From Helicobacter cetorum (GTDB taxonomy: Bacteria > Campylobacterota > Campylobacteria > Campylobacterales > UBA6016), in contig DZAX01000007.1 of the NCBI GenBank assembly GCA_022729705.1, positions 1-64,000 of the forward strand: 64,000 bases of DNA, in the 5' to 3' direction. Below the pieces are notes generated by a model, which did not search any database, was not told the origin of the DNA, and saw nothing but the letters and a program-made list of their open reading frames with translations. Shown one piece after another: positions 1 to 64,000 of the stretch. The translations under genes and the position numbers were made by a program. Positions within the stretch are counted from its first letter, which is position 1. Each line of letters starts with the position of its first letter.

Positions 1-70
1 TGTTAAAGGGAATAAGATTTTTTAGAATGTTGTCTTGACAATTTGGGGGATTGTAATCTATTTTTGCCAT
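1..70 (-). CDS. possible N-terminus of a gene running off the left edge
   Basis: An ATG at 70 on the minus strand opens 23 codons without a stop to the window edge, beginning MAKIDYNPPN. I do not recognise the product. A TATAAT-type -10 box with TG extension lies on the minus strand at about 77-82, which would start transcription almost on the ATG, so the message would be leaderless or the true start lies further left. With so few codons this could be chance. Confidence 0.25.
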   Translation of the reverse strand, partial: MAKIDYNPPNCQDNILKNLIPFN

Positions 71-153
71 GGAATTATTATAACATAGAAAAAGAAAATG
101 CAGTGAGGGAAAAGTATATTAATATTCGATTAAGAGAAGTTTCAAAAGAGTGC

Positions 154-184
154 CTGACACCTAGTATGGCAGTACTGGTATAAT
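154..184 (+). promoter_or_regulatory. candidate sigma70 promoter of htpX
   Basis: An extended -10 box (TGG then TATAAT, 176-184) lies 31 bases before the htpX ATG. A CTGACA at 154-159 is a possible -35 but is spaced 19 bases away. The gene has no other upstream neighbour on this strand. Confidence 0.5.
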
Positions 185-215
185 GGTGTAAGATTTTAGC
201 GTAGGAGTTCTTTGT

Positions 216-1154
216 ATGGACAATTCTAGGACTGCTTTGGCGATAAATGAGCTAAAAAGTAAAGCGGCTCTTGCGGCTTTTTTTGTTCTTTATTGCGTTA
301 TAGGGCTGTTGGTTGATAATATTATCTACAATATGCCCTCTTTGGGGTATGGGTTTTATATGTTGCTTACTTTTAAAGTGTTTCCGATGGCGACTGTTGG
401 TATGGCGGCTTTTGGTGTTATATCTGTATTGGTTACATATTCGATGTATGACAAAATAATGCTTTTTGGGCATGAGTATAAAGAGATTCACCCAGAAGGG
501 GCGAGAGGTTTTGAGAAGCGACTGTACGACATGGTGGACTCGCTAGCCGCAAAAGCCGGTCTTTCTTATATGCCAAGAGTGTATATTATAGAGGCTGATT
601 ATATGAACGCTTTTGCAAGCGGCTTTAGCCAAAAATCGGCGATGGTCGCGATTACGACGGCGCTTATCGAGAGACTAAACGAAGATGAGATAAAAGCTGT
701 TATGGCGCATGAAATTAGTCATATAAAGCACGGCGACATTAAGCTTACCCTTCTTATCTCGGTACTTGCAAACGTGATGCTTTTTGTTGTAAATATGGGT
801 GTAATGTTTTTTGGAGGTTCAAGGGATTCCGGCGGCGCTAGGGCGGCAAAGATGATACTTTTTGCGCTTCAGTTTGTTTTACCTCTTGTTTCGGGGGTGT
901 TGTCTATGTTTCTTAGCAGAAGTAGAGAGTATATGGCGGATGCGGGGTCGGCGCAGATTACGGGGGATAAAGAAGCGATGGCAAATGCACTAATCAAAAT
1001 TCACAACAACTACGCAGCAGAGCCAAAAGCGCAGGACGAGGGTGCTGAGTATAGAAGAGCGGCGTATATTTATGAGCCAAAATCTTTTGCGTCTCTGTTT
1101 TCTACGCATCCTAGCTTGCAAGATAGGCTAAAGGCTCTTGGTTTTGAGGGCTGA
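216..1154 (+). CDS. htpX: HtpX-like membrane zinc metalloprotease (M48)
   Basis: A 312-residue inner-membrane endopeptidase of the M48B family, expected to clear damaged membrane proteins. The zinc motif HEISH is at residues 165-169, and the third ligand is the Glu in SRSREYMAD further on. Hydrophobic segments around residues 18-36, 45-78, 178-200 and 212-232 give the usual four-span topology with the active site on the cytoplasmic face. Length and motif order match HtpX. The 3' end overlaps the first codons of a cheB fragment. The symbol reflects family membership; a related M48 peptidase with the same fold cannot be excluded. Confidence 0.88.
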   Translation: MDNSRTALAINELKSKAALAAFFVLYCVIGLLVDNIIYNMPSLGYGFYMLLTFKVFPMATVGMAAFGVISVLVTYSMYDKIMLFGHEYKEIHPEGARGFEKRLYDMVDSLAAKAGLSYMPRVYIIEADYMNAFASGFSQKSAMVAITTALIERLNEDEIKAVMAHEISHIKHGDIKLTLLISVLANVMLFVVNMGVMFFGGSRDSGGARAAKMILFALQFVLPLVSGVLSMFLSRSREYMADAGSAQITGDKEAMANALIKIHNNYAAEPKAQDEGAEYRRAAYIYEPKSFASLFSTHPSLQDRLKALGFEG

Positions 1155-1398
1155 TAAGCTTATTGCCATAGGCTCTTCTACGGGGGGGGGTTCGGGACAT
1201 CTTCAGAAGATTTTGTCGGCTATTCCAAGCGATTTTAACGCCTCTATCGTAATAGGGCAACATATAAACTCTATATTTTTGGAGAGTATTGTCGATAGCC
1301 TAAACTCTTGTTGTCATATTCCTGTATATGTCGGAAGAGATGGGCTTGTTATCAAAAAGCCGTCTGTTGTTTTTGCGGCGGAGGCTAAAGCCAAATAA
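1138..1398 (+). pseudogene. CheB methylesterase-domain fragment
   Basis: The reading frame starts like the catalytic domain of CheB, the enzyme that removes methyl groups from chemoreceptors: IAIGSSTGG carries the nucleophilic serine region, followed by a QH and a GRDG segment in the order expected. It stops after about 85 residues, where the family needs about 180, so the catalytic His and Asp further on are missing, as is any receiver domain. A run of nine G (1182-1190) inside the STGG motif adds one Gly compared with the usual motif. The only starts are TTG codons inside htpX. It is most likely a decaying remnant. Confidence 0.65.
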
Positions 1399-1444
1399 AG
1401 CGGTTTTGGGCTATCGTAACCAAAAAACTTTGAGGAATAAAGAG

Positions 1445-2176
1445 ATGGAAGAGACGTTAAGCGGATTTTTTGCATCCGCTCCATTTTTGGTAAGCTTTGC
1501 GGCTGGGATATTGACTTTTATAAGCCCGTGCGTATTGCCGCTAATTCCGGCATATATTTCGTATATTTCCGGTATGTCGGTCAAGAGGCTCTCATCTGCA
1601 AGCGAAGTAAGTAGTGCGGAGAGATTGCATATTTTTTACGCCGCTTTGATGTTTGTGCTTGGTTTTAGCATTGTGTTTATACTTTTGGGTGCCGCTATGG
1701 CGGAGCTTATCAAGGATATTTTTAATTACGCTTGGATAGGCTGGGTTGCCGGAGGTATTATTGTCCTTTTTGGTCTGCATATGGCGGGCTTTATTACTAT
1801 CAAGTTTCTAAATTTTGAACAAAGAGCAAACTTTGGCGACACAAAAAGCAAATCGTTTTTTGGTCCATTTGTACTTGGATTATCGTTTGCTCTTGGTTGG
1901 ACGCCATGCGTAGGGCCAATTTTTGCGGCTATAGTGTTTAAAGCCGCACAAGAGCCGTCTACTTCTATTTGGCTTCTCGTCGTATATGCCGCCGGTCTTG
2001 CCGTGCCGTTTTTGCTTACGGCGATACTAACGGGCTTTATGTTGAAGTTTCTTGCGAAAATAAAAAGATACTTTAGGATTATAGAGATAGTCGCTGGTCT
2101 TTTTCTTGTTATTTTGGGAGTCGCTATCGCAACAGGTGGTATCGGCAAAATAACAGCGCTGTTTACCGGAGGGTGA
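1445..2176 (+). CDS. ccdA: CcdA-type cytochrome c biogenesis / thiol-disulfide membrane protein
   Basis: A 243-residue six-span membrane protein that carries electrons from cytoplasmic thioredoxin to periplasmic thiol proteins, as needed for cytochrome c maturation. The redox cysteines are in SPCVLPLIP (Cys29) and GWTPCVGP in the second half, the internal-repeat layout of the DsbD/CcdA family. The ATG at 1445 is chosen over an upstream in-frame start at 1328 because the family begins here and the extra N-terminus would lie in the cheB fragment. Its usual thioredoxin-like partner follows directly but is gutted. Confidence 0.88.
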   Translation: MEETLSGFFASAPFLVSFAAGILTFISPCVLPLIPAYISYISGMSVKRLSSASEVSSAERLHIFYAALMFVLGFSIVFILLGAAMAELIKDIFNYAWIGWVAGGIIVLFGLHMAGFITIKFLNFEQRANFGDTKSKSFFGPFVLGLSFALGWTPCVGPIFAAIVFKAAQEPSTSIWLLVVYAAGLAVPFLLTAILTGFMLKFLAKIKRYFRIIEIVAGLFLVILGVAIATGGIGKITALFTGG

Positions 2177-2177
2177 G

Positions 2178-2387
2178 ATGCTAAAAAAGAGCATGTTTTT
2201 GCTACTGTTTGCCATTTGCGCGTTTGGCGTGCAGATGAAAGAGGGTGCTTTTAAAAAAGACGAACTTTTGATAAACGAGATAAACACTAAGTTTGTGGTG
2301 GTAGAGGTGAATAATTGGAATAAAAAATTTAGAGCTTTTGCAACTCCTACGTTTTATTTTTTGGATAAAAATGAAAATAAGATTTAA
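2178..2387 (+). pseudogene. remnant of a periplasmic thioredoxin-like protein
   Basis: This 69-codon frame begins with a signal peptide (LLLFAICAFG), passes through FVVVEVNNWN and KKFRAFATPTFYFLDKNEN, which match the second strand and the cis-proline strand of SoxW/DsbE-like thioredoxins, then stops. The CxxC active site and the central helices are absent, so an internal deletion plus a truncated end are likely. It starts one base after ccdA, where a functional thioredoxin partner would be expected. It could still make a small exported peptide, but no redox function is possible. Confidence 0.6.
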
Positions 2388-2426
2388 AAATCCTAAAAGA
2401 CGCTCAGACAAGGAAGTAACAACTAC

Positions 2427-3662
2427 ATGCTTATCAAAAACGCCGTAATTTATGACAAAAAAACAGAGGAAAAAGCGGATGTTCGGATAGAAAATGGGCG
2501 GATAAAAGAGATAGCCGCATATCTAAAAAAAGCGGAAAATGAGCCAACGATAGAGGCGGAGGGGCTTTATCTGATGCCGGGAATTATAGATATAGGCGCA
2601 AGTATTGGCGAGGGTGTACAAGATATTTATAAAGCTTTAAAGAAACTATCTAATTTTGCCATCAAAGGCGGCGTTACAACTGTTGCCGTTCAGCCGGATA
2701 CGCCTATTAACACCGAAATCGGACTAGACTATTTTTTTTCAAAATCAAAAGAGCTCTCTCTTTGCTCCCTAACCGCTATCGCATCCGCCACAGAAAACAA
2801 CAATTGCGAAAAGTTAAACAATATGGCGATAATCTACAAAAACGGCGCAGTTGGTGCGTTTGCGCCGTCGTTTGCCAGCTCAAATGTGCTTGTTCGTTCT
2901 ATGGAGTATGCAAAGATGTACGATAAGCCGCTTTTTGTGAGTTGCTCAAACAAAAGTCTTGATAAGGGGGCACTAATGCACGACGGCGCCGTGTCATTTT
3001 CGATGGGGCTTGGCGGTTTTAGCGTAGTCTCAGAGAGTAGCGAGATGGCAAAAGTCGTGGATATAGCCTCTTATATTGGCTCAAAGCTTGTGGTGCGGTC
3101 GCTTTCTAGCGAAAAGTCGGCGGCTATAGCAAGAGAGGCGAAAGAGCGATATAAAAACATATTTTTTGACGTCTCCTTGCACCATCTTGTTTTGACGGAT
3201 GAGAGTTGCAGAGGCTACAATAGCTACGCAAAAAACTTTCCGCCGTTAAGAGAGGAGCGCGACAAAGAGTCTTTGGTTGCGGCGGTTTCTAGCGGTGTTA
3301 TCGATGTGATAAGCTCCGGACACAGACCCGCCTCAAGGGTCGCCAAAGATGTATCGTTTGAAGAAGCGTCTTTTGGGATTGAGTCGTTGGAGTTTTTTGC
3401 GCCCGCACTATACGCATTGGCGCTAGAAAAAAATATTACCCTGTCAAAAATAAGCGAACTTACCAGTTTTAATCCCTCTCGCCTGCTTGGGCTTAACTCA
3501 AAAGGCTTAATAAAAGAGGGTTTTGACGCCGATATGTTTTTGTTTGACCCAAACGCCGCCACTGATTCGCCGCACGCCAACTCCCCATACGGGGCGGTCA
3601 AGCTAAAAGGTGTTGTCACGCATACCTTTAAAGACGGGGAGGTGAGATTTGTCGTTAGCTAA
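2427..3662 (+). CDS. dihydroorotase-like protein lacking the metal-binding HxH (PyrC' type)
   Basis: A 411-residue amidohydrolase-fold protein related to class I dihydroorotase. The family's DxHxH metal motif after PGIID is replaced by IGASIGEG, so the first two zinc ligands are missing. Such pseudo-dihydroorotases are known in other bacteria (PyrC') as structural partners of aspartate transcarbamoylase PyrB. It starts at an ATG and overlaps the next gene by 14 bases. No pyrB is present in the window, so a role in pyrimidine synthesis is inferred from family alone. Catalysis seems unlikely. Confidence 0.8.
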   Translation: MLIKNAVIYDKKTEEKADVRIENGRIKEIAAYLKKAENEPTIEAEGLYLMPGIIDIGASIGEGVQDIYKALKKLSNFAIKGGVTTVAVQPDTPINTEIGLDYFFSKSKELSLCSLTAIASATENNNCEKLNNMAIIYKNGAVGAFAPSFASSNVLVRSMEYAKMYDKPLFVSCSNKSLDKGALMHDGAVSFSMGLGGFSVVSESSEMAKVVDIASYIGSKLVVRSLSSEKSAAIAREAKERYKNIFFDVSLHHLVLTDESCRGYNSYAKNFPPLREERDKESLVAAVSSGVIDVISSGHRPASRVAKDVSFEEASFGIESLEFFAPALYALALEKNITLSKISELTSFNPSRLLGLNSKGLIKEGFDADMFLFDPNAATDSPHANSPYGAVKLKGVVTHTFKDGEVRFVVS

Positions 3663-4458
3663 CGGAGCTGAGAAGGGTTTGGCACTGATAGGTTCGCCGT
3701 TTGTATCGGCGTATAAAAATGTCGCCGTATTGGGCTCTTTTTGTCTTTTTAATATAAAACTTATCCCGATGGTTTTTCAAAGACCTTTTCGCGTAAAAGA
3801 GATTTTTTATGAGATAGAGCGTATAGGGGTCAATTCAGGCTCCATTATCATTTTGACCGCTGTGTTTATGGGGCTTGTGCAAGCGATACAGATATATCAG
3901 GGTTTTCATAGATTTGGTATGGAAAATATGATGGGGTACACGATATTTTATGCGCTTGGCAAAGAGTTGGCGCCGGTTGTAGCCGCTTTGATGGTGACAA
4001 GTCGCGCCGTTAGCTCAATGGCGGCGGAGCTTGGCACAATGAGAGTAACCGAGCAGATAGACGCTATTGATACTCTTGCGGTTGACTCCAAAAAATATCT
4101 TGTTATTCCAAAAATTATAGCCGCCACGCTCGCTCTGCCGATACTTACCGCCGTCTTTAACGTATGTGCCAACTTAGCCTCTTTTGCTATAGCCACAACG
4201 GCGCTAGACGTAAACCCAACGTCATATCTAACAACAATTAAGCAGTACGCCGAGTTTGGGGATTTTATGACCGGACTTATAAAAGCGGGCGTATTTGGAT
4301 TTTTGATAAGCTCGATAGGGGCGTATTGCGGCTACCACGCCTCAGGCGGCGCAAGAGGGGTTGGACAGGCTACGACCATAGCTGTTGTCGCCTCTTCTGT
4401 AACCATTCTTGTGGCTGATTACTTTTTAGCGTCTTTGCTTATAGCGCTTGGGTATTAA
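3649..4458 (+). CDS. mlaE: MlaE-family phospholipid ABC transporter permease
   Basis: A 269-residue permease of the MlaE/DUF140 family, the membrane part of a lipid transporter that acts between inner and outer membrane. Five to six hydrophobic segments are visible, and the conserved ELGTMRVTEQIDAI block sits in the centre. The start is a TTG at 3649 preceded by GGGGAGG with six bases of spacing, inside the end of the previous gene. The ATPase and MCE subunits are not adjacent here. The stop shares bases with the ATG of the next gene (TAATG). Confidence 0.85.
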   Translation: MSLANGAEKGLALIGSPFVSAYKNVAVLGSFCLFNIKLIPMVFQRPFRVKEIFYEIERIGVNSGSIIILTAVFMGLVQAIQIYQGFHRFGMENMMGYTIFYALGKELAPVVAALMVTSRAVSSMAAELGTMRVTEQIDAIDTLAVDSKKYLVIPKIIAATLALPILTAVFNVCANLASFAIATTALDVNPTSYLTTIKQYAEFGDFMTGLIKAGVFGFLISSIGAYCGYHASGGARGVGQATTIAVVASSVTILVADYFLASLLIALGY

Positions 4459-5375
4459 TGATGAGTTCTTCTATTTTTGGTCCGGTGCTCTCTCGTAGAT
4501 TTGGACTCTCTCTTGGCGTCGACCTCGCGGGGGAGGGGGTCAAAAAATGCAACTATGATTGTCTTTATTGCGAGCTTCCAAAAGCTGTAAAAGTATCCAC
4601 AATAGAGGGTGCCAAAGAGCCGCAAGAGATTGTAAAAGAAGTAAAAGCCGCCTTGGTGCGTCACCATGATATAGACTTTATCACCATAACGGCAAACGGC
4701 GAACCTACGCTATATCCAAAGCTTGTTATGTTGGCGACGCTTATAAATCAAATAAAAGGTTCCAAAAAACTTCTTATCCTCTCAAACGGCTCAACAATTT
4801 GCGACCCCCAAACAAGAGAGGCTTTAGGGCTTTTTGATGTTGTTAAACTCTCTTTGGACTCAGCGCTGGACGCTAGTTTTAAAAAAATAGACAGACCTCT
4901 TGGCGTTAGCCCAAAAGAGCTGATAGCGTGCATGAAGAGCTTTAGGGATGAATTTGATAAAACGCTTGTACTGGAGACGCTTTTTGTAAAAAGCGTCAAC
5001 GACTCCAAAGAGGATATAGAAGCTTTAAATTTGGCGTACAAAGAGATAAAACCAGACAGAATAGACCTAAGCACGATAGACCGTCCACCGGCGTACAATG
5101 TGGCAAAGATAACCGATGAAGAGCTAAGGGGGATAGCTGCGACGCTAGACGCTAATTTGATGGTAAGCGTTGCGAGTAGAAAAAATGAAACCTCCAAAAC
5201 AAGGGCGTTTTCTAAAAAAGAGCTACTCTATATGTTAAAAAACCGTCCATTTAGCTCCTTTGATATAGAGGCGCTTTATGATGAAGGCTCAAAAGAGCTC
5301 TTCAAAGAGATGCTAAGGGATGGGCAAATTAAAGAGCAAGAGGTTGCCGGAACTAGATTTTATTGGAGTTTTTAA
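4458..5375 (+). CDS. radical SAM protein
   Basis: A 305-residue radical SAM enzyme. Cys31, Cys35 and Cys38 in KKCNYDCLYCEL form the CxxxCxxC site that binds the 4Fe-4S cluster and SAM; ITANGEPTLYP and LSNGS are the following family segments. It resembles the COG0731 group related to wyosine-base enzymes, but the substrate is unknown and a tRNA role should not be assumed. Its ATG overlaps the mlaE stop, suggesting translational coupling. The last 23 bases overlap the end of the convergent gene on the other strand. Confidence 0.78.
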   Translation: MMSSSIFGPVLSRRFGLSLGVDLAGEGVKKCNYDCLYCELPKAVKVSTIEGAKEPQEIVKEVKAALVRHHDIDFITITANGEPTLYPKLVMLATLINQIKGSKKLLILSNGSTICDPQTREALGLFDVVKLSLDSALDASFKKIDRPLGVSPKELIACMKSFRDEFDKTLVLETLFVKSVNDSKEDIEALNLAYKEIKPDRIDLSTIDRPPAYNVAKITDEELRGIAATLDANLMVSVASRKNETSKTRAFSKKELLYMLKNRPFSSFDIEALYDEGSKELFKEMLRDGQIKEQEVAGTRFYWSF

Positions 5376-5961
5376 CGATTGCAATACCCATGTTTTCAAA
5401 GTTTTTTACTATAAATTCTAATTTTGCAATCCATCCGGCTTGGAAAGCTGATATATCCCCTTGTTTTTTAAAACCCTGCAGTGCGACTCCTATATCCGGC
5501 GTAGCTATTTTTTGTATCGGCGCAAAATTAAAATCCAAGGTTACGCACTCTTTTGTGTCATTTCTGCAAAAAGAGGCAAATTCTGTGATTTTTGCTCCAA
5601 ACTCAAGCCTATTTGATCTATCAAACAACCCGCCTATGCCGCCAAAGCCGCCCTCGTCGCCAGCGCCAAAAATCGCTCCGAATACAAGCGCAAAAACTCC
5701 GGTAGTTCCTACTTCTTTATTATCCCTTAGGGAGACTTGAATCTCTCCTCTTACAGGCTCTGATGCGCCGTAAAGAGCTTTGGCGACGGCAAGTGAAGAC
5801 AAATATGCCGTAAGGACGGTAGGGCAGGCGTGACCCGTTAGTTTTGCAATATACTCAAAATCATACTCTATAACGCCACCTTCAAAACTACCTAAAAACT
5901 CAGATAACGGATCAATACACTTGATTTTTGGCGCTTTTTCGCTTATATGTCTTATGTTCAT
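5353..5961 (-). CDS. FmdE-like protein of unknown function
   Basis: A 202-residue soluble protein. The segment YIAKLTGHACPTVL (His44, Cys46) resembles the GHxCPG site of the FmdE family (formylmethanofuran dehydrogenase subunit E domain), and a Gly-rich region (GAGDEGGFGGIGG) follows. No methanofuran pathway is expected in this organism, so a metal-binding or redox-related role is more plausible. It converges on the radical SAM gene and overlaps it by 23 bases. I do not recognise a specific function. Confidence 0.55.
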   Translation of the reverse strand: MNIRHISEKAPKIKCIDPLSEFLGSFEGGVIEYDFEYIAKLTGHACPTVLTAYLSSLAVAKALYGASEPVRGEIQVSLRDNKEVGTTGVFALVFGAIFGAGDEGGFGGIGGLFDRSNRLEFGAKITEFASFCRNDTKECVTLDFNFAPIQKIATPDIGVALQGFKKQGDISAFQAGWIAKLEFIVKNFENMGIAIVKNSNKI

Positions 5962-6033
5962 CGATAAAAATCCTTTTTTGAGTATATTGTATAGTTTATT
6001 GGCGACTTAATAAATGATTTATGTCAAGAGTAT

Positions 6034-6039
6034 TATAAT
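6034..6039 (+). promoter_or_regulatory. -10 box upstream of the DUF3365 cytochrome
   Basis: TATAAT lies about 30 bases before the ATG at 6070, in the space between divergent genes. No clear -35 is visible, which is normal for this group. Confidence 0.4.
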
Positions 6040-6069
6040 ATCAGCTTTAAATAATAAAAGGGGAAACTT

Positions 6070-6600
6070 ATGAGAATATTTTCTGCATTCGCATTGTTTG
6101 GCGTTTCTATCGCCGTATTTGGAGCGGATATAGATGTGCAAAAACAAAAAATGGTTGCTTTGGAGTTAAAAAAGAGTCTTGCGATGGAGCTGATTGTAAG
6201 GACAGAAAAAGATCCTTCCGCCGCCGTTCTGTTTTGCGCCAAAAACGCCACTAGGATTACAAAAGAGATTGGGCAAAAACATAGCGTTATCATTAAAAGA
6301 GTTTCTGAAAAAAACAGAAACCCTCAGAATATACCAGATGCAGACGATCAGAAAATTATAAATGAGTTTAAGACTCTATTGGAGCAAAATAAAAAAACGC
6401 CGGAGTATTTGGTTGTAAAAAATGGCGACGCAACAAAATATTATGAGCCTATTTATACCAACCAGCTTTGTGCGGCATGCCACGGCATGGAGGATGAAAT
6501 AGCCAAAGAAACTAAAGAGCAAATTAAAAAACTATATCCAAACGACAAAGCCGTCGGCTATAAAGCGGGTGAATTACGAGGATTGATGGTGGTTTGGTAA
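6070..6600 (+). CDS. exported DUF3365 c-heme sensor-like protein
   Basis: A 176-residue periplasmic protein with a short signal peptide (about residues 1-19) and one CAACH c-type heme site (Cys134, Cys137, His138). The layout matches the DUF3365/Tll0287-like family, often the heme-sensing part of signalling proteins. Here it stands alone with no membrane anchor or kinase domain after it. An AAAAGGGG run before the ATG provides ribosome binding. It may act as a redox or gas sensor, or as a small electron carrier; the sequence cannot separate these. Confidence 0.78.
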   Translation: MRIFSAFALFGVSIAVFGADIDVQKQKMVALELKKSLAMELIVRTEKDPSAAVLFCAKNATRITKEIGQKHSVIIKRVSEKNRNPQNIPDADDQKIINEFKTLLEQNKKTPEYLVVKNGDATKYYEPIYTNQLCAACHGMEDEIAKETKEQIKKLYPNDKAVGYKAGELRGLMVVW

Positions 6601-6626
6601 TTTTTTAAGAGTTTTTGCAAAAACCC

Positions 6627-6655
6627 TTGACAAAGTTTGAAAAGTCGTATATAAT
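6627..6655 (+). promoter_or_regulatory. sigma70 promoter of the tRNA cluster
   Basis: TTGACA (6627-6632), a 17-base spacer and TATAAT (6650-6655) form a perfect consensus promoter 36 bases before tRNA-Asn. It probably drives all five tRNAs. Confidence 0.85.
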
Positions 6656-6690
6656 CTCACTTCCGTTTTGGCGTCATCGTCAAAAGAGAT

Positions 6691-6765
6691 TCCGGATTAG
6701 CTCAGCGGTAGAGTAGGTGACTGTTAATCACTTGGTCGCAGGTTCGAATCCTGCATCCGGAGCCA
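6691..6765 (+). tRNA. tRNA-Asn (GTT)
   Basis: The acceptor stem TCCGGAT pairs with ATCCGGA, followed by G and an encoded CCA. The anticodon loop ctGTTaa reads Asn, and the T-loop GTTCGAATC is normal. Confidence 0.97.
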
Positions 6766-6785
6766 CGAAAAAAATGGAGCAATAT

Positions 6786-6860
6786 GCGGGAGTAGCTCAG
6801 TGGTAGAGCACGACCTTGCCAAGGTCGGGGCCGCGGGTTCGACCCCCGTCTCCCGCTCCA
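6786..6860 (+). tRNA. tRNA-Gly (GCC)
   Basis: The acceptor GCGGGAG pairs with CTCCCGC, with discriminator T and CCA encoded. The anticodon loop ttGCCaa reads Gly. It sits 20 bases after tRNA-Asn. Confidence 0.97.
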
Positions 6861-6880
6861 CTCGTTTCGAATGTAGTAAT

Positions 6881-6967
6881 GCGAGTGTGGTGGAATAGGT
6901 AGACACAAGAGACTTAAAATCTCTCGGACTTTTGTCCGTGCCGGTTCAATTCCGGCCATTCGCACCA
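6881..6967 (+). tRNA. tRNA-Leu (TAA)
   Basis: This is a class II tRNA of 87 bases with a long variable arm (cggacttttgtccg). The acceptor GCGAGTG pairs with CATTCGC through one G-T wobble, the anticodon is TAA, and CCA is encoded. Confidence 0.97.
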
Positions 6968-7011
6968 CAGCGTTTGATAATTTCAGCTTCTTATACTTTT
7001 TATAATATGTC

Positions 7012-7085
7012 GGCGATATAGCCAAGTGGTAAGGCAGGAGCCTGCAAAGCTCCCATCCCCGGTTCAAATCCGGGTGTCGCCTCCA
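7012..7085 (+). tRNA. tRNA-Cys (GCA)
   Basis: The acceptor GGCGATA pairs with TGTCGCC. The anticodon loop ctGCAaa reads Cys, and CCA is encoded. Confidence 0.97.
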
Positions 7086-7104
7086 TTTTTTTTATTTATA
7101 CTAC

Positions 7105-7195
7105 GGAGAGATGGCAGAGCGGTTGAATGCAACGGTCTTGAAAACCGTCGAGGGTGATGAGCCCTTCGGGAGTTCGAATCTCCCTCTCTCCGCCA
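7105..7195 (+). tRNA. tRNA-Ser (TGA)
   Basis: This is a class II tRNA of 91 bases with a long variable arm. The acceptor GGAGAGA pairs with TCTCTCC, the anticodon loop ctTGAaa reads Ser, and CCA is encoded. Confidence 0.97.
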
Positions 7196-7217
7196 CAACC
7201 AATCACTCCCTTTGCTT

Positions 7218-7252
7218 GCTTAGTCCCCCCAATTTTTAGTTTCTTCTGATGA
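7218..7252. mobile_element. scrap of the insertion-sequence 3' end
   Basis: The words TTAGTCCCC and TTTCTTCTGATGATTGAA resemble, with an internal deletion, the 3' part of the transposase fragments at 24949 and 52674. GGGACTAAACGC at 7369-7380 is a further piece, in the opposite orientation. The evidence is weak because the matches are short. Confidence 0.35.
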
Positions 7253-7281
7253 TTGAACCCTCTAATTGAAGATGAAATTCT

Positions 7282-7353
7282 AAGAGCGGCAAGCCGCGAG
7301 AGCCGTCTACTGAAGATCTCATTTTGGGCTTTGCGCAAAATGTGAGAATTAAT
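7282..7353 (+). repeat. type 2 palindromic repeat, copy 1
   Basis: It carries the GCGGCAAGCCGC palindrome, then a second hairpin with arms CTCATTTTG and CAAAATGTGAG around a GGCTTTGC loop, and ends GAATTAAT. It lies between tRNA-Ser and the end of the response regulator gene. Confidence 0.7.
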
Positions 7354-7380
7354 AGACCTGAAGAATGAGGGACTAAACGC

Positions 7381-8022
7381 TTACCCCATCTTGATTTGAT
7401 AAACCGTATTCTTAATCTTTCTTACAAGCCCCACCTCAATAAGTTGCTTAAAAGTAGACACAACGGTCGGCTTGCTGATGTTTAGCACCGCCATGATGTC
7501 CTCGTATGAGCCTCTATATACGCCATCTTCGTCGGCTTTTGTGTATAAGTGTTTTATTATCTCTATTTTTTTACCTCCGACAAATGTGTTGATGGCGCCT
7601 AGGAGCTTATCTCTTAGTTTTAACTCTTCGTCTTTTTGTTTTACCAGTATCGATTTTTGTATCAACTCTATCATGTCTTTGACGACTATCGGCTTTAGCA
7701 GGTATCCGTCCACTCTTAGCTTGATGGCCTCTAGTAGATACGCTGTTTCAGAGTATGCCGTGGTTATGATGATGGTGCCTGGTTGCGTATGTTTTTTTCG
7801 TATCTCCCTGATAAGCTCTACTCCCCCTACTAGCGGCATCAGTATATCCGTAATCAAAATATCTATCTTCTCTTCTTCTAATATTTTTAGAGCCACTTCG
7901 CCGTTTTTTGCCGCAAATAGGACATCTGTAAAGTCCTCTAAAGCTATCTTCATCTGCTCCAATATCTGCGGTTCGTCCTCCACTATCAAAACACTAAGTT
8001 TTTTTATATCAAGAAATGCCAT
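7381..8022 (-). CDS. response regulator with a C-terminal winged-helix-like domain
   Basis: A 213-residue two-component regulator. The receiver domain fills residues 10-125 with acidic residues near 15-17, the phosphorylated Asp59 (ITDILMP) and the conserved Lys110 (LLKP). The C-terminal part (about 150-213, YEDIMAVLNISKPTVVSTFK) reads like a MarR/Crp-type winged helix, so it probably binds DNA, though it is not a standard OmpR or NarL output domain. Its ATG overlaps the kinase gene by 14 bases. The kinase upstream is its likely partner. Confidence 0.82.
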   Translation of the reverse strand: MAFLDIKKLSVLIVEDEPQILEQMKIALEDFTDVLFAAKNGEVALKILEEEKIDILITDILMPLVGGVELIREIRKKHTQPGTIIITTAYSETAYLLEAIKLRVDGYLLKPIVVKDMIELIQKSILVKQKDEELKLRDKLLGAINTFVGGKKIEIIKHLYTKADEDGVYRGSYEDIMAVLNISKPTVVSTFKQLIEVGLVRKIKNTVYQIKMG

Positions 8023-9577
8023 CTCTCTCCTTTCGTAACGGAATAATTATTTTAAACATTGCGCAATTATATCGATTATTATCAAATGTTAGCCTAATAT
8101 TTTTAGCGCATGTAGAGCCCTCAAACTGCTCTTGTATGATTTTTTTACTCATATAAAGCCCTATACCCGTTCCACTTGTTTGGTGTTTGGTGGTAAAGTA
8201 CGGCTCAAAAAGCCTTTTTAGAGCCGCATGGTTAATACCGCCGCCGTTGTCTATCGCTCTTAGTATCACGCGACGCTCGCCGTTTACCTCCTTTTGGGAG
8301 AGTTTTAGATAGATTCTTCTATCCGCCGCGTCGCTTGTGCCCAGAGCGTCTATGGAGTTGTTCAAAAGATTTATCAAAACCTGCACAAAACTGTTTTTGG
8401 AGCCGATAACACACAAATTCTCATCGCATACTACGCAAATTTTTATCTCGGCTCTATTCATAGCCCCCTCAATCAAAAAAATAGCGTCGTCTACCGCTTT
8501 TTTGAGACTAAAACTAACAAACTCTTTATCGGGCTTAAAGTAGTTTCTAAACTCTTCTATTGTGTCAGACATATTTTTGGATAGAGCCAACCCCTCAATC
8601 GTCTGCTTGGATATAAACTCCGGCGTAAGTTTGCCAGCCATACTCTTTATCTCAAAGTTTTGAATGAGCATGGTTAGTGCGTTTAGCGGTTGTCTCCACT
8701 GGTGAGCGATATTTGCTATCATCTCCCCCATTGAGGCTAGTTTTGTTTGACGATGTAGTAGCTCGTCTTTTAGTCTGCTCTTTTTTATCTCCTCGCATAT
8801 GCGGATTTCTAGCGATTTATTTAGCTCTACATTTTTTAAAATCAGATACGCCAGAGCGGCCAAAACAAGAAGCACGAACAGCGCAAGCCCAAAGACAATC
8901 CATACGGCAAGCCCAAACAGTGCGTCCGCTTTCTCTTTTTCAAGCAGAGCTTTTTGCAGATGGTAGCCGATTAGCTGCTCCAAATATATATTTGTGGAGT
9001 CGATAATTGAAAAAAGAGAGTTTTTTATTAGCTCCTCGGCTTTTGCTCTATCTCCTTTTTTATAAAGAGCGGTTGTACGCCCAAGCTCTACTATTAGTTT
9101 TTCTATATTCAAAGAGGCTTTGTCTTGTATCTCTTTTTCGTCCATAACTATAGAGTTTGGCGTTTGCGCCGAGGTTATGGAGAGGATAAGCGTGTTTATA
9201 TAGTCAAAAAAGTTGTTTTTTTGCCGCCCAGTTTTGGAGGTGACATATTCAAGCCAGCTATGCTCCATATTCTTTTGCAAAACGTCCAAAGCTTCATATG
9301 AGTCCTCTATCTGTGTGTCGCTATCTAGCACGTTGCGATAGGCGTTTAGGATGTTTAGCGTGTGAACGTCTTTGATTGCTTGAAGCTTTGATATTGATAT
9401 TGTCCGCATATAAAACGTGTCGTCAAAGCTGTTTTTTATTCCAAATAGCATAAGCCCTGATATTACGCCGATTAGCAGCATGCCGATGATGGTAGCGGAG
9501 AGCAAAATCTTCGCTTTCGCACCTACGGATAGATTGAGCAGGTAGTGGATTAGAGCCTCTAATTTTTTATTTGACAA
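8009..9577 (-). CDS. membrane sensor histidine kinase
   Basis: A 522-residue kinase with two membrane spans (about 25-47 and 220-247) around a helical periplasmic sensor of about 170 residues. The phospho-accepting His292 lies in IAHQWRQPLNAL, the form common in epsilon-proteobacteria. The ATPase domain shows N (LINLLNNSIDAL), G1 (AIDNGGG) and G2 (SGTGIGLYMSK) boxes. The start is a TTG at 9577 overlapping the last codons of a decayed frame. It forms an operon with the response regulator. The signal is unknown. Confidence 0.85.
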   Translation of the reverse strand: MSNKKLEALIHYLLNLSVGAKAKILLSATIIGMLLIGVISGLMLFGIKNSFDDTFYMRTISISKLQAIKDVHTLNILNAYRNVLDSDTQIEDSYEALDVLQKNMEHSWLEYVTSKTGRQKNNFFDYINTLILSITSAQTPNSIVMDEKEIQDKASLNIEKLIVELGRTTALYKKGDRAKAEELIKNSLFSIIDSTNIYLEQLIGYHLQKALLEKEKADALFGLAVWIVFGLALFVLLVLAALAYLILKNVELNKSLEIRICEEIKKSRLKDELLHRQTKLASMGEMIANIAHQWRQPLNALTMLIQNFEIKSMAGKLTPEFISKQTIEGLALSKNMSDTIEEFRNYFKPDKEFVSFSLKKAVDDAIFLIEGAMNRAEIKICVVCDENLCVIGSKNSFVQVLINLLNNSIDALGTSDAADRRIYLKLSQKEVNGERRVILRAIDNGGGINHAALKRLFEPYFTTKHQTSGTGIGLYMSKKIIQEQFEGSTCAKNIRLTFDNNRYNCAMFKIIIPLRKERDGIS

Positions 9578-9672
9578 GTTGCACGCCCTCTTTGTTAAAT
9601 CTCAAAAGATACACCTCTTTTATGCCCGTGTAATCTGTGTTTGTGTAGTTCAAAGTCGCATCTTCTGTTGAT
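9567..9672 (-). pseudogene. C-terminal scrap of a gene upstream of the kinase
   Basis: An open frame of about 34 codons ending YLLRFNKEGVQLVK and a TAA overlaps the TTG start of the histidine kinase by 11 bases. It has no start codon and is cut off by a stop upstream. The tight overlap suggests it is the remaining 3' end of a gene once co-transcribed with the kinase, possibly a periplasmic binding protein for the same sensor. The family is not recognised. Confidence 0.4.
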
Positions 9673-9692
9673 TTTATCTACAATCACCGCTT

Positions 9693-9800
9693 TTAAGAGC
9701 CGCCACAACCACTTTTGCCGCCAAAAAAACCTTCAAAAGCGACGGAGTTTGGCTTTTCATATGGGTAGTATTCGGCGTAAATCTTTTTGAACTCCTCTTA
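9693..9800 (-). pseudogene. C-terminal scrap ending in a Cys-Gly-rich tail
   Basis: About 34 codons on the minus strand read as KIYAEYYPYEKPNSVAFEG and end FFGGKSGCGGS before a TAA. The frame has no start and is closed upstream by a stop. It looks like the end of a real protein rather than random sequence, but I cannot name the family. The rest of 9800-9960 holds nothing I can identify. Confidence 0.35.
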
Positions 9801-9968
9801 CTATGAAACTATAGAAGAGCTTAAAAAACACCTGATGAGTTATTTGTTGAAAATTTTGATTGAATTTTGAGTATAAATTAGTTTTTGTAGAACTAATCGC
9901 AAAAACCGACACTGGTAAGAAGTAAAGAACGAGTATCGTATATTAGCCCTCTTTTTTTAAAACCTTAG

Positions 9969-9977
9969 TGCTATAAT
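9969..9977 (+). promoter_or_regulatory. extended -10 promoter of the 10-kb operon
   Basis: TGC followed by TATAAT lies 29 bases before the ATG at 10007. It is the only clear promoter before the run that continues into hemA and proS. Confidence 0.55.
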
Positions 9978-10006
9978 CCCATTCAAACTAACAATAGGCG
10001 TTTTTT

Positions 10007-10279
10007 ATGCAAAACTTTGACATCGACGATATGTTATTTGGCGGCACACCGCTTACAAAGCTAATCGACATAATAGGCAACGCCAACAAAAGCATAGTAG
10101 AGGCGGAGTTGGAGAAGTTTTTATCTAGGGTCGCCGTTATGGAGACGCTATTGGAGCAAAAAGGCGTAGATGAAAAAGAGATACGCTCTTTTGGATACGA
10201 AAACCAAGACGCCATAAAAAACCAAGTGAACTCGTTGGCGCTTGGTATAACGGCGGATATACTTACGCAAAATGAGTAA
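10007..10279 (+). CDS. small conserved-looking protein of unknown function
   Basis: A 90-residue soluble, acidic, mostly helical protein with no membrane segment and no motif I recognise. Its last codons overlap the start of the next gene by 8 bases, and gene density, codon use and the promoter upstream support that it is real. It heads the operon leading to the polyprenyl synthase. No function can be proposed. Confidence 0.65.
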   Translation: MQNFDIDDMLFGGTPLTKLIDIIGNANKSIVEAELEKFLSRVAVMETLLEQKGVDEKEIRSFGYENQDAIKNQVNSLALGITADILTQNE

Positions 10280-10700
10280 GTTTTTTTTATGGCTCTCACT
10301 TCTTTTTTTGCCGCTAATGGCGGAGGAGGGCGGAGTAGTGAGCTGGAGCTACAACGACGAGATCGAGCTAAGAAAAGACCAAGTCGCACGTTATCAAATA
10401 TCTGTTGACGACAAGCTACTGATACTTGATTTTCGTTGGACGCTCTATGTCAACAAAGGGCTTGTTATGCTCTACAAACTTGATAAGTTCCCATATCAAA
10501 ACGTAATGTATAAAAACCATAAACTAGATAGATTCAAGCTAAAACTCAAAAATAGAGCCGCAAACGCATACGAAGAGCCGTACGCCGTCATTGTGTTTAA
10601 AGATTTTGACAATAAGACAAAAAAGGCTACGTTTACAATTTTATTAAAAGACGACTATAGATCCGTTCAAGCGGAGAGAGTTTTGCCAAGGACAGATTAA
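10272..10700 (+). CDS. exported protein of unknown function
   Basis: A 142-residue protein with a signal peptide (LWLSLLFLPLMAEE, cleavage likely near residue 17), then a beta-rich, Lys-rich mature part. No cysteines or lipobox are seen, so it is likely a soluble periplasmic protein. The start overlaps the previous gene and the stop abuts the TTG of the polyprenyl synthase, so the three are probably translated together. The family is not recognised. Confidence 0.65.
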   Translation: MSKFFLWLSLLFLPLMAEEGGVVSWSYNDEIELRKDQVARYQISVDDKLLILDFRWTLYVNKGLVMLYKLDKFPYQNVMYKNHKLDRFKLKLKNRAANAYEEPYAVIVFKDFDNKTKKATFTILLKDDYRSVQAERVLPRTD

Positions 10701-11609
10701 TTGCTTGAAAAAGTAACAGACAAAATAGACGAAATCATTGGCGAAATAAATAACAAACGTATAAGCGAACTTTTTGCACAGGTGAGCGGCGGCAAGATGT
10801 TGCGCCCTAGGCTAATGCTAAAAATCAGCCAAAACGAGCGGATTTATGAGTTGGCGGCTATTGTGGAGCTAATCCATATAGCAAGCCTCTTGCATGACGA
10901 CGTAATAGACGCTTCTTTGCTAAGACGCAAAAAACCTACCGTAAACGCCACTGATGGCGATAGAGTAGCGGTAATGCTAGGCGATGTGCTGTATTCAAAG
11001 GCGTTTTCAAAACTAGTCTCTTTTGAGCCCTGTATAGCAAAAAAGATTTCAGACGCAGTTACCACGCTTAGTCTTGGCGAAATGGAAGACGTGGAGATGT
11101 CAAAAGAGCTAAACATCGACGAAGATAGATATATAAAGATGCTATACGGCAAAACAGGTGCTCTTATAGAAGCCGCTGCGGTATCGGCTGCAATGCTTGA
11201 GGGTATGACACACGATGGTATTGAGACGTACGCAAAAAGTCTTGGCGTCGCATTTCAGCTGATAGACGACGTGCTTGATATTATGGCGGACGAAGAGAGC
11301 CTTGGCAAGAGACCTTTTAGCGACTTTACGGAGGGCAAAAGCACCGCTCCATACATCCATCTCTACAAAAACGGCGATGAAGAGACAAAAGGATTTTTGA
11401 GGAGTATATACAAAAAAAGAGTTAACGACGAACAAAAAGAGAAGCTAATGCAAGAGTTTCACAAGCGCGGCTCGATAGAGTACTCTTTGTCTTTAGCAAA
11501 AAATGTGACGCAACAAGGACTATCCGCCCTTCATGCGTCAAGCGTAGATGAGGCGCTAAAAATCGCTCTTACCGACACGGCAAAAAAACAGCTTTCAAGA
11601 CTATTTTAA
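10701..11609 (+). CDS. trans-polyprenyl diphosphate synthase
   Basis: A 302-residue prenyltransferase that elongates isoprenoid chains, probably the octaprenyl-type enzyme for the quinone side chain. The first Asp-rich motif is HDDVID (Asp66, Asp67, Asp70) and the second is IDDVLD (Asp189, Asp190, Asp193). The length is typical. The start is a TTG directly after the previous stop. Its position just before hemA fits an epsilon-proteobacterial respiratory cofactor cluster. Chain length cannot be read with certainty, so the symbol (ispB or similar) is left open. Confidence 0.88.
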   Translation: MLEKVTDKIDEIIGEINNKRISELFAQVSGGKMLRPRLMLKISQNERIYELAAIVELIHIASLLHDDVIDASLLRRKKPTVNATDGDRVAVMLGDVLYSKAFSKLVSFEPCIAKKISDAVTTLSLGEMEDVEMSKELNIDEDRYIKMLYGKTGALIEAAAVSAAMLEGMTHDGIETYAKSLGVAFQLIDDVLDIMADEESLGKRPFSDFTEGKSTAPYIHLYKNGDEETKGFLRSIYKKRVNDEQKEKLMQEFHKRGSIEYSLSLAKNVTQQGLSALHASSVDEALKIALTDTAKKQLSRLF

Positions 11610-11618
11610 GGGCTATTG

Positions 11619-12914
11619 ATGCACTATCTTACGTTGAGCTTTTCACACAAAAACAGCGACGTCGCCGTCAGGGAAAAGCTTGCGTTTACAGAAGAGACAA
11701 AAGAGAAAACTCTCAAAACGCTCACCTCAAACCCAATTATCTCCGAGGCTCTAATACTCTCCACCTGCAATAGAGTCGAAATTTTTGTAAGCTCAAAAGA
11801 CAACTCTCTTGCCGCGCCTTTTATCTTTGAAGCTCTTTGCGCCCACTCCGGACTTAGCTCCGAAGAGCTTGAGGGCAGAGCGGACGTGTTTGAAAACGAG
11901 GGGGCGGTACACCATCTTTTTGCCGTCGCAAGCTCTCTTGATAGCATAGTAATCGGCGAGACGCAGATAGCCGGACAGATAAAGGACGCTCTTAGGTTTG
12001 CGCAAGAGAGAGGGTTTTGCGCAAATAAAATCTCACGGGTGATGCAATACGCTTTTCGTTGCGCCGCCGAGGTAAGAAATCAGACCCAAATAGCCAAAAA
12101 TCCAGTCTCCGTCGCAAGTGCTGCCGTGGATAAAGCAAAAAAGATGTTAGGCTCTCTCAGCGGCGAATGCGCCGTGGTGATAGGCACGGGAGAGATGGGT
12201 TCTCTCGCCTGCAAACACCTGTTAACCGCCGGAGCTGATGTGATACTAGTCAGTAGAAGTTTGCAAAAAGCGGTTGATATGGCGGCAGAACTTGGGACAA
12301 ACGCTCGCGGAGCTGATTATTCACAGCTTAGCGCGCTTCTTAATACGCACAGACTTCTCTTTTCGGCGACTGGCGCACAACATCCAATAATTGACGATAA
12401 CGGCGTTGAAAAGTGCGAGTTTCGCAGGGTTTGGTTTGATATATCAGTGCCGAGAGATATAGAGATAAGCGATTGTCACGGCGTTGAGGTGGTTACGGTT
12501 GACGATTTGCAAGATATAGTAGAGCAAAACCAGTCGCTACGAGCGGAAGAGGCTCGCATTGCGTATAGTTTAGTCGGCTCGTATACGATAGAGTTTTTCA
12601 AATGGATAAGCGTCCTTAGCGTGGATCCAATCATCAAAGAACTAAGAGAAAAAGCGCAAGCCATTGCCGAAAAAGAGATAAAAAACGCCGTCAAAAAAGG
12701 GTTTATCCAGCAAGCACAGGAAGAGGAGATTGGCAAGCTACTCCATAGTGCGTTTAAAAAGTTTTTGCACGAGCCTACCGTCAACCTAAAGGCTATTGCG
12801 AGCAGCGCCAAGCTAGACGACACGGTGGAGGCGCTCAAATACCTACACAACCTATCTAGCGACGCAAAAGAGAGTTATAAACCTGAACAATATATGGACG
12901 AGGAGAGAGGGTAG
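11619..12914 (+). CDS. hemA: glutamyl-tRNA reductase
   Basis: A 431-residue enzyme that reduces glutamyl-tRNA to glutamate-1-semialdehyde, the first step of C5 heme synthesis. The catalytic Cys50 is in STCNRVEIF, the NADPH-binding GTGEMG is in the middle, and the C-terminal dimerisation helices are present. The ATG at 11619 is preferred over the TTG one codon earlier because the family starts MHYL. It lies 9 bases after the polyprenyl synthase and 2 bases before proS. Confidence 0.95.
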   Translation: MHYLTLSFSHKNSDVAVREKLAFTEETKEKTLKTLTSNPIISEALILSTCNRVEIFVSSKDNSLAAPFIFEALCAHSGLSSEELEGRADVFENEGAVHHLFAVASSLDSIVIGETQIAGQIKDALRFAQERGFCANKISRVMQYAFRCAAEVRNQTQIAKNPVSVASAAVDKAKKMLGSLSGECAVVIGTGEMGSLACKHLLTAGADVILVSRSLQKAVDMAAELGTNARGADYSQLSALLNTHRLLFSATGAQHPIIDDNGVEKCEFRRVWFDISVPRDIEISDCHGVEVVTVDDLQDIVEQNQSLRAEEARIAYSLVGSYTIEFFKWISVLSVDPIIKELREKAQAIAEKEIKNAVKKGFIQQAQEEEIGKLLHSAFKKFLHEPTVNLKAIASSAKLDDTVEALKYLHNLSSDAKESYKPEQYMDEERG

Positions 12915-12916
12915 TT

Positions 12917-14641
12917 ATGAAATTTTCAAGAACGCTTATAAATACGATAAAAGATTATAAAACAGAGGGCGACGAGGGCGGACTTAGAAGTCAAGAGTAT
13001 CTAACTAGAGGCGGTTTTGTGCTTCAAATCGCAAGCGGTATATATGACTTTTTGCCGCTTGGCAAGATGATGCTTGACAATATCAAAGCTATCATCAACG
13101 AAGAGTTGACAAATGCGGGATGTATAGAGGTAGACCTTGCGTTTGTGTGCCCCGAAGAGCTTTGGCAAAAATCAGGCAGAGCTGAAAAGTACGGCAAAGA
13201 GCTTTTGAGATTAGACGATAGAAAAGGGCAAAAATTTCTCCTCTCGCCGACGTGCGAAGAGATGATGGTGGAGCTTGCCAAATCCAAAATCACAAGTTAT
13301 CGCCAACTTCCAAAGAATATCTATCAGATAAAACTAAAGTTTCGCGACGAGGTGCGCCCCCGATTTGGACTGCTAAGAGGTCGTGAATTTGTAATGAAAG
13401 ACGGATACTCTTTTCACGACTCACACGAGGATATGCTCAGAGAGTTTCATCTAATGGAAGAGACTTATAAAAAGATATTTACAAGAATGGAACTAGACTT
13501 TAAAGTCGTGGAAGCCGATAGCGGTGCGATTGGCGGTAGCGGCTCAAAAGAGTTTATGGTGTTAGCAAACGCCGGAGAGGATACGCTAGCCGTATGTAAA
13601 GCGTGCGAATACGGCGCAAACGTCGAAGCGGCGAGAAGAAAACCAAAAAAACGCCCAAGGGTCGAAGTGTGCGAACCCGAAGAGGCGTATACTCCATATA
13701 CAAAAACGATAGAGGAGTTGGCTGAGTTTTTTGAGACAGATAGAGGTGTTTTTGTAAAAGCCATCGTTAAAGAGGCTATTTATGAAGACGCAAAGCAAAA
13801 CACTCCTGTAGTTTTTTTTGTAGCCGGAGACGATGAGCTTGAAGAGACAAAAGCCATAAATGCCGCCAAAGCTTTGGCACTGCTTGATATAGACGAAGCG
13901 GGGCTTAAAGAGAGGTATCCGGACAAAAATATTACTCTTGGGTATGTGGGGCTTGGCGTGGAGTGCGAATATTTTGTAGATATGGAGCTACTGGATAGAA
14001 ACGGTATGATTATGGGCGCAAACAAAGCTGATTATCACATCAAAAACATTAGCGTCAAGGCTCCGATTGGAAAAGTAAAAGATTTGGTTTTGGTAAAAGA
14101 GGGCGATGCTTGTCCAAAGTGCGGCGCGGATTTGTCATACGCTAAGGGGATTGAGGCGGGGCATATTTTTCAGCTTGGAACACGCTACTCTGAGCCTTTG
14201 GGGGCTAAGTTTCTTGACAAAAACGGCAAAACGCAACCGTTTATTATGGGGACGTACGGCATAGGCGTAAGCCGCCTAATTTCGGCGGTTATAGAGCAAA
14301 ACTCTGATGAAAAAGGGTGTATTTTGCCCTCTTCCATAGCCCCTTTTCAGGTGGATATAATCGTCTCAAACGTCAAAGACGGCGCACAATGGGAAGCTGC
14401 AAATGGGCTATATGAAGAGCTAAAGGCGGTCGGTGTAAAAACCATACTTGATGACAGGGATGAAAGATACGGGCATAAGATGGCGGATTTTGAGCTAATA
14501 GGTTTTCCTTATGCGCTGATAGTCGGTAAAAATATCACCGATGGCACAGTGGAGATTGTAAACAGAAAGACGCTTCAAAAAGAGCCTTACGAAGCCGCTA
14601 TCGCCGCCGCAAAACTAAAAACACTAATATTGGGAGATTAA
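12917..14641 (+). CDS. proS: prolyl-tRNA synthetase, bacterial type
   Basis: A 574-residue class II synthetase. Motif 2 (FRDEVRPRFGLLRGREF) and motif 3 (GTYGIGVSRL) are both visible. Between them lies the editing insertion (about residues 240-380), which removes mischarged alanine in this enzyme type. The anticodon-binding domain fills the C-terminus. Its place between hemA and hemC is a known arrangement in Helicobacter and its relatives. Confidence 0.95.
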   Translation: MKFSRTLINTIKDYKTEGDEGGLRSQEYLTRGGFVLQIASGIYDFLPLGKMMLDNIKAIINEELTNAGCIEVDLAFVCPEELWQKSGRAEKYGKELLRLDDRKGQKFLLSPTCEEMMVELAKSKITSYRQLPKNIYQIKLKFRDEVRPRFGLLRGREFVMKDGYSFHDSHEDMLREFHLMEETYKKIFTRMELDFKVVEADSGAIGGSGSKEFMVLANAGEDTLAVCKACEYGANVEAARRKPKKRPRVEVCEPEEAYTPYTKTIEELAEFFETDRGVFVKAIVKEAIYEDAKQNTPVVFFVAGDDELEETKAINAAKALALLDIDEAGLKERYPDKNITLGYVGLGVECEYFVDMELLDRNGMIMGANKADYHIKNISVKAPIGKVKDLVLVKEGDACPKCGADLSYAKGIEAGHIFQLGTRYSEPLGAKFLDKNGKTQPFIMGTYGIGVSRLISAVIEQNSDEKGCILPSSIAPFQVDIIVSNVKDGAQWEAANGLYEELKAVGVKTILDDRDERYGHKMADFELIGFPYALIVGKNITDGTVEIVNRKTLQKEPYEAAIAAAKLKTLILGD

Positions 14642-14643
14642 TT

Positions 14644-15489
14644 ATGCTAAAAAAAGCTCTACTTTTAAGCCTCGCCGCTTCATTGTCACTTATCGCCGCC
14701 ACAAATAAAGAGATAGAAGAGTACAAAATGTCAATCTTCAAAAACTCCAAACAAGCGACCGTAAAGTCGGTTAAAGTAGTATCAAGAGAGCCTGCGGAGG
14801 GCTTTGCGGAGTGGGAAGCGGTTACCATACTTATTGAGTTTGTCATAGATAAAAACGGTAAAAAGCAAACGCTCAAAACGCCGGATACGGTGTTTGTTAG
14901 AGGCGAACTTATGGCGGATGAAATTGTAAATCTCAAAAAATTAAAAAGTGCCAAAGAGTCGTCCAAATCAAAGGCGGACGCTTCTTTTTTTGACGCCGAA
15001 CATCTAGTGGCGGGCTCCAAAGACGCTAAAAATAAGTTGCTCGTATTTAGTGACCCGCTGTGTCCGTTTTGCAGAGACATCGTGCCGGACATAATAGCCG
15101 CCGCCGTAAAACATCCATCAAAACTAGCGGTATACCACTACTCGTTTCCGCTAACGGCACTGCACCCCGCGTCTGAAGCTATCGTAAAAGCGGAGCTTAG
15201 CGTCAGAGGAGGCGTCAAAAATAGAGCGGAGTTTATGACTAAGTTATACGCCACAGAAGTTGAAGCAGAAGAGGCGGACGAGGGGAAAATAGCCGCCAAA
15301 CTAAGCTCTGAACTAGGGATAAAAATCCAAAAAAGCGACATGGCAAAAAAAGAGACGATTACAGAGTACTCCAAAGAGATGCAAGCGGCATATAAACTTC
15401 TAATCAGAGGCACCCCAACTGTGTATATAAACGGCGAGATAGACCAAACAAAAGCAAAAACACAACAACTACTTAAAGATTTAAAATGA
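14644..15489 (+). CDS. exported DsbC/DsbG-like thiol-disulfide protein
   Basis: A 281-residue periplasmic protein with a signal peptide (about residues 1-19), an N-terminal region of about 100 residues and a C-terminal thioredoxin fold. The active site is CPFC (Cys140, Cys143) in FSDPLCPFC, and the cis-proline is in [10 protein letters not shown]. This resembles disulfide isomerases, but the direction of its activity cannot be read. It overlaps hemC by four bases, so it is part of the heme operon and may assist cytochrome maturation. Confidence 0.85.
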
Positions 15490-16433
15490 AAAAACTAATC
15501 ATTGCAACACGTGCGTCAAAACTGGCTCTTTGGCAGTCAAACCACATAAAAGCCATGCTTGAAGAAGCTCATCCGGGGCTTGTCGTGGAGCTAAAACCAA
15601 TCAAAACAACCGGCGATAAAATCCTAGACACCCCGCTAGCGCTTATAGGCGGTAAAGGGCTTTTTACAAAAGAGCTTGAAGAGGATATGCTAAGCGGCGG
15701 CTCTCATCTAGCCGTGCATAGCCTAAAAGATGTTCCGACAAGATTTCCCGAGGGGCTTACGCTCGCCGCCGTTACAAAAAGAGAAGACCCAAGGGATTGC
15801 TTTTTGTCGTTTAAATACGCTTCGTTATCAGAGCTTCCGCAGGGCGCCGTTGTTGGCACTACAAGTCTTAGGCGAAGAATGCAGCTAAAAGCATATCGCC
15901 CCGATCTAGCCATCAAAGACTTAAGAGGAAACGTCGATACAAGGTTAAAAAAACTTGAAGACGGGAAGTTTGACGCTATTATATTAGCGACCGCCGGAAT
16001 AAAGAGACTTGGGCTAATAGAGAGCGTGAAATATGCGACCCCTATAGATAGAGAGGTCATGACTCCATCCATGGGGCAAGCGGCTATCGGTATAGAGAGT
16101 GTGGATGATGACGAGATAATCGAACTACTCTCTGTGCTTAACGACGAAGACGCAATGATAGAGACGGCTATCGAGCGCGATTTTGTAGACGCACTAGAGG
16201 GCGGATGTCAAGTTCCGATAGGCGTAAACGCTTCTCTCAACGGCGACAATGTCGAGGTAATGGCGGTTTTGGGTATGCCGGACGGCTCTTCAATAATGAA
16301 AAAAAGCGTTACCGCTTTGGCTGAAGATTATGAAGATATTGGCGAAGAGCTTGCAAATGAGTTTTTGGCGGAGGGCGCAAGAGAGCTCTTAAACGCTGCG
16401 TGCGCTATGGGCGAGGAGATATTGAGATATTGA
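15486..16433 (+). CDS. hemC: porphobilinogen deaminase
   Basis: A 315-residue enzyme that joins four porphobilinogen units into hydroxymethylbilane. Cys241 in EGGCQVPIG is the attachment point of the dipyrromethane cofactor, and the substrate-binding arginines are in [10 protein letters not shown] and LRGNVDTRL. The length is typical. Its stop codon is the first part of an inverted type 1 palindromic repeat. Confidence 0.95.
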
Positions 16434-16522
16434 TGTTACACGCCAATACGAGCAAAGCCCGTCTTGGCGGCAAGGACATAAATGTCCCTGCACCCCCTGA
16501 AGCTACCCGCCAGAGGCGGGAG
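16433..16522 (-). repeat. type 1 palindromic repeat, copy A (inverted)
   Basis: On the minus strand it reads CCCGCC/GGCGGG hairpin, AGCTTCAGGGGGTGCAGGGAC block, then an outer hairpin CGCC...GGCG (16441-16469) with AAA loop and two mismatches, ending GTAACATCA. A type 2 repeat is joined directly to its other side. Confidence 0.75.
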
Positions 16523-16575
16523 AGAGCGGCAAGCCGCGAGAGCCCTCCGCTGAGGAGCTAATTTACGGCAAGGAT
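16523..16575 (+). repeat. type 2 palindromic repeat, copy 2 (truncated)
   Basis: It contains AGAGCGGCAAGCCGCGAGAGCC and CTGAGGAGCTAATTT, but the second hairpin is cut off just before the start of the next gene. Confidence 0.65.
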
Positions 16576-16583
16576 AAGCGCTA

Positions 16584-17192
16584 GTGAAACACCAACTTCT
16601 TGAGTTTTACTCTTCTAGGAAATTTTTTTTGGATACGATAGATTCTACGCTTGTTGATAAAAGTCTAGTGTATGATAGAGAGTATGGCTTTTGCGACTCT
16701 CCGATTATGTTTATCGGTGAAGCGCCGGGGGATAATGAAGTAAAAGAGGGGAGACCTTTTTGTGGGGCGGCGGGAAAAAATCTGCACAAGCTAATAGAGG
16801 CGGCGAAGCTTGATAGGGCAAAGATAGTTATCACAAATGCTTTTGCTTTTCGGACGTTTGACCACTCCCAAAAAGGAGTAAAAAACAGAACGCCAAACAG
16901 CGCCGAACTCCTACTTGGTGCGTCGATGCTACTTTTGGAGATAAAAATCATAAAACCTAGAGTTATCGTCATACTAGGAGGAAGTGCCGAAAAGGCTATG
17001 CTAAAACTTGGCGACCAAACGCTACGAGAAGCTTTCAAAAATCTCTCAAAGCATGAGATAAAAGAGGCGTTGCATGATGGAAAAACACTGCACATAGCCA
17101 AGACACACCACCCAAGCCCTCTTGTATTCAACAGGGCGGACAAACGAGCTGAGCTATACGAGTTTTTTGGTAGGTTGCATGAGCATAAGTGA
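16584..17192 (+). CDS. uracil-DNA glycosylase superfamily protein without iron-sulfur cysteines
   Basis: A 202-residue protein of the UDG fold. Motif 1 is IGEAPGDNE (residues 44-52), followed by GRPFCGAAGKNL, and motif 2 is HHPSPL (about 174-179). Family 4 enzymes with this motif 1 hold a 4Fe-4S cluster through four cysteines, but only two cysteines occur here, so the cluster is probably absent. It likely removes deaminated bases, but its substrate may differ from that of family 4. The start is a GTG. It overlaps tonB by 14 bases. Confidence 0.75.
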   Translation: MKHQLLEFYSSRKFFLDTIDSTLVDKSLVYDREYGFCDSPIMFIGEAPGDNEVKEGRPFCGAAGKNLHKLIEAAKLDRAKIVITNAFAFRTFDHSQKGVKNRTPNSAELLLGASMLLLEIKIIKPRVIVILGGSAEKAMLKLGDQTLREAFKNLSKHEIKEALHDGKTLHIAKTHHPSPLVFNRADKRAELYEFFGRLHEHK

Positions 17193-17919
17193 GAGCAAAA
17201 ACGCGCAATTAGGGTTTTTGTACTCTATTCTTTCGCATCTGCTGATTGCGGCTTTGTTTTATTTTTTGACGATAAACAAAAAAGATTTACCGCCAAAAGA
17301 GGAGAAAAAGACGCTTGAGCTCTCTAAGTTTCAAACAAAACCAATAGAAAAAAGCACTCCGCAAAAAGAGTCCAAACCACAAGAAAAACCAAAGCAAAGC
17401 TCCAAAACAGCGCAACGTGAAAAACCGAAAAAAACACCACAAAAAGAGCCCGCCAAAGAAGAGAGCGCCCCAAAAACCGCAAAATCACAAGAGCAAAACA
17501 AAACATTCACCAAAAAACCCGCCGACAACTCCCTGCTATCAGAGCTAAACAACGAGTTCAAATCCGCTCCAAAAGAAGCTGGCTCCCCAATCCAAAAACT
17601 TTACGGCAAAGATTTTGAAAGAATGGGCAAAGAGGAGCAAAAATTTATCAAGGACAACCTAGGCACCATCGGTAAAATAACTGAAAAATACCTCAGGTAT
17701 CCGGACGTATCCGCTAGATTAAGACAACAAGGAGCAAGCGTAGTCGAGTTTTTCTTGTATCCAAACGGCGATATTGGCGATTTGCGACTTCTTGAGGGCT
17801 CAGGATACCGTCCGCTTGACAAAAACTCAATAGAGACGATAGAGATAGCCTACAAAGACTACCCTAGACCTAGCGTAAAGACAAAGATTAGGATATATGT
17901 GCAGTATTCGATGTATTAG
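17179..17919 (+). CDS. tonB: TonB energy-transducing protein
   Basis: A 246-residue protein with an N-terminal membrane anchor (about residues 11-28), a long Lys/Pro/Glu-rich periplasmic spacer (about 35-115) and a C-terminal TonB domain (YPDVSARLRQQGASVVEFFL, then GSGYRPLDKNS). It passes the energy of the inner-membrane proton gradient to outer-membrane receptors. The ATG at 17179 is chosen over one at 17122 because it places the anchor correctly and overlaps the UDG gene by 14 bases. No exbBD lies nearby. Confidence 0.88.
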   Translation: MSISESKNAQLGFLYSILSHLLIAALFYFLTINKKDLPPKEEKKTLELSKFQTKPIEKSTPQKESKPQEKPKQSSKTAQREKPKKTPQKEPAKEESAPKTAKSQEQNKTFTKKPADNSLLSELNNEFKSAPKEAGSPIQKLYGKDFERMGKEEQKFIKDNLGTIGKITEKYLRYPDVSARLRQQGASVVEFFLYPNGDIGDLRLLEGSGYRPLDKNSIETIEIAYKDYPRPSVKTKIRIYVQYSMY

Positions 17920-18051
17920 GGGAATTTTTTTGTAGTGTCTTTATAAAAGGGCGATGCAGTGATTTTCACGATATATCTCGTCTTATCGGCCGCCAAAGAC
18001 GATCAATCGACACCGCCCGTTAACTTTAGTCTAAGCAAAAATAGTTCCAAG

Positions 18052-18306
18052 TTAGTTTTTTGGCTTAAAAAGCGATGCAATATAGTCTATTATCTCACCA
18101 TTTCCAGTCAGCTCCGCCGCTTCCATACGGCTAACATCAATATACTTTTGCCGTTTGGCAAGGCGGCGTTTGCCTCTTCTTTTGAGGTTATCAGCGTGTT
18201 TATTGCGCCTATGTCTTCTTTTTTTGATAGCTTCAACTACCTCTTACGACGGGGGAGCCGCCATTAGCGAAGCGGCTAATGCAAAAGCGAAAACGATTTT
18301 TTTCAC
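18052..18306 (-). pseudogene. decayed exported ankyrin-like protein
   Basis: On the minus strand a GTG at 18306 opens a good signal peptide (VKKIVFAFALAASLMAA), then a stop. Beyond it, segments in other frames read as parts of one protein: EDIGAINTLITSKEEANA, LPNGKSILMLA and NGEIIDYIASLFKPKN before a TAA. The pattern resembles an ankyrin repeat (GxTxLMxA, then a helix pair). At least two frameshifts and one stop interrupt it. The rest of 17920-18434 shows no gene. Confidence 0.5.
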
Positions 18307-18434
18307 ACTTTGCCTTTGAAACTGTGTCAGCGCAACGCAGTAGGTCTAGATTATAAAATGTAAATTTTTTTCTATATATGAAGCTTTTAAAGATTAATTC
18401 TGTAAAGTAATACAAATTCATACAAAGGCACGTT

Positions 18435-20018
18435 ATGCTTAAAAATATGTCTATTAAAGCAAAACTTCTACTATTTCCCTGCTTACTTGCAGTGTTGCTT
18501 ATTATTATATTCAGTTTATATCATAATAAAAACAAAGAGAAGGAGTACATAACCGTTACCAATGAAATGATGAACCGCTTGATTAACGACTATTTGGATA
18601 CCCGCATAAAATTATATCAGTTGTTCAGAATACATAACGATGAAAATATTAAAAAAGCGCGGGACAACATAGATAAAAATAAAAAACAGATAGCCGATGC
18701 AAAGATGCGTCTAAAAACAACCGAAAATCTCAATAGGATGGAAGAAAACTCAAAACTTATAGTGGAGTATGAGGAGAAGTTTAATGACTATATGAAAATA
18801 GTTGACGAAGAGCAAAAAAGCGGCATAAAGAGCGATGACAACATAACACAACTTGTAAAAGGATGGGCGGCGATAGGCGCAAAAATACAAAAAAATACCG
18901 AAGATACTAGAGAAAGCTTATTCGTCTCCCTCGAAAAAGAAGAGAAGCATCTATATACGATGATGTCTATCGGCTATATAATTATTTTTACTCTTTTTAC
19001 CATTATGTCATATATTGTTATAAGACAGATTATGCGCTCAATAAGCCTGCTTCGTAATTCAATAGGCGCGTTTGACTCTCATAAAGAGCTTGGTTTTAGA
19101 GTCGTATACGATGGAAAAGACGAGATAGGCGACGCCATAAAAAGCTTTAACGCACTACTCGCAACGCTGGAAGAAACCATCAAAGACGCAAAAAAGACTT
19201 CAAACGAAAACGCTTTTGTATCGCATGAGCTTAGCGCCACAAGTGCCCAAATAGGTAAAAACGCAGAATCGGGGGCGCAGATAGTATTTGAAGCGATAGA
19301 AGAGATAAAAACTATAAAAAATTTTATAGAGGGTACAGCCTCTATGTCGTTACATACGAAGGATGAGATAAAAGTAGCGGTAGACAGGCTAAACGGCGCA
19401 AAAAACTCTATAACTTCTCTAAAAAATGAAGTGGACAAAGCCAGCGAAGCAGAAGCGACTCTTGCGAGACGGCTTGAGAGCATGAGCGCCGAGGCGGCGC
19501 AGGTTAAGCAGATACTTTTGGTTATCTCCGATATAGCCGAGCAAACAAATCTTTTGGCTCTAAACGCCGCCATAGAAGCGGCTAGAGCCGGAGAGCACGG
19601 CAGAGGATTTGCGGTGGTGGCGGATGAAGTGCGAAAACTTGCAGAGAGAACACAAAAAAGCCTCACAGAAATCAACGCCACCATAAACACCATAGTCCAA
19701 TCTATCATAGAGGCGGCAGAACAAATGGGTGTTAACGCCAACAATATTCAAAAATTAGTAGGAGTATCTTATAGCGTTGAAAACGACATTATAGAGACCG
19801 GAACGACAATGCAAAGCTCTATGCACTCAGTAATAGAGAGCGCCGATAACTCCGTCAAGATAGCGACCGACGCTGAGAAAATAGTAAAACTTGTCGGCAA
19901 TATAAATCTTCTAACAAGTCAAAACGTAAAAAGCGTAGAGGAGATAGCCGCAACATCAGAACATCTATACAAACTAACGGAAAATCTAAATGAAAAACTA
20001 AATATGTTTAAATCTTAA
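18435..20018 (+). CDS. methyl-accepting chemotaxis protein
   Basis: A 527-residue chemoreceptor. The membrane spans are at about residues 11-29 and 178-197, with a helical periplasmic ligand domain of about 145 residues of the four-helix-bundle kind between them. A HAMP region follows, then a long cytoplasmic coiled coil with the conserved tip [18 protein letters not shown]. The C-terminus lacks a CheR-binding pentapeptide. The ligand is unknown. No flagellar or che genes are near, apart from the cheB fragment at 1.1 kb. Confidence 0.92.
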
Positions 20019-20019
20019 T

Positions 20020-20286
20020 GTGCCTAAACTGGACAAGGAAGTGATTGCCGAGATGCTTCAAAATAATGGCAAGATTGATTTGAACATAAAACCAAAAGAA
20101 CAAAAGATGCTTGAACTAACGATAATTCCTAGGAGCAGGGCAATAGAGCTTGAAAAAGCAGAAAAAGAGTTTTTGGTAAAACAAAAAGCCGCACTTTGGG
20201 AGCAGGAAAACGCCGAGGCAATAAACGAGCAAAACGCTAGAGTGGCTAGACGAGGGGTGTTTGCGGATAAGGTGAGAAAAATTTAA
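20020..20286 (+). CDS. CcdA-like antitoxin without an adjacent toxin
   Basis: An 88-residue protein whose C-terminus (ENAEAINEQNARVARRGVFA followed by DKVRKI) matches the toxin-binding tail of CcdA antitoxins, which neutralise the gyrase poison CcdB. The N-terminal half is Lys/Glu-rich and less clear. The start is a GTG one base after the MCP stop. No CcdB-like frame follows; the next gene is an acyltransferase. It may be an orphan antitoxin or a remnant. The family call rests on the tail only. Confidence 0.55.
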   Translation: MPKLDKEVIAEMLQNNGKIDLNIKPKEQKMLELTIIPRSRAIELEKAEKEFLVKQKAALWEQENAEAINEQNARVARRGVFADKVRKI

Positions 20287-20421
20287 ATGCATGACTGGAA
20301 ATGTGATGCAGCTAGATAGCCTAGATACTGCTTGCAAAAAAGAGCTCCTTGCAACAGAGCCGTAATAAAGAAGTTTTATAGTTTCAACTATATTATTACG
20401 CAGGCAAAAAAGAGCAAAAAG

Positions 20422-22143
20422 ATGGTAAGCGTCAAAGAGATTCTAACAAGTAAAAATCCAATGTTTTTTCAGAAATATCCGAAGTTTTTTACGGATTTTT
20501 CCACATTGGTACTCGCTAAGTTGCTAAAAGAGCGAGAAATAAATGATTTTTTGTCAAACAACAAGGAGACAGAGGGGCTAGACTTCGTAGACGCCGTACT
20601 GGAGAGGCTAAATTTTACCTACAAATTTTCAAGCCGTTCAAAAATCAATATTCCCTCATCGGGCAAGCTGATTATCATAGCAAACCACCCGCTAGGCGCA
20701 CTAGACGCTTTGAGTCTTATACGATTTATCAGAGAGGTGAGAAGCGACGTTAAAGTGGTTGCAAACGATATTTTGATGAGTATACCAAATTTAAAAAGTT
20801 TACTTTTGGGGTTTGATATTACAAAAAAAAGTAGCGTCAGGTCGGATATGAAAGCTATTTTAGCCGCTTTAAAAAACGAAGAGGCGGTTATTATCTTTCC
20901 GGCCGGCGAGGTGAGCAGGGCTAGACCTGTCGGCATTCGCGACACTGCGTGGGAAAGCGGCTTTTTGTATATGGCGGAAAAGTCAAAAGCCCCAATACTT
21001 CCCGTATTTATAAAAGCAAAGAACTCTTTCACATTTTACGCCGCTTCAACCGTATATAAGCCTCTTGGAATGCTACTGCTTCCGACAGAGATGATGAGGC
21101 AGAGAGGCAAAAGTCTTGAGTTTGTGGTAGGTGAGACGATACCCGCGGCAAATGTCGCAGGACTCAAAATATCAAAAGAACACAAATTAAAACTTGTCAG
21201 AAGGCACCTCCATATTGTCGGAAAAGGTAAAAAAGGGGTTTTTGAAACAGAGAGAAACGTGGCTCATCCAGAGGAGCGAAAAAGCTTAAGAGACGAGCTC
21301 TCATCCTCAGAGCTTCTTGGGCGTACGGCTGATGATAAAATCATATATCTCTATGACTACGCAAAAAAATCAACTATCCTAAAAGAGGTAGGGCGGCTTA
21401 GAGAGATGACTTTTCGCAAAGTGGGCGAGGGTACAGGCAGACAAAGAGATACCGACGATTATGACAAATACTATCGCCATATAGTACTTTGGGATGATAA
21501 GGAGCTAGAGGTTGTCGGCTCGTACAGAGTGGGGCAGGGGCGTGAAATTTGCGATGTCTTTGGGGTGAGCGGGTTTTATACAAACTCTCTTTTTAACTTC
21601 TCATCTGATTTTAACGAGCTTTTGCCTCACTCGATAGAGCTTGGACGAAGCTTTGTGCAATCAAAATATTGGGGAAGTAGAGCTCTTGATTATCTCTGGT
21701 ATGGTATAGGCGCCTATCTCAAAAAACACTCGTTTGTAAAATATATGTTTGGTCCCGTTAGCCTCTCAAACTCTTATCCTGACGAGGCAAAAAAGCTACT
21801 TATATATTTTTATTCAAAATATTTTCCAGCTCCAAAAAAGTTTGCAACCTCCAAAAATCCGTTTGTATTATCTCGCCATGAAGAAGAGGAGTTTGAGGGG
21901 TATTTTGGCTTTGAAAACTATGAAGAGGATTTTAGAAAACTAAAAAATCTACTCAAAAACTACGGCTGTATAGTGCCGGTACTATTTAAACAGTATTCCG
22001 AACTATGTGAAAAAGGAGGGGTGTATTTTAGCGATTTTGGCGTGGATCCTGATTTCGGGGATTGTGTAGACGGTTTTATTATTGTAGAGATAGACAAAAT
22101 ACTGCCCGCCAAGCGTGAGCGGTATATGGGAAGCTTATCTTAA
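20422..22143 (+). CDS. bifunctional PlsC-like / GNAT-like lipid acyltransferase
   Basis: A 573-residue two-domain protein. The N-terminal half is a PlsC-type acyltransferase (NHPLGALDAL, FPAGEVSRARP). The C-terminal half is a GNAT-type N-acyltransferase of the hemolysin/OlsB group (MTFRKVGEGTG, then YDKYYRHIVLWD and GSYRVGQG). The same domain pair occurs in OlsF, which makes ornithine lipids from amino acid to finished lipid, so an aminolipid is the likely product, but this is inference. The ATG at 20422 is chosen over a TTG at 20332 because domain homology begins here. Confidence 0.78.
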   Translation: MVSVKEILTSKNPMFFQKYPKFFTDFSTLVLAKLLKEREINDFLSNNKETEGLDFVDAVLERLNFTYKFSSRSKINIPSSGKLIIIANHPLGALDALSLIRFIREVRSDVKVVANDILMSIPNLKSLLLGFDITKKSSVRSDMKAILAALKNEEAVIIFPAGEVSRARPVGIRDTAWESGFLYMAEKSKAPILPVFIKAKNSFTFYAASTVYKPLGMLLLPTEMMRQRGKSLEFVVGETIPAANVAGLKISKEHKLKLVRRHLHIVGKGKKGVFETERNVAHPEERKSLRDELSSSELLGRTADDKIIYLYDYAKKSTILKEVGRLREMTFRKVGEGTGRQRDTDDYDKYYRHIVLWDDKELEVVGSYRVGQGREICDVFGVSGFYTNSLFNFSSDFNELLPHSIELGRSFVQSKYWGSRALDYLWYGIGAYLKKHSFVKYMFGPVSLSNSYPDEAKKLLIYFYSKYFPAPKKFATSKNPFVLSRHEEEEFEGYFGFENYEEDFRKLKNLLKNYGCIVPVLFKQYSELCEKGGVYFSDFGVDPDFGDCVDGFIIVEIDKILPAKRERYMGSLS

Positions 22144-22216
22144 AGGCGAAGCAAAATACGCTTTTGCACAGGAAAGTCCAATCAGGACACAGATATTATA
22201 AAACAAGGAGTTACAG

Positions 22217-22408
22217 ATGGAGTGTTATCTATGCCAAAGCTCAGAAAATCTAAGTAGATATGTGGTTGACGGAGCTACTACGGTATTTGTATGCCAAGAC
22301 TGTGAAGAGGAACTTCTTTTGGAAAACCATCTGGAGATTGAAGACAAGATTTATGATCAACCAATGCACGACATACACGAGCGAGTCGCCGCATACGCAT
22401 GCGCTTAA
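22217..22408 (+). CDS. small zinc-ribbon-like protein
   Basis: A 63-residue protein with two CxxC pairs (Cys3/Cys6 and Cys26/Cys29), as expected for a small zinc ribbon, and an acidic tail. A strong ribosome site (AAGGAG) precedes the ATG, which supports a real gene. Function is unknown. The frame stands alone after the acyltransferase. Confidence 0.65.
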   Translation: MECYLCQSSENLSRYVVDGATTVFVCQDCEEELLLENHLEIEDKIYDQPMHDIHERVAAYACA

Positions 22409-22450
22409 GGGAGAGCTAGATTCCCGTCGTCAACAGGCGATGGACGGCTC

Positions 22451-22472
22451 TAGCTACCCGCTTACGCGGGAG
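22451..22472 (-). repeat. type 1 palindromic repeat, copy K (partial, inverted)
   Basis: Only the inner hairpin survives: CTCCCGC and GCGGG around a four-base loop, with TAGCTA flank on the minus strand. It lies between the zinc-ribbon gene and the end of rmuC. Confidence 0.5.
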
Positions 22473-22485
22473 AGCGTGGTAAGTT

Positions 22486-23706
22486 CTATTTGTCATCCAA
22501 TGTAGCTTCAGAATTCTCTTCTTGTTCTGTAGGCGAATCAAAATCAGCGTCTACAAAATCTATATGCTCTTCTATACTTTTCTGTGTTTTAGCGCCCATC
22601 TCTTTTAGTTTCTCCAGTCTTACAAGTGCTGAGCCTTTGCCTGTTGATAGAAGTCTTCTTGCGTCTTCATAGCTTTTTTGGGATCTATCAAGATTTAGCG
22701 ATATTTTGTCAAATTCATTCATAAAGCTTACTATCTTGTCATATATTGCTCCCGCCTCTTTTGCTATTAGCGCAGCGTTTTGGTTTTGACGCTCTGATCT
22801 CCATATCATGTAAACTGTTTTGAGAGTCGTCATAAGCGAGCTTGCCGTAACAAGAGCGATATTTTTCTTTAGCGCATACTCAAACAATCCTCTATCCTCC
22901 GCGATAGCGGTCATATAAGCGCCCTCCAAAGGAATAAACATAAAGACGTATTCAAACGCATTATCTATATCTTGGTATCTTTTTTGAGACAATGAGTCTA
23001 TATGTTTTTTAACGGCGGCTAGAAGCGTTTTAGCGGCGGCGTTTCTCGCCTCTTCGGAGTCTGCGTCGCAATAGTCCAGGTATGGAACAAGCGTTACTTT
23101 TGAGTCAATAACGATTTTTTTGCCCTCCGGCATATTGACGATGATGTCGGGTATGATACGCTCGCCCTCTTCTCCCGTGTGTCCGCTTTGGATTGTATAC
23201 TCTTCGCCGCTTCTAAGACCGGAAGCCGCTAGGATGCCCTCAAGCACCATTTCGCCCCACATACCTCTTGTTTTTGAACGATTTTTGAGCGCATCTACTA
23301 GAGAGTTTGCTTCATCGGTTAGTTTTTGATTTTGCTCTTTTAGCTCTTTTACCGCGATAGAGAGGTGTTTTCTCTCCGCAGATTCAGCGTTGTAGGTGTC
23401 GTCTACTTTTCTTCTGAAGCTTTCAAGCTGCTCTTTTAGAGGTTTTAGTGTTGTTTCGACAGAGTTTTTGTTTTGCTCCTCTGTTTTTACCATCGCCTCG
23501 TTTGCAAGCGTTTTAAACTCCTCTTTCATCTTATCGGCATACTCTTTGGCAAACTTTGCCTCCGACTCTAGCGTTGCATTTTTGCCGACAAGAAACAGTA
23601 GTCTTGAGTTTAAATCCTCATTTTTTTTGGATAACATCAGAAAGATAGTAGCGGCCACGATAAGACCGACAAGTAGTCCGGCCGATATAAGGATAAGCGT
23701 TTCCAT
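22486..23706 (-). CDS. rmuC: RmuC family protein
   Basis: A 406-residue protein with an N-terminal membrane anchor (about residues 3-24), a coiled-coil stretch to about 135 and the RmuC domain (RGMWGEMVLEGILAASGL, then VIDSKVTLVPYLDY), which belongs to the PD-(D/E)XK nuclease fold. The family limits recombination at inverted repeats in E. coli. It is transcribed alone on the minus strand. Length and motifs are typical. Confidence 0.9.
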   Translation of the reverse strand: METLILISAGLLVGLIVAATIFLMLSKKNEDLNSRLLFLVGKNATLESEAKFAKEYADKMKEEFKTLANEAMVKTEEQNKNSVETTLKPLKEQLESFRRKVDDTYNAESAERKHLSIAVKELKEQNQKLTDEANSLVDALKNRSKTRGMWGEMVLEGILAASGLRSGEEYTIQSGHTGEEGERIIPDIIVNMPEGKKIVIDSKVTLVPYLDYCDADSEEARNAAAKTLLAAVKKHIDSLSQKRYQDIDNAFEYVFMFIPLEGAYMTAIAEDRGLFEYALKKNIALVTASSLMTTLKTVYMIWRSERQNQNAALIAKEAGAIYDKIVSFMNEFDKISLNLDRSQKSYEDARRLLSTGKGSALVRLEKLKEMGAKTQKSIEEHIDFVDADFDSPTEQEENSEATLDDK

Positions 23707-23773
23707 AGTTGCTCCAGATTAAATTTGTTGGGGTTATTTTACTCAAAATATCATTATGGGACGCACCGGCTGA

Positions 23774-23848
23774 TATTCTCGCATTTTCAAGCATTGCTCC
23801 AAAATGAGGCTTTCATACAGACGGCTCTTGCGGCTAATCACTCTAAAG
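23774..23848 (-). repeat. type 2 palindromic repeat, copy 3 (inverted)
   Basis: On the minus strand it reads TTAGCCGCAAGAGCCGTCTG, then CTCATTTTG, GAGCAATGCTT and AAAATGCGAGAAT. It lies between rmuC and the ComEA-like gene. Its first palindrome has lost some pairing. Confidence 0.6.
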
Positions 23849-23853
23849 CGAGG

Positions 23854-24102
23854 TTATTTTTTACAAGGCTTCGCTTCTAAGTCTTTTTTCATACCCTCTA
23901 CGCTTTTTGCGCCAAGACCTTTTACTTTTGCAAGTTCGTCTACGTTGTCAAAACATTTTGTTTTTCTATAATCCACGATTGCCGTAGCTTTCGCCTTTCC
24001 AAGCCCTTTAACTTTTGTAAGCTCTTCTACGGGAGCAGAGTTAATATCTACAGCCGCAAACGCAAACGCTGCGAGAGATAATAAAGCCATAATTTTTTTC
24101 AT
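23854..24102 (-). CDS. exported ComEA-like helix-hairpin-helix protein
   Basis: An 82-residue periplasmic protein with a signal peptide (about residues 1-17) and a ComEA-type double helix-hairpin-helix (VDINSAPVEELTKVKGLG, then VKGLGAKSVEGM) that binds DNA without sequence preference. It is probably part of DNA uptake. Two cysteines, in TKCFDN and KPCKK, are shared with a paralog at 52363-52611 and may form a disulfide. No other competence genes are close. Confidence 0.82.
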   Translation of the reverse strand: MKKIMALLSLAAFAFAAVDINSAPVEELTKVKGLGKAKATAIVDYRKTKCFDNVDELAKVKGLGAKSVEGMKKDLEAKPCKK

Positions 24103-24144
24103 AAAAACTCCTTTGTGATTTATTTGATTTTACTAGCAAGCCGC

Positions 24145-24831
24145 TTAATGATTTAAGTCTACAACTTTATATTCGCCAACATTCAAATCATCAACGCAAA
24201 ACTCGCCAAAACTCACTCTATGAAGTCCTATTACTTTGTTTTTAGTAGCCGCAAACATCCTTTTTACTTGATGGTAGCGCCCCTCGAAAATCTCTAGCAA
24301 GGCGATATTTGGAGCGATGACTTTTAGCTTTGCGCTGATGCAAGGTGTTTTTTCTCCGTTTAGCATAAGCTCTCCGCTAGCAAAAATATCCGCTTCATCG
24401 CCTTTTAACGGCTCTGCGAGCGTCGCTTGATACACCTTGGAAATATGCTTTTTTGGGCTTGTAAGCGAGTGATTTAAATCGCCGTCGTCGGTTAACAAAA
24501 TAGCACCTGTGGTGTCGATATCCAATCTTCCCACAGTGGCAATCTTCGGATTTCTACGCTGCCATCTATCGGGAAGTAGCGAATAAATAAGCTTGCCGCC
24601 ATCGTCGTGAGAGCAGATAAAGCCTGAGGGCTTGTTTAGCAAAATAGTCAGGCTTTCGGGATCAAGAGGCTCTCCCTCAACCGTGACCTCATGATGAAAA
24701 ACCTTTAAGGAAAGGTCAAAAACTCTTATTTTATTTACGCACACTTCATTGTCTTTGATAAAAAATTTTGCGCTTCTTCGCAAGCAATATCCAAGATTTG
24801 ACAACAAAGCGTCAAGGCGTTTTTTTTGCAT
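24145..24831 (-). CDS. RsuA/RluB-type pseudouridine synthase
   Basis: A 228-residue RNA-modifying enzyme with an N-terminal S4 RNA-binding domain (about residues 1-60) and a catalytic domain with the Asp in GRLDIDTTGAILLTDDGDLN. The C-terminal RYHQVKRMF block is conserved in the family. It could act on 16S or 23S rRNA, and the sequence alone does not settle which, so no symbol is given. Confidence 0.85.
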   Translation of the reverse strand: MQKKRLDALLSNLGYCLRRSAKFFIKDNEVCVNKIRVFDLSLKVFHHEVTVEGEPLDPESLTILLNKPSGFICSHDDGGKLIYSLLPDRWQRRNPKIATVGRLDIDTTGAILLTDDGDLNHSLTSPKKHISKVYQATLAEPLKGDEADIFASGELMLNGEKTPCISAKLKVIAPNIALLEIFEGRYHQVKRMFAATKNKVIGLHRVSFGEFCVDDLNVGEYKVVDLNH

Positions 24832-24858
24832 ATAGATTTATCCTTGTGTAGCTCTCAT

Positions 24859-24932
24859 ATAGCGGTAAGCCGCGAGAGCTGTCTGCCAAAGACCTCATTT
24901 TGGGGCAATGCTTCAAAATGTGAGAATTAATC
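24859..24932 (+). repeat. type 2 palindromic repeat, copy 4
   Basis: It contains AGCGGTAAGCCGCGAGAGC, then the second hairpin CTCATTTTG / CAAAATGTGAG around GGGCAATGCTT, and ends GAATTAAT. It directly precedes the transposase remnant. Confidence 0.7.
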
Positions 24933-24948
24933 AGATAGTTTAATTGAA

Positions 24949-25140
24949 CCCTCAACTTATGGTAAGGGTTATCTTTAAAAAGCTCAGGATTTGAGTCAAA
25001 CTTTCTAGGTAATGTATCATAGGGACTTTTAAACTTCAAAGCTTTCAATTTCTTTTGGTGATTGTAATAAAGCAAGTAGCTCATCTATCGTCTCATAAGG
25101 ATAAGTTTTGGTCGTAGCGTTTTTAATGGTCTCGTTAAAT
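24949..25140 (-). mobile_element. 3' fragment of an insertion-sequence transposase, copy 1
   Basis: The minus strand encodes ETIDELLA and, in another frame, YLLYYNHQKKLKALKFKSPY, then DTLPRKFDSNPELFKDNPYH, the C-terminal end of a DDE integrase-type transposase (IS481/IS3-like). A frameshift separates the two parts. Bases 24949-25085 are identical to 52674-52810. The rest of the element is missing. Confidence 0.75.
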
Positions 25141-25187
25141 AGACTTCTTGCAAAACTCTCTATGAAATGAGTGCTTCAAAGAGCTAT
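25141..25187. repeat. 47-bp segment repeated inverted at 52827-52873
   Basis: It starts AGACTTCTTGCAAAACTCTC and differs from the reverse complement of 52827-52873 at one position only. A shorter form is at 59042. It may mark an insertion-sequence terminus. Confidence 0.65.
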
Positions 25188-25215
25188 AGGGTCAAAATCT
25201 ATTGATTTTGGGAAC

Positions 25216-25290
25216 TCATCATTTTGAAGCATTGCCCCAAAATGAGATCTTCAGCGTGAGGGCTCTTGCGGCTAGCCGCTCTAAGAATTT
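25216..25290 (-). repeat. type 2 palindromic repeat, copy 5 (inverted)
   Basis: On the minus strand it reads TTAGAGCGGCTAGCCGCAAG, then CTCATTTTGGGGCAATGCTT and CAAAATGATG. With copy 4 it flanks the transposase remnant in opposite orientation. Confidence 0.7.
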
Positions 25291-25295
25291 CAAGT

Positions 25296-25397
25296 TTAAT
25301 CAGAGGGTTTAATTAGCGCTTCGGCGAGACTCGATGCAGATAAATAAAAAGCTTGAGCGAGTGCCTTTTGGGCTTTGCTCTTGTTTATGCGTGACAT
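25296..25397 (-). other. short open frame in the trpB upstream region
   Basis: A 33-codon frame from an ATG at 25397 reads MSRINKSKAQKALAQAFYLS and ends in a TAA. It has no clear ribosome site and no recognised family. It may be a gene remnant. Otherwise 25190-25456 holds only the type 2 repeat and a weak TAGAAT -10 (25430-25435) before trpB. Confidence 0.2.
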
Positions 25398-25456
25398 CAG
25401 ATAGGCTCTCAATATAAACGGCTTTTGGGTAGAATAAAAGCAAAAAAAGAGAAAAA

Positions 25457-26650
25457 ATGTATATTCCAAGAAAAAGCAAATTTGATCCAGATAAGAGCGG
25501 ATATTTTGGAGAGTTTGGCGGGCGGTTTGTGCCTGAAACTTTGATGCCGCTACTTATAGACCTTGACGAGACGTATAAAAAAATAAGATTTGACGAAGAG
25601 TTTTGGAAGGAGGCGGATTATTATCTAAAAGAGTATGTCGGACGCCCATCCTTACTCACCTACGCCGCCAATATCTCAAAAGAGCTAGGCGCAAAAATAT
25701 ACCTCAAAAGAGAAGATCTAAATCACACCGGAAGCCACAAGATAAACAACGTAATCTTGCAAGCTTTGGTTGCAAAAAGACTTGGCAAAACCAAGGTAAT
25801 AGCAGAGACTGGAGCCGGTCAACACGGCGTTGCTACAGCTACGGCGTGTGCTCTTTTTGGTATGGAGTGTGAAGTGTTTATGGGAGCAAAAGACGTGGCA
25901 AGACAAGAGCTAAACGTCTTTCGCATGAAGCTGCTAGGCGCAAAAGTACACTCCGTAGAATCCGGCTCCAAAACGCTTAAAGACGCAATGAATGACGCAA
26001 TAAGACACTGGGTCACAAATGCAAAAGACACCTACTACATGATAGGCACAGTAGCGGGTCCGCACCCATACCCAATGATGGTTCGCGACTTTCAAGCCAT
26101 CATCGGATACGAAGCAAAAGCGCAAATACTCCGCCTTGAAAGACGCTTGCCCGACATGGTAGTGGCTTGCATAGGCGGCGGAAGCAACGCTATGGGGCTT
26201 TTTAGCCACTTTTTGGAAGAAGAGGGCGTGACTTGCCTTGGCGTAGAAGCAGGCGGAAAAGGCGTAGAGACAAGCGAACACGGAGCAAGCTTGCAAAAAG
26301 GGAGAGCGGGAGTACTTCACGGACAGATGAGCTACCTACTCCAGAACGAAGACGGACAGATTGAAGAAGCGTACTCCATATCAGCCGGACTTGACTATCC
26401 GGGAATTGGTCCGGAACACGCATATCTATTTGAGAGCAAAGCGGCAAAATACGAGTCTGTGACGGATGAAGAGGCACTGGAGGCTTTTGTATGGCTAAGC
26501 CAAAAAGAGGGAATTATTCCCGCATTTGAAAGCTCGCACGCCGTGGCGCAACTCAAAAAAATGGACATAAAAGGCAAGCTAATTATCGTCAATATCTCCG
26601 GTAGAGGTGATAAGGATATGACACAGGCAAAAGAGATTTTGAAGTTTTGA
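25457..26650 (+). CDS. trpB: tryptophan synthase beta chain
   Basis: A 397-residue PLP enzyme that joins indole and serine to make tryptophan. Lys95 in [10 protein letters not shown] binds PLP, and the Gly-rich phosphate loop is GGGSNAMG. N-terminal [20 protein letters not shown] is typical of TrpB1. It is separated from the rest of any trp operon: no trpA, trpF or trpC is adjacent. An AAAGAG stretch precedes the ATG. Confidence 0.96.
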
Positions 26651-26735
26651 GATTTGGTTTTTGAACGGTAAAAATACAGACTATTATGCTTAAGGTTTGA
26701 CCTTATGCGCTAAAAAATGCGAAGATGCGCTATTT

Positions 26736-26830
26736 CTCCGGCGAAGCCGGTAGCTTCAGGGGGTTGCAAGGGACATTTATGTCCCTGCCGCCTATACGGG
26801 CTTTGCCCGTATAGGCGCGTAACATCAATA
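26736..26830 (+). repeat. type 1 palindromic repeat, copy B
   Basis: The inner hairpin is CTCCGGC/GCCGG, followed by TAGCTTCAGGGGGTTGCA, the GGGACATTTATGTCCC palindrome, an outer hairpin of 13-bp perfect arms with a TTT loop (26789-26817) and GTAACATCAATATT. It lies between the convergent ends of trpB and the DUF45 gene. Confidence 0.85.
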
Positions 26831-26832
26831 TT

Positions 26833-27480
26833 TCAGTAAATAAAAAGTAGTCGCCCATTTTCCTTTAACCACTTTTCGCTCTCCTTATAAGTCGGCGATA
26901 GTGCGGCGACGCGCGCCCAGAAGTGGCTTGAGTGGTTGAACTCTTTTAGATGACATATTTCATGGATTATGACGTACTCTATGACGCTTTTTGGCGCACC
27001 TACCAGCCTAATGCTAAAGTTTAATGTTTTTTTGGCTGAGCAACTTCCCCATCTACTTTTTGTGTCCCTAAAGAAGAGCTTTTCGTAGGTTATACCATAA
27101 AAGTTTGCTATATTTTCAGTTTTTTGGGTTATAACTCTTTTTGCCTCGTCTCTCAAAAACTCTCTAAAATGCTCTTTTTTTGAAAGGCTTAGCACCCCGT
27201 CTTCAAATATGTATTTTCTTCTCTGTAACGGGTTAAAAGAGATTGGCGTTTTGCTCCCTAAGTACAAAAAATGTCCGTCAAGTTCCGCTTTTTTTGCGTC
27301 AAACGAGCGTTGTCTCTCTATCATTTTGCTTAGTTTGACCACATTTGCATTGGCGAAGTCTATACATTTTGATTCAGATAGATACGCCGGAGCGCTAATT
27401 AGCAAAGCTCCGCCCTCTTTTACCTCTATTTTGAGCCTTTTTATTTTTTTATCTCTTTTTATTTCAATTTTTTCAAACAT
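26833..27480 (-). CDS. YgjP-type (DUF45) metal-dependent protease-like protein
   Basis: A 215-residue soluble protein with a zinc motif HEICH and a distal His (EFNHSSHFW), the YgjP/DUF45 relatives of SprT and M48 peptidases. The upstream DTKSRWGSCSAKKTLNFS is a family signature. The ATG at 27480 is used; the open frame runs further upstream, but that part overlaps the next gene's start. Substrates of this family are not known. Confidence 0.82.
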   Translation of the reverse strand: MFEKIEIKRDKKIKRLKIEVKEGGALLISAPAYLSESKCIDFANANVVKLSKMIERQRSFDAKKAELDGHFLYLGSKTPISFNPLQRRKYIFEDGVLSLSKKEHFREFLRDEAKRVITQKTENIANFYGITYEKLFFRDTKSRWGSCSAKKTLNFSIRLVGAPKSVIEYVIIHEICHLKEFNHSSHFWARVAALSPTYKESEKWLKENGRLLFIY

Positions 27481-27525
27481 TTGGTATACTCTCTCATAAA
27501 TACACATTATCATCAGGATTACAAT

Positions 27526-28254
27526 ATGAGTCAAATAAAAATGATAGACCCACATACCGAAGAGTTCCAGTCGGAGCTCAAAAAGACTATAGATTTTACC
27601 GACAAAGTAATAAAACAGTTCGGCTTTGTATATAACCCCGATATGGAGATTACACAAAGCATACAGTTTGGTCTTACTAGAAATAAGTTGATTTATGACA
27701 AAAGATACTGCCCCTGTTTTTTTGTGACAGGCGATAAACAAGAGGATAGGGTATGTCCGTGTAAGCCCGCTATCGAAAACGAAATTCCATCAGAGGGGCT
27801 TTGTCATTGCGGGATATTTTGTACGCCTGAGTTTGCTGCGACAAAAGCGATGGAAGAGAGCTTGGAAGAGGCTGTGCATCAACACTCAAGAGGGCTTAAA
27901 AAAGAGGAGTGCGAGCTTCTACTTGCAAAAGCTCAAATGGACAGCGAAGAGCTGGAGGCTTTACTCGAAGCAAGAACGCTTGGAATGGTAAGCTTTAAGC
28001 TTGTGGACGTAAGAGAGTGGATGGAGTACAAAAACTTTAGAATAAGAGGCGTGGACTTCTTGGTTCCGACGACAAGCTTTTATGACTCCGTAAAAGAGTT
28101 AAACGAGTTTAAAAATGAAACTATCATAGTCTATTGCCATGTTGGCTCAAGAAGCGCTTATTGTCAAAAGACTCTAAAAGATTTGGGCTTTAAAAAAGTA
28201 TCTAATTTACAAAGAGGAATAGTAAGCTACCGAGGCGAACTGGATAAAGGCTAG
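27526..28254 (+). CDS. ferredoxin-thioredoxin reductase catalytic domain fused to rhodanese
   Basis: A 242-residue fusion. The N-terminal half (about residues 15-125) carries the CPC, CPC and CHC cysteine motifs of the catalytic beta chain of ferredoxin-thioredoxin reductase, which hold a 4Fe-4S cluster next to a redox disulfide. The spacing (12 and 13 residues) differs from the plant enzyme. The C-terminal half is a rhodanese domain with the active Cys in VYCHVGSRS. It may pass electrons or sulfur to a thiol partner. ATG at 27526 is chosen to match the FTR start. Confidence 0.82.
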   Translation: MSQIKMIDPHTEEFQSELKKTIDFTDKVIKQFGFVYNPDMEITQSIQFGLTRNKLIYDKRYCPCFFVTGDKQEDRVCPCKPAIENEIPSEGLCHCGIFCTPEFAATKAMEESLEEAVHQHSRGLKKEECELLLAKAQMDSEELEALLEARTLGMVSFKLVDVREWMEYKNFRIRGVDFLVPTTSFYDSVKELNEFKNETIIVYCHVGSRSAYCQKTLKDLGFKKVSNLQRGIVSYRGELDKG

Positions 28255-28258
28255 TATT

Positions 28259-29485
28259 TTGAGTTTGGCTCAAATACTTCGCCCCTCCTCTTTGGAGGAT
28301 TTTTTGGGGCAAAAACATCTGCTTGGCGCCGAGGCTCCTTTTTTGCGGCTTGTCGAGGCGGGTTCTATTCCGCACTCTTTTTTCTTCGGTCCTCCCGGAA
28401 CCGGCAAAACATCTCTCGCTCGTATTATCGCCGCAAAGTTGGAGGCTAATTTTTTTGAGTTTAACGCCACAAGCGTAAAGATAGACGACATAAGAAAAGC
28501 CGTAGACGCAAACAAAAACTCTTTTACAAAACCGCTGATTTTTATAGACGAAGTGCATAGGCTCTCAAAAACACAGCAAGAGGTGTTGCTTCCGATTATG
28601 GAGAATAAGTTTGCGCTTATAATCGGCGCCTCTACAGAAAACCCGTTTTTTTCGCTAACAGGCGGTATTCGCTCGCGTTCTATGCTGTTTGAGTTTTTTT
28701 CGCTAACGGATGATGATTTGAGGAAGGCTCTTGCAAAAGGGTTGCAATCGCTTGGCAAAGAGGCGGACGAGGATGCGGCGGAGTATCTCGTGCACTCTTC
28801 ATCGGGCGACGCAAGAGCTATGCTAACTTTGCTGGAGTTTGCCGCAAAGCTCGAAGATAGGATTACGCTAGACATCCTCAAAAAACTTAGACCACAAGCC
28901 TTGACGGATGGAGCAGGGGAGTCTGAGACGCATTACAATCTCGCAAGCGCTCTTATCAAAAGCGTAAGAGGCTCCGATGAAAACGCCGCCGTGTATTATC
29001 TGGCGCGTCTTCTTGCTGGAGGTGAGGAGCCTCGATTTGTCGCACGCCGTCTAGCCATACTTGCCGCCGAAGACATAGGCAACGCAAATCCAAACGCCCT
29101 GCAACTAGCGAACGCCGCTTTTTCGTTGGTAGAAAAGATAGGTATGCCGGAATCCAGAATTATCCTCTCGCAACTGACGATATATCTAGCTTGCTGCCCA
29201 AAATCAAACTCCGCTTATACAGCGATAGACGATGCCTTGGCTTTGGTGGAGAGCGGCGAAATACAGCCGGTGCCGCCACATCTTAAAGACGCACATTTTG
29301 CCGGAGCAAAAACTCTTGGAAGAGGGGTGGGCTACAAGTACCCGCACGATTTTGGCGGCTGGGCGGAGCAACAATATACGCAAAAACCGCTTGATATAGT
29401 AAAGCTAAAAGATATTGGGTTTGAAAAGACGCTAAAAGAGTGGCTAGGGAAGATAAGAGTCCGCCTTACAAACTATCCCGTATAG
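28259..29485 (+). CDS. rarA: RarA/MgsA replication-associated AAA+ ATPase
   Basis: A 408-residue AAA+ ATPase with Walker A GPPGTGKTSLA, Walker B FIDEVHR, sensor 1 GASTENPFF and the C-terminal tetramerisation domain of the MgsA/WRNIP1 family. It acts at stalled replication forks. The start is a TTG four bases after the preceding stop. The second half (HYNLASALIKSVRGSDENAA) is diagnostic for RarA rather than RuvB or DnaX. Confidence 0.92.
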   Translation: MSLAQILRPSSLEDFLGQKHLLGAEAPFLRLVEAGSIPHSFFFGPPGTGKTSLARIIAAKLEANFFEFNATSVKIDDIRKAVDANKNSFTKPLIFIDEVHRLSKTQQEVLLPIMENKFALIIGASTENPFFSLTGGIRSRSMLFEFFSLTDDDLRKALAKGLQSLGKEADEDAAEYLVHSSSGDARAMLTLLEFAAKLEDRITLDILKKLRPQALTDGAGESETHYNLASALIKSVRGSDENAAVYYLARLLAGGEEPRFVARRLAILAAEDIGNANPNALQLANAAFSLVEKIGMPESRIILSQLTIYLACCPKSNSAYTAIDDALALVESGEIQPVPPHLKDAHFAGAKTLGRGVGYKYPHDFGGWAEQQYTQKPLDIVKLKDIGFEKTLKEWLGKIRVRLTNYPV

Positions 29486-29563
29486 GAGGGTTTTTTTGTA
29501 TAAGTTTTAATGGGATTGATAGTTTAAATATAAAGAAGAGACCAGCACAAGTAAAATACTTAG

Positions 29564-29639
29564 TGGTGGCTCGAGGCAGAATCGAACTGCCGACACGCAG
29601 ATTTTCAGTCTACTGCTCTACCGACTGAGCTATCGAGCC
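29564..29639 (-). tRNA. tRNA-Phe (GAA)
   Basis: On the minus strand the acceptor GGCTCGA pairs with TCGAGCC, followed by A and CCA. The anticodon loop ctGAAaa reads Phe. It stands alone between rarA and murD. Confidence 0.97.
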
Positions 29640-29689
29640 AAACTTTCTAGCGTCGCTAAAAAGGAAACGGGATTATAATAGCCAAACAC

Positions 29690-30889
29690 TTAAACTTTAC
29701 TTAAAGCTAGTACAAATTCTTTAAATTTTTCTCCGCGCTCTTTGTAGCCGCTGAATTGGTCAAGGCTTGCGGCGGCTGGTGAGAGCATTCCGACGCTGTT
29801 TATGTCCATTTTGGCGGACATTTTGGCGACCGCCGTTTGAAGTACGCCGCACTTTTCGCACGCTATAGCGTATTTGGCACACAACTCAAAAACTCTGTCT
29901 TGATTGGAACCGATAGCAAACACCTCAATACCTTTGCCTGACAAAAATTCAAATAGAGGCGTAAGCTCTTGTCCTTTATCGTCCCCACCCAAAATCAGCG
30001 CCACTCTTTTGTCTTCGTAGTTTTTGACCGCCTCTATCGTAGCGTCTAGGTTTGTAGCTTTGCTGTCATCCACCCACAATCTGCCAAAAGCGTCTCTAAA
30101 CTCCTCTTGTCTGTGACCGTCGATATTAAAAGTGTTAATAAGCTCATAATCAACTTCGTTAAATAGCACTTTTGTGACCGATAGAGCCATTAAGGCGTCA
30201 AGCAAAAATACCCCTTTAAACTTTAGCTTTGAGCAATCTATATCAAAATACGCCGCCAAATCCTCAGCGCTCTCATAACCCACAAAAAACCCGTTTGTCG
30301 GGGTCTCTTTGTACTTTGACGGCGCGACTATCATCTCGCCCTCATTCATAGACGCAAAAGGCTTTAACTTTGCCGCTTCATACTCCTCCATGCTTTTGTG
30401 CCAGCTCACATGATCGGGTGTTATCGGCAAAAGTAGATAGATATTTGGCTTTGCTTTTGTTGTGTAGTGCATCGTAAACGAACTGGTTTCCAGTATCCAC
30501 ATATTTGCATTTTCGTCCATTTGGGCGAGCGGAGAGCCTATGTTGCCCCCGACATCCGCGCCGCGCTTTTTGAGTAGATGATAAAGCATTTGCGTAGTCG
30601 TCGTCTTGCCGTTTGTGCCGCTAATCCATACGCTAAAAGGCATCGTATCAGCAAATAGGTCGTATTCGCTTATCAGGTGTTTTGCCGCTTTTGTAAGCGG
30701 GTGATGCGGCGGTATGCCGGGACTTGTTACTTCCAGCTTACTTGCGTCTGGGTCAAATAGATGAGAGGGGAAAATAGTGTTGCCTTTTTCATCCTCTTTT
30801 ATCTCTTTTGTGTTGTCGTCAAATATTTTGCAACCGCCAAATCTGTCCGCTATCGCTTTTGTTGTTTTTCCGTATCCGAGTAGGGTCAT
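29690..30889 (-). CDS. murD: UDP-N-acetylmuramoyl-L-alanine:D-glutamate ligase
   Basis: A 399-residue Mur ligase that adds D-glutamate to the peptidoglycan precursor. The ATP loop WISGTNGKTTTTQML is near residue 90, and the central and C-terminal ligase domains are complete (DGHRQEEFRDAFGRLWVDDS). It is the last gene of an mraY operon. Its ATG overlaps the 173-aa gene upstream by four bases, so its translation is coupled to an inserted accessory gene. Confidence 0.94.
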   Translation of the reverse strand: MTLLGYGKTTKAIADRFGGCKIFDDNTKEIKEDEKGNTIFPSHLFDPDASKLEVTSPGIPPHHPLTKAAKHLISEYDLFADTMPFSVWISGTNGKTTTTQMLYHLLKKRGADVGGNIGSPLAQMDENANMWILETSSFTMHYTTKAKPNIYLLLPITPDHVSWHKSMEEYEAAKLKPFASMNEGEMIVAPSKYKETPTNGFFVGYESAEDLAAYFDIDCSKLKFKGVFLLDALMALSVTKVLFNEVDYELINTFNIDGHRQEEFRDAFGRLWVDDSKATNLDATIEAVKNYEDKRVALILGGDDKGQELTPLFEFLSGKGIEVFAIGSNQDRVFELCAKYAIACEKCGVLQTAVAKMSAKMDINSVGMLSPAAASLDQFSGYKERGEKFKEFVLALSKV

Positions 30890-31407
30890 AGAAACTTACT
30901 TTCATAAAAATTTTTACATTCAAGAACAAGTATTTTTTCAAACATAAATTTATACCTCTGCATATTATTAGAAATGTGTTGATGTATCTTATCTCTCGAG
31001 TTTCTAACTTTATATACAAGTATAAAAATTTGCCGCCCTGAACGATAAGCATCACAACTCAAACCGAATTTATTTAAAAAGATACTTAGCAAATGAACAG
31101 AATCTGCCATTTTTAAAAATATACTATATTGTCTTTCTTTTTTATTGAACCACGCTAAAGGGTCGTTAACTTTTGTTAAGTCTTTAAACTCAACAAAAAT
31201 CCATTTATTGCAGTTGGCGCTTATAAGCAACATATCCGCTGATTTTAATGTGCTTATGCCAAATTGTCTGCAAAAAATATCTTTAACTTTGTCGAAATTT
31301 ATATACTGCCGACCATTGTCTGGACAGCATCTATCGCTAACTATATCTAAATTGTCAAATACATTTGGCAAAGTAGTAATATTTGTATTAATGGAGGCTA
31401 CTACCAT
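30886..31407 (-). CDS. putative PD-(D/E)XK-like partner of the adjacent ATPase
   Basis: A 173-residue soluble protein that I do not recognise as a named family. Asp58 (KSADMLLIS) followed 15 residues later by Glu73-Phe-Lys75 (KWIFVEFKD), on two predicted beta strands, fits the D...ExK core of PD-(D/E)XK nucleases. Cys27-Cys28, Cys46 and Cys66 are also present. It overlaps the ATPase stop by seven bases and murD by four. Base composition is visibly more AT-rich than in murD and mraY. It is probably the effector of a two-gene module; the nuclease call is an inference from one motif. Confidence 0.6.
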   Translation of the reverse strand: MVVASINTNITTLPNVFDNLDIVSDRCCPDNGRQYINFDKVKDIFCRQFGISTLKSADMLLISANCNKWIFVEFKDLTKVNDPLAWFNKKERQYSIFLKMADSVHLLSIFLNKFGLSCDAYRSGRQIFILVYKVRNSRDKIHQHISNNMQRYKFMFEKILVLECKNFYESKFL

Positions 31408-32420
31408 TCAATACTATCTATCTGCGTTTTTTCTATCGTATCAAATGGATCGGCTAGTTTTTTAAATATCGGCTCCAAATCATGCGTAACATCTTTTATT
31501 GTAGACATTAAGTCATATTCTGCTTTTTCGGCTAAATAAAAATTTGTTTTATCGCTGATTCCTTCTTTGTCACTATAGACCTTCAAGGCTTCAATCATAT
31601 AAGGGCTATGTGAATTGACTATTACAAAAATGCCGTGTTTTGCCAATGCAATAATAAGTTCCGCATATTTTAACTGCCAAGCTGGATGTAAATGTACTTC
31701 AGGCTCATCCAAAATTAAAACAGAATTCTCTTTGAACGAACCATTAGATATTAGTATTTGCAACAACCCAAACATTTTAACTCCGCTAGCTGCGCATATC
31801 ATCGGGATTTTGATATCAGGATTAGAATGCTTCACAAATACAAAATCATTGCTTTTTATGTCAAAAAATAAACTACCATCTATGGTATTACCGATTTTGT
31901 CTACCAAGTCTTTCATAGGGATGTTTAATTCATCGTCATCAGAGCCTAAATCCTCACGAAATAGTCTAAAAATTAAGTCATATATGTAAAATGGCAATAT
32001 TGTTTCGTAGCCTTCAGAGCTTCGCAAAGATTCAGACTCTAAAATATACCTTCCCAAAGATAGTGTTAAAGGTGCTTCAATATAAAAAATAACATCAGAT
32101 AAGCGTTCATTTATTGTGGCTTTTCGTCTTTTTGTATTGCTGATACTATAGGAAATAATTGCATTGTCATCGTTGTCAAATAGTGACATGTTACCGTTTA
32201 TTTTGCCAAAGGTTAAAAATTTATCGTTTGTTGTTCTAAAAACTTTTTTAAATAGTTTTCCATCGGCGTCTTCTTCTTTGCTAGCCCTATATTTTAAAAA
32301 ATATAGGGCTTTTCCAACCGTACTTTTCCCCGTATCATTCTCCCCTGCAATAACCGTAAGACCATCCAGCTTTACGTCTGCGTTCTCTAGCATACCGATA
32401 TTTTCTAGCTTTATTTTCAC
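31401..32420 (-). CDS. ABC/AAA-type ATPase of a two-gene accessory module
   Basis: A 339-residue ATPase of the SMC/ABC-like group common in phage defence (AAA_15/AAA_21 kind). Walker A is GENDTGKST (26-34), an ABC signature-like SGVKMFGLLQI lies before Walker B, Walker B is LILDEPEVHLHP (Asp238, Glu239), and the switch His271 is in NSHSPYM. Only about 190 residues lie between the Walker motifs, so there is no long coiled coil, and no TOPRIM domain follows, unlike OLD nucleases. It lies 10 bases after mraY. High AT content suggests transfer. Confidence 0.78.
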   Translation of the reverse strand: MKIKLENIGMLENADVKLDGLTVIAGENDTGKSTVGKALYFLKYRASKEEDADGKLFKKVFRTTNDKFLTFGKINGNMSLFDNDDNAIISYSISNTKRRKATINERLSDVIFYIEAPLTLSLGRYILESESLRSSEGYETILPFYIYDLIFRLFREDLGSDDDELNIPMKDLVDKIGNTIDGSLFFDIKSNDFVFVKHSNPDIKIPMICAASGVKMFGLLQILISNGSFKENSVLILDEPEVHLHPAWQLKYAELIIALAKHGIFVIVNSHSPYMIEALKVYSDKEGISDKTNFYLAEKAEYDLMSTIKDVTHDLEPIFKKLADPFDTIEKTQIDSIEW

Positions 32421-32430
32421 AAAAGCTCTT

Positions 32431-33495
32431 TTATCTAATTTTTATAGTAAGCAAAGCAATAATATTAGAAAGTAAAGCGATTATCCAAAAACGCACGATT
32501 ATCTTATTCTCCGCCCATTTTTTCATCTCAAAGTGGTGATGTAGCGGCGCCATCAAAAATACTCTTTTTCCGCGCGATTTGAAAGAGGCTATTTGGATGA
32601 TGACCGACATTGTCTCTAGCACAAAGATAAACCCGATGACAATAAGAAGTATTTCGCTTTTTGAGACGATGGCGATAAGACCGAGAAGGGCGCCTATTGG
32701 TAAGCTTCCGCTATCGCCCATGAATACTTCCGCCGGATTTGAGTTGTACCACAAAAATCCTAGCAGGGCGCCGGTCATTGAGAATGCGACTACGGAAAGC
32801 TCCCCTACGCCGATAATCTTTGGCATAAACAAATAGCCGCTCAAAATAGCATTTCCGGTGATGTATACGAGTATGCCAAGGGAAATAAAAGCAAACACGC
32901 TAGGCACGGTGGCTAAACCATCTAGACCGTCCGTAATATTTACGGCGTTGCTGGCGGCTACAATTACGAGAGCCCAAAAAGGAATAGCAAAAATACCCAT
33001 ATCAAAAAGTTGGTTTTTGACAAAAGGAACATAAAAAGAGCTTGGAAAATCCAAATAAAAAAAGATAAACGCAGAGATGATAAACGCTACAGAAAACTGA
33101 CCATATAGCTTGCCTCTAGCGGACAATCCTAAGTCGTTTTTAGCACTTGCTATTTTGCCCAAATCATCCGTTAGACCTATCGCCATAAACCCGAGCATTA
33201 GCAGTGCCGATGAAATCACATACATATCGTCCATTTTGGCGGATAAGATCACCGCTAGCAGAGTTGCGGACATAAAGACTATGCCGCCCATAGTGGGGGT
33301 GTTCTTTTTGCCCTGATGCGTCTCGGGCGCTAAAGCGTATATGGGTTGTTTCATTTTTTTTGATTTTGCCCAGCGTATAAAGCTTGGCATCATGGCGATT
33401 GTGAGTAAAAACGCCACAAAAAAACCTATCAAAGCCCGAACTGTAATATAGTGAAAAATATTTACGCCGTAGTAGCTATAGAGCCAATAAAACAT
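32431..33495 (-). CDS. mraY: phospho-N-acetylmuramoyl-pentapeptide transferase
   Basis: A 354-residue membrane enzyme with about ten spans that makes lipid I, the first membrane step of peptidoglycan synthesis. Conserved blocks include TPTMGGIVF, NAVNITDGLDGLA and GDSGSLPIGALLG, and the C-terminal APLHHHFE. The ATG at 33495 with an AGAGGGAT ribosome site is preferred over an upstream TTG. It faces away from gpmI. The gap to the ATPase is 10 bases, so mraY, the two inserted genes and murD form one transcript. Confidence 0.94.
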   Translation of the reverse strand: MFYWLYSYYGVNIFHYITVRALIGFFVAFLLTIAMMPSFIRWAKSKKMKQPIYALAPETHQGKKNTPTMGGIVFMSATLLAVILSAKMDDMYVISSALLMLGFMAIGLTDDLGKIASAKNDLGLSARGKLYGQFSVAFIISAFIFFYLDFPSSFYVPFVKNQLFDMGIFAIPFWALVIVAASNAVNITDGLDGLATVPSVFAFISLGILVYITGNAILSGYLFMPKIIGVGELSVVAFSMTGALLGFLWYNSNPAEVFMGDSGSLPIGALLGLIAIVSKSEILLIVIGFIFVLETMSVIIQIASFKSRGKRVFLMAPLHHHFEMKKWAENKIIVRFWIIALLSNIIALLTIKIR

Positions 33496-33618
33496 TGAGC
33501 TTATCCCTCTTGTTATAAAAGCCAAATTTTAGTAAACTTTACCTAAATATGTCCGAACTTTAGTGGGGCTTGTTTTGGCTATGCCAGTCGCTTAAAGCGA
33601 ATAAAAAAGGTTTTTAAG

Positions 33619-35103
33619 ATGAGAAAAAAGACGGTTTTGATAATAACGGACGGCATAGGTCACTCTGAAAAAAAAGAGTTTAATGCTTTTTACTCTGCAA
33701 ACAAACCGACATACGACTATTTGTTTGCTAACGCACCTTATTCGCTTGTCAAGACGCACGGGCTAAGTGTTGGTTTGCCGGAGGGGCAGATGGGAAATAG
33801 CGAAGTTGGGCATATGACGATAGGTAGCGGAAGAATTCTCTATCAAGATCTTGTAAAAGTATCTTTAGCGTTGCAAGACGGCTCTCTTGAGGCGCATCCA
33901 AAACTCCAAGAGCTTTTCGTCTCCTGTGGCGATATACATATAGCCGGGCTTGTTTCGGATGGCGGCGTTCACTCGCACATATCTCACATAGCGGGTCTTG
34001 CAAATATAGCGAAAAAAAACGGGAAAAAAGTGTGGCTTCATGCGATAACCGACGGTAGAGACGTAAGCCCAACCTCTTCAAAAGAGTTTGTGGCAGAGCT
34101 TTTAAAAGTTTGCGGTGAAGACGTCAAGCTGGCGAGCATAAGCGGAAGATTTTACTCTATGGATAGAGACAACCGTTGGGATAGGGTTGAAAAGGGCTAC
34201 ATGGCTATTGCTGAGGCGACGCCAAAAACAGAGCTTGAACCGCTTGCGTATATAGACGAGGAGTATGCGAAAGATATAACCGACGAGTTTTTGACAAGTG
34301 CGGCTTTTGACGGATATGAGGGCATAAAAGAGGGTGACGGCTTTATCTTTGCAAATTTCAGAAGCGATCGCGCTAGAGAGATAGTTACGGCTCTTGGCAA
34401 AGAGGATTTTAACGGCTTTGAAAGAGTTTACAAAAAAATAAACATGGTTACGATGACTGAATACTCAAAAGAGTTTGACTATCCAATCTTGTTTGAAAAA
34501 GACGAACCAAAAAATACATTAGCCGAAATAATTGCGGCGGCCGGCGTCTCTCAACTGCATACGGCTGAAACAGAAAAATATGCGCATGTTACTTTTTTTC
34601 TCAACGGCGGCGTAGAGACTCCATATCCTGATGAAACTAGGGTATTAATACCAAGCCCGAAAGTAAAAACGTACGACGAAAAACCACAGATGAGCGCCGA
34701 AGAGGTGGCGGACGCTGTGCTCAAAGCAATGGATGAAGAGTACGGGTTTGTGGTCGTCAATTTTGCCAACGGCGATATGGTGGGGCATACCGGTAATTTT
34801 GAGGCGGCTATAAAAGCCGTTGAAACGGTTGACGCTTGCCTTGGCAGAATAATTGAAAAAGCTAAAGAAAAAGAGTACTCCATACTTCTTACCTCTGATC
34901 ACGGAAATTGCGAAGAGATGAGAGACTCCGAGGGGCATACGCTCACAAACCATACCGTTGGAAGTGTATACTGCTTTGTTATCGACGAAGAAGTCAAAAG
35001 CGTAAAAGAGGGCGGACTAAACAATATAGCCTCAACGGTGCTTGCACTAATGGGGCTAGAAAAACCCTCAGAAATGGATGAGGCGCTGATAAAAATAAGC
35101 TAA
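33619..35103 (+). CDS. gpmI: 2,3-bisphosphoglycerate-independent phosphoglycerate mutase
   Basis: A 494-residue metalloenzyme that interconverts 3- and 2-phosphoglycerate. The phospho-accepting Ser is in MGNSEVGHM, and metal ligands include ITDGIGH, DGGVHSHISH and TSDHGNCE. Length is typical. It is divergent from mraY and followed by a type 1 repeat before fabG. A spaced AAGG precedes the ATG. Confidence 0.95.
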   Translation: MRKKTVLIITDGIGHSEKKEFNAFYSANKPTYDYLFANAPYSLVKTHGLSVGLPEGQMGNSEVGHMTIGSGRILYQDLVKVSLALQDGSLEAHPKLQELFVSCGDIHIAGLVSDGGVHSHISHIAGLANIAKKNGKKVWLHAITDGRDVSPTSSKEFVAELLKVCGEDVKLASISGRFYSMDRDNRWDRVEKGYMAIAEATPKTELEPLAYIDEEYAKDITDEFLTSAAFDGYEGIKEGDGFIFANFRSDRAREIVTALGKEDFNGFERVYKKINMVTMTEYSKEFDYPILFEKDEPKNTLAEIIAAAGVSQLHTAETEKYAHVTFFLNGGVETPYPDETRVLIPSPKVKTYDEKPQMSAEEVADAVLKAMDEEYGFVVVNFANGDMVGHTGNFEAAIKAVETVDACLGRIIEKAKEKEYSILLTSDHGNCEEMRDSEGHTLTNHTVGSVYCFVIDEEVKSVKEGGLNNIASTVLALMGLEKPSEMDEALIKIS

Positions 35104-35124
35104 GCTGTGCATTTAAAATATACT

Positions 35125-35214
35125 CTCCCGCTAAGCGGGTAGCTTTAGGGGGTTGTAGGGACATTTATGTCCATGCCGTCAATACGAGCTTTGCTCGTAT
35201 TGACGTTTAACATT
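35125..35214 (+). repeat. type 1 palindromic repeat, copy C
   Basis: Inner hairpin CCCGC/GCGGG, block TAGCTTTAGGGGGTTGTA, the GGGACATTTATGTCC palindrome, outer hairpin of 12-bp perfect arms with a TTT loop (35178-35204) and TTTAACATTGAAT. It sits 22 bases before the fabG start. Confidence 0.85.
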
Positions 35215-35235
35215 GAATATATAACAAGGATTGTA

Positions 35236-35979
35236 ATGACTTTTACCGGAAAAAACGTGCTAATTACAGGAGCTAGCAGAGGAATTGGCTCAGAAATAGC
35301 TAGATACCTTGCAAAGCAAGGATTAAAAGTATGGATCAACTACCGCTCTAGTGCTGCTGAAGCTGATAATCTAAAAGAGGAGATTGAGGCGCAAGGGCTT
35401 AAAGCCGCTGTTATTGGTTTTGACGCAAGCGACGAAGAGGCTTTTGTGGACGCCGTAAAACTTATTGTGGACGCAGACGGAAGCCTTGATTATTTGGTAA
35501 ATAACGCCGGAATAACAAATGATAAGCTATCTATTAGAATGAAAGTAGGGGAGTTTGAGAGCGTAATAAAAGCAAATCTTACATCCGCTTTTATCGGGTG
35601 CAGAGAGGCTCTTAAGTCGATGAGCAAAAATAGATTTGGAAGCATCGTCAACATCGCCTCCATAGTTGGCGAGACGGGTAATGCAGGTCAAACTAACTAT
35701 TCGGCCAGTAAAGGCGGTATGTTAGCCATGACAAAAAGTTTTGCACAAGAGGGAGCCGCTAGATTTATTAGATTTAACAGCGTTACCCCTGGATTTATAG
35801 AGACAGACATGACAAATGAATTAAAAGAAGAGATAAAAAACCATTATATAGACAAAATTCCTTTAAAAAGATTTGGAAAACCTGTTGAAATAGCGAGTGC
35901 TGTGGCGTTTTTATTGTCGGACGAAGCTTCTTATATTACGGGCGAGACGCTAAAAGTTAACGGCGGAATGCTAATGTAG
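35236..35979 (+). CDS. fabG: 3-oxoacyl-[acyl-carrier-protein] reductase
   Basis: A 247-residue short-chain dehydrogenase of fatty acid synthesis. TGASRGIG binds NADPH, NNAG follows, and the catalytic Ser, Tyr and Lys are in NIASIVG and YSASK. The ATG at 35236 after ACAAGGA is used; an in-frame start at 35167 lies inside the type 1 repeat. It leads the fabG-acpP-fabF-accA run. Confidence 0.95.
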   Translation: MTFTGKNVLITGASRGIGSEIARYLAKQGLKVWINYRSSAAEADNLKEEIEAQGLKAAVIGFDASDEEAFVDAVKLIVDADGSLDYLVNNAGITNDKLSIRMKVGEFESVIKANLTSAFIGCREALKSMSKNRFGSIVNIASIVGETGNAGQTNYSASKGGMLAMTKSFAQEGAARFIRFNSVTPGFIETDMTNELKEEIKNHYIDKIPLKRFGKPVEIASAVAFLLSDEASYITGETLKVNGGMLM

Positions 35980-36034
35980 CGTAAAAACTACTCAAAAAAG
36001 CCTGCTCGTGCGGTGCGTATTTGCTTGTTTGGAG

Positions 36035-36063
36035 TATAATTTTAACACTTGCTTTGATATAAT
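36035..36063 (+). promoter_or_regulatory. two -10 boxes before acpP
   Basis: TATAAT at 36035-36040 and an extended TGATATAAT (36055-36063) lie 33-60 bases before the acpP start. They suggest that acpP has its own strong promoter. Confidence 0.55.
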
Positions 36064-36095
36064 GTTTCGTTTAAAAATTCCCTTGGGAGAGGTTT

Positions 36096-36329
36096 ATGGC
36101 TATTTTTGATGATGTAAAAGCGGTTGTTGTAGAACAACTAAATGTTGGTGTCGACGAGGTAAAACCCGAGTCTAAATTTGTAGAAGACCTTGGCGCAGAT
36201 AGCCTTGATGTTGTAGAGCTTGTTATGGCGCTTGAGGAGAAGTTTGACGTTGAAATTCCAGACGATCAAGCGGAAAAAATTCAGACAGTGCAAAACGCTG
36301 TAGAGTTTATCGAAAACATTAAAAAATAA
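36096..36329 (+). CDS. acpP: acyl carrier protein
   Basis: A 77-residue acidic protein. Ser36 in [12 protein letters not shown] carries the phosphopantetheine arm that holds growing acyl chains. GGGAGAGG precedes the ATG. Length and sequence are typical. It has its own promoter region and a terminator after it, as expected for a protein needed in large amounts. Confidence 0.97.
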
Positions 36330-36335
36330 ATAGAT

Positions 36336-36363
36336 AAAACTCCGAATCTCTCGGAGTTTTTTT
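36336..36363 (+). terminator. intrinsic terminator after acpP
   Basis: A 10-bp stem AAAACTCCGA / TCGGAGTTTT with a five-base loop is followed by further T. It lies seven bases after the acpP stop and probably reduces read-through into fabF. Confidence 0.85.
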
Positions 36364-36395
36364 ATCTCACTTCAAATTCTTCGGAGATGACAGCA

Positions 36396-37634
36396 GTGAA
36401 AAGAGTAGTAGTAACAGGTATAAGCATCGTATCATCTTTAGGTCAAGACGCAAAAAGTTCTTTTGAGGCTATACTAAACGGCAAGTGTGGCATCGAAAGG
36501 ATTTCTTTGTTTGATCCTGAAAACTTTCCCGTGCAAATCGCCGGCGAAGTAAAAGGTTTTGACCCTACAACTGTAATGGATGCAAAAGAGGTCAAAAAAT
36601 CAGATAGATTTATTCAGCTTGGACTTAAAAGTGCAATAGACGCTTTTAAAGACTCAGGGCTTTCAAAAGACGCTATAAACGCAGAGAGGTTTGGCGTGTC
36701 TGCGGCAAGCGGAATAGGCGGCTTGCCGACTATAGAAAAAAACTCCTTAATACTCTCCGAGCAAGGACATAGGAGAGTCTCCCCATTTTTTATTCCCTCA
36801 GCTCTTGCAAATCTTCTTGGTGGAATCACAAGTATAGAGCTTGGGCTTAAAGGGCCAAATCTATGCGCCGTAACCGCGTGCGCCGCTGGAACTCACGCTA
36901 TAAACGAGGGCGTTAAGTGCATCATGCTAGGGCAAGCGGATGCGATGCTTGTGGTTGGAGCCGAGGCGGCTATTTGTCCTATAGGCATAGCCGGATTTGC
37001 ATCTATGAAGGCTCTTTCAACAAGAAATGACGACCCGCAAGGTGCGTCAAGACCGTTTGATACTAGAAGAGATGGTTTTGTTATGGGCGAAGGCTCTGCG
37101 ACTCTTATTTTGGAAGAGTATGAGGCGGCAAAAAAAAGAGGCGCTAATATATATGGCGAGATTATCGGATTTGGCGAAAGCGGCGACGCAAATCATATCA
37201 CAACTCCGGCGCCTGAGGGCGAGGGCGCTTATAGGGCTATGCGGGCGGCGGTAGAGTTTGCGAAAGCGAAAATCGGTGATTTTAAAATAGATTATGTAAA
37301 CGCTCACGGCACCAGTACAAAGTATAATGACTGGTATGAGACAATGGCTCTTAAAAAGCTCTTTGGCGGCAAAGAGAACTGCCCGCCTCTCAGCTCTACA
37401 AAAGGCGCCACGGGGCACTGCCTAGGAGCCGCTGGAACTATAGAAGCCGCTATCGCTCTTATGTCGATGTGGGACTCCATTGCGCCGGCGACTATAAACT
37501 ATACAACGCCGGATGCGGATTGCGATTTGGATTATATACCAAACAACGCTAGAGAGTTAAAAATGGATATTGTCATGAGCAACTCTTTTGGTTTCGGCGG
37601 AACAAACGGCGTTGTTATCTTCAAAAAAGTCTAA
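36396..37634 (+). CDS. fabF: 3-oxoacyl-[acyl-carrier-protein] synthase II
   Basis: A 412-residue condensing enzyme of fatty acid elongation. The catalytic triad is Cys in VTACAAGTHA, His in NAHGTSTKYND and His in GATGHCLGAAG. The GTG at 36396 is preferred because GGAG lies nine bases upstream; the ATG at 36387 abuts that site and cannot use it. The start follows the acpP terminator. Confidence 0.95.
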   Translation: MKRVVVTGISIVSSLGQDAKSSFEAILNGKCGIERISLFDPENFPVQIAGEVKGFDPTTVMDAKEVKKSDRFIQLGLKSAIDAFKDSGLSKDAINAERFGVSAASGIGGLPTIEKNSLILSEQGHRRVSPFFIPSALANLLGGITSIELGLKGPNLCAVTACAAGTHAINEGVKCIMLGQADAMLVVGAEAAICPIGIAGFASMKALSTRNDDPQGASRPFDTRRDGFVMGEGSATLILEEYEAAKKRGANIYGEIIGFGESGDANHITTPAPEGEGAYRAMRAAVEFAKAKIGDFKIDYVNAHGTSTKYNDWYETMALKKLFGGKENCPPLSSTKGATGHCLGAAGTIEAAIALMSMWDSIAPATINYTTPDADCDLDYIPNNARELKMDIVMSNSFGFGGTNGVVIFKKV

Positions 37635-37638
37635 GTAG

Positions 37639-38577
37639 TTGGCTTTTTATTTAGATTTTGAAAAAAAAATACAGCAGCTGCAAGAAGAGATAGAGCTAAG
37701 TAGCGTCAAAAAAGATTTTCACGCCGTGGAAATTTTACAAAAAGAGCTAGATAAAGAGGTCGTTAAGACATTTAAAAATCTAAATGAGTATCAAAAGCTT
37801 CAGCTTGCCCGTCACCAAGATAGACCGTATGCGCTTGATTATATCCATTTGATAATGAGCGACGCTTACGAGATTCATGGGGATAGACACTTTAGGGATG
37901 ACGCTTCTATTGTATGCTTTATCGGCAAAATAGGCGATGTGAATTGCGTCGTAATTGGCGAAGAAAAGGGGAGGGGTACTAAAAACAAAATACAAAGAAA
38001 TTTTGGTATGCCTCATCCTGAGGGCTACAGAAAAGCTCTTCGTGCGGCAAAGCTCGCCGAGAAGTTTAACCTTCCTATTTTAATGCTTATAGACACCCCC
38101 GGAGCGTACCCGGGGCTTGGAGCCGAGGAGAGAGGGCAGTCTGAGGCGATAGCTAGAAATCTTCTTGAGCTCTCCCGGATAGAAGCCATAACCATATCTA
38201 TTGTTATTGGCGAGGGCGGTAGCGGCGGAGCTTTGGCTATAGGCGTAGCCGATAGGCTTGCCATGATGAGATATAGTGTTTTTAGTGTTATATCGCCGGA
38301 GGGGTGCGCCGCAATTTTGTGGAGTGATGCTTCAAAAGTAGAGACCGCGACAAACGCTCTAAAAATAACGCCTGACGACTTAAAATTTTTGGGCTTAATA
38401 GATGATGTCATAGATGAGCCGGTTATAGGGGCGCATAGGGACAAAGAGGGCGCCGCAGAGGCTCTAAAGGGTTATTTTCTAAGCTCCATACAAGAGCTTA
38501 GCTCTTTTGATAATGAGACAAGAAACGCTGCTAGATACAAAAAACTAATGAGTTTGGGCAGGTTTGAGGAGCGATAG
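37639..38577 (+). CDS. accA: acetyl-CoA carboxylase carboxyltransferase subunit alpha
   Basis: A 312-residue subunit that transfers the carboxyl group to acetyl-Co[18 protein letters not shown] and [12 protein letters not shown] are the family landmarks. The start is a TTG four bases after the fabF stop, consistent with coupling. accD is not nearby, which is common. It converges on petC with a type 1 hairpin between them. Confidence 0.95.
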
Positions 38578-38592
38578 CTAGATTGAATTTGT

Positions 38593-38636
38593 CACCGATA
38601 CAAGCAAAGCTTGTATCGGTGCATAATATCAATATT
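38593..38636 (+). repeat. type 1 palindromic repeat, copy D (outer hairpin only)
   Basis: A perfect 13-bp stem CACCGATACAAGC / GCTTGTATCGGTG with an AAA loop, followed by CATAATATCAATATT. It is placed between convergent accA and petC. It has no T-run and no inner hairpin. Confidence 0.75.
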
Positions 38637-39473
38637 TTAGTGAATTTCTTTAAATTTTGAGACTTTCCATAGGTATGTTATTACCGTAAGAATTGCAAAA
38701 TATCCTAAAATCCATATTGCTAACGAACTTCTTTCTTCTTTTGACGGATCGCCAACTTTCTCTAAGTGTTGAATCACTTTAGCTTGCGCTTGTTCTGTGA
38801 GCCCCACTCTTGGCATAGTCGTTCCGTGAAGAAGTTTTTGCGGATCATTAATAAAGCCGTGAAGATAATGCTCGCCCTGGGATTTTATTACCTGCGATAA
38901 GTCCGGAGGCGTTGAGCCCATATACTCTTTAATTCTAGCGTCGCCGACAACTCTTTTTACGCCGTCATATTTGATAGAGTGACATCTTGCACACGCCTCT
39001 TCTGTTATCTGTTTTGGCGTCAAATTTTTGTTTGCGATACTATCAAAGTATGCTACAAGATGCCCTGCGTCTTCTGCTGATATGCCGAGACTTGGCATTG
39101 CATATTTACCTGGTTTTGCTTTTACCGCATTTTCAGGATTTTGAATAAAGTTGGAGAGAAAATTGTGGTCATATATAGCCGCAATATTAGATAAATCAGG
39201 CGGAACTACGCCGTATGTATTTGCCGCATCCGCATCGCTCATAGCTAGCTTTACGCCCTCTTTATTGATTGAGTGGCAAGAGATACATTGTGTGGCGGCA
39301 ATCTCTTTGCCTTTTGCCGCATTACCGGAAGTTGGCTGTTTTGGCAAATCTTTAAACGCAAAGTCCGCCGGAGTTACTTCAGGATGCATAACATGGTGTG
39401 CGTAAGGTTCAACGCCCCAATACGTAAGCCCTACAAAAAATATTAAAACAGCTAGTATTTTTAGTTCTCTCAT
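38637..39473 (-). CDS. petC: diheme cytochrome c subunit of the bc1 complex
   Basis: A 278-residue membrane-anchored cytochrome with two c-heme sites, CISCH and CARCH, in two tandem cytochrome c domains. There are hydrophobic segments at both ends (about residues 7-21 and 255-272). Epsilon-proteobacterial bc1 complexes use a diheme subunit of this kind instead of mitochondrial cytochrome c1. It ends the petABC operon. Confidence 0.9.
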   Translation of the reverse strand: MRELKILAVLIFFVGLTYWGVEPYAHHVMHPEVTPADFAFKDLPKQPTSGNAAKGKEIAATQCISCHSINKEGVKLAMSDADAANTYGVVPPDLSNIAAIYDHNFLSNFIQNPENAVKAKPGKYAMPSLGISAEDAGHLVAYFDSIANKNLTPKQITEEACARCHSIKYDGVKRVVGDARIKEYMGSTPPDLSQVIKSQGEHYLHGFINDPQKLLHGTTMPRVGLTEQAQAKVIQHLEKVGDPSKEERSSLAIWILGYFAILTVITYLWKVSKFKEIH

Positions 39474-39476
39474 CTC

Positions 39477-40691
39477 CTAGCCTCTCTTTCTTTCGATATA
39501 AGTTATTAATGGAAGCACAACCAAAAGGAGTACTAAAAACGATACGGAGAATACAAAACCAATCCATGCGTTAATACCGGTTGGAGGAAGTTTGCCGTAC
39601 ACGGTTAGTCCTATCATAACAAACAATAGAGCCCAAAACCAAACCGCAAACATCGGTCTCTTGTGCGCCGGTTTTACGCTAGGGCTTCTATCAAGCCACG
39701 GAAGAAGAAAGAATATAACGTTGGCTATACCAAACGCCATAAGCCCAAGGTTTGAACTAAAGAAGAATCCTCTTAGAACTTCATAAGACCATAGAAAATA
39801 CCACTCAGGATAGATGTGCGGAGGCGTTTTCATAGAGTCTGCCGGAATAAAGTTGATAGGATCCATAGCAAAGTTAAAATGGAAGAATACTAGATAGAAG
39901 AAGAATATCATGAAGCCAGAAAGAATAAAGAAGTCCTCGGCAAGAAAGGTAGGCCAAAAAGGCATAACTTTTGAACCTTTTTTGTCTCCGGCTTTGAATT
40001 TTGCCGCTTCCGCTTCAAAATCTATCTCTTCACCCTCTTGGTTGTTAACGTGAGGAATTCTAAGAGAGTACATGTGAAGAGCTACTATACCCATAATAAT
40101 TAGAGGTAAAATAACGACGTGAAGAGCAAAAAATCTAGTAAGCGTAGCGTCGGCTACAACATAGTTTCCTCTAATCCAAATAACCAAATCAGCGCCTATA
40201 AACGGAATACCGCCAAATAGGTTTGTAATAACTTGTGCCGCCCAGTAACTCATTTGACCCCATGGAAGCATATAGCCGGAAAAGCCTTCTGCGGAGAATG
40301 TTACAAAAAGAAGCATACCGCTTATCCATATCATCTCTCTACCACCCTTATATGAGCCGTAATAAATAGCGACAAACATATGGATATAGATTACAAGAAA
40401 GACAACAGAAGCTGCAACCGCATGCACATGTCTAAAAAGCCAACCATATGCGACTTCGCGCATAATAGTTTGGTTGACGCTGTCAAAAGCAAGCGCCGTA
40501 TCTGGTTTGTAGTACATTAGTAGAAACATTCCGGAAACTATAAGAAGCGTAAACAGCGTTGCAAGCACAACGCCAAAGCTCCACAGAAAGTTGATGTTTT
40601 TTGGAATCCAATACTCAGTCATCATGACCTTTGTAAGTGCCGTAGTGTTTAATCTAGCGTCAATCCAGCTTTTATTTTTATCAATTGCCAT
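39477..40691 (-). CDS. petB: cytochrome b of the bc1 complex
   Basis: A 404-residue membrane protein with about eight spans. The bis-heme histidines are in WLFRHVHAVAASV and in RFFALHVVILPLIIMGIVAL; the quinol-oxidation PEWY motif is in YPEWYFLWSYEVLRG. It is complete and in one piece (not split into b6 and subunit IV). It is the core of the complex that passes electrons from menaquinol to cytochrome c. It follows petA by 14 bases. Confidence 0.95.
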   Translation of the reverse strand: MAIDKNKSWIDARLNTTALTKVMMTEYWIPKNINFLWSFGVVLATLFTLLIVSGMFLLMYYKPDTALAFDSVNQTIMREVAYGWLFRHVHAVAASVVFLVIYIHMFVAIYYGSYKGGREMIWISGMLLFVTFSAEGFSGYMLPWGQMSYWAAQVITNLFGGIPFIGADLVIWIRGNYVVADATLTRFFALHVVILPLIIMGIVALHMYSLRIPHVNNQEGEEIDFEAEAAKFKAGDKKGSKVMPFWPTFLAEDFFILSGFMIFFFYLVFFHFNFAMDPINFIPADSMKTPPHIYPEWYFLWSYEVLRGFFFSSNLGLMAFGIANVIFFLLPWLDRSPSVKPAHKRPMFAVWFWALLFVMIGLTVYGKLPPTGINAWIGFVFSVSFLVLLLVVLPLITYIERKRG

Positions 40692-40705
40692 TTATTTCCC
40701 TTCTC

Positions 40706-41218
40706 TTATGCTTTCAGCTCAGGGGCTAGTTTTTTATACTCTTCGCCCTCTTCGCCAAGCATTATTTTTGTTCCGTCTACCTTGAAAGGAGGAATAACAA
40801 GCGGTTTTGGAGGAGGTCCGAAAGTATTAACACCGTTTATGTCAAACTCGCCGCCGTGACATGCGCACTTAAACTGCTTTGTCTCAGGCGCATACGCCGG
40901 TATACATCCAAGATGTGTACATATTGCGATTACAACGACAAAATCATCGTTTCCTACTTTGACAGTAGAGTTATTTTTTGACGCCGGCATATCCGGCGTT
41001 TTTTTGAGGATAAATACAGGTTTGCCTCTAAACTCTACCGTTCTTAACTCACCGGCTTTCATTGTAGATACATCTACCTTGGTTACTCCTCCAGCGACTA
41101 CGCTAGGAAGCGGATCCCAGGTCTTTGCCATACTATATGCCGCAGCACCGCCGCCGATACCGGCAAAAGTGCCGAGGGCGGTTAGTAAAAAATCCCTCTT
41201 CGACTCATCAACAGCCAT
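40706..41218 (-). CDS. petA: Rieske iron-sulfur subunit of the bc1 complex
   Basis: A 170-residue protein with a twin-arginine-free N-terminal anchor (LLTALGTFAGIGGGAAAYSM) and the 2Fe-2S ligand pairs CTHLGC and CACHGG. It accepts electrons from quinol at cytochrome b. The ATG at 41218 (MAVDESKRDF) is chosen over an upstream one at 41251 because the family begins here and GAGAATC lies just upstream. It is the first gene of petABC. Confidence 0.93.
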   Translation of the reverse strand: MAVDESKRDFLLTALGTFAGIGGGAAAYSMAKTWDPLPSVVAGGVTKVDVSTMKAGELRTVEFRGKPVFILKKTPDMPASKNNSTVKVGNDDFVVVIAICTHLGCIPAYAPETKQFKCACHGGEFDINGVNTFGPPPKPLVIPPFKVDGTKIMLGEEGEEYKKLAPELKA

Positions 41219-41337
41219 AAGATTCTCCTTATAAAATAAAAAATAGCCCATTTGACAAAATTAGCGTCAAATTTTCAAGCCTACTAATTATATTTACAAA
41301 ACTGTAAATATATGATAAATTTTGAATAAATTCTACA

Positions 41338-43206
41338 TTATTTTTTTTGCAACTTAAGATATATCAATATAACATCTGCTGCCGCAGGCGTTACGCCGCT
41401 TATCTGACTGGCTCCAAAGAGTGTTGTGGGGTTTGCTTTTTTTAGTTTTTCGACTATTTCAAAGCTTAATCCCGGCAGATCGTCATATACAAAATCTGTT
41501 GGGATCTTTACGTTTATATAGGTTTTCATCTTTTCTATCTGTTTTTGTTGCTTTTTGATGTAGTGAAAATATTTGCATTCTGTTAGGATTAGCTCTTTTA
41601 TCTCATCGTCTAGCTCGGCTGTTTCCGGCAGTAGTTTGATTAGTTTTTCTTTGTCAAAACCACTTCTGCCTATAAGATTTATATAGAGCGTCTTGTCGCT
41701 GATAGGCTCCTCGCCCATCTCTTCAAGTAGCTTTAAATTCTCCCTAGAGGATGTAAAAGAGCGCTCTTCCAAATTTGCCATAAACAATGACAATATATTT
41801 TTTTTATGCAACATTTTTGCATACATATCTTCAGATACGAGTCCAATCCCATATCCGTAAGAGCTTAGTCTAATATCCGCATTATCTTCTCTCAAAAGCA
41901 GTCTATACTCCGCCCTTGACGTAAACATACGATACGGTTCGTTTGTGCCTTTGGTCACAAGGTCATCTATCAAAACGCCGATATATCCCTCTTCCCTGCC
42001 GATTACCAACGGGGCTTTATTTTTTATCTTAAGAGCCGCATTTACGCCTGCGATTAAGCCTTGCGCCGCCGCCTCTTCATATCCTGTGGTTCCGTTGATT
42101 TGTCCGGCCAGATAAAGCCCTTTTATTTTTTTTGTTTCTAGGGTATGCAAAAGCTCTGTCGGTTGCACAAAGTCATACTCTATAGCATAGCCGTATCTGG
42201 TGATTACCGCGTTTTCAAGCCCCTCTACGCTTCGTATCATATCCACCTGCACGTCTATCGGAAGGCTCGTTGCCATACCGTTGATGTAGTATTCGTCCGC
42301 CTCTTTTGTTTGAGGCTCTACAAAGAGATGATGCCTGTCTTTATCTGCAAATCTATATATTTTATCCTCTACGCTTGGGCAGTATCTAGGTCCCACGCCT
42401 TGAATCTGTCCCGAAAAGAGTGGCGCTCTATCGAAGTTTTGCCTAATGATTTCGTGCGTGTTGTGGTTTGTGTGCGCTATATAGCAGGGAAGCTGATTTG
42501 GGTTAAAGTTTTTTTTGTCAGTTTTGAAACTAAAAGGTATTGGCGTCTCATCTCCGCCCTGAGCTTCCATTTTTGAAAAATCTATAGTTTTTGCGTCTAT
42601 TCTAGGGCATGTCCCCGTCTTTAGTCGCCCCACTTCAAAACCAAGCTCTCTTAGTCTATCCGACAACCCTTTTGCGGCAAACTCTCCAAACCTGCCAGCC
42701 TCTTTTTGAAACTCGCCAATATGAATTAAACCGTTTAAAAAAGTTCCAGTCGTAAGAACGACCGCTTTTGCGTAGTATCTATTGCCAAGCTCGGTTATTA
42801 CGCCTCTTATTTCCCCGTCTTCTACGCTCAAATCAACTACTAAATCCTGCTTTGTTTCCAAGTTTTCACTGTTTAGGCAGACGGTTTTTGCAAAATTGTT
42901 GTATTCGTCCATGTCGATTTGCGCTCTTGAACCGCGTACAGCGGGACCTTTTGCATCGTTTAGAATACGATATTGTATGCCGCATCTGTCGGTTGCTTCA
43001 CCCATAAACCCGCCAAGTGCGTCAACCTCTTTTACAAGATGTCCCTTGGCTAAGCCGCCTATCGCGGGGTTGCAACTAGTCGCGCCTATTCTGTCAATTA
43101 AAATCGTAAGCAGAAGCGTGTTAAGCCCCATTTTTGAAGACGCAAGAGCCGCTTCTATACCGGCGTGTCCCGCTCCAACTACTATTAAGTCGTAATGATG
43201 AGTCAT
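41338..43206 (-). CDS. mnmG: tRNA uridine-5-carboxymethylaminomethyl modification enzyme
   Basis: A 622-residue FAD enzyme that, with MnmE, modifies the wobble uridine of several tRNAs. [13 protein letters not shown] binds FAD, and [17 protein letters not shown] and [18 protein letters not shown] are family blocks. The length is typical. A type 1 repeat lies just upstream of its start. Confidence 0.95.
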
Positions 43207-43220
43207 GTGTGTCCATATTT

Positions 43221-43301
43221 GATGTTACGCAACGACGAACAAAGTCCGTCGTTGCTACGCTGAGCGCTTAGCTACTAAAGCTAGCCGCCGTGAGGCGGCA
43301 G
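43221..43301 (-). repeat. type 1 palindromic repeat, copy E (inverted)
   Basis: The outer hairpin GCAACGACGAAC / GTCCGTCGTTGC with AAA loop (43229-43255) and the GTAACATC box are intact on the minus strand. The central block is replaced by unrelated sequence, and the inner hairpin is CCGCC / GGCGG. Confidence 0.7.
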
Positions 43302-43402
43302 AGTTAAGTCGTATCTGATTTATTTTTGTATAAAAAGATGAGCTTATTTTAGCAAATTTGCGCTAATTTAGCTCTTTGCGCGCGGGCTTTGCCGCGTGCG
43401 GA

Positions 43403-43699
43403 TTAAGAGGCTCTTTGTTCGTTTGCTAGTTTGCTAAGATAGCGTTGTTTTCTTAGCTTTTTATCTGTTTTTGAGAGTTTGCAGAGGTTTGTACCCGCTT
43501 CGTACATCATTGAGCCGTTTACAAGAGAGTAGACTCTTCTTTTTGAGTCGCCAAAAGTTACTTCAATGGTTTCATTGTCCAAAAGTACTTTTTTAACGCC
43601 GTTGTATTCGTTTAGCCCGATTCGTAGGATTTTTGTTTTGTTTTTGAAGATTTGAAGATGACTGCCTGTGGTTTTGTAGCTGATTTCGCACTCATTCAT
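43403..43699 (-). CDS. small basic protein of unknown function
   Basis: A 98-residue soluble protein, beta-rich in the first 70 residues (KILRIGLNEYNGVKKVLLDN) with a very basic C-terminal tail (SKTDKKLRKQRYLSK), suggesting nucleic acid contact. It has no recognised domain. The ATG at 43699 has no strong ribosome site. Base composition is like its neighbours. Confidence 0.5.
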   Translation of the reverse strand: MNECEISYKTTGSHLQIFKNKTKILRIGLNEYNGVKKVLLDNETIEVTFGDSKRRVYSLVNGSMMYEAGTNLCKLSKTDKKLRKQRYLSKLANEQRAS

Positions 43700-43887
43700 A
43701 TAACTACCCCCGCCTTGTTTTTAAAAGCCCCAAATATTACTTTATCATTCCTGAAATAATGAAATTATCGCCTTTGCTTACTCGTTTTTTTCGATATTTG
43801 GGAGTTTATTGGCGTTTTTGATAAAATTTATATTTGTTGCAATAAAAGGCGCGGCGTAAGCCATATTTAGAAAAAATAGTGCGATAC
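43700..43887. other. non-coding stretch before copy F
   Basis: I see no gene, RNA or clear promoter here. The sequence is AT-rich and leads into the type 1 repeat that precedes the NYN gene. Confidence 0.4.
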
Positions 43888-43982
43888 CTCTCCCGCATTT
43901 ATGCGGGTAGCTTCAGGGGGTGCAGGGACGCTCGCGTCCTTGCCATAAATAGGGGCTTTGCCGCTATTTATGCGTAACATCA
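43888..43982 (+). repeat. type 1 palindromic repeat, copy F
   Basis: Inner hairpin CCCGCAT / ATGCGGG, block TAGCTTCAGGGGGTGCA, a central palindrome changed to GGGACGCTCGCGTCC, outer hairpin CATAAATAGGGGC / GCCGCTATTTATG (43944-43972) with one mismatch, and GTAACATCAAAT. It ends 19 bases before the NYN gene. Confidence 0.85.
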
Positions 43983-44000
43983 AATTAGACAAGGCAAAAT

Positions 44001-44744
44001 ATGAGTCAAAAAGGTATTGGTGGGCATAGGCTGGCTGTGCTTATAGACGCGGAAAACGCGCAAGCTTCTCTCGCTCCCTATCTTCTCTCGGAGATAGCCA
44101 AATACGGCGTGGCTAGCGTGAAGAGGATATATGGAGACTGGACGAAACCGCAGCTTGGCGGTTGGAAAGAGACACTTCTGACTCACTCTATACAGCCGAT
44201 GCAGCAGTTTAGCTACACAACCGGCAAAAACGCCACCGATAGTGCGCTTATCATAGACGCTATGGATTTGCTTTATACGGCAAAATTTGACGGGTTTTGT
44301 ATCGTCTCCTCCGATAGCGACTTTACCAGGCTTGCCGCTAGGATAAGAGAGTCGGGGCTTGTCGTATACGGCTTTGGAAAGCGTCAGACGCCAAAAGCTT
44401 TTGTGGCGGCGTGCGATAAGTTTATCTACACCGAAATCTTAAAAGAGGAGAAAGAGGGAGGCGCGGAGGTTGCGCTAAAGCCAACCAAAGAGAGTCCAAA
44501 AGACGAAAAACTACGCACACTCCTATCCGTCGCCGTAGAGGATTCGGGAGATGAAAACGGCTGGGCGAACCTAGGCGCCGTGGGAAGCGAAATCAACAAA
44601 TACTCTCCTGATTTTGACCCTAGAAACTATGGATTTAAAAAACTAAGCGATTTGATAAAAGCCACCGGAATGTTTGAGTTTGATGAAAGAGACCACAAAA
44701 ATTCACAAACAAAAACTGTATATGTAAGATTAAGAAGAAAGTAA
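44001..44744 (+). CDS. NYN-domain protein with C-terminal LOTUS-like domain
   Basis: A 247-residue protein. The N-terminal 145 residues form a NYN/PIN-like ribonuclease domain with acidic positions in VLIDAENAQ, TDSALIIDAMDLL and SSDSDFTRLA. The C-terminal part (about 175-245, NGWANLGAVGSEINKYSPDF) matches the OST-HTH/LOTUS RNA-binding domain. Together they suggest RNA cleavage or binding. ACAAGG precedes the ATG. The RNA target is not known. Confidence 0.85.
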   Translation: MSQKGIGGHRLAVLIDAENAQASLAPYLLSEIAKYGVASVKRIYGDWTKPQLGGWKETLLTHSIQPMQQFSYTTGKNATDSALIIDAMDLLYTAKFDGFCIVSSDSDFTRLAARIRESGLVVYGFGKRQTPKAFVAACDKFIYTEILKEEKEGGAEVALKPTKESPKDEKLRTLLSVAVEDSGDENGWANLGAVGSEINKYSPDFDPRNYGFKKLSDLIKATGMFEFDERDHKNSQTKTVYVRLRRK

Positions 44745-44748
44745 TCAA

Positions 44749-44812
44749 AGCCCGTGTTAGCGGCAAGGATAAATGTCCCTGCACCCCCTAAAAAGCTCCT
44801 GCGTATACGCAA
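44749..44812 (-). repeat. type 1 palindromic repeat, copy G (partial, inverted)
   Basis: On the minus strand the AGGGGGTGCAGGGAC block and half of the ATTTATCC palindrome survive, with a changed inner hairpin (TGCGTATACGCA). The outer hairpin has lost one arm. A type 2 repeat follows at once, as in copy A. Confidence 0.6.
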
Positions 44813-44884
44813 GAGAGCGGCAAGCCGCGAGAGCCCTCTGCTGAAGAGCTAATTTCTGGCTTTGCCAGAAATTTGAGAATTACA
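44813..44884 (+). repeat. type 2 palindromic repeat, copy 6
   Basis: AGCGGCAAGCCGCGAGAGCC, then a second hairpin with different but perfect arms (AATTTCTGGC / GCCAGAAATT, TTT loop) and TTGAGAATTA. Confidence 0.75.
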
Positions 44885-45010
44885 TCAAAATGAGTGCAAT
44901 GCCTCATTTTTGCGAAATTTAATAATAAAAAATGTATATTCTCCTACTAAGAGGTATACTTCTTACAAGAAGTCTATTAACAAAAAAGTCCCGCAAAGGA
45001 AATCTAAAAA

Positions 45011-45415
45011 ATGCTTGAGGATAAAAAATTTGACCCTAGAAAATTATCCGCATACGGAACTGTAAAAAAAATCGACCCGGGCGATACGATTATTAGAGAG
45101 GGCGATTCTGGCGAAGAGATGTATATTATTCTGCAAGGCAAAGTGACGATTGAGGTTGGCAGCATGATAGTAGGAGAACTTGGAGGCGGCGATTTTTTTG
45201 GTGAGATGAGCTTAATAGACAAAGAGCCAAGAAGTGCCACCGTAACCGCAGCTCAAACGTCGCTTCTATTTGTAATTAACGAAGCGAATTTTGAGAGAGT
45301 TATCGCATGGGAGCCTGAGATTGCTATGCGAATCATGAAGAGTCTCTCAAAACGCCTAAGAGACATGAACCAAGAACTGAGAAATATTTTTGATAGACAG
45401 AGACAGAGACCATAA
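45011..45415 (+). CDS. stand-alone cyclic-nucleotide-binding domain protein
   Basis: A 134-residue protein that is a single cNMP-binding (CAP effector) domain: GEEMYIILQGKVTIEV, then GGDFFGEMSLIDKEPRSATV with the phosphate-binding cassette. There is no DNA-binding helix-turn-helix, so it is not a CRP-type regulator by itself. It may regulate a partner protein. AAAGGA precedes the ATG. The end abuts a type 2 repeat. Confidence 0.85.
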   Translation: MLEDKKFDPRKLSAYGTVKKIDPGDTIIREGDSGEEMYIILQGKVTIEVGSMIVGELGGGDFFGEMSLIDKEPRSATVTAAQTSLLFVINEANFERVIAWEPEIAMRIMKSLSKRLRDMNQELRNIFDRQRQRP

Positions 45416-45484
45416 GCGGCAAGTAGCGAGAGCTCTTGCGCCGAAGAGTTCATTTTGGGCTTTGTTAAAAATGCGAGAATTCAT
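45413..45484 (+). repeat. type 2 palindromic repeat, copy 7
   Basis: It begins at the stop codon of the cNMP gene: AGCGGCAAGTAGCGAGAGC, then TTCATTTTGGGCTTTGTTAA and AAATGCGAGAATTCATT. Its end touches the stop of galE. Pairing of the first palindrome is damaged. Confidence 0.65.
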
Positions 45485-46458
45485 TATAGTCTCCTCTCCC
45501 ACTCATAAGCGCTTTTACAAATTAACTCAATGTCGTCGTATTTTGGCTTCCAGTTAAGAGTGTTTAGTATTTTTTGGTTGTTGGATATAAGCAAAGACGG
45601 GTCTCCGGCTCGTCTATCGACAAATTCAGCCACAAAGTCTACGCCGCTCACTTTTTTGACGCTCTCTATAACCTCTTTAACGCTATAGCCTCTTCCGTAT
45701 CCGCAATTGAATATATCACTTTTGCCGCCCTCTTGCAGGTAACTAAGAGCCGACAAGTGCGCCGACGCCAAATCGTCTATGTGTATATAGTCTCTTACGC
45801 AAGTACAATCTTGCGTGTCGTAATCAGAGCCGAATATAAACATCTTTTTTCTCTTGCCGCAAGCGGTTTCAGAGGCTACTTTGATAAGGTGTGTTGCGTT
45901 TGGAAATCTTTGACCGATTTGTCCGTCCATAGAGGCTCCGGCTACGTTAAAATAACGCAAAATCACGAACTTAAAAGCGCTGTTTGCCGTAGCCGTATCT
46001 TTTAGCACCTGCTCGCTCATAAGCTTGCTAAATCCATACGGATTAATCGGGGAGAGTTGACTCTCCTCGGTAACCACACCCTCCACAGGCTCCCCATAAA
46101 CAGCGGCTGTAGAAGAGAAGATAAAATATTTTACACCAGCGTTTACGGCGCATTTTACAAGATTTGTCGTGTTTACCGTATTGTTCATATAGTACTTAAG
46201 CGGATTTTCAACGGACTCAGGCACGACGATACTTGCCGCAAAATGAATAATAGCGTCAAACTTTTCATCAAGCAAAAATTTCTCAACAAAGGCAAAATCA
46301 GATAAATCAGCCCTTACAAGACGCCCAAAAAGAATAGAGTCTTCAAATCCGGTAGTTAAGTTGTCAAGGACGGTTATATCAAAGCCTCCCGCCTCGCCAA
46401 GTTGTTTTACCATATGGCTTCCTATATATCCGGCTCCGCCTGTTATGAGAATTTTCAT
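45484..46458 (-). CDS. galE: UDP-glucose 4-epimerase family protein
   Basis: A 324-residue extended short-chain dehydrogenase that interconverts UDP-glucose and UDP-galactose (or the N-acetyl forms). GGAGYIGSH binds NAD, and the catalytic Ser and YxxxK are in FSSTAAVYG and NPYGFSKLM. Substrate choice cannot be read. The ATG at 46458 overlaps the glycosyltransferase stop by four bases (ATGA). It is the last gene of the minus-strand polysaccharide block. Confidence 0.88.
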   Translation of the reverse strand: MKILITGGAGYIGSHMVKQLGEAGGFDITVLDNLTTGFEDSILFGRLVRADLSDFAFVEKFLLDEKFDAIIHFAASIVVPESVENPLKYYMNNTVNTTNLVKCAVNAGVKYFIFSSTAAVYGEPVEGVVTEESQLSPINPYGFSKLMSEQVLKDTATANSAFKFVILRYFNVAGASMDGQIGQRFPNATHLIKVASETACGKRKKMFIFGSDYDTQDCTCVRDYIHIDDLASAHLSALSYLQEGGKSDIFNCGYGRGYSVKEVIESVKKVSGVDFVAEFVDRRAGDPSLLISNNQKILNTLNWKPKYDDIELICKSAYEWERRL

Positions 46459-47600
46459 GCGCACACCCCAAGTATTAAATTTTTATATATTTCTATTGAT
46501 TTTTCTTTTGAAAAAAACTCCGCTCTTTTTGGAGCGTTTGCGCGATATTCGCTCCTTAGCGTATCATCTTCAATCATTTTGCGCATGGCGACGGATAAAA
46601 ACTTATGCGTGTCAAGTCCTACCAAAATACCATATTCCGCCCTCTCAAGCCCGCTTGCAAGCATATCGCCCATTCCGCCCAAAATCTCTCTCGGACCGCT
46701 CTTACAATCAGTGGAAATAACAGGCAAAGAACACGCCAAAGCCTCTATCAGCACAGTCGGAAGCCCCTCAAGGCGAGAGCTCATCACAAAGCAATCTGCG
46801 GCGGCAAAGTAAGAGTATGGGTTTTCGCAAAATCCAAAAAAATGGACTCTCTCATGGATTCCCATCTCAACCGCCAAAAACTTTAGCTCCCTCTCCAGCT
46901 CGCCCGCCCCAAGCACCCACAACCTGCAAAACGGTTCAAGCGCCGCAAACGCTTTAAATAAAAATGGATAGTTTTTTGACTCCACAAGTCGCCCTGCGGT
47001 GACAAAAATAAATGAATCGCTCTGTCTGGGCTGTTTTAAAAGAGCCAAAATACGGATTTTTTGCGTGTCCACCGGATTATAAATGACTGTTATTTTATCT
47101 TTTTTTACGCCAAAATTTTGTAACAAATCGGTTTTAATTCCATTTGACACCGCAACAACGGCGTCGGCTATTTGGTAAGACATGGAGAGAGCTTTTTTTA
47201 AAATCTTCTCAGCAAAACTATCAGCGTAATAACCGGAGAGCGTCGTGTGCTCAGCGGCGATAAGCTTTAATTTTGGATAAATCAGCCTTGAGAGAGCCGC
47301 AATAATGGTCGGTCTAGAAAGACAAGAGACAACAACGTCTATGCGATTTTTTCTACAATAGCTTGCAAACACAAAAACCAGCTTGAAAATAGAGAGTGCT
47401 TTTTGCATCAAAGAGTTTTCTACGTCGTGCTTGTACAAACTAACAACCTCAACGCCAAGACTCTCATAATTTTGAACCGGGCTTACCGTGACTATAGAGA
47501 CATCAAAGTGACTCTTGAGTCCAAGCGCTAATTCTAAGGCTACTTTTTCGGCTCCTCCGCCTCCTAGCGAATATATAAAAATTACTACTTTTTTTCTCAC
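46455..47600 (-). CDS. GT4-family glycosyltransferase
   Basis: A 381-residue retaining glycosyltransferase with the GT-B fold. GGGGAEKVALELA is the N-terminal acceptor-side loop, and SRLEGLPTVLIEALACSLPV is the E-x7-E nucleotide-sugar site, followed by DCKSGPREIL. The frame overlaps both neighbours by four bases. It adds a sugar to a surface polysaccharide; donor and acceptor are unknown. Confidence 0.85.
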   Translation of the reverse strand: MRKKVVIFIYSLGGGGAEKVALELALGLKSHFDVSIVTVSPVQNYESLGVEVVSLYKHDVENSLMQKALSIFKLVFVFASYCRKNRIDVVVSCLSRPTIIAALSRLIYPKLKLIAAEHTTLSGYYADSFAEKILKKALSMSYQIADAVVAVSNGIKTDLLQNFGVKKDKITVIYNPVDTQKIRILALLKQPRQSDSFIFVTAGRLVESKNYPFLFKAFAALEPFCRLWVLGAGELERELKFLAVEMGIHERVHFFGFCENPYSYFAAADCFVMSSRLEGLPTVLIEALACSLPVISTDCKSGPREILGGMGDMLASGLERAEYGILVGLDTHKFLSVAMRKMIEDDTLRSEYRANAPKRAEFFSKEKSIEIYKNLILGVCA

Positions 47601-48154
47601 ACCCTTTTCTTTATACTTGAATTTGAAATTTTAACCGCAACAATACCGCCAACCGTAATATAAGGCTCTTCTACGCTTTTTGTCACCACGGCGTTTGCGG
47701 CTACCGTCACGCCCTCGGCTATATGCACGGCGCCGATAATTTTTGCCCCTGGACCGATATAGCAGTTGTCGCCTATCGTCGGGGCGTCAGGATTTTTGAG
47801 GTCTTCGCCTATCAACACCCCCGCTCCGGCTATTGTGCAATTCTTGCCTATACGCACTTTACCGTTTATCACTATATCTCCATAGTGCCCTAGCTCCAGT
47901 CCCGCCCCGCAAGAGTTTGGCGATATACTAAATCCAAGCCTAACGGAGGCTTGCTGAAATCTATATCTAATCCACAGCGTATAAAATTTTGAAAAAAAAG
48001 AGTTTTTGCAGTTGAGACGATACTCCAAAAGTCGCAAAAGCTTCTGAAACTTCCAAATCTCATGAAAATATCGATCGCGAAAACCGTCCCCAACTCTTAG
48101 GACTTTTTTATCAGCCTCCAAATACTCCAAATACTCTTTTTTGTCATGAATCAT
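47597..48154 (-). CDS. serine-acetyltransferase-like hexapeptide acetyltransferase
   Basis: A 185-residue left-handed beta-helix acyltransferase. Repeats such as IVINGKVRIGKNCTIAGAGV and CYIGPGAKIIGAVHIAEGVT mark the hexapeptide helix, and the N-terminus resembles WcaB/CysE-type enzymes. Within this cluster it most likely O-acetylates a polysaccharide sugar rather than making O-acetylserine. Overlaps of four bases with both neighbours place it in the operon. Confidence 0.8.
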   Translation of the reverse strand: MIHDKKEYLEYLEADKKVLRVGDGFRDRYFHEIWKFQKLLRLLEYRLNCKNSFFSKFYTLWIRYRFQQASVRLGFSISPNSCGAGLELGHYGDIVINGKVRIGKNCTIAGAGVLIGEDLKNPDAPTIGDNCYIGPGAKIIGAVHIAEGVTVAANAVVTKSVEEPYITVGGIVAVKISNSSIKKRV

Positions 48155-49266
48155 GTATCAAGCAACTCTAAAACCGTATTTTTTACGTTTAGGGTGATAC
48201 TAAAATCATCTACAGCTCTTTTTCTCCATAAAGACGGGTTTTTGATGGCATACTCAAGCTTTTCGCATAAATCGTCAACATCGCCGCTTTTAAACACATA
48301 TCTTATATCGTTTACAATAAGCCCCATGTCGCCGACATTGCTAACGACTACGGTTCGATCACAGCTCATAGCCTCCAAAAGGCTAAGAGGCATTGCCTCG
48401 CCAAGACTTGGCAGACAAAAGATATTGATGGCGTTGTAAAATCCTCTAAGTTCGCTTATTAGCCCAAGCCATAAAAATCTATGAGAGTACTCATCCAAAA
48501 TCTCTATACACTGCTCTTGTATTGTCTCATCGCCATCCCCAGCCGCTACAAACATCAGATGGGGATACTTAGCCAAAAGCCTTTTTGCGGCTTCGGCTAA
48601 AAGCGGATACCCTTTCATTCTATCAACCCTAGCCACAATACCTATTACAAGCATATTTTTTGAAATATGGTTTAGAGTCCTAAAAGCGTCTCCAGACGTC
48701 TCGTCCGGCTCAAAATATATGGTGTTTATACCGTTATACACAACAACCGCCTTATCCATATCAAATCCGGCTTCTTTGTGATACTCGTAAGCCGAATGGC
48801 TGACGCATATTATCTTCTCCGGATACTTTGACAAAACTTTTTGAAGCCAAAATACCATTTTGACAAAAGAGCCATAACTTCTATAGTCGATAAAGGCGGA
48901 GTGAAGCGTCCATGCAAGGTTGTATCTTTTTTTCGCAAACACCCTTGCAACTTGACTAAAGATATTCATCTCACCTAGGTGAGAGTAGACAACATCCGGC
49001 GAAAACTCGTTTAGAGTCGATATGTATGATGAGAGAAATCCGATTACATCAAAGCGTCCGCCTTTTTCGAGATTAATATATGTAAGCCCCTGTATCTGTT
49101 TTGCGTTTTCTTCCATGACACCGCCGTACATAGTGACTAGACACACCTCAAAACGCCCCTTATCTAAGGCTTTTAAAAAAGACAACACCTGCTTTTCGGC
49201 TCCGCCTACATCAAGACACCTTATGGCGACAAGTAACCGTATTTTTTTATTTTTCCAGTTTTGCAA
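48151..49266 (-). CDS. GT4-family glycosyltransferase
   Basis: A 371-residue GT-B glycosyltransferase. CLDVGGAEKQVLSFLKALD is the N-terminal loop and LGEAMPLSLLEAMSCDRTVV is the E-x7-E region. The start is a TTG overlapping the upstream gene by 20 bases. It is a second sugar-adding step of the cluster; its specificity is unknown. Confidence 0.83.
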   Translation of the reverse strand: MQNWKNKKIRLLVAIRCLDVGGAEKQVLSFLKALDKGRFEVCLVTMYGGVMEENAKQIQGLTYINLEKGGRFDVIGFLSSYISTLNEFSPDVVYSHLGEMNIFSQVARVFAKKRYNLAWTLHSAFIDYRSYGSFVKMVFWLQKVLSKYPEKIICVSHSAYEYHKEAGFDMDKAVVVYNGINTIYFEPDETSGDAFRTLNHISKNMLVIGIVARVDRMKGYPLLAEAAKRLLAKYPHLMFVAAGDGDETIQEQCIEILDEYSHRFLWLGLISELRGFYNAINIFCLPSLGEAMPLSLLEAMSCDRTVVVSNVGDMGLIVNDIRYVFKSGDVDDLCEKLEYAIKNPSLWRKRAVDDFSITLNVKNTVLELLDT

Positions 49267-50308
49267 AGATTACCTTCCATTTGGCGGCTATTTTTAAAAC
49301 GCCCAGTTTATCTTTTATTTTTGTCGCTTCATTTGCAATCCGCTCTCTTTTTTCATCATCTGCAATAAGCAAAGAGAGGGACGCGCTAAGAGCTCTTACG
49401 TCGCCCTCTCTTATAAGTACGCCGTCCTCGCCGTCTGTTATTATTTCAGATGGGCCAGTCTTACAGTCAAAGGCGATTGAAGCGCATCCGCAACTCATCG
49501 CTTCGCAAAGAACCATCGGAAACCCCTCCTCTCTTGATGAAAGAACAAACAAAGAGGAGATAAAATAAAAAGAGGCGACATCTTTTTGCGCGCTGGCGAG
49601 AGCTATAAACTTATTCTTAGGAGAACTTGCCGCAAGCCTCAAAAGAGCCTCTTTTTCATCCCCTTCTCCGACGATAATAAGCCGCCAATCTTTTGTATCA
49701 GCTGCGTTAAAAGCTTTGATAAGTCTCTCAAAGCCTTTTGAATGTGTCAATCTACCAACGCCTAAAACAATTTTTTGCCGCACCGCACCGCTTGGCTCAA
49801 ATGGAGTAAGCGGATTTGGCAAAACTTCCAAGCGCTTTATCTTTTTGTAGTTTACAGCGTCCGCATTTGTCAAAATAGTCACAACGCTTGATAGCGGATA
49901 AACGACTTTTCTCACAGCCCGCCAAACTCTTGACTTCAAAAAATCGTAATTACTATGTTCGCACGCTATCACGGGAAGCCTAAGAGTTTTTGCCGCCAAA
50001 ATAGAAACAATATTTGTATGCGTCAAAAAAGATACCGCCACATCGGGTTTTATCTCTTTTATCTTATTTCTTAACTTCAAAATTCTACCAAAATTATTCA
50101 AAACCGCTTCTACCTGCGAGCTAGATACGGCTCCAAGCTCTAAATCATGTATTTTTATCTTTTTGTCAATCTCATAAAATATATCTTCACCCTCCAAAAC
50201 GCAAATATCCACCTCATAGCCAGAGTTTGCAAAATGATTTGCCATAATAGACAACACCCTCTCCGCTCCGCCCATCTTTAGAGAGTGAATGACAAATAGA
50301 AGTTTCAT
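49247..50308 (-). CDS. GT4-family glycosyltransferase
   Basis: A 353-residue GT-B glycosyltransferase. SLKMGGAERVLSIMANHFA is the N-terminal loop, and SREEGFPMVLCEAMSCGCAS with CKTGPSEI forms the donor site. The C-terminal block resembles the gene at 46455, so the two may be related duplicates. The ATG at 50308 overlaps the methyltransferase stop by four bases. Confidence 0.84.
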   Translation of the reverse strand: MKLLFVIHSLKMGGAERVLSIMANHFANSGYEVDICVLEGEDIFYEIDKKIKIHDLELGAVSSSQVEAVLNNFGRILKLRNKIKEIKPDVAVSFLTHTNIVSILAAKTLRLPVIACEHSNYDFLKSRVWRAVRKVVYPLSSVVTILTNADAVNYKKIKRLEVLPNPLTPFEPSGAVRQKIVLGVGRLTHSKGFERLIKAFNAADTKDWRLIIVGEGDEKEALLRLAASSPKNKFIALASAQKDVASFYFISSLFVLSSREEGFPMVLCEAMSCGCASIAFDCKTGPSEIITDGEDGVLIREGDVRALSASLSLLIADDEKRERIANEATKIKDKLGVLKIAAKWKVIFAKLEK

Positions 50309-51114
50309 GCACAAGCTCTAGAAACTACCACGATAGAGGGAGCAAAAGTGCTCGTAGCCGGCAAAAGCCCAAGTTTTGACTCAAAAAACCATAATAACTT
50401 AGAAAAACGCGTAAGCTGCTTATAAATCTGATAGCCGATTCCGCTCTCTCTATCTTTAAAACACCATGACAACATCCCAAAATTAGAAGAACAGAGATAG
50501 CCGCCCCAAACAATCTCTAAGCCCGCTTTTTTGTGCGCCTCCATCAAATCGCGCAAATCGTACATTACATGCGCATCGTAAACATCCTTGTTCCATTTTC
50601 GCATCAAAAACCCATAAATCGTTTTTTTATTATTTGGAATAAGAGTAAAAATGACGCCTTCCGGCTTTGCGAAAACGCCTATGGCTCTTAAAATATTCGG
50701 TAAATCGTGAAAATGCTCCACCACCCCATGGCTCATTACAAAATCGAATCGCGTCAACATACTTTCAGGCGGAGTAAACATATCGGCGCACACTACATCA
50801 ACATCGACGCCGGCGCTTTTTGCTTTATTTGACAATCTATCGCATGCCGTCTCTACATAGTCAAGACCAAAACAAGAGGTTGGAGTTAGCTTTTTGCAAA
50901 CTTCTATCAGCGCGTCTGAATCGCCGGCTCCAACCTCCAAAACGCTTCCGCCGCCAAAATACTCTTTTATCTTTTCAAACACAAGTTTATACGGCATATT
51001 TCTAAAATCATTATAATTGATAGGGATATGCAAAACCTCTCCTCTAGCCGAGTAATACCCCTCCCAATCCTCCGGCGTAGAGGCTCTTTCATCCAAGATT
51101 TTATTTTGCTCCAT
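50305..51114 (-). CDS. class I SAM-dependent methyltransferase
   Basis: A 269-residue methyltransferase with the SAM-binding VLEVGAGDSDALIEVC motif and FDFVMSHGVVEHFHDL as motif II. Placed inside the polysaccharide operon, it probably methylates a sugar or a lipid-linked intermediate. The start overlaps the flippase stop by 14 bases. The acceptor cannot be identified. Confidence 0.82.
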   Translation of the reverse strand: MEQNKILDERASTPEDWEGYYSARGEVLHIPINYNDFRNMPYKLVFEKIKEYFGGGSVLEVGAGDSDALIEVCKKLTPTSCFGLDYVETACDRLSNKAKSAGVDVDVVCADMFTPPESMLTRFDFVMSHGVVEHFHDLPNILRAIGVFAKPEGVIFTLIPNNKKTIYGFLMRKWNKDVYDAHVMYDLRDLMEAHKKAGLEIVWGGYLCSSNFGMLSWCFKDRESGIGYQIYKQLTRFSKLLWFFESKLGLLPATSTFAPSIVVVSRACA

Positions 51115-52348
51115 CGGTTCCCTTAAATTTTTTTATTTTCCACAAAAGCCCGCTAAACACCGCGACTTCTATCAACACATACAAAAAAGCCGCTCCGTGG
51201 CTTTTGGCAAAAAATACCGCAAAAATAGAGACAAACAGGGCGCCTACGGAGATAGTCAAAAAAAACATCTTCATCTTAGAAGCCAAATCTCTAATCACAA
51301 TATAGCCGCTATACATCAACGTATTTATCGCCACAAATACAGGTCCCGCCGCCATAATCATAAGTAGCGCAGCAGACTCCTCAAAGCCGCTTCCAAGCGC
51401 CAACGAGACTATAGTGTCCGCAAACACAAACACGCCTAAAGCAAGAGAACCCATAACCAAAAGAGTAATTATAACGGCTCTTTTTATGAAAATATCAGCG
51501 TATTTTACGCTGTTTTTTGTGAGTTCTGCGATTTTTGGAAAAATAGCAGAGGATACAGGGGCAAACAGCCCCGATAAAGCCAAGACAATTTTTTGCGCTC
51601 CGACAAAAACAGCGATTTCGCTTTTGGTTGCTAAGATTGTAAGCATAAAAGCTGGGAGGTTATTGTAAAAGGCGACAGCTATATTTGCTGTAAATAGATG
51701 CCACGCTCCGTTTATGGCTTGCCTTAGCTCGTCTATGCGTGGGGCGTTAAGCGAGAGGGAGAATTTTTTGTACACATAATGGTTTGCGATAAGTGAAAAA
51801 AAAGTCCATGAGAGGGCGGATGCAAAAGAGACAAACACAATATCATCCGCTGATTTTACAAAATAGATAGTAAGAAGTGCGCCAAAAATCTGGGCTGAGA
51901 GGCTAAACACAAGAAGCGGTAAAACCCTCTGGACGCCTTGAAAAAGCCAGGTCGGCATAAGAGCTTGCGAAAGTATAGAGAGCCACATAAAAGCGTAAAG
52001 CCAAAAAGGAGCAGAAAACACAAACGAAAAACCTATCATAATAAATAAAGAAGCGAAACCAATAGCCCCTTTAATCACAAAGACAATCATCCACAGCTTT
52101 GAGAGTGCCGCGCTGTCGTTTTTGAGCATAGCACACTCTTTTGTAGCCCAGAGATAAAAACCAAAATCTATCAAAATCTGAATATAAGCGCCAAGAACCC
52201 AAAGCGTAGCAAGGGAGCCAAATCCGTCAACTCCAAGCGTCCTTGAGAGGTACGGCAATAGTAAAAAAGGGACTACATAGCTAAAAAGTTGCAAAAAAAG
52301 CAAAATAGAGGCGTTTTGAAACAATGCGGAGCTTTTGAGGTTTTTCAT
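51101..52348 (-). CDS. polysaccharide flippase (Wzx/RfbX family)
   Basis: A 415-residue membrane protein with about 12 spans. PYLSRTLGVDGFGSLATLW is the N-terminal hallmark of the oligosaccharide flippase family. It moves lipid-linked repeat units across the inner membrane. It is the first gene of the minus-strand block and lies 14 bases from the ComEA-like gene. A second flippase lies on the plus strand at 53066. Confidence 0.86.
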   Translation of the reverse strand: MKNLKSSALFQNASILLFLQLFSYVVPFLLLPYLSRTLGVDGFGSLATLWVLGAYIQILIDFGFYLWATKECAMLKNDSAALSKLWMIVFVIKGAIGFASLFIMIGFSFVFSAPFWLYAFMWLSILSQALMPTWLFQGVQRVLPLLVFSLSAQIFGALLTIYFVKSADDIVFVSFASALSWTFFSLIANHYVYKKFSLSLNAPRIDELRQAINGAWHLFTANIAVAFYNNLPAFMLTILATKSEIAVFVGAQKIVLALSGLFAPVSSAIFPKIAELTKNSVKYADIFIKRAVIITLLVMGSLALGVFVFADTIVSLALGSGFEESAALLMIMAAGPVFVAINTLMYSGYIVIRDLASKMKMFFLTISVGALFVSIFAVFFAKSHGAAFLYVLIEVAVFSGLLWKIKKFKGTDGAK

Positions 52349-52362
52349 TCTTTATAAAGAAA

Positions 52363-52611
52363 CTATTTTTTGCAAGGTTTTACTTCCAACTCTTTTGACA
52401 ACGCCTCTATAGTTTGAACGCCAAATCCGTTTACCTCTTTTAACTCAGCCACACTCTCAAAACACTTTTTCTTTCTATATTCGATTATAGAGTCCGCTTT
52501 TTTTGAGCCTATTTTTTTTATCGTCATCAACTCCTCTTTTGAGGCACTGTTTATATCTACGCTCGCGAAAGATGATACGACAAAAAACGATAAAAACAGT
52601 GTCTTTTTCAT
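52363..52611 (-). CDS. exported ComEA-like helix-hairpin-helix protein (paralog)
   Basis: An 82-residue paralog of the gene at 23854, with the same length, signal peptide, VDINSASKEELMTIKKIG start and KPCKK end. Cysteines in KKKCFES and KPCKK are conserved between them. It is expected to bind DNA in the periplasm. It lies at the head of the polysaccharide block, 14 bases upstream of the flippase, so it may be co-transcribed with it. Confidence 0.82.
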   Translation of the reverse strand: MKKTLFLSFFVVSSFASVDINSASKEELMTIKKIGSKKADSIIEYRKKKCFESVAELKEVNGFGVQTIEALSKELEVKPCKK

Positions 52612-52659
52612 ACTATGGCACCTTTTTTTTGAAGTTTAAATATTCTTTGATTTTACAAC

Positions 52660-52854
52660 CTAAGTGTTTAGTCCCCTCAACTTATGGTAAGGGTTATCTT
52701 TAAAAAGCTCAGGATTTGAGTCAAACTTTCTAGGTAATGTATCATAGGGACTTTTAAACTTCAAAGCTTTCAATTTCTTTTGGTGATTGTAATAAAGCAA
52801 GTAGCTCATCAAGTGTTTTTTAGCAAATAGCTCTTTGAAGCGCTCATTTCATAG
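52660..52854 (-). mobile_element. 3' fragment of an insertion-sequence transposase, copy 2
   Basis: The minus strand reads ERFKELFAKKHLMSYLLYYN, then HQKKLKALKFKSPYDTL and ends DNPYHKLRGLNT with a stop. This is the C-terminal end of an IS481/IS3-like DDE transposase. Bases 52674-52810 are identical to copy 1. The first 20 codons differ from copy 1, so the two fragments have different break points. Confidence 0.75.
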
Positions 52855-52873
52855 AGAGTTTTGCAAGAAGTCT
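52827..52873. repeat. 47-bp segment, inverted copy of 25141-25187
   Basis: It differs from the reverse complement of 25141-25187 at one base. Here it overlaps the upstream end of the transposase fragment. Confidence 0.65.
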
Positions 52874-52899
52874 AGCATATCAGCTTTTGCGGTAACGCT

Positions 52900-52908
52900 T
52901 GCTATAAT
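52900..52908 (+). promoter_or_regulatory. extended -10 promoter before the plus-strand polysaccharide block
   Basis: TGC followed by TATAAT lies 158 bases before the flippase start. If it is used, the type 1 repeat at 52968-53064 is transcribed as the leader. Confidence 0.5.
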
Positions 52909-52967
52909 AACGGTATTAATAACCAAAAAAGGCGACTCATTGGATGATAACTAATTTTACGCACACA

Positions 52968-53064
52968 CTCCCCCGCATTCATGCGGGAAACTTTAGGGGG
53001 TTGCAAGGGACATTTATGTCCCTGCCGTTAATATGGGCTTCGCCCATATTAACGTATAACATAA
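52968..53064 (+). repeat. type 1 palindromic repeat, copy I
   Basis: Inner hairpin CCCGCAT / ATGCGGG, block AACTTTAGGGGGTTGCA, the GGGACATTTATGTCCC palindrome, outer hairpin of 12-bp perfect arms GTTAATATGGGC / GCCCATATTAAC with a TTC loop (53027-53053), and GTATAACAT. It ends one base before the flippase ATG. Confidence 0.85.
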
Positions 53065-53065
53065 A

Positions 53066-54307
53066 ATGATTAAAAGCATAAGAACGCAAAAAAAACTGCT
53101 CTCAAATATACTCTCTCTAATGGTCTTGCAGGGCGCAAACTATATTTTGCCGCTTATCACGCTACCTTATCTTGTCATAACTCTTGGCGTGGAAAAATTC
53201 GGTATTTTGGCGTTTGCCCAAGCTATAATCACATACCTAAACACCCTTGTGGATTACGGCTTTAATCTCTCAGCCACTAGAGCCATCGCGACCAACTCGC
53301 AAGACTCCAAAAACGTCTCTTCGGTGTTTATATCCGTCATACTCATCAAGATATTTTTACTGTGTGTTTCGTTTGTGATTTTGTCTGTTTTGATAAGCTC
53401 TTTTGATCGCATCGGCTCGGAGGCTATCGTGTACTATATGGCGTTTGGCGCACTTATTGGAAATCTGCTTTTTCCGGTTTGGTATTTTCAGGGAACTGAG
53501 GATATGAAGTATATTACTTATATCAATATCCTCTCAAAGCTTCTTTTTACCGTCGCAATTTTTGTTTTTGTGCATGAGCGGGCTGATTATGCCATGGTGC
53601 CTATGCTAAACTCGCTAGGTCTTATTATCGGCGGTGCTATTGCGCTTTTTATTGCGATTAGAAGGATAGAGTTTCATATTCCGACGTTTGAGTATGTCAA
53701 ATCAATTTTTAAAGAGAGCACGTCGCTTTTTGTCTCCAACGCCTCTATCTCGCTGTTTACCGCTAGTAATACGCTGATTTTGGGGCTTTTTGCGAGTAAC
53801 GCCGTTGTTGGTATATACGCTGCGATAGAAAGGTTGATGACAGCCATAAAATACTTTTACGCTCCATTGTATCAAGGTCTTTTTCCTTGGCTTGCCAAAA
53901 AAGATAGGGTTTCTATAGTTGGATTTGTATCTAGGTTTTTCCCGTATATCGGAGTGTTTGGTCTCTTGGTTACTATCCTAATAGCCGCTTTTGCACATCC
54001 TATTTTGACGCTAATTTACCAAAACAAAACCATTGGCGACCACTATGAGGTTCTTCAAATATTTTCTCTCGTATCGGTTTTTAATGCAACAAGTATGCTT
54101 TTTAATTATCTATTTTTGAATGTTATGAGAGAGTATAAGGAGCGAATGAGAATACTGCTTATTACGGGGTTTTTTAATGTGATTAGTGGGACGATATTAG
54201 CTTACAGTTTTGGGCTAATCGGCGTCGTCTGCTCAGTTACCGCCACGGAAGCCTTGCTTCTTGTGCTTAGTTATTTAAAATTTAAATCCATAAAAAGGAG
54301 CTTGTGA
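53066..54307 (+). CDS. second polysaccharide flippase (Wzx/RfbX family)
   Basis: A 413-residue membrane protein with about 12 spans; LPYLVITLGVEKFGILAFAQ is the family hallmark. It is homologous to the flippase at 51101 but clearly diverged. No Shine-Dalgarno site is seen: the ATG follows at once on the type 1 repeat. It leads the plus-strand block with two GT2 enzymes and a ligase-like protein. Two flippases in one locus suggest two glycans or a composite cluster. Confidence 0.86.
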   Translation: MIKSIRTQKKLLSNILSLMVLQGANYILPLITLPYLVITLGVEKFGILAFAQAIITYLNTLVDYGFNLSATRAIATNSQDSKNVSSVFISVILIKIFLLCVSFVILSVLISSFDRIGSEAIVYYMAFGALIGNLLFPVWYFQGTEDMKYITYINILSKLLFTVAIFVFVHERADYAMVPMLNSLGLIIGGAIALFIAIRRIEFHIPTFEYVKSIFKESTSLFVSNASISLFTASNTLILGLFASNAVVGIYAAIERLMTAIKYFYAPLYQGLFPWLAKKDRVSIVGFVSRFFPYIGVFGLLVTILIAAFAHPILTLIYQNKTIGDHYEVLQIFSLVSVFNATSMLFNYLFLNVMREYKERMRILLITGFFNVISGTILAYSFGLIGVVCSVTATEALLLVLSYLKFKSIKRSL

Positions 54308-54490
54308 TAAAAAAATCTTAAAATCGGTGCTGTTTTATATCACTTTGTATAAAATTTTGAAGATAAGATATGCCGCTGTGGCGACTATGATGACGATTAT
54401 TCTCAGAAGATACGGTATGTATACATGCGAAAACCACCACAAACACACTCTAGCAAAATGCGGCAAAATTTATTAGAAAAAGAGGGAAAA

Positions 54491-55351
54491 ATGCAGACGC
54501 TAATATGTCTTAACACTTGCAAAAGAGCAATCGCCGTCAAGGCTATCATCTGGAGTTATGTGGAGTTTGTAAAGTCCAGAGACGATTTTTTTCTAGTTGT
54601 CGGGCTTGACGGGGACGATAAAGATACTATTAGTTATTGCAAAGAGTTTGGCATTCCTCTTGTGTATTCTGATGAAAACGAGGGTGTTGGATTGTCAAAA
54701 AACAGAGTACTATCTACTTTTGGCGATTTTGACTACTACTTTTTTATTGAAGACGACGTTGAGCTTTTAAATCCAAAAGTGTTTGATGCGCATATCGAAG
54801 TTTCCAAAAAATCCGGCATACACCACTTCTCTTCATTTGAGAGAAAACGGATAATAGACGAAGTCGCTAGGACGGAGGTTGGGGGCTATACGATTATCCA
54901 CAGCATGTTTGGCGGTGCGCCGTTTAACTTTTTTACCAAAGAGGGGCTAAAGAGTGTGGGCGGCTGGCACGATATGTTTGCGACGTATAAGCGTTTTGGG
55001 CATACGGAGCACACTTATAGATTTGTAAACGCTGGGTTGTCAAAATATCCGTTTAGCGTGATTGACGAGCTTATCGAGGGGTATCTTGGCTGGAATGACC
55101 CTATAAGCGTCACAAAAATCAAAGTTCAAACGACGGTAAATAGGGTGTTTCAAGGGGAGAGCGACTTGATGGATGAGAAGCTTTCTTATTATCCGGTAAA
55201 AACTTTATCACCGTTTCATCTGACAAAAAATCTGGATAAGTCGGGGTTTAAAAAAGATAGTTTTGCATTTATCCATAGATGGAGATTTAAGCTTCAAATG
55301 TGTGGCTTAAACACTCTTAGACAACTAAAAAGGGCGATTGTTGCCCGCTAA
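54491..55351 (+). CDS. GT2-like glycosyltransferase
   Basis: A 286-residue GT-A glycosyltransferase-like protein. VVGLDGDDKD and YFFIEDDVELLNPKVF provide the metal and donor acidic residues, and GGWHDMFATYKRFGHTEHTY is a likely acceptor segment. The ATG at 54491 after AGAGGG is used instead of 54425. It overlaps the ligase-like gene by 14 bases. Confidence 0.75.
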   Translation: MQTLICLNTCKRAIAVKAIIWSYVEFVKSRDDFFLVVGLDGDDKDTISYCKEFGIPLVYSDENEGVGLSKNRVLSTFGDFDYYFFIEDDVELLNPKVFDAHIEVSKKSGIHHFSSFERKRIIDEVARTEVGGYTIIHSMFGGAPFNFFTKEGLKSVGGWHDMFATYKRFGHTEHTYRFVNAGLSKYPFSVIDELIEGYLGWNDPISVTKIKVQTTVNRVFQGESDLMDEKLSYYPVKTLSPFHLTKNLDKSGFKKDSFAFIHRWRFKLQMCGLNTLRQLKRAIVAR

Positions 55352-56507
55352 ATGGACGGTCTTTTTGTTGGCGTTAGCTGTTTTAACGCCAATGTATGGG
55401 AGTCTATTTGGACATTTCCATGCAAACGTTGCGCTATATGGCGTGTACTTTTCCGGTCTTACCTTTTTTCTATTTGCCAACTTCAAGCAGATGCTTTTTA
55501 GCAAACTAGACGCACTTGTGCTACTTTTTAACCTTTTTTTTATCGCCTCGCTTGCATACACCGTTAACCAAGATTTTAAAACGGAGATGATACTATTTGC
55601 GATACTCCCGCTCTTTTATTTCAATGGTAAACTGCTTATTTATACAAACTCGCACACGCTTTTTTTTAGATTTATTGTGTTAATTATTTTTGCCGTAAAC
55701 GTATATGTGTTTTTAAAATTAAGCGAAAACGGCTTTAAATATCACACATACTATCGCTATTCAAGTTCTTGGCTGCTTCTTGATTATTTGACGTTGGCAC
55801 TCTTTGATTTGCTTGCGGCTATCATACTTTATGCGACCAATGTTATAGCAAACAAATATATTAAAAGCGGAATAATATTGCTTTTTTTGTTTATGATACT
55901 AATATCCGGCGCTCGTTATTCGATTCTTTTTTTGGGTCTATCTCTATTTATCTTTTTTATGTTGCTTCCCGCCGCCAAAAAGCTCTCATCGGTTGTGGTT
56001 GGCGGCTCTGCGATAACTCTGATTTTGCTTGGAAGCTCAAAAATACAAGATTTGTTTGCCTATACTATCTTTCGTATGAGCAACATCTCAAGTGGGCATG
56101 ACGCTTCGCTGGACGGGCGTGAAAACGTGCTAAATCTATCCTTGGCACTTATAGACAAAAATCCAATCTTTGGATATGGTCTCAATAGCTCAGAGGCGCT
56201 TTTGTATCCGATACCTTTTCCGCACAATATGCTAATAGAGGCGTTTTTGGAGACGGGACTTTTGAATACTGTGATATTAGCCACGATTGTCGGCTCTGTG
56301 CTTATCATGGGGTTAAGGCTCTTTTGGCGAAACAAAAACTACTTTAGCGGGATTTTTATTATCGACCTCTATCTTATTATGTCGCATCTAAAGTCGTTTT
56401 CGATTGCCGAGGGGAAGATGCTGTTTTTCTTTTTTGGTATCACAATGGGTTTTTATAGCGTCTATTTTAAAAAACTTCACTATCAAGGCGAGGAGCCTCA
56501 AAAATGA
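55338..56507 (+). CDS. O-antigen ligase / polymerase-like membrane protein
   Basis: A 389-residue protein with about ten membrane spans and a periplasmic loop. GYGLNSSEALLYPIPFPHNM, followed by IEAFLETGL, matches the Wzy_C/WaaL core, where the His contacts the lipid-linked glycan. It either joins glycan to the lipid A core or polymerises repeat units. The start is a TTG. It overlaps the next gene by four bases. Confidence 0.82.
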   Translation: MLPAKWTVFLLALAVLTPMYGSLFGHFHANVALYGVYFSGLTFFLFANFKQMLFSKLDALVLLFNLFFIASLAYTVNQDFKTEMILFAILPLFYFNGKLLIYTNSHTLFFRFIVLIIFAVNVYVFLKLSENGFKYHTYYRYSSSWLLLDYLTLALFDLLAAIILYATNVIANKYIKSGIILLFLFMILISGARYSILFLGLSLFIFFMLLPAAKKLSSVVVGGSAITLILLGSSKIQDLFAYTIFRMSNISSGHDASLDGRENVLNLSLALIDKNPIFGYGLNSSEALLYPIPFPHNMLIEAFLETGLLNTVILATIVGSVLIMGLRLFWRNKNYFSGIFIIDLYLIMSHLKSFSIAEGKMLFFFFGITMGFYSVYFKKLHYQGEEPQK

Positions 56508-57325
56508 AACTTACAATCCTAGTCGCCACGATGAACGAAAACTTAGCCTCTTTAAAAGAGAAGCTTTTGAGGCTTCCTGCACATATTGACGTTGTGATTT
56601 GCCATCAGATAACAAAAGAGCAAGACGACTTTGAGGGTGCTAAAAACGAAATTGAGGCGATACGAGAGAATATAAAAGTGGTTCAAAAGCGTGAAAGAGG
56701 ATTGTCAAAAAGCAGAAACGTCGCGCTATCTGCGGTAAAAAGCGGAGTATGTCTTATCACGGACGATGATGTGGAGTTTGACGAACATCTTTATGAGCAG
56801 ATAAAAGAAGCATACGAGGCGTATCCCGATGCGGACGTAATCACGTTTCAAGCAAAAACGCCGGAGGGGGAGTTTTTCAAGCCGTACAAAAACGAATCGT
56901 TTGTTCATGCGATGAAGAGCGCCGCTAAAGTCTCGTCGATTGAGATTAGCTTTAAGGCGGAGTCTATCGGCAAAAGCGGTGTTTTTTTTGATGAGAGATT
57001 TGGGCTTGGCTCTTTGTATGCGACAGGGGAGGAGTATATATTTTTGGCTGATGCACTTAAAAAAGGGCTTACCCTGCGCTACTACCCAAAAACTATAGCA
57101 CTCCACCCAAAAGAGAGTTCAGGCTCTGTGTTTGATGAAAAAATGTTTATAGCCAAAGGCGCGATGTTTGCCAGAGTTTTTGGCGCAAAATCTTACGCGG
57201 TCTCTTTGCTATTTGCGCTAAAAAAATATCCCAAATACAAACATAATCTAGGTTTGATAAGCGCATTTTTGCGTATGAGAGAGGGCGTGATGGCAATTAT
57301 GGTTAGCGCCAAAAGCCGCTCTTAA
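56504..57325 (+). CDS. GT2-family glycosyltransferase
   Basis: A 273-residue GT-A enzyme. RERGLSKSRNVALS and CLITDDDVEFDEHLY (DDD metal site) are typical of GT2. A GTGEEY-like GEEYIFLADALKKG follows at the acceptor site. It ends the plus-strand polysaccharide block; specificity is unknown. Confidence 0.82.
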   Translation: MKLTILVATMNENLASLKEKLLRLPAHIDVVICHQITKEQDDFEGAKNEIEAIRENIKVVQKRERGLSKSRNVALSAVKSGVCLITDDDVEFDEHLYEQIKEAYEAYPDADVITFQAKTPEGEFFKPYKNESFVHAMKSAAKVSSIEISFKAESIGKSGVFFDERFGLGSLYATGEEYIFLADALKKGLTLRYYPKTIALHPKESSGSVFDEKMFIAKGAMFARVFGAKSYAVSLLFALKKYPKYKHNLGLISAFLRMREGVMAIMVSAKSRS

Positions 57326-57408
57326 TATCGCCGTTAGAGAGTTTAGTTTATAATCCTTCTCTTTTTTATTTTACAAAAATATACCTTCTTATTTGAGGCA
57401 AACGATAT

Positions 57409-57564
57409 ATGTTTAAAAAGTTTAGCTCCGTGTTTTATGTTGCTATTGTAGCTGCGCTGTTTTTGGCGGGATGCGGCTACAAAGGCGCCCCGGTCTACAA
57501 AGAAAATAACAAAACGATAGACTACAACGTAACCCAAAGCTCTGATAGTTCGAGCCGGATGTGA
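57409..57564 (+). CDS. LptM-like small lipoprotein
   Basis: A 51-residue lipoprotein with a signal peptide and lipobox LAGC (Cys22), followed by GYKGAPVYKE. The order LxGCGxKGxxY is that of LptM (YifL), a lipoprotein that helps mature the LPS translocon LptD in E. coli. The tail is polar. It overlaps the nadB GTG by four bases. The fit is by motif only, since the protein is too short for more. Confidence 0.65.
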   Translation: MFKKFSSVFYVAIVAALFLAGCGYKGAPVYKENNKTIDYNVTQSSDSSSRM

Positions 57565-59000
57565 TTGACGTTCTTATTATTGGAGCCGGCGTAGCCGGAC
57601 TCTATACGGCTATTAATCTTCCAAAAAACCTAAAAGTTTTAGTTTTGTCAAAAAGCGAACCATCCGCCTCAAACACCTACTTAGCGCAAGGCGGCGTGGC
57701 TGTCAGTAAAAGCGAGACGGACGTCGCTTTGCATATAGAAGACACAATAAAAGCCGGCGCCGGACTTTGCGACAAAGAAGCGGTAGAAATCTTATGCAAA
57801 AACAGCATGAAAGAGATTAAAAACCTGATAAATATGGGTATGCGCTTTGACGAAAACGACAGAGGCGAACTGATGCTTACAAAAGAGGCGGCGCACTCCA
57901 CTCCTAGGATACTGCACGCCGATGGGGACGCTACAGGCAGGGCTTTGTCTGAATTTTTGTATGAAAAATCTCCTTGTGAGATAAGAGACCATACCGTGGT
58001 TGTGGATTTGCTTATTGATGAGGGCGTATGCTATGGTGTGACCGTGCTTACAAAAGATGAAAAATTAGAAAATATCTACGCAAAAAAGGTGATTATAGCA
58101 AGCGGCGGAGTCGGCTCCTTGTACAAATACAGCACAAACGACACCTCAATATCAGCAGACCTACACGGCGTAATAGTCGAAAAAGGCGGAGTTTTGCAAG
58201 ATATGGAGATGATGCAGTTTCACCCTACCGTCTACCACGACCCGCGTTATGCTAGAAAAGTGCTTTTGACCGAGGCGTTAAGAGGCGAGGGTGCGTATGT
58301 GGTGGATGATGAGGGTAGGCGGTTTTTGTTTGATTATGACGAGAGGGGCGAGCTTGCTCCTAGGGACATACTATCAAGAGCGGTCGCTGACTATATAAAA
58401 AAAAGCTCCAAAAAAGCGTATCTCTCGTTTGATGTCTTCGATAAAGAGTTTTTTGTGCATAGATTTCCAAATATCTACTCAAACATGAAGAGCCTAGGTT
58501 TTGACCTACCGCATGACAATGTGCCGATATATCCGGCTTTTCACTACTCTATCGGCGGCATCAAGTGCTCTCTTGACACAAGAGCTCATGGTATCGGTAA
58601 TCTTTTTGTGGTAGGCGAAGCTGCGTCAAACAGAGTTCACGGCGCAAACCGACTAGCAAGCAACTCTTTATTAGAGGGGCTCGTATTTGGCAAAATAGCC
58701 GCCGAAAGAATAGCTTCCGAGAGTTTTGAAGACAAACAAAAAGAGTTTGAGCCGACAAAAGAGCTACTCTTTAAAAGCGGCGATACGCTCATTAAAGACG
58801 AAATAAGAGAGCTAATGTGGAATGATGCGTCTATCGCAAGAAACGTAAAAGACCTAACGACGGCCGATGAGCGACTAGAGGAGCTGATATTCTCAAAACC
58901 GGGTAGAATGGCTAGACTGAGGCTAAAAGTAGCGCAAAATATTGCTAGGGCGGCACTAAGTAGAAAAGAGTCTATGGGAGCGCATTGTATAGGCTTTTAA
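57561..59000 (+). CDS. nadB: L-aspartate oxidase
   Basis: A 479-residue FAD enzyme that oxidises aspartate to iminoaspartate, the first step of de novo NAD synthesis. GAGVAGLYTAINL binds FAD, LAQGGVAV follows, and the HGANRLASNSLLEGLVFG block is diagnostic. The start is a GTG inside the end of the lipoprotein gene. nadA and nadC are not adjacent. The C-terminus is somewhat short compared with longer homologs. Confidence 0.93.
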   Translation: MIDVLIIGAGVAGLYTAINLPKNLKVLVLSKSEPSASNTYLAQGGVAVSKSETDVALHIEDTIKAGAGLCDKEAVEILCKNSMKEIKNLINMGMRFDENDRGELMLTKEAAHSTPRILHADGDATGRALSEFLYEKSPCEIRDHTVVVDLLIDEGVCYGVTVLTKDEKLENIYAKKVIIASGGVGSLYKYSTNDTSISADLHGVIVEKGGVLQDMEMMQFHPTVYHDPRYARKVLLTEALRGEGAYVVDDEGRRFLFDYDERGELAPRDILSRAVADYIKKSSKKAYLSFDVFDKEFFVHRFPNIYSNMKSLGFDLPHDNVPIYPAFHYSIGGIKCSLDTRAHGIGNLFVVGEAASNRVHGANRLASNSLLEGLVFGKIAAERIASESFEDKQKEFEPTKELLFKSGDTLIKDEIRELMWNDASIARNVKDLTTADERLEELIFSKPGRMARLRLKVAQNIARAALSRKESMGAHCIGF

Positions 59001-59041
59001 AGCTGATATTTTAAAAAGTTATTTGGAAATTTGGGGGCATT

Positions 59042-59100
59042 GGACTTCTTGCAAAACCCTCTATTATACCTGAAGAATGGGGGGGGCTAAACGCCTAAGC
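59042..59100. mobile_element. scrap of insertion-sequence ends
   Basis: GGACTTCTTGCAAAACCCTC resembles 25141-25160, and GAATGGGGGGGGCTAAACGC resembles 7363-7380 and the transposase end near 52665. Both are short, so this is a weak remnant call. Confidence 0.4.
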
Positions 59101-59110
59101 AACTCTCCTT

Positions 59111-59146
59111 TGCAACCCCCCAAAAGTTACCCGCGCGCACGGGAGT
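59111..59146 (-). repeat. type 1 palindromic repeat, copy J (partial, inverted)
   Basis: On the minus strand it shows CTCCCG, GCGCGCGGGTAACTTTTGGG and GGGTTGCA: the inner hairpin and part of the G-rich block. The outer parts are missing. No gene lies in 59001-59220. Confidence 0.5.
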
Positions 59147-59220
59147 GTAAAATAAGCTATGACTTGCCCAAAAATTAGCTTTTTTTCGCTAACATTACGA
59201 AAAAACGGGGGTTAAACGAC

Positions 59221-59772
59221 ATGAGAATAAGATCCGCGCATGCTCCCTACATAGCAAATAAAATCAGTTTGGATCTCTTTAATAGCGGTCTTGCACAGAT
59301 GAAGCAGGGTATGGAGCCGATAAAAGCCGTTTGCCTTAAAGTAATAGACGACGACCTCGACCTTGAAGCTTCCGTGGATGAGAAAGTAAGAAAGCTTTTG
59401 GAACAAAATGAAGATGAGATAGAGTTTCTTAGCCCAGATAGAAGACAACTTTTTTGGATGGTAAAACGAAAAGTAGCCGGAGAGATGGGGCTAATTCTAG
59501 AGCAAGAGGAGCGTTTTAACTCTATGGCTCACAAAATACTCGACGAAATCTGGAATGAAGATTTAGCCGATTACAATGTAACAGAAACGAGAATAAAGAC
59601 TGTTATAGTAAAGGCTATGCTTGATTTTGTAAAAAGTCAGGACGCAATCGAAGACTCAGTAAAAGAAAAAGTACGAAACTACAAACGCAACCTAACAGAG
59701 GGAAGCGAAGAGTATGAGATAGTTGTGCAAAAACTTTATGAAGATGAACTAACAAAGAGAGGGATGTTGTGA
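59221..59772 (+). CDS. DUF507 family protein
   Basis: A 183-residue soluble, helical, highly charged protein. It starts MRIRSAHAPYIANKISLDLF and matches DUF507, a family common in Campylobacterota and Aquificales with no assigned function. It overlaps carA by four bases (ATGA), and the pairing with carA is typical of this group. No catalytic motif is visible. Confidence 0.8.
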   Translation: MRIRSAHAPYIANKISLDLFNSGLAQMKQGMEPIKAVCLKVIDDDLDLEASVDEKVRKLLEQNEDEIEFLSPDRRQLFWMVKRKVAGEMGLILEQEERFNSMAHKILDEIWNEDLADYNVTETRIKTVIVKAMLDFVKSQDAIEDSVKEKVRNYKRNLTEGSEEYEIVVQKLYEDELTKRGML

Positions 59773-60887
59773 GAGTAGCTCTTTATCTGCAAAACGGCGT
59801 ATATTTGGAAGGCTCCTCTTTTGGGGCTGAGGGAACAAGCGTAGGCGAGATTGTGTTTAACACCTCCCTTACCGGCTATCAAGAGATTATTTCAGACCCT
59901 AGCTATGCGGGACAGTTTATCACCTTTACAATGCCGGAAATCGGCAATGTAGGCGTAAATGAAGATGACAACGAAAGCAGAGGCGTATACGCAAAAGCGG
60001 TGATAGTAAGAAACTATCAAGCCGACTACTCAAACTTTAGAGGAACTGAAAATCTATCTGAGTATCTAAAAAAACACGGAATTATCGGTATTTGTAGCAT
60101 AGACACTAGATTTTTGACTAAGATTATGAGAGAAGAGGGCGCAATGCCGGCTATCGCCTCCACGGAGTGTTTTGACAAAGAGGAGCTTGCAAAAAAACTT
60201 GCAAATAGCCCAAAAATCGGCGACATCAACTACATCAAAGAAGTAAGCTCAAAAGAGGCTTACACGCACACCCAAGCGGCGTGGAACGAGATGAGTTTTT
60301 GTTACAAAGAGCCGCAAAATGAGCTTAAAAAAATCATCGCTTACGATTTTGGCGCAAAACTAAACATTCTAAACGAGCTAACCGAAGCGGGGGCTTGCGT
60401 AGAGGTGGTTCCGCACCACACAAAAGCGGACGGCGTTATCGAAAAGTTTAGAAGCGGCGAGATTAAAGGAGTGTTTTTGTCAAACGGCCCTGGGGATCCT
60501 CTTGTGCTCACCGAAGAGGTTGCGGAGATTAAAAAGCTTATTGAGGCGGATATTCCGATATTTGGTATCTGTCTTGGTCATCAGCTTCTATCGATAGCGT
60601 TTGGGTATGAGACGTACAAGCTAAAATTTGGTCACCACGGCGGCAACCACCCTGTAAAAAACCTAAAAACAGGCGGCGTAGAGATAACGGCGCAAAATCA
60701 CAACTACAATGTGCCCGATGAGATACTAGAAGTCGCGGAGCCGACGCATATCAATCTATTTGACAACACGATAGAGGGGCTTAGGTACAAAAACAAAAAA
60801 GTGTTTAGCGTGCAGTTTCACCCTGAAAGCTCGCCGGGACCGCATGAAAGTAAATATTTGTTCAGAGAGTTCGTAGAGAATATTTAA
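59769..60887 (+). CDS. carA: carbamoyl-phosphate synthase small subunit
   Basis: A 372-residue glutaminase subunit that supplies ammonia for carbamoyl phosphate (arginine and pyrimidine synthesis). GICLGHQLLSIAFG carries the catalytic Cys, and QFHPESSPGPHES the His/Glu pair. The start is a GTG overlapping the DUF507 stop. carB is not in the window. Confidence 0.95.
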   Translation: MRVALYLQNGVYLEGSSFGAEGTSVGEIVFNTSLTGYQEIISDPSYAGQFITFTMPEIGNVGVNEDDNESRGVYAKAVIVRNYQADYSNFRGTENLSEYLKKHGIIGICSIDTRFLTKIMREEGAMPAIASTECFDKEELAKKLANSPKIGDINYIKEVSSKEAYTHTQAAWNEMSFCYKEPQNELKKIIAYDFGAKLNILNELTEAGACVEVVPHHTKADGVIEKFRSGEIKGVFLSNGPGDPLVLTEEVAEIKKLIEADIPIFGICLGHQLLSIAFGYETYKLKFGHHGGNHPVKNLKTGGVEITAQNHNYNVPDEILEVAEPTHINLFDNTIEGLRYKNKKVFSVQFHPESSPGPHESKYLFREFVENI

Positions 60888-61633
60888 TGCTCTACACTCT
60901 CTTTTCGCCCTCCGAAGCCAAAGACGAGGGCGGTGCCCTCCCCTGCTTAAACTCAAAATCTTTTATTTTTCCGCTTCTTTATGAAAAACGTCTTGAATTA
61001 CTACAAAAATTTGAAAATTACAAAAATAGACTAAACGAAAAAGAGCTTTTAGAGTTTTTTGAGCTAAAGTCGCTTTGTGAGACGAGCGAGCTTAGAGGCA
61101 GTGTCTTTGAGCTTCAAACGCAAAAAGCGATTCTTAGATATACGGGGGTAGCATATAAAGCTCTTGATTTTTATTCGCTGGACAATCATGCAAAAGAGTA
61201 TCTATTTAATCAAGTCGTTATCTTCTCAAACCTCTTTGGAGCCGTGCTGGCGCAAGATGAAATACCAAACTACAAACTAAAGCAAGGCGCAAAAATAGAC
61301 GGGATAGACGCCGCAAAATACTACAGCAAAGAGTTTTCGACTTCCCTTGACGCTACGTTTGAGGGGTGCGAGATTTTGGATTTGCGCGCCGGATACTATG
61401 AGAAGTTTTATAAACCAAAAGTAAAAACGCTAAAGCCAAAGTTTTTAAAAAATGGCAAGATAGTAAGCCACAACGCAAAAGAGTATAGAGGGCTTTTTTT
61501 GAGAGAGGCGGCTATCGCCAAAGCAGCCAATATCGACGACATAATGAAAATAAATATAAAAAATCTCAAACTCATAGAAGTAATAGAGGTAAAAAACTAC
61601 ATAGAACCAATCTTCGAAACTAATCATTATTGA
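60887..61633 (+). CDS. yaaA: YaaA-family (DUF328) peroxide-stress protein
   Basis: A 248-residue soluble protein of the YaaA family. LFSPSEAKDE is its version of the family's N-terminal motif, and HNAKEYRGLFLREAA the C-terminal one. YaaA limits free iron during peroxide stress in E. coli. The ATG shares its first base with the carA stop. It is usual length. Confidence 0.82.
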   Translation: MLYTLFSPSEAKDEGGALPCLNSKSFIFPLLYEKRLELLQKFENYKNRLNEKELLEFFELKSLCETSELRGSVFELQTQKAILRYTGVAYKALDFYSLDNHAKEYLFNQVVIFSNLFGAVLAQDEIPNYKLKQGAKIDGIDAAKYYSKEFSTSLDATFEGCEILDLRAGYYEKFYKPKVKTLKPKFLKNGKIVSHNAKEYRGLFLREAAIAKAANIDDIMKINIKNLKLIEVIEVKNYIEPIFETNHY

Positions 61634-61654
61634 CAACAAACGGTTACAAAGCTA

Positions 61655-61663
61655 TGTTATACT
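61655..61663 (+). promoter_or_regulatory. extended -10 promoter before hoxE
   Basis: TGT followed by TATACT lies 48 bases before the ATG at 61711. A TTGACA at 61630 is 22 bases from the -10, too far for a normal spacer. Confidence 0.45.
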
Positions 61664-61710
61664 TACAAGGTGTAAAATAAAGAAAACTACTCCCAAAAAA
61701 GGTTTTAGAT

Positions 61711-62202
61711 ATGCTGTTGTCAGTGAAGCCTCAAGCACCAAACGACCCGCGCTACAAAGCCCTAGACAGAGCAATGAAAAAGCTAGGCTATGCCAAATCC
61801 TCGCTAATAGAGTCCCTGCACGCCGCACAAGAAGCTTTCGGCTTTTTGGACGACGAACCTATGAAATTTGTGGCGGCATCTTTGCGTCTTCCACTCTCAA
61901 AAGTGTACGGCGTAGCGACTTTTTATCACTACTTTACGCTAAAGCCATCCGGCGAACACACATGCGTAGTCTGCACAGGAACCGCCTGCTATATCAAAGG
62001 CACAAACAAAATTGTGGACGGCGTATGCAAAAAGTATAAGATAAAAGCCGGAGACACGACAAAAGACGGTAAGCTATCTCTAATGACCGCTAGATGTATC
62101 GGCTGTTGCGGTATCGCTCCAGCGGCCGTATTTGACGGCGAAGTATTGGGAACTTTGGACGCCGACAAAACACTACAAAAAATTGAAGGTATGCTCGCAT
62201 GA
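61711..62202 (+). CDS. hoxE: 2Fe-2S diaphorase subunit HoxE/NuoE-like
   Basis: A 163-residue thioredoxin-fold 2Fe-2S protein. The four cluster cysteines are in [12 protein letters not shown] and [13 protein letters not shown]. It resembles NuoE of complex I, but the neighbours (a NuoF-like protein with a fused N-terminal domain, then a HoxU-like start) favour the diaphorase of a NAD-linked hydrogenase or formate dehydrogenase. It overlaps the next gene by four bases. Confidence 0.8.
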
Positions 62203-63806
62203 TAACGCATATAGAAGAGCTAGAAGAGATAACGGCAAAAGTAAAAGCCGAAGAAGAGAGACTTGAAGAGATAATATCGGTTTGTACGGGAACAGCATGT
62301 ATTGCGGTTGGAAGCGATAAATTGCTAGAAAGTATTAGAAGTGAGCTCGCCAAAAGCGGGCTTAGCAACTACAAAGCAAAAGGCGTGGGTTGCAAAGGGC
62401 TATGCTCCAGAGGTCCGCTTGTCACTCTTGATAAAAAAGGCGAACTATACGAGGGGCTTGTTTCGGATGAAGCGGAAGCTTTTGTAAAAGCCATATCTGA
62501 GAAAAAAAGCTACGAGCCGCGTCTTGGCGATATAAACGCAAGCTTTTTTAACAAGCAGAAAAAAATAGTACTTGAAAACTCCGGCGTAATAGACCCTGAA
62601 AATATAGAGGAGTATATCGCAAGAGGCGGTTATAGTGCGCTACTTAAAGCCATTATAGAGATGAGCCAAAACAGCGTAATCGACGAGGTGAGAAATAGCG
62701 GACTTAGAGGACGCGGCGGCGGCGGTTATCCGACGGGACTAAAATGGCAAACGGTCGCAAAATCAGCGGGAGCTCAAAAGTATGTGGTATGCAACGGCGA
62801 CGAGGGGGATCCGGGCGCATTTATGGATAGAAGCGTTATGGAAGCCGACCCGCATAGAGTGCTAGAGGGTATGGCGATAGCGGGATATGCGATAGGCGCC
62901 GACACAGGTTATCTGTATGTGAGAGCGGAGTATCCTTTGGCGGTCAAAATGCTTAAAAAAGCGATAAAAGACGCCCAAAAATGCGGACTTCTAGGCAAAA
63001 ATATAGCGGGTACAAACTTTAGTTTTCACGTCGAAGTACGTCTTGGTGCGGGGGCTTTTGTGTGCGGCGAAGAGACTGCATTGCTTGCCTCAATAGAGGG
63101 TAAAAGAGGTATGCCTCGTCCTCGTCCTCCGTTTCCGGCGATGAAAGGGCTCTTTGGCAAGCCGACGCTGATAAACAATGTAGAGAGTTTTGCAAATATC
63201 GCACCTATCGTCAGACACGGAGCCTCTTATCTAAACTCTATAGGCACAGAAAAAAGCAAAGGCACGAAAGTATTTGCGCTAACCGGCAATATCGTAAACG
63301 CCGGAATCGTAGAGGTGCCAATGGGTATGAGCCTACGCGAAATCGTATTTGATATAGGCGGCGGCATAGCAAGCGGCAAAGCGTTTAAAGCGGTTCAAAC
63401 GGGTGGGCCATCGGGCGGTTGTATTCCGGCTGAGCATCTTGATTTGCCTGTGGATTATGACTCTTTGGTCTCTATCGGCTCCATGATGGGCTCTGGGGGC
63501 ATGATAGTCATGGATGAGAGTTCAAATATGGTGGATGTGGCTAGATTTTTTATGGAGTTTTGTATGTCTGAGTCTTGCGGCAAATGCGTGCCTTGTCGCG
63601 TAGGAACAGTACAAATGCACAACCTGCTGGGCAAAATCATAGACGGCAAAGCGGATGGTTGCGATATGGAAAATCTTGAAAAACTATGCCACACGGTAAA
63701 GGCCACAAGCCTTTGCGGACTTGGTCAATCGGCACCAAATCCGATACTTAGCACAATGAAGTTTTTTAGGTCGGAATATATGGAATTTGAAGCGTGCGAG
63801 AGGTAG
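62199..63806 (+). CDS. hoxF: NADH-binding diaphorase subunit HoxF/NuoF-like
   Basis: A 535-residue flavoprotein. A 2Fe-2S thioredoxin-like domain (about residues 25-105: [22 protein letters not shown]) precedes the NuoF core: [14 protein letters not shown] binds NADH and FMN, and SCGKCVPCR with SLCGLGQ holds the 4Fe-4S cluster. The fused N-terminal domain is usual in HoxF/HndC types, not in NuoF of complex I. It passes electrons between NADH and the HoxU clusters. Confidence 0.85.
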
Positions 63807-63809
63807 AAA

Positions 63810-64000
63810 ATGGGTGATATTAAAACACTAAAAATAAACGGCATAGACGTAAGCGGCGCTGGAAATGAAACCATATTGGAGATAGCCAGACAAAACAATA
63901 TCTTTATCCCGACTCTTTGCTACCTGGAGGGCTTAAGCGCATACGGCGCTTGTAGACTCTGCCTTGTGGAGGTAAAAGGCTCAAACAAGCTTCTTACGGC
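63810..64000 (+). CDS. hoxU: HoxU-like diaphorase subunit, N-terminal part
   Basis: The first 63 codons of a gene that runs off the right edge. KTLKINGIDVSG, TILEIARQNNIFIPTLCYLE and GACRLCLVEVKG form the start of a 2Fe-2S ferredoxin domain as in HoxU and NuoG. The LEGLSAYGACRLCLVEV phrase and the gene order favour HoxU. The catalytic subunits, if present, lie beyond the window. Confidence 0.75.
   Translation, partial: MGDIKTLKINGIDVSGAGNETILEIARQNNIFIPTLCYLEGLSAYGACRLCLVEVKGSNKLLT

Follow-up and report, generated by a model that had tools for sequence, protein, structure and literature searches.

A predicted ATPase–nuclease gene pair between mraY and murD in Helicobacter, probably a phage-defence cassette

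Two small genes between mraY and murD

What are an ATPase gene and a small companion gene doing between mraY and murD? In the 64,000-nucleotide stretch of Helicobacter DNA that we analysed (the window), the gene order is mraY, A, B and murD, all on the minus strand, and A and B encode 339 and 173 aa. The original prediction had placed the pair at this site with overlaps of 7 and 4 bases, and we confirmed the coordinates and both overlaps; the flanking genes were identified by NCBIfam.

32431..33525, minus strand: mraY, the upstream flank (NCBIfam TIGR00445, E 2e-115)
31401..32420, minus strand: A, an OLD/Rad50-like ABC ATPase of 339 aa with a GTG start (Pfam, PADLOC, model)
31401..31407, minus strand: overlap of A and B, 7 bases (sequence)
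30886..31407, minus strand: B, a predicted PD-(D/E)xK nuclease of 173 aa with an ATG start (alignment, model, structural neighbours)
30886..30889, minus strand: overlap of the B stop with the murD start, 4 bases, ATGA (sequence)
29690..30889, minus strand: murD, the downstream flank (NCBIfam TIGR01087, E 5e-96)

Ten bases separate the mraY stop from the start of A. The DNA of the pair had been described as more AT-rich, and this was borne out: its G+C is 33.7% in A, 29.5% in B and 32.2% in A+B, against 45.0% in murD, 41.8% in mraY and 42.3% in the window. Among the 1,535-base stretches sampled across the window, A+B had the lowest G+C. The window also holds a run of five tRNA genes at 6691-7195 (in the order Asn, Gly, Leu, Cys, Ser) and a tRNA-Phe gene at 29564-29639, downstream of murD and on the same strand as it.

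Protein A is an OLD/Rad50-like ABC ATPase without TOPRIM. It matched Pfam AAA_15 and AAA_21, both above cut-off, and its head resembles Rad50/SMC heads (structure model, pLDDT 85.1). All the PADLOC models closest to A are defence ATPases, with HEC-02A (2.3e-30) and PD-T4-4_A (1.2e-29) tied within 3 bits. The residues of Walker A and Walker B and the switch His named in the original prediction proved invariant or nearly so in 35 aligned relatives.

32319..32345, minus strand: Walker A of A, GENDTGKST, residues 26-34 (G26, N28, G31 and K32 invariant)
31704..31709, minus strand: Walker B of A, D238-E239 (invariant)
31608..31610, minus strand: H271 of A, the switch His (nearly invariant)
31413..31475, minus strand: C-terminal helix of A, residues 316-336 (model; I318 and L322 invariant)

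We predict that B is a PD-(D/E)xK nuclease, from its invariant residues and predicted fold. D39, D58, E73, K75 and K99 were invariant in all 37 aligned proteins; these include the D58…E73-x-K75 set that had been proposed. A confident model of B (pLDDT 88.4, pTM 0.87) predicts a nuclease-like fold: the PD-(D/E)xK order is present, and D58 and E73/K75 are placed on adjacent strands (59-63 and 68-76) of an alpha/beta core. No HNH family matched B and no TOPRIM family matched A or B. We therefore rejected an HNH or TOPRIM effector, as the original prediction had expected.

31234..31236, minus strand: D58 of B, predicted catalytic (37/37 invariant; just before strand 59-63)
31183..31191, minus strand: E73-F74-K75 of B, predicted catalytic (E73 and K75 37/37 invariant; strand 68-76)
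31111..31113, minus strand: K99 of B (37/37 invariant; helix 90-113)

Single-sequence searches with B confirmed no relative in the genome, viral, plasmid and phage collections, and a search of a large protein set returned four proteins only, one of them B itself. A profile of 37 B proteins gave 262 matches (120 of the 262 listed). A search of phages and plasmids with a Shewanella relative of B (P0088) gave no match.

Insertion sites in relatives

The mraY–murD site is empty in both congeners compared (G001 and G002, whose mraY is 90% and 87% identical to that of the window), and in them the mraY stop and the murD start share one base. Among 30 mraY loci examined, murD lay within the stretch covered in 22 (in two of these after a gene of 300-313 aa), A–B was found in three (window, G006 and G025), and five had neither. 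Thus, the pair is most simply an insertion in the window lineage that left both flanks intact and kept the tight stop–start coupling. The gene of 300-313 aa between mraY and murD is a different one (L044:2575-3516 in G014, L047:2568-3470 in G017).

To place the pair more widely, we relied on two surveys that gave 126 rows for A, or 105 after removal of duplicates. Both surveys take the best matches to window A, so the site fractions below are not population rates, and both start from A, so that a B without A would escape. In the order, A was matched at E 1e-30 in 33 of 398 genomes, copies being undercounted because five candidates were scored per genome. A frame of at least 60 aa lay downstream in 94 of the 105 A relatives, and a frame with the D…E-x-K motif in 88, which exceeds a chance association; the remaining 17 include contig ends and broken B genes. 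In 81 of the 88 the genes overlap or are at most 1 base apart, the commonest overlaps being 8 bases (39 cases) and 7 bases (12). This adjacency and overlap mark A–B as a two-component unit.

Forty of the 105 A relatives lie at purE/grx/glyQ, five after mraY, three at guaA and 57 elsewhere, including nuoC–nuoD, rho–murI and before lepA (some flanks were named by NCBIfam, the rest by eye). The commonest neighbour of the pair is glyQ, a tRNA ligase subunit gene; others are guaA, nuoD, lepA, murI and mraY/murD. A complete B with glyQ behind it runs into the start of that gene in 29 of 33 cases. The earlier suggestion that the effector could be tied to cell-wall supply is not supported by this range of neighbours, and nothing we found connects the pair with making the cell wall: on this evidence, the link of A–B to murD is an address, not a function. 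There is no A–B at glyQ in the window genome. In the window genus (L244, L235 and L238, from G000, G001 and G002), the purE–glyQ slot holds a HAD-hydrolase-like gene, named by eye.

Relatives outside Campylobacterota make up 32 of the 105 (Bacillota, Bacteroidota, Pseudomonadota, Aquificota and others). Where the next gene is on the same strand, B is no more than 10 bases away from it in 40 of 54 cases from Campylobacterota and in 4 of 15 from other groups. Since ordinary window neighbours are equally close in 25 of 43 cases, this closeness alone is unremarkable; what is remarkable is that a few slots are used again and again.

The five modules after mraY are those of the window, G006, G025, G286 and MS502-29. 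murD comes next in four of the five, overlapping B in two and within 50 bases of it in the other two. Window A pairs with G006 in a quick tree (support 96), the proteins being 44% (A) and 39% (B) identical, and the other three modules fall elsewhere on the A tree, with long branches involved. The tree thus splits the five modules (4 changes), but an AU test did not reject a single clade (p 0.066; the branches of window A and L121 are long). Their B proteins differ in length (173, 177, 183, 215 and 185 aa). Taken with the tree split, these differences make repeated insertion at mraY–murD likely from the sequences, although not proven. Across 94 A proteins in the tree, the site label switches 18 times, against a minimum of 3 and a mean of 36 when the labels are shuffled.

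Few relatives of A were found on plasmids and phages: at E 1e-15 there were two plasmid records and one phage record, and a long A match was present in 2 of 23 viral contigs. One viral contig (L193:5001-6888; L194 has the same stretch) carries a full-length A relative followed by a 191-aa B-like gene that has apparently lost the D…E-x-K motif, with a transposase-like gene upstream. We set aside L005 (G042) as a likely chance match, as it lies opposite a coiled-coil-like gene. Contigs L119 and L143 come from metagenomes, and the species labels in their titles (Helicobacter pylori PMSS1 and Helicobacter cetorum) are possibly unreliable. Within the reach of our literature search, which most subscription papers and preprints lay outside, we found nothing on this pair at glyQ or mraY–murD.

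Partner exchange and the likely role of the pair

Identities of A and B correlate with r 0.65 (80 complete pairs, 3,160 comparisons), and so most pairs change together. Some do not. The A proteins of L158 and L150 are 77% identical, with B proteins (216 and 178 aa) that lack significant similarity; L140 and L129 show the reverse, with B 92% and A 50% identical. Judged by such identities, ATPases and nucleases exchange partners, and the pair is mobile on an evolutionary scale. Two stretches, L147:4518-9384 and L132:2757-7523, each carry three consecutive ATPase–partner pairs between purE/grx and glyQ. In both, the first pair is of a divergent type, with the P-loop GKP(S/G)TGKS and a partner of 179-181 aa that has V-E-E-K and no PADLOC match.

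B has also decayed. In-frame losses removed its catalytic core in L088 (first 46 and last 26 residues kept) and in L104 (about the first 10 and last 50 kept), and the shortened genes of 68-70 codons still have their junctions with A on one side and with glyQ or murI on the other. The B gene of L081 is split into two pieces. The two core losses are consistent with selection on the junction, a fit to these sequences and not a proof.

Our preferred reading, at a probability of roughly 0.6, is that A–B is a cassette precisely between mraY and murD and likely an abortive-infection phage-defence pair. It is best read as a variant of the OLD-ABC ATPase plus nuclease kind that is notable for slotting in beside essential genes and for changing partners. 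A defence or abortive-infection module had been predicted, and none of the three outcomes named as refuting it came about: B has a predicted nuclease-like fold, the pair occurs elsewhere, and relatives do not all carry it at this site. The surroundings of that claim held up, in that the pair is sporadic, low in G+C and missing from the site in both congeners, and its ATPase is nearest to defence models; the defence role itself would follow mainly by analogy with WonAB. WonAB, from the V. cholerae WASA-1 prophage, combines an OLD-type ABC ATPase with a PD-(D/E)xK nuclease, and its phage defence requires the two genes and the active site of each protein (PMC12137116, accessible text). Because A–B has the same parts, it may follow the same plan, in which A senses, B executes and growth stops. 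A would dimerise on ATP and hold B through its C-terminal part, with helix 316-336 as a putative docking surface. Given a phage cue, A would sense infection and unleash B, which would most likely cleave RNA required for translation, and growth would be arrested ahead of phage assembly. The slot in a core operon may provide steady, translation-coupled expression of A–B.

PD-(D/E)xK nucleases are typically DNases, and this counts for a restriction-like defence in which A loads B onto invading DNA for direct degradation by B and growth is not arrested. FokI, BstEII and Nt.BspD6I are among the structural neighbours of B (Foldseek gave no match under E 1e-3, and B may also resemble families missing from the structural lists), and A resembles Rad50/SMC heads, which act on DNA. 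However, no methylase or specificity gene adjoins the pair in the window, and WonAB, with the same parts, stops translation while phage DNA still replicates and chromosomal DNA is spared (PMC12137116, accessible text). We consider direct attack on DNA unlikely. A lower standing still belongs to a toxin-antitoxin-like or selfish addiction module, in which B harms the cell, A restrains B and the pair is thereby retained. Two small overlapping genes with no mobile-element genes visible at the window site would suit such a module, as would the loss of B from L088, L104 and L081, all of which retain A. Yet the WonAB nuclease is toxic only alongside active ATPase and harmless without it, so that the WonAB ATPase is an activator and no simple antitoxin (PMC12137116, accessible text); addiction therefore seems quite improbable.

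A housekeeping function for the pair, either in building the cell wall or in Rad50-Mre11-like DNA repair, could appeal to the Rad50-like head of A and to the five relatives after mraY, four of them with murD next. Against it, the pair is missing in both congeners, at E 1e-30 nothing was matched in 365 of the order's 398 genomes, 40 of 105 relatives are at purE/grx/glyQ, and the G+C is low. We regard it as very improbable, and we rejected a cell-wall gene set because neither congener has the pair at this site and other sites are commoner.

If the pair is a defence cassette, its setting admits a broader reading, which we hold tentatively and, taken whole, put clearly short of even odds. In Campylobacterota, fixed slots within essential operons, above all purE/grx–glyQ and also mraY–murD and rsmG–guaA, would house immune cassettes that can be exchanged. 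The nuclease stop would often be fused to the start of the essential gene; breakage of the cassette would then cost translation of that gene, and the cassette would thereby be shielded from loss. Recombination between conserved flanks would swap whole pairs or one partner without mobile-element machinery, with up to three pairs in a row. The nuclease remnants of L088 and L104, with the core lost and the junctions kept, would be the expected trace.

Searches for defence genes usually look at islands, prophages and plasmids, and they would miss a single ATPase–nuclease pair in a core operon. The natural pairs, with similar ATPases and different nucleases or the reverse, offer tests of what the ATPases sense and what the nucleases target. 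The family also makes it testable whether a defence gene that overlaps an essential gene is protected from loss.

Comparison with known systems

The effector of Septu (PtuAB) is an HNH protein, PtuB; B is instead of the PD-(D/E)xK type by its model. In PARIS (AriAB), Gabija and OLD, a TOPRIM nuclease is fused or a partner (for the PARIS and Gabija effectors, PMC12839542, accessible text), whereas neither A nor B has a TOPRIM match. PD-T4-4 has an operon plan similar to that of A–B (PMC12137116, accessible text). No PD-T4-4_B match was found for B or its relatives in the PADLOC search, whose library may lack that model.

HEC-02 (PADLOC; Hma-embedded candidate) has the ATPase nearest to A by profile, and A aligned with HEC-02A of G051/G043/G052 at E 6e-27 in a profile–profile comparison. 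Its small partner has an E-x-K that hhalign aligned with E73-x-K75 of B. However, window B gave no match to HEC-02B models up to E 10, and this ruled out HEC-02 membership of A–B. The model PDLC04221 had no match in G000 and matched 3 of 37 B relatives (best 1.9e-4). True HEC-02 pairs (G051, G043 and G052) are separate genes with ATPases 27-28% identical to A. Those at L246:486-3026 (G051) and L247:158-3013 (G043) match HEC-02B at E 3.7e-46 and 1.2e-44 and are flanked by surface-polysaccharide-type genes, named by eye; in both, the ATPase and partner genes overlap, and the partner also runs a few bases into the gene that follows.

The closest proven system is WonAB, matched by parts. In the accessible text of PMC12137116, WonAB is assigned to 'OLD-ABC ATPase + Novel REase' operons (citing Krishnan et al. 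2020), and its authors see it as part of a wider, uncharacterised family in which ABC-ATPase sensors are paired with nucleases. According to a 2026 survey, BREX and related loci contain OLD-ABC ATPases whose partners are nucleases of the PD-(D/E)xK, HNH and PIN types (PMC12839542, accessible text). As in WonAB, A has Walker A, Walker B and a switch His and no TOPRIM, and the small adjacent gene has D…E-x-K in a predicted PD-(D/E)xK layout. Both systems thus share a two-gene plan, an OLD-type ABC ATPase, a small PD-(D/E)xK-type nuclease (predicted for B) and a sporadic presence in several phyla. The likeness is one of parts; the lysine is K71 in WonB and K75 in B. WonAB lies in a prophage, whereas A–B and many of its relatives lie inside core operons.
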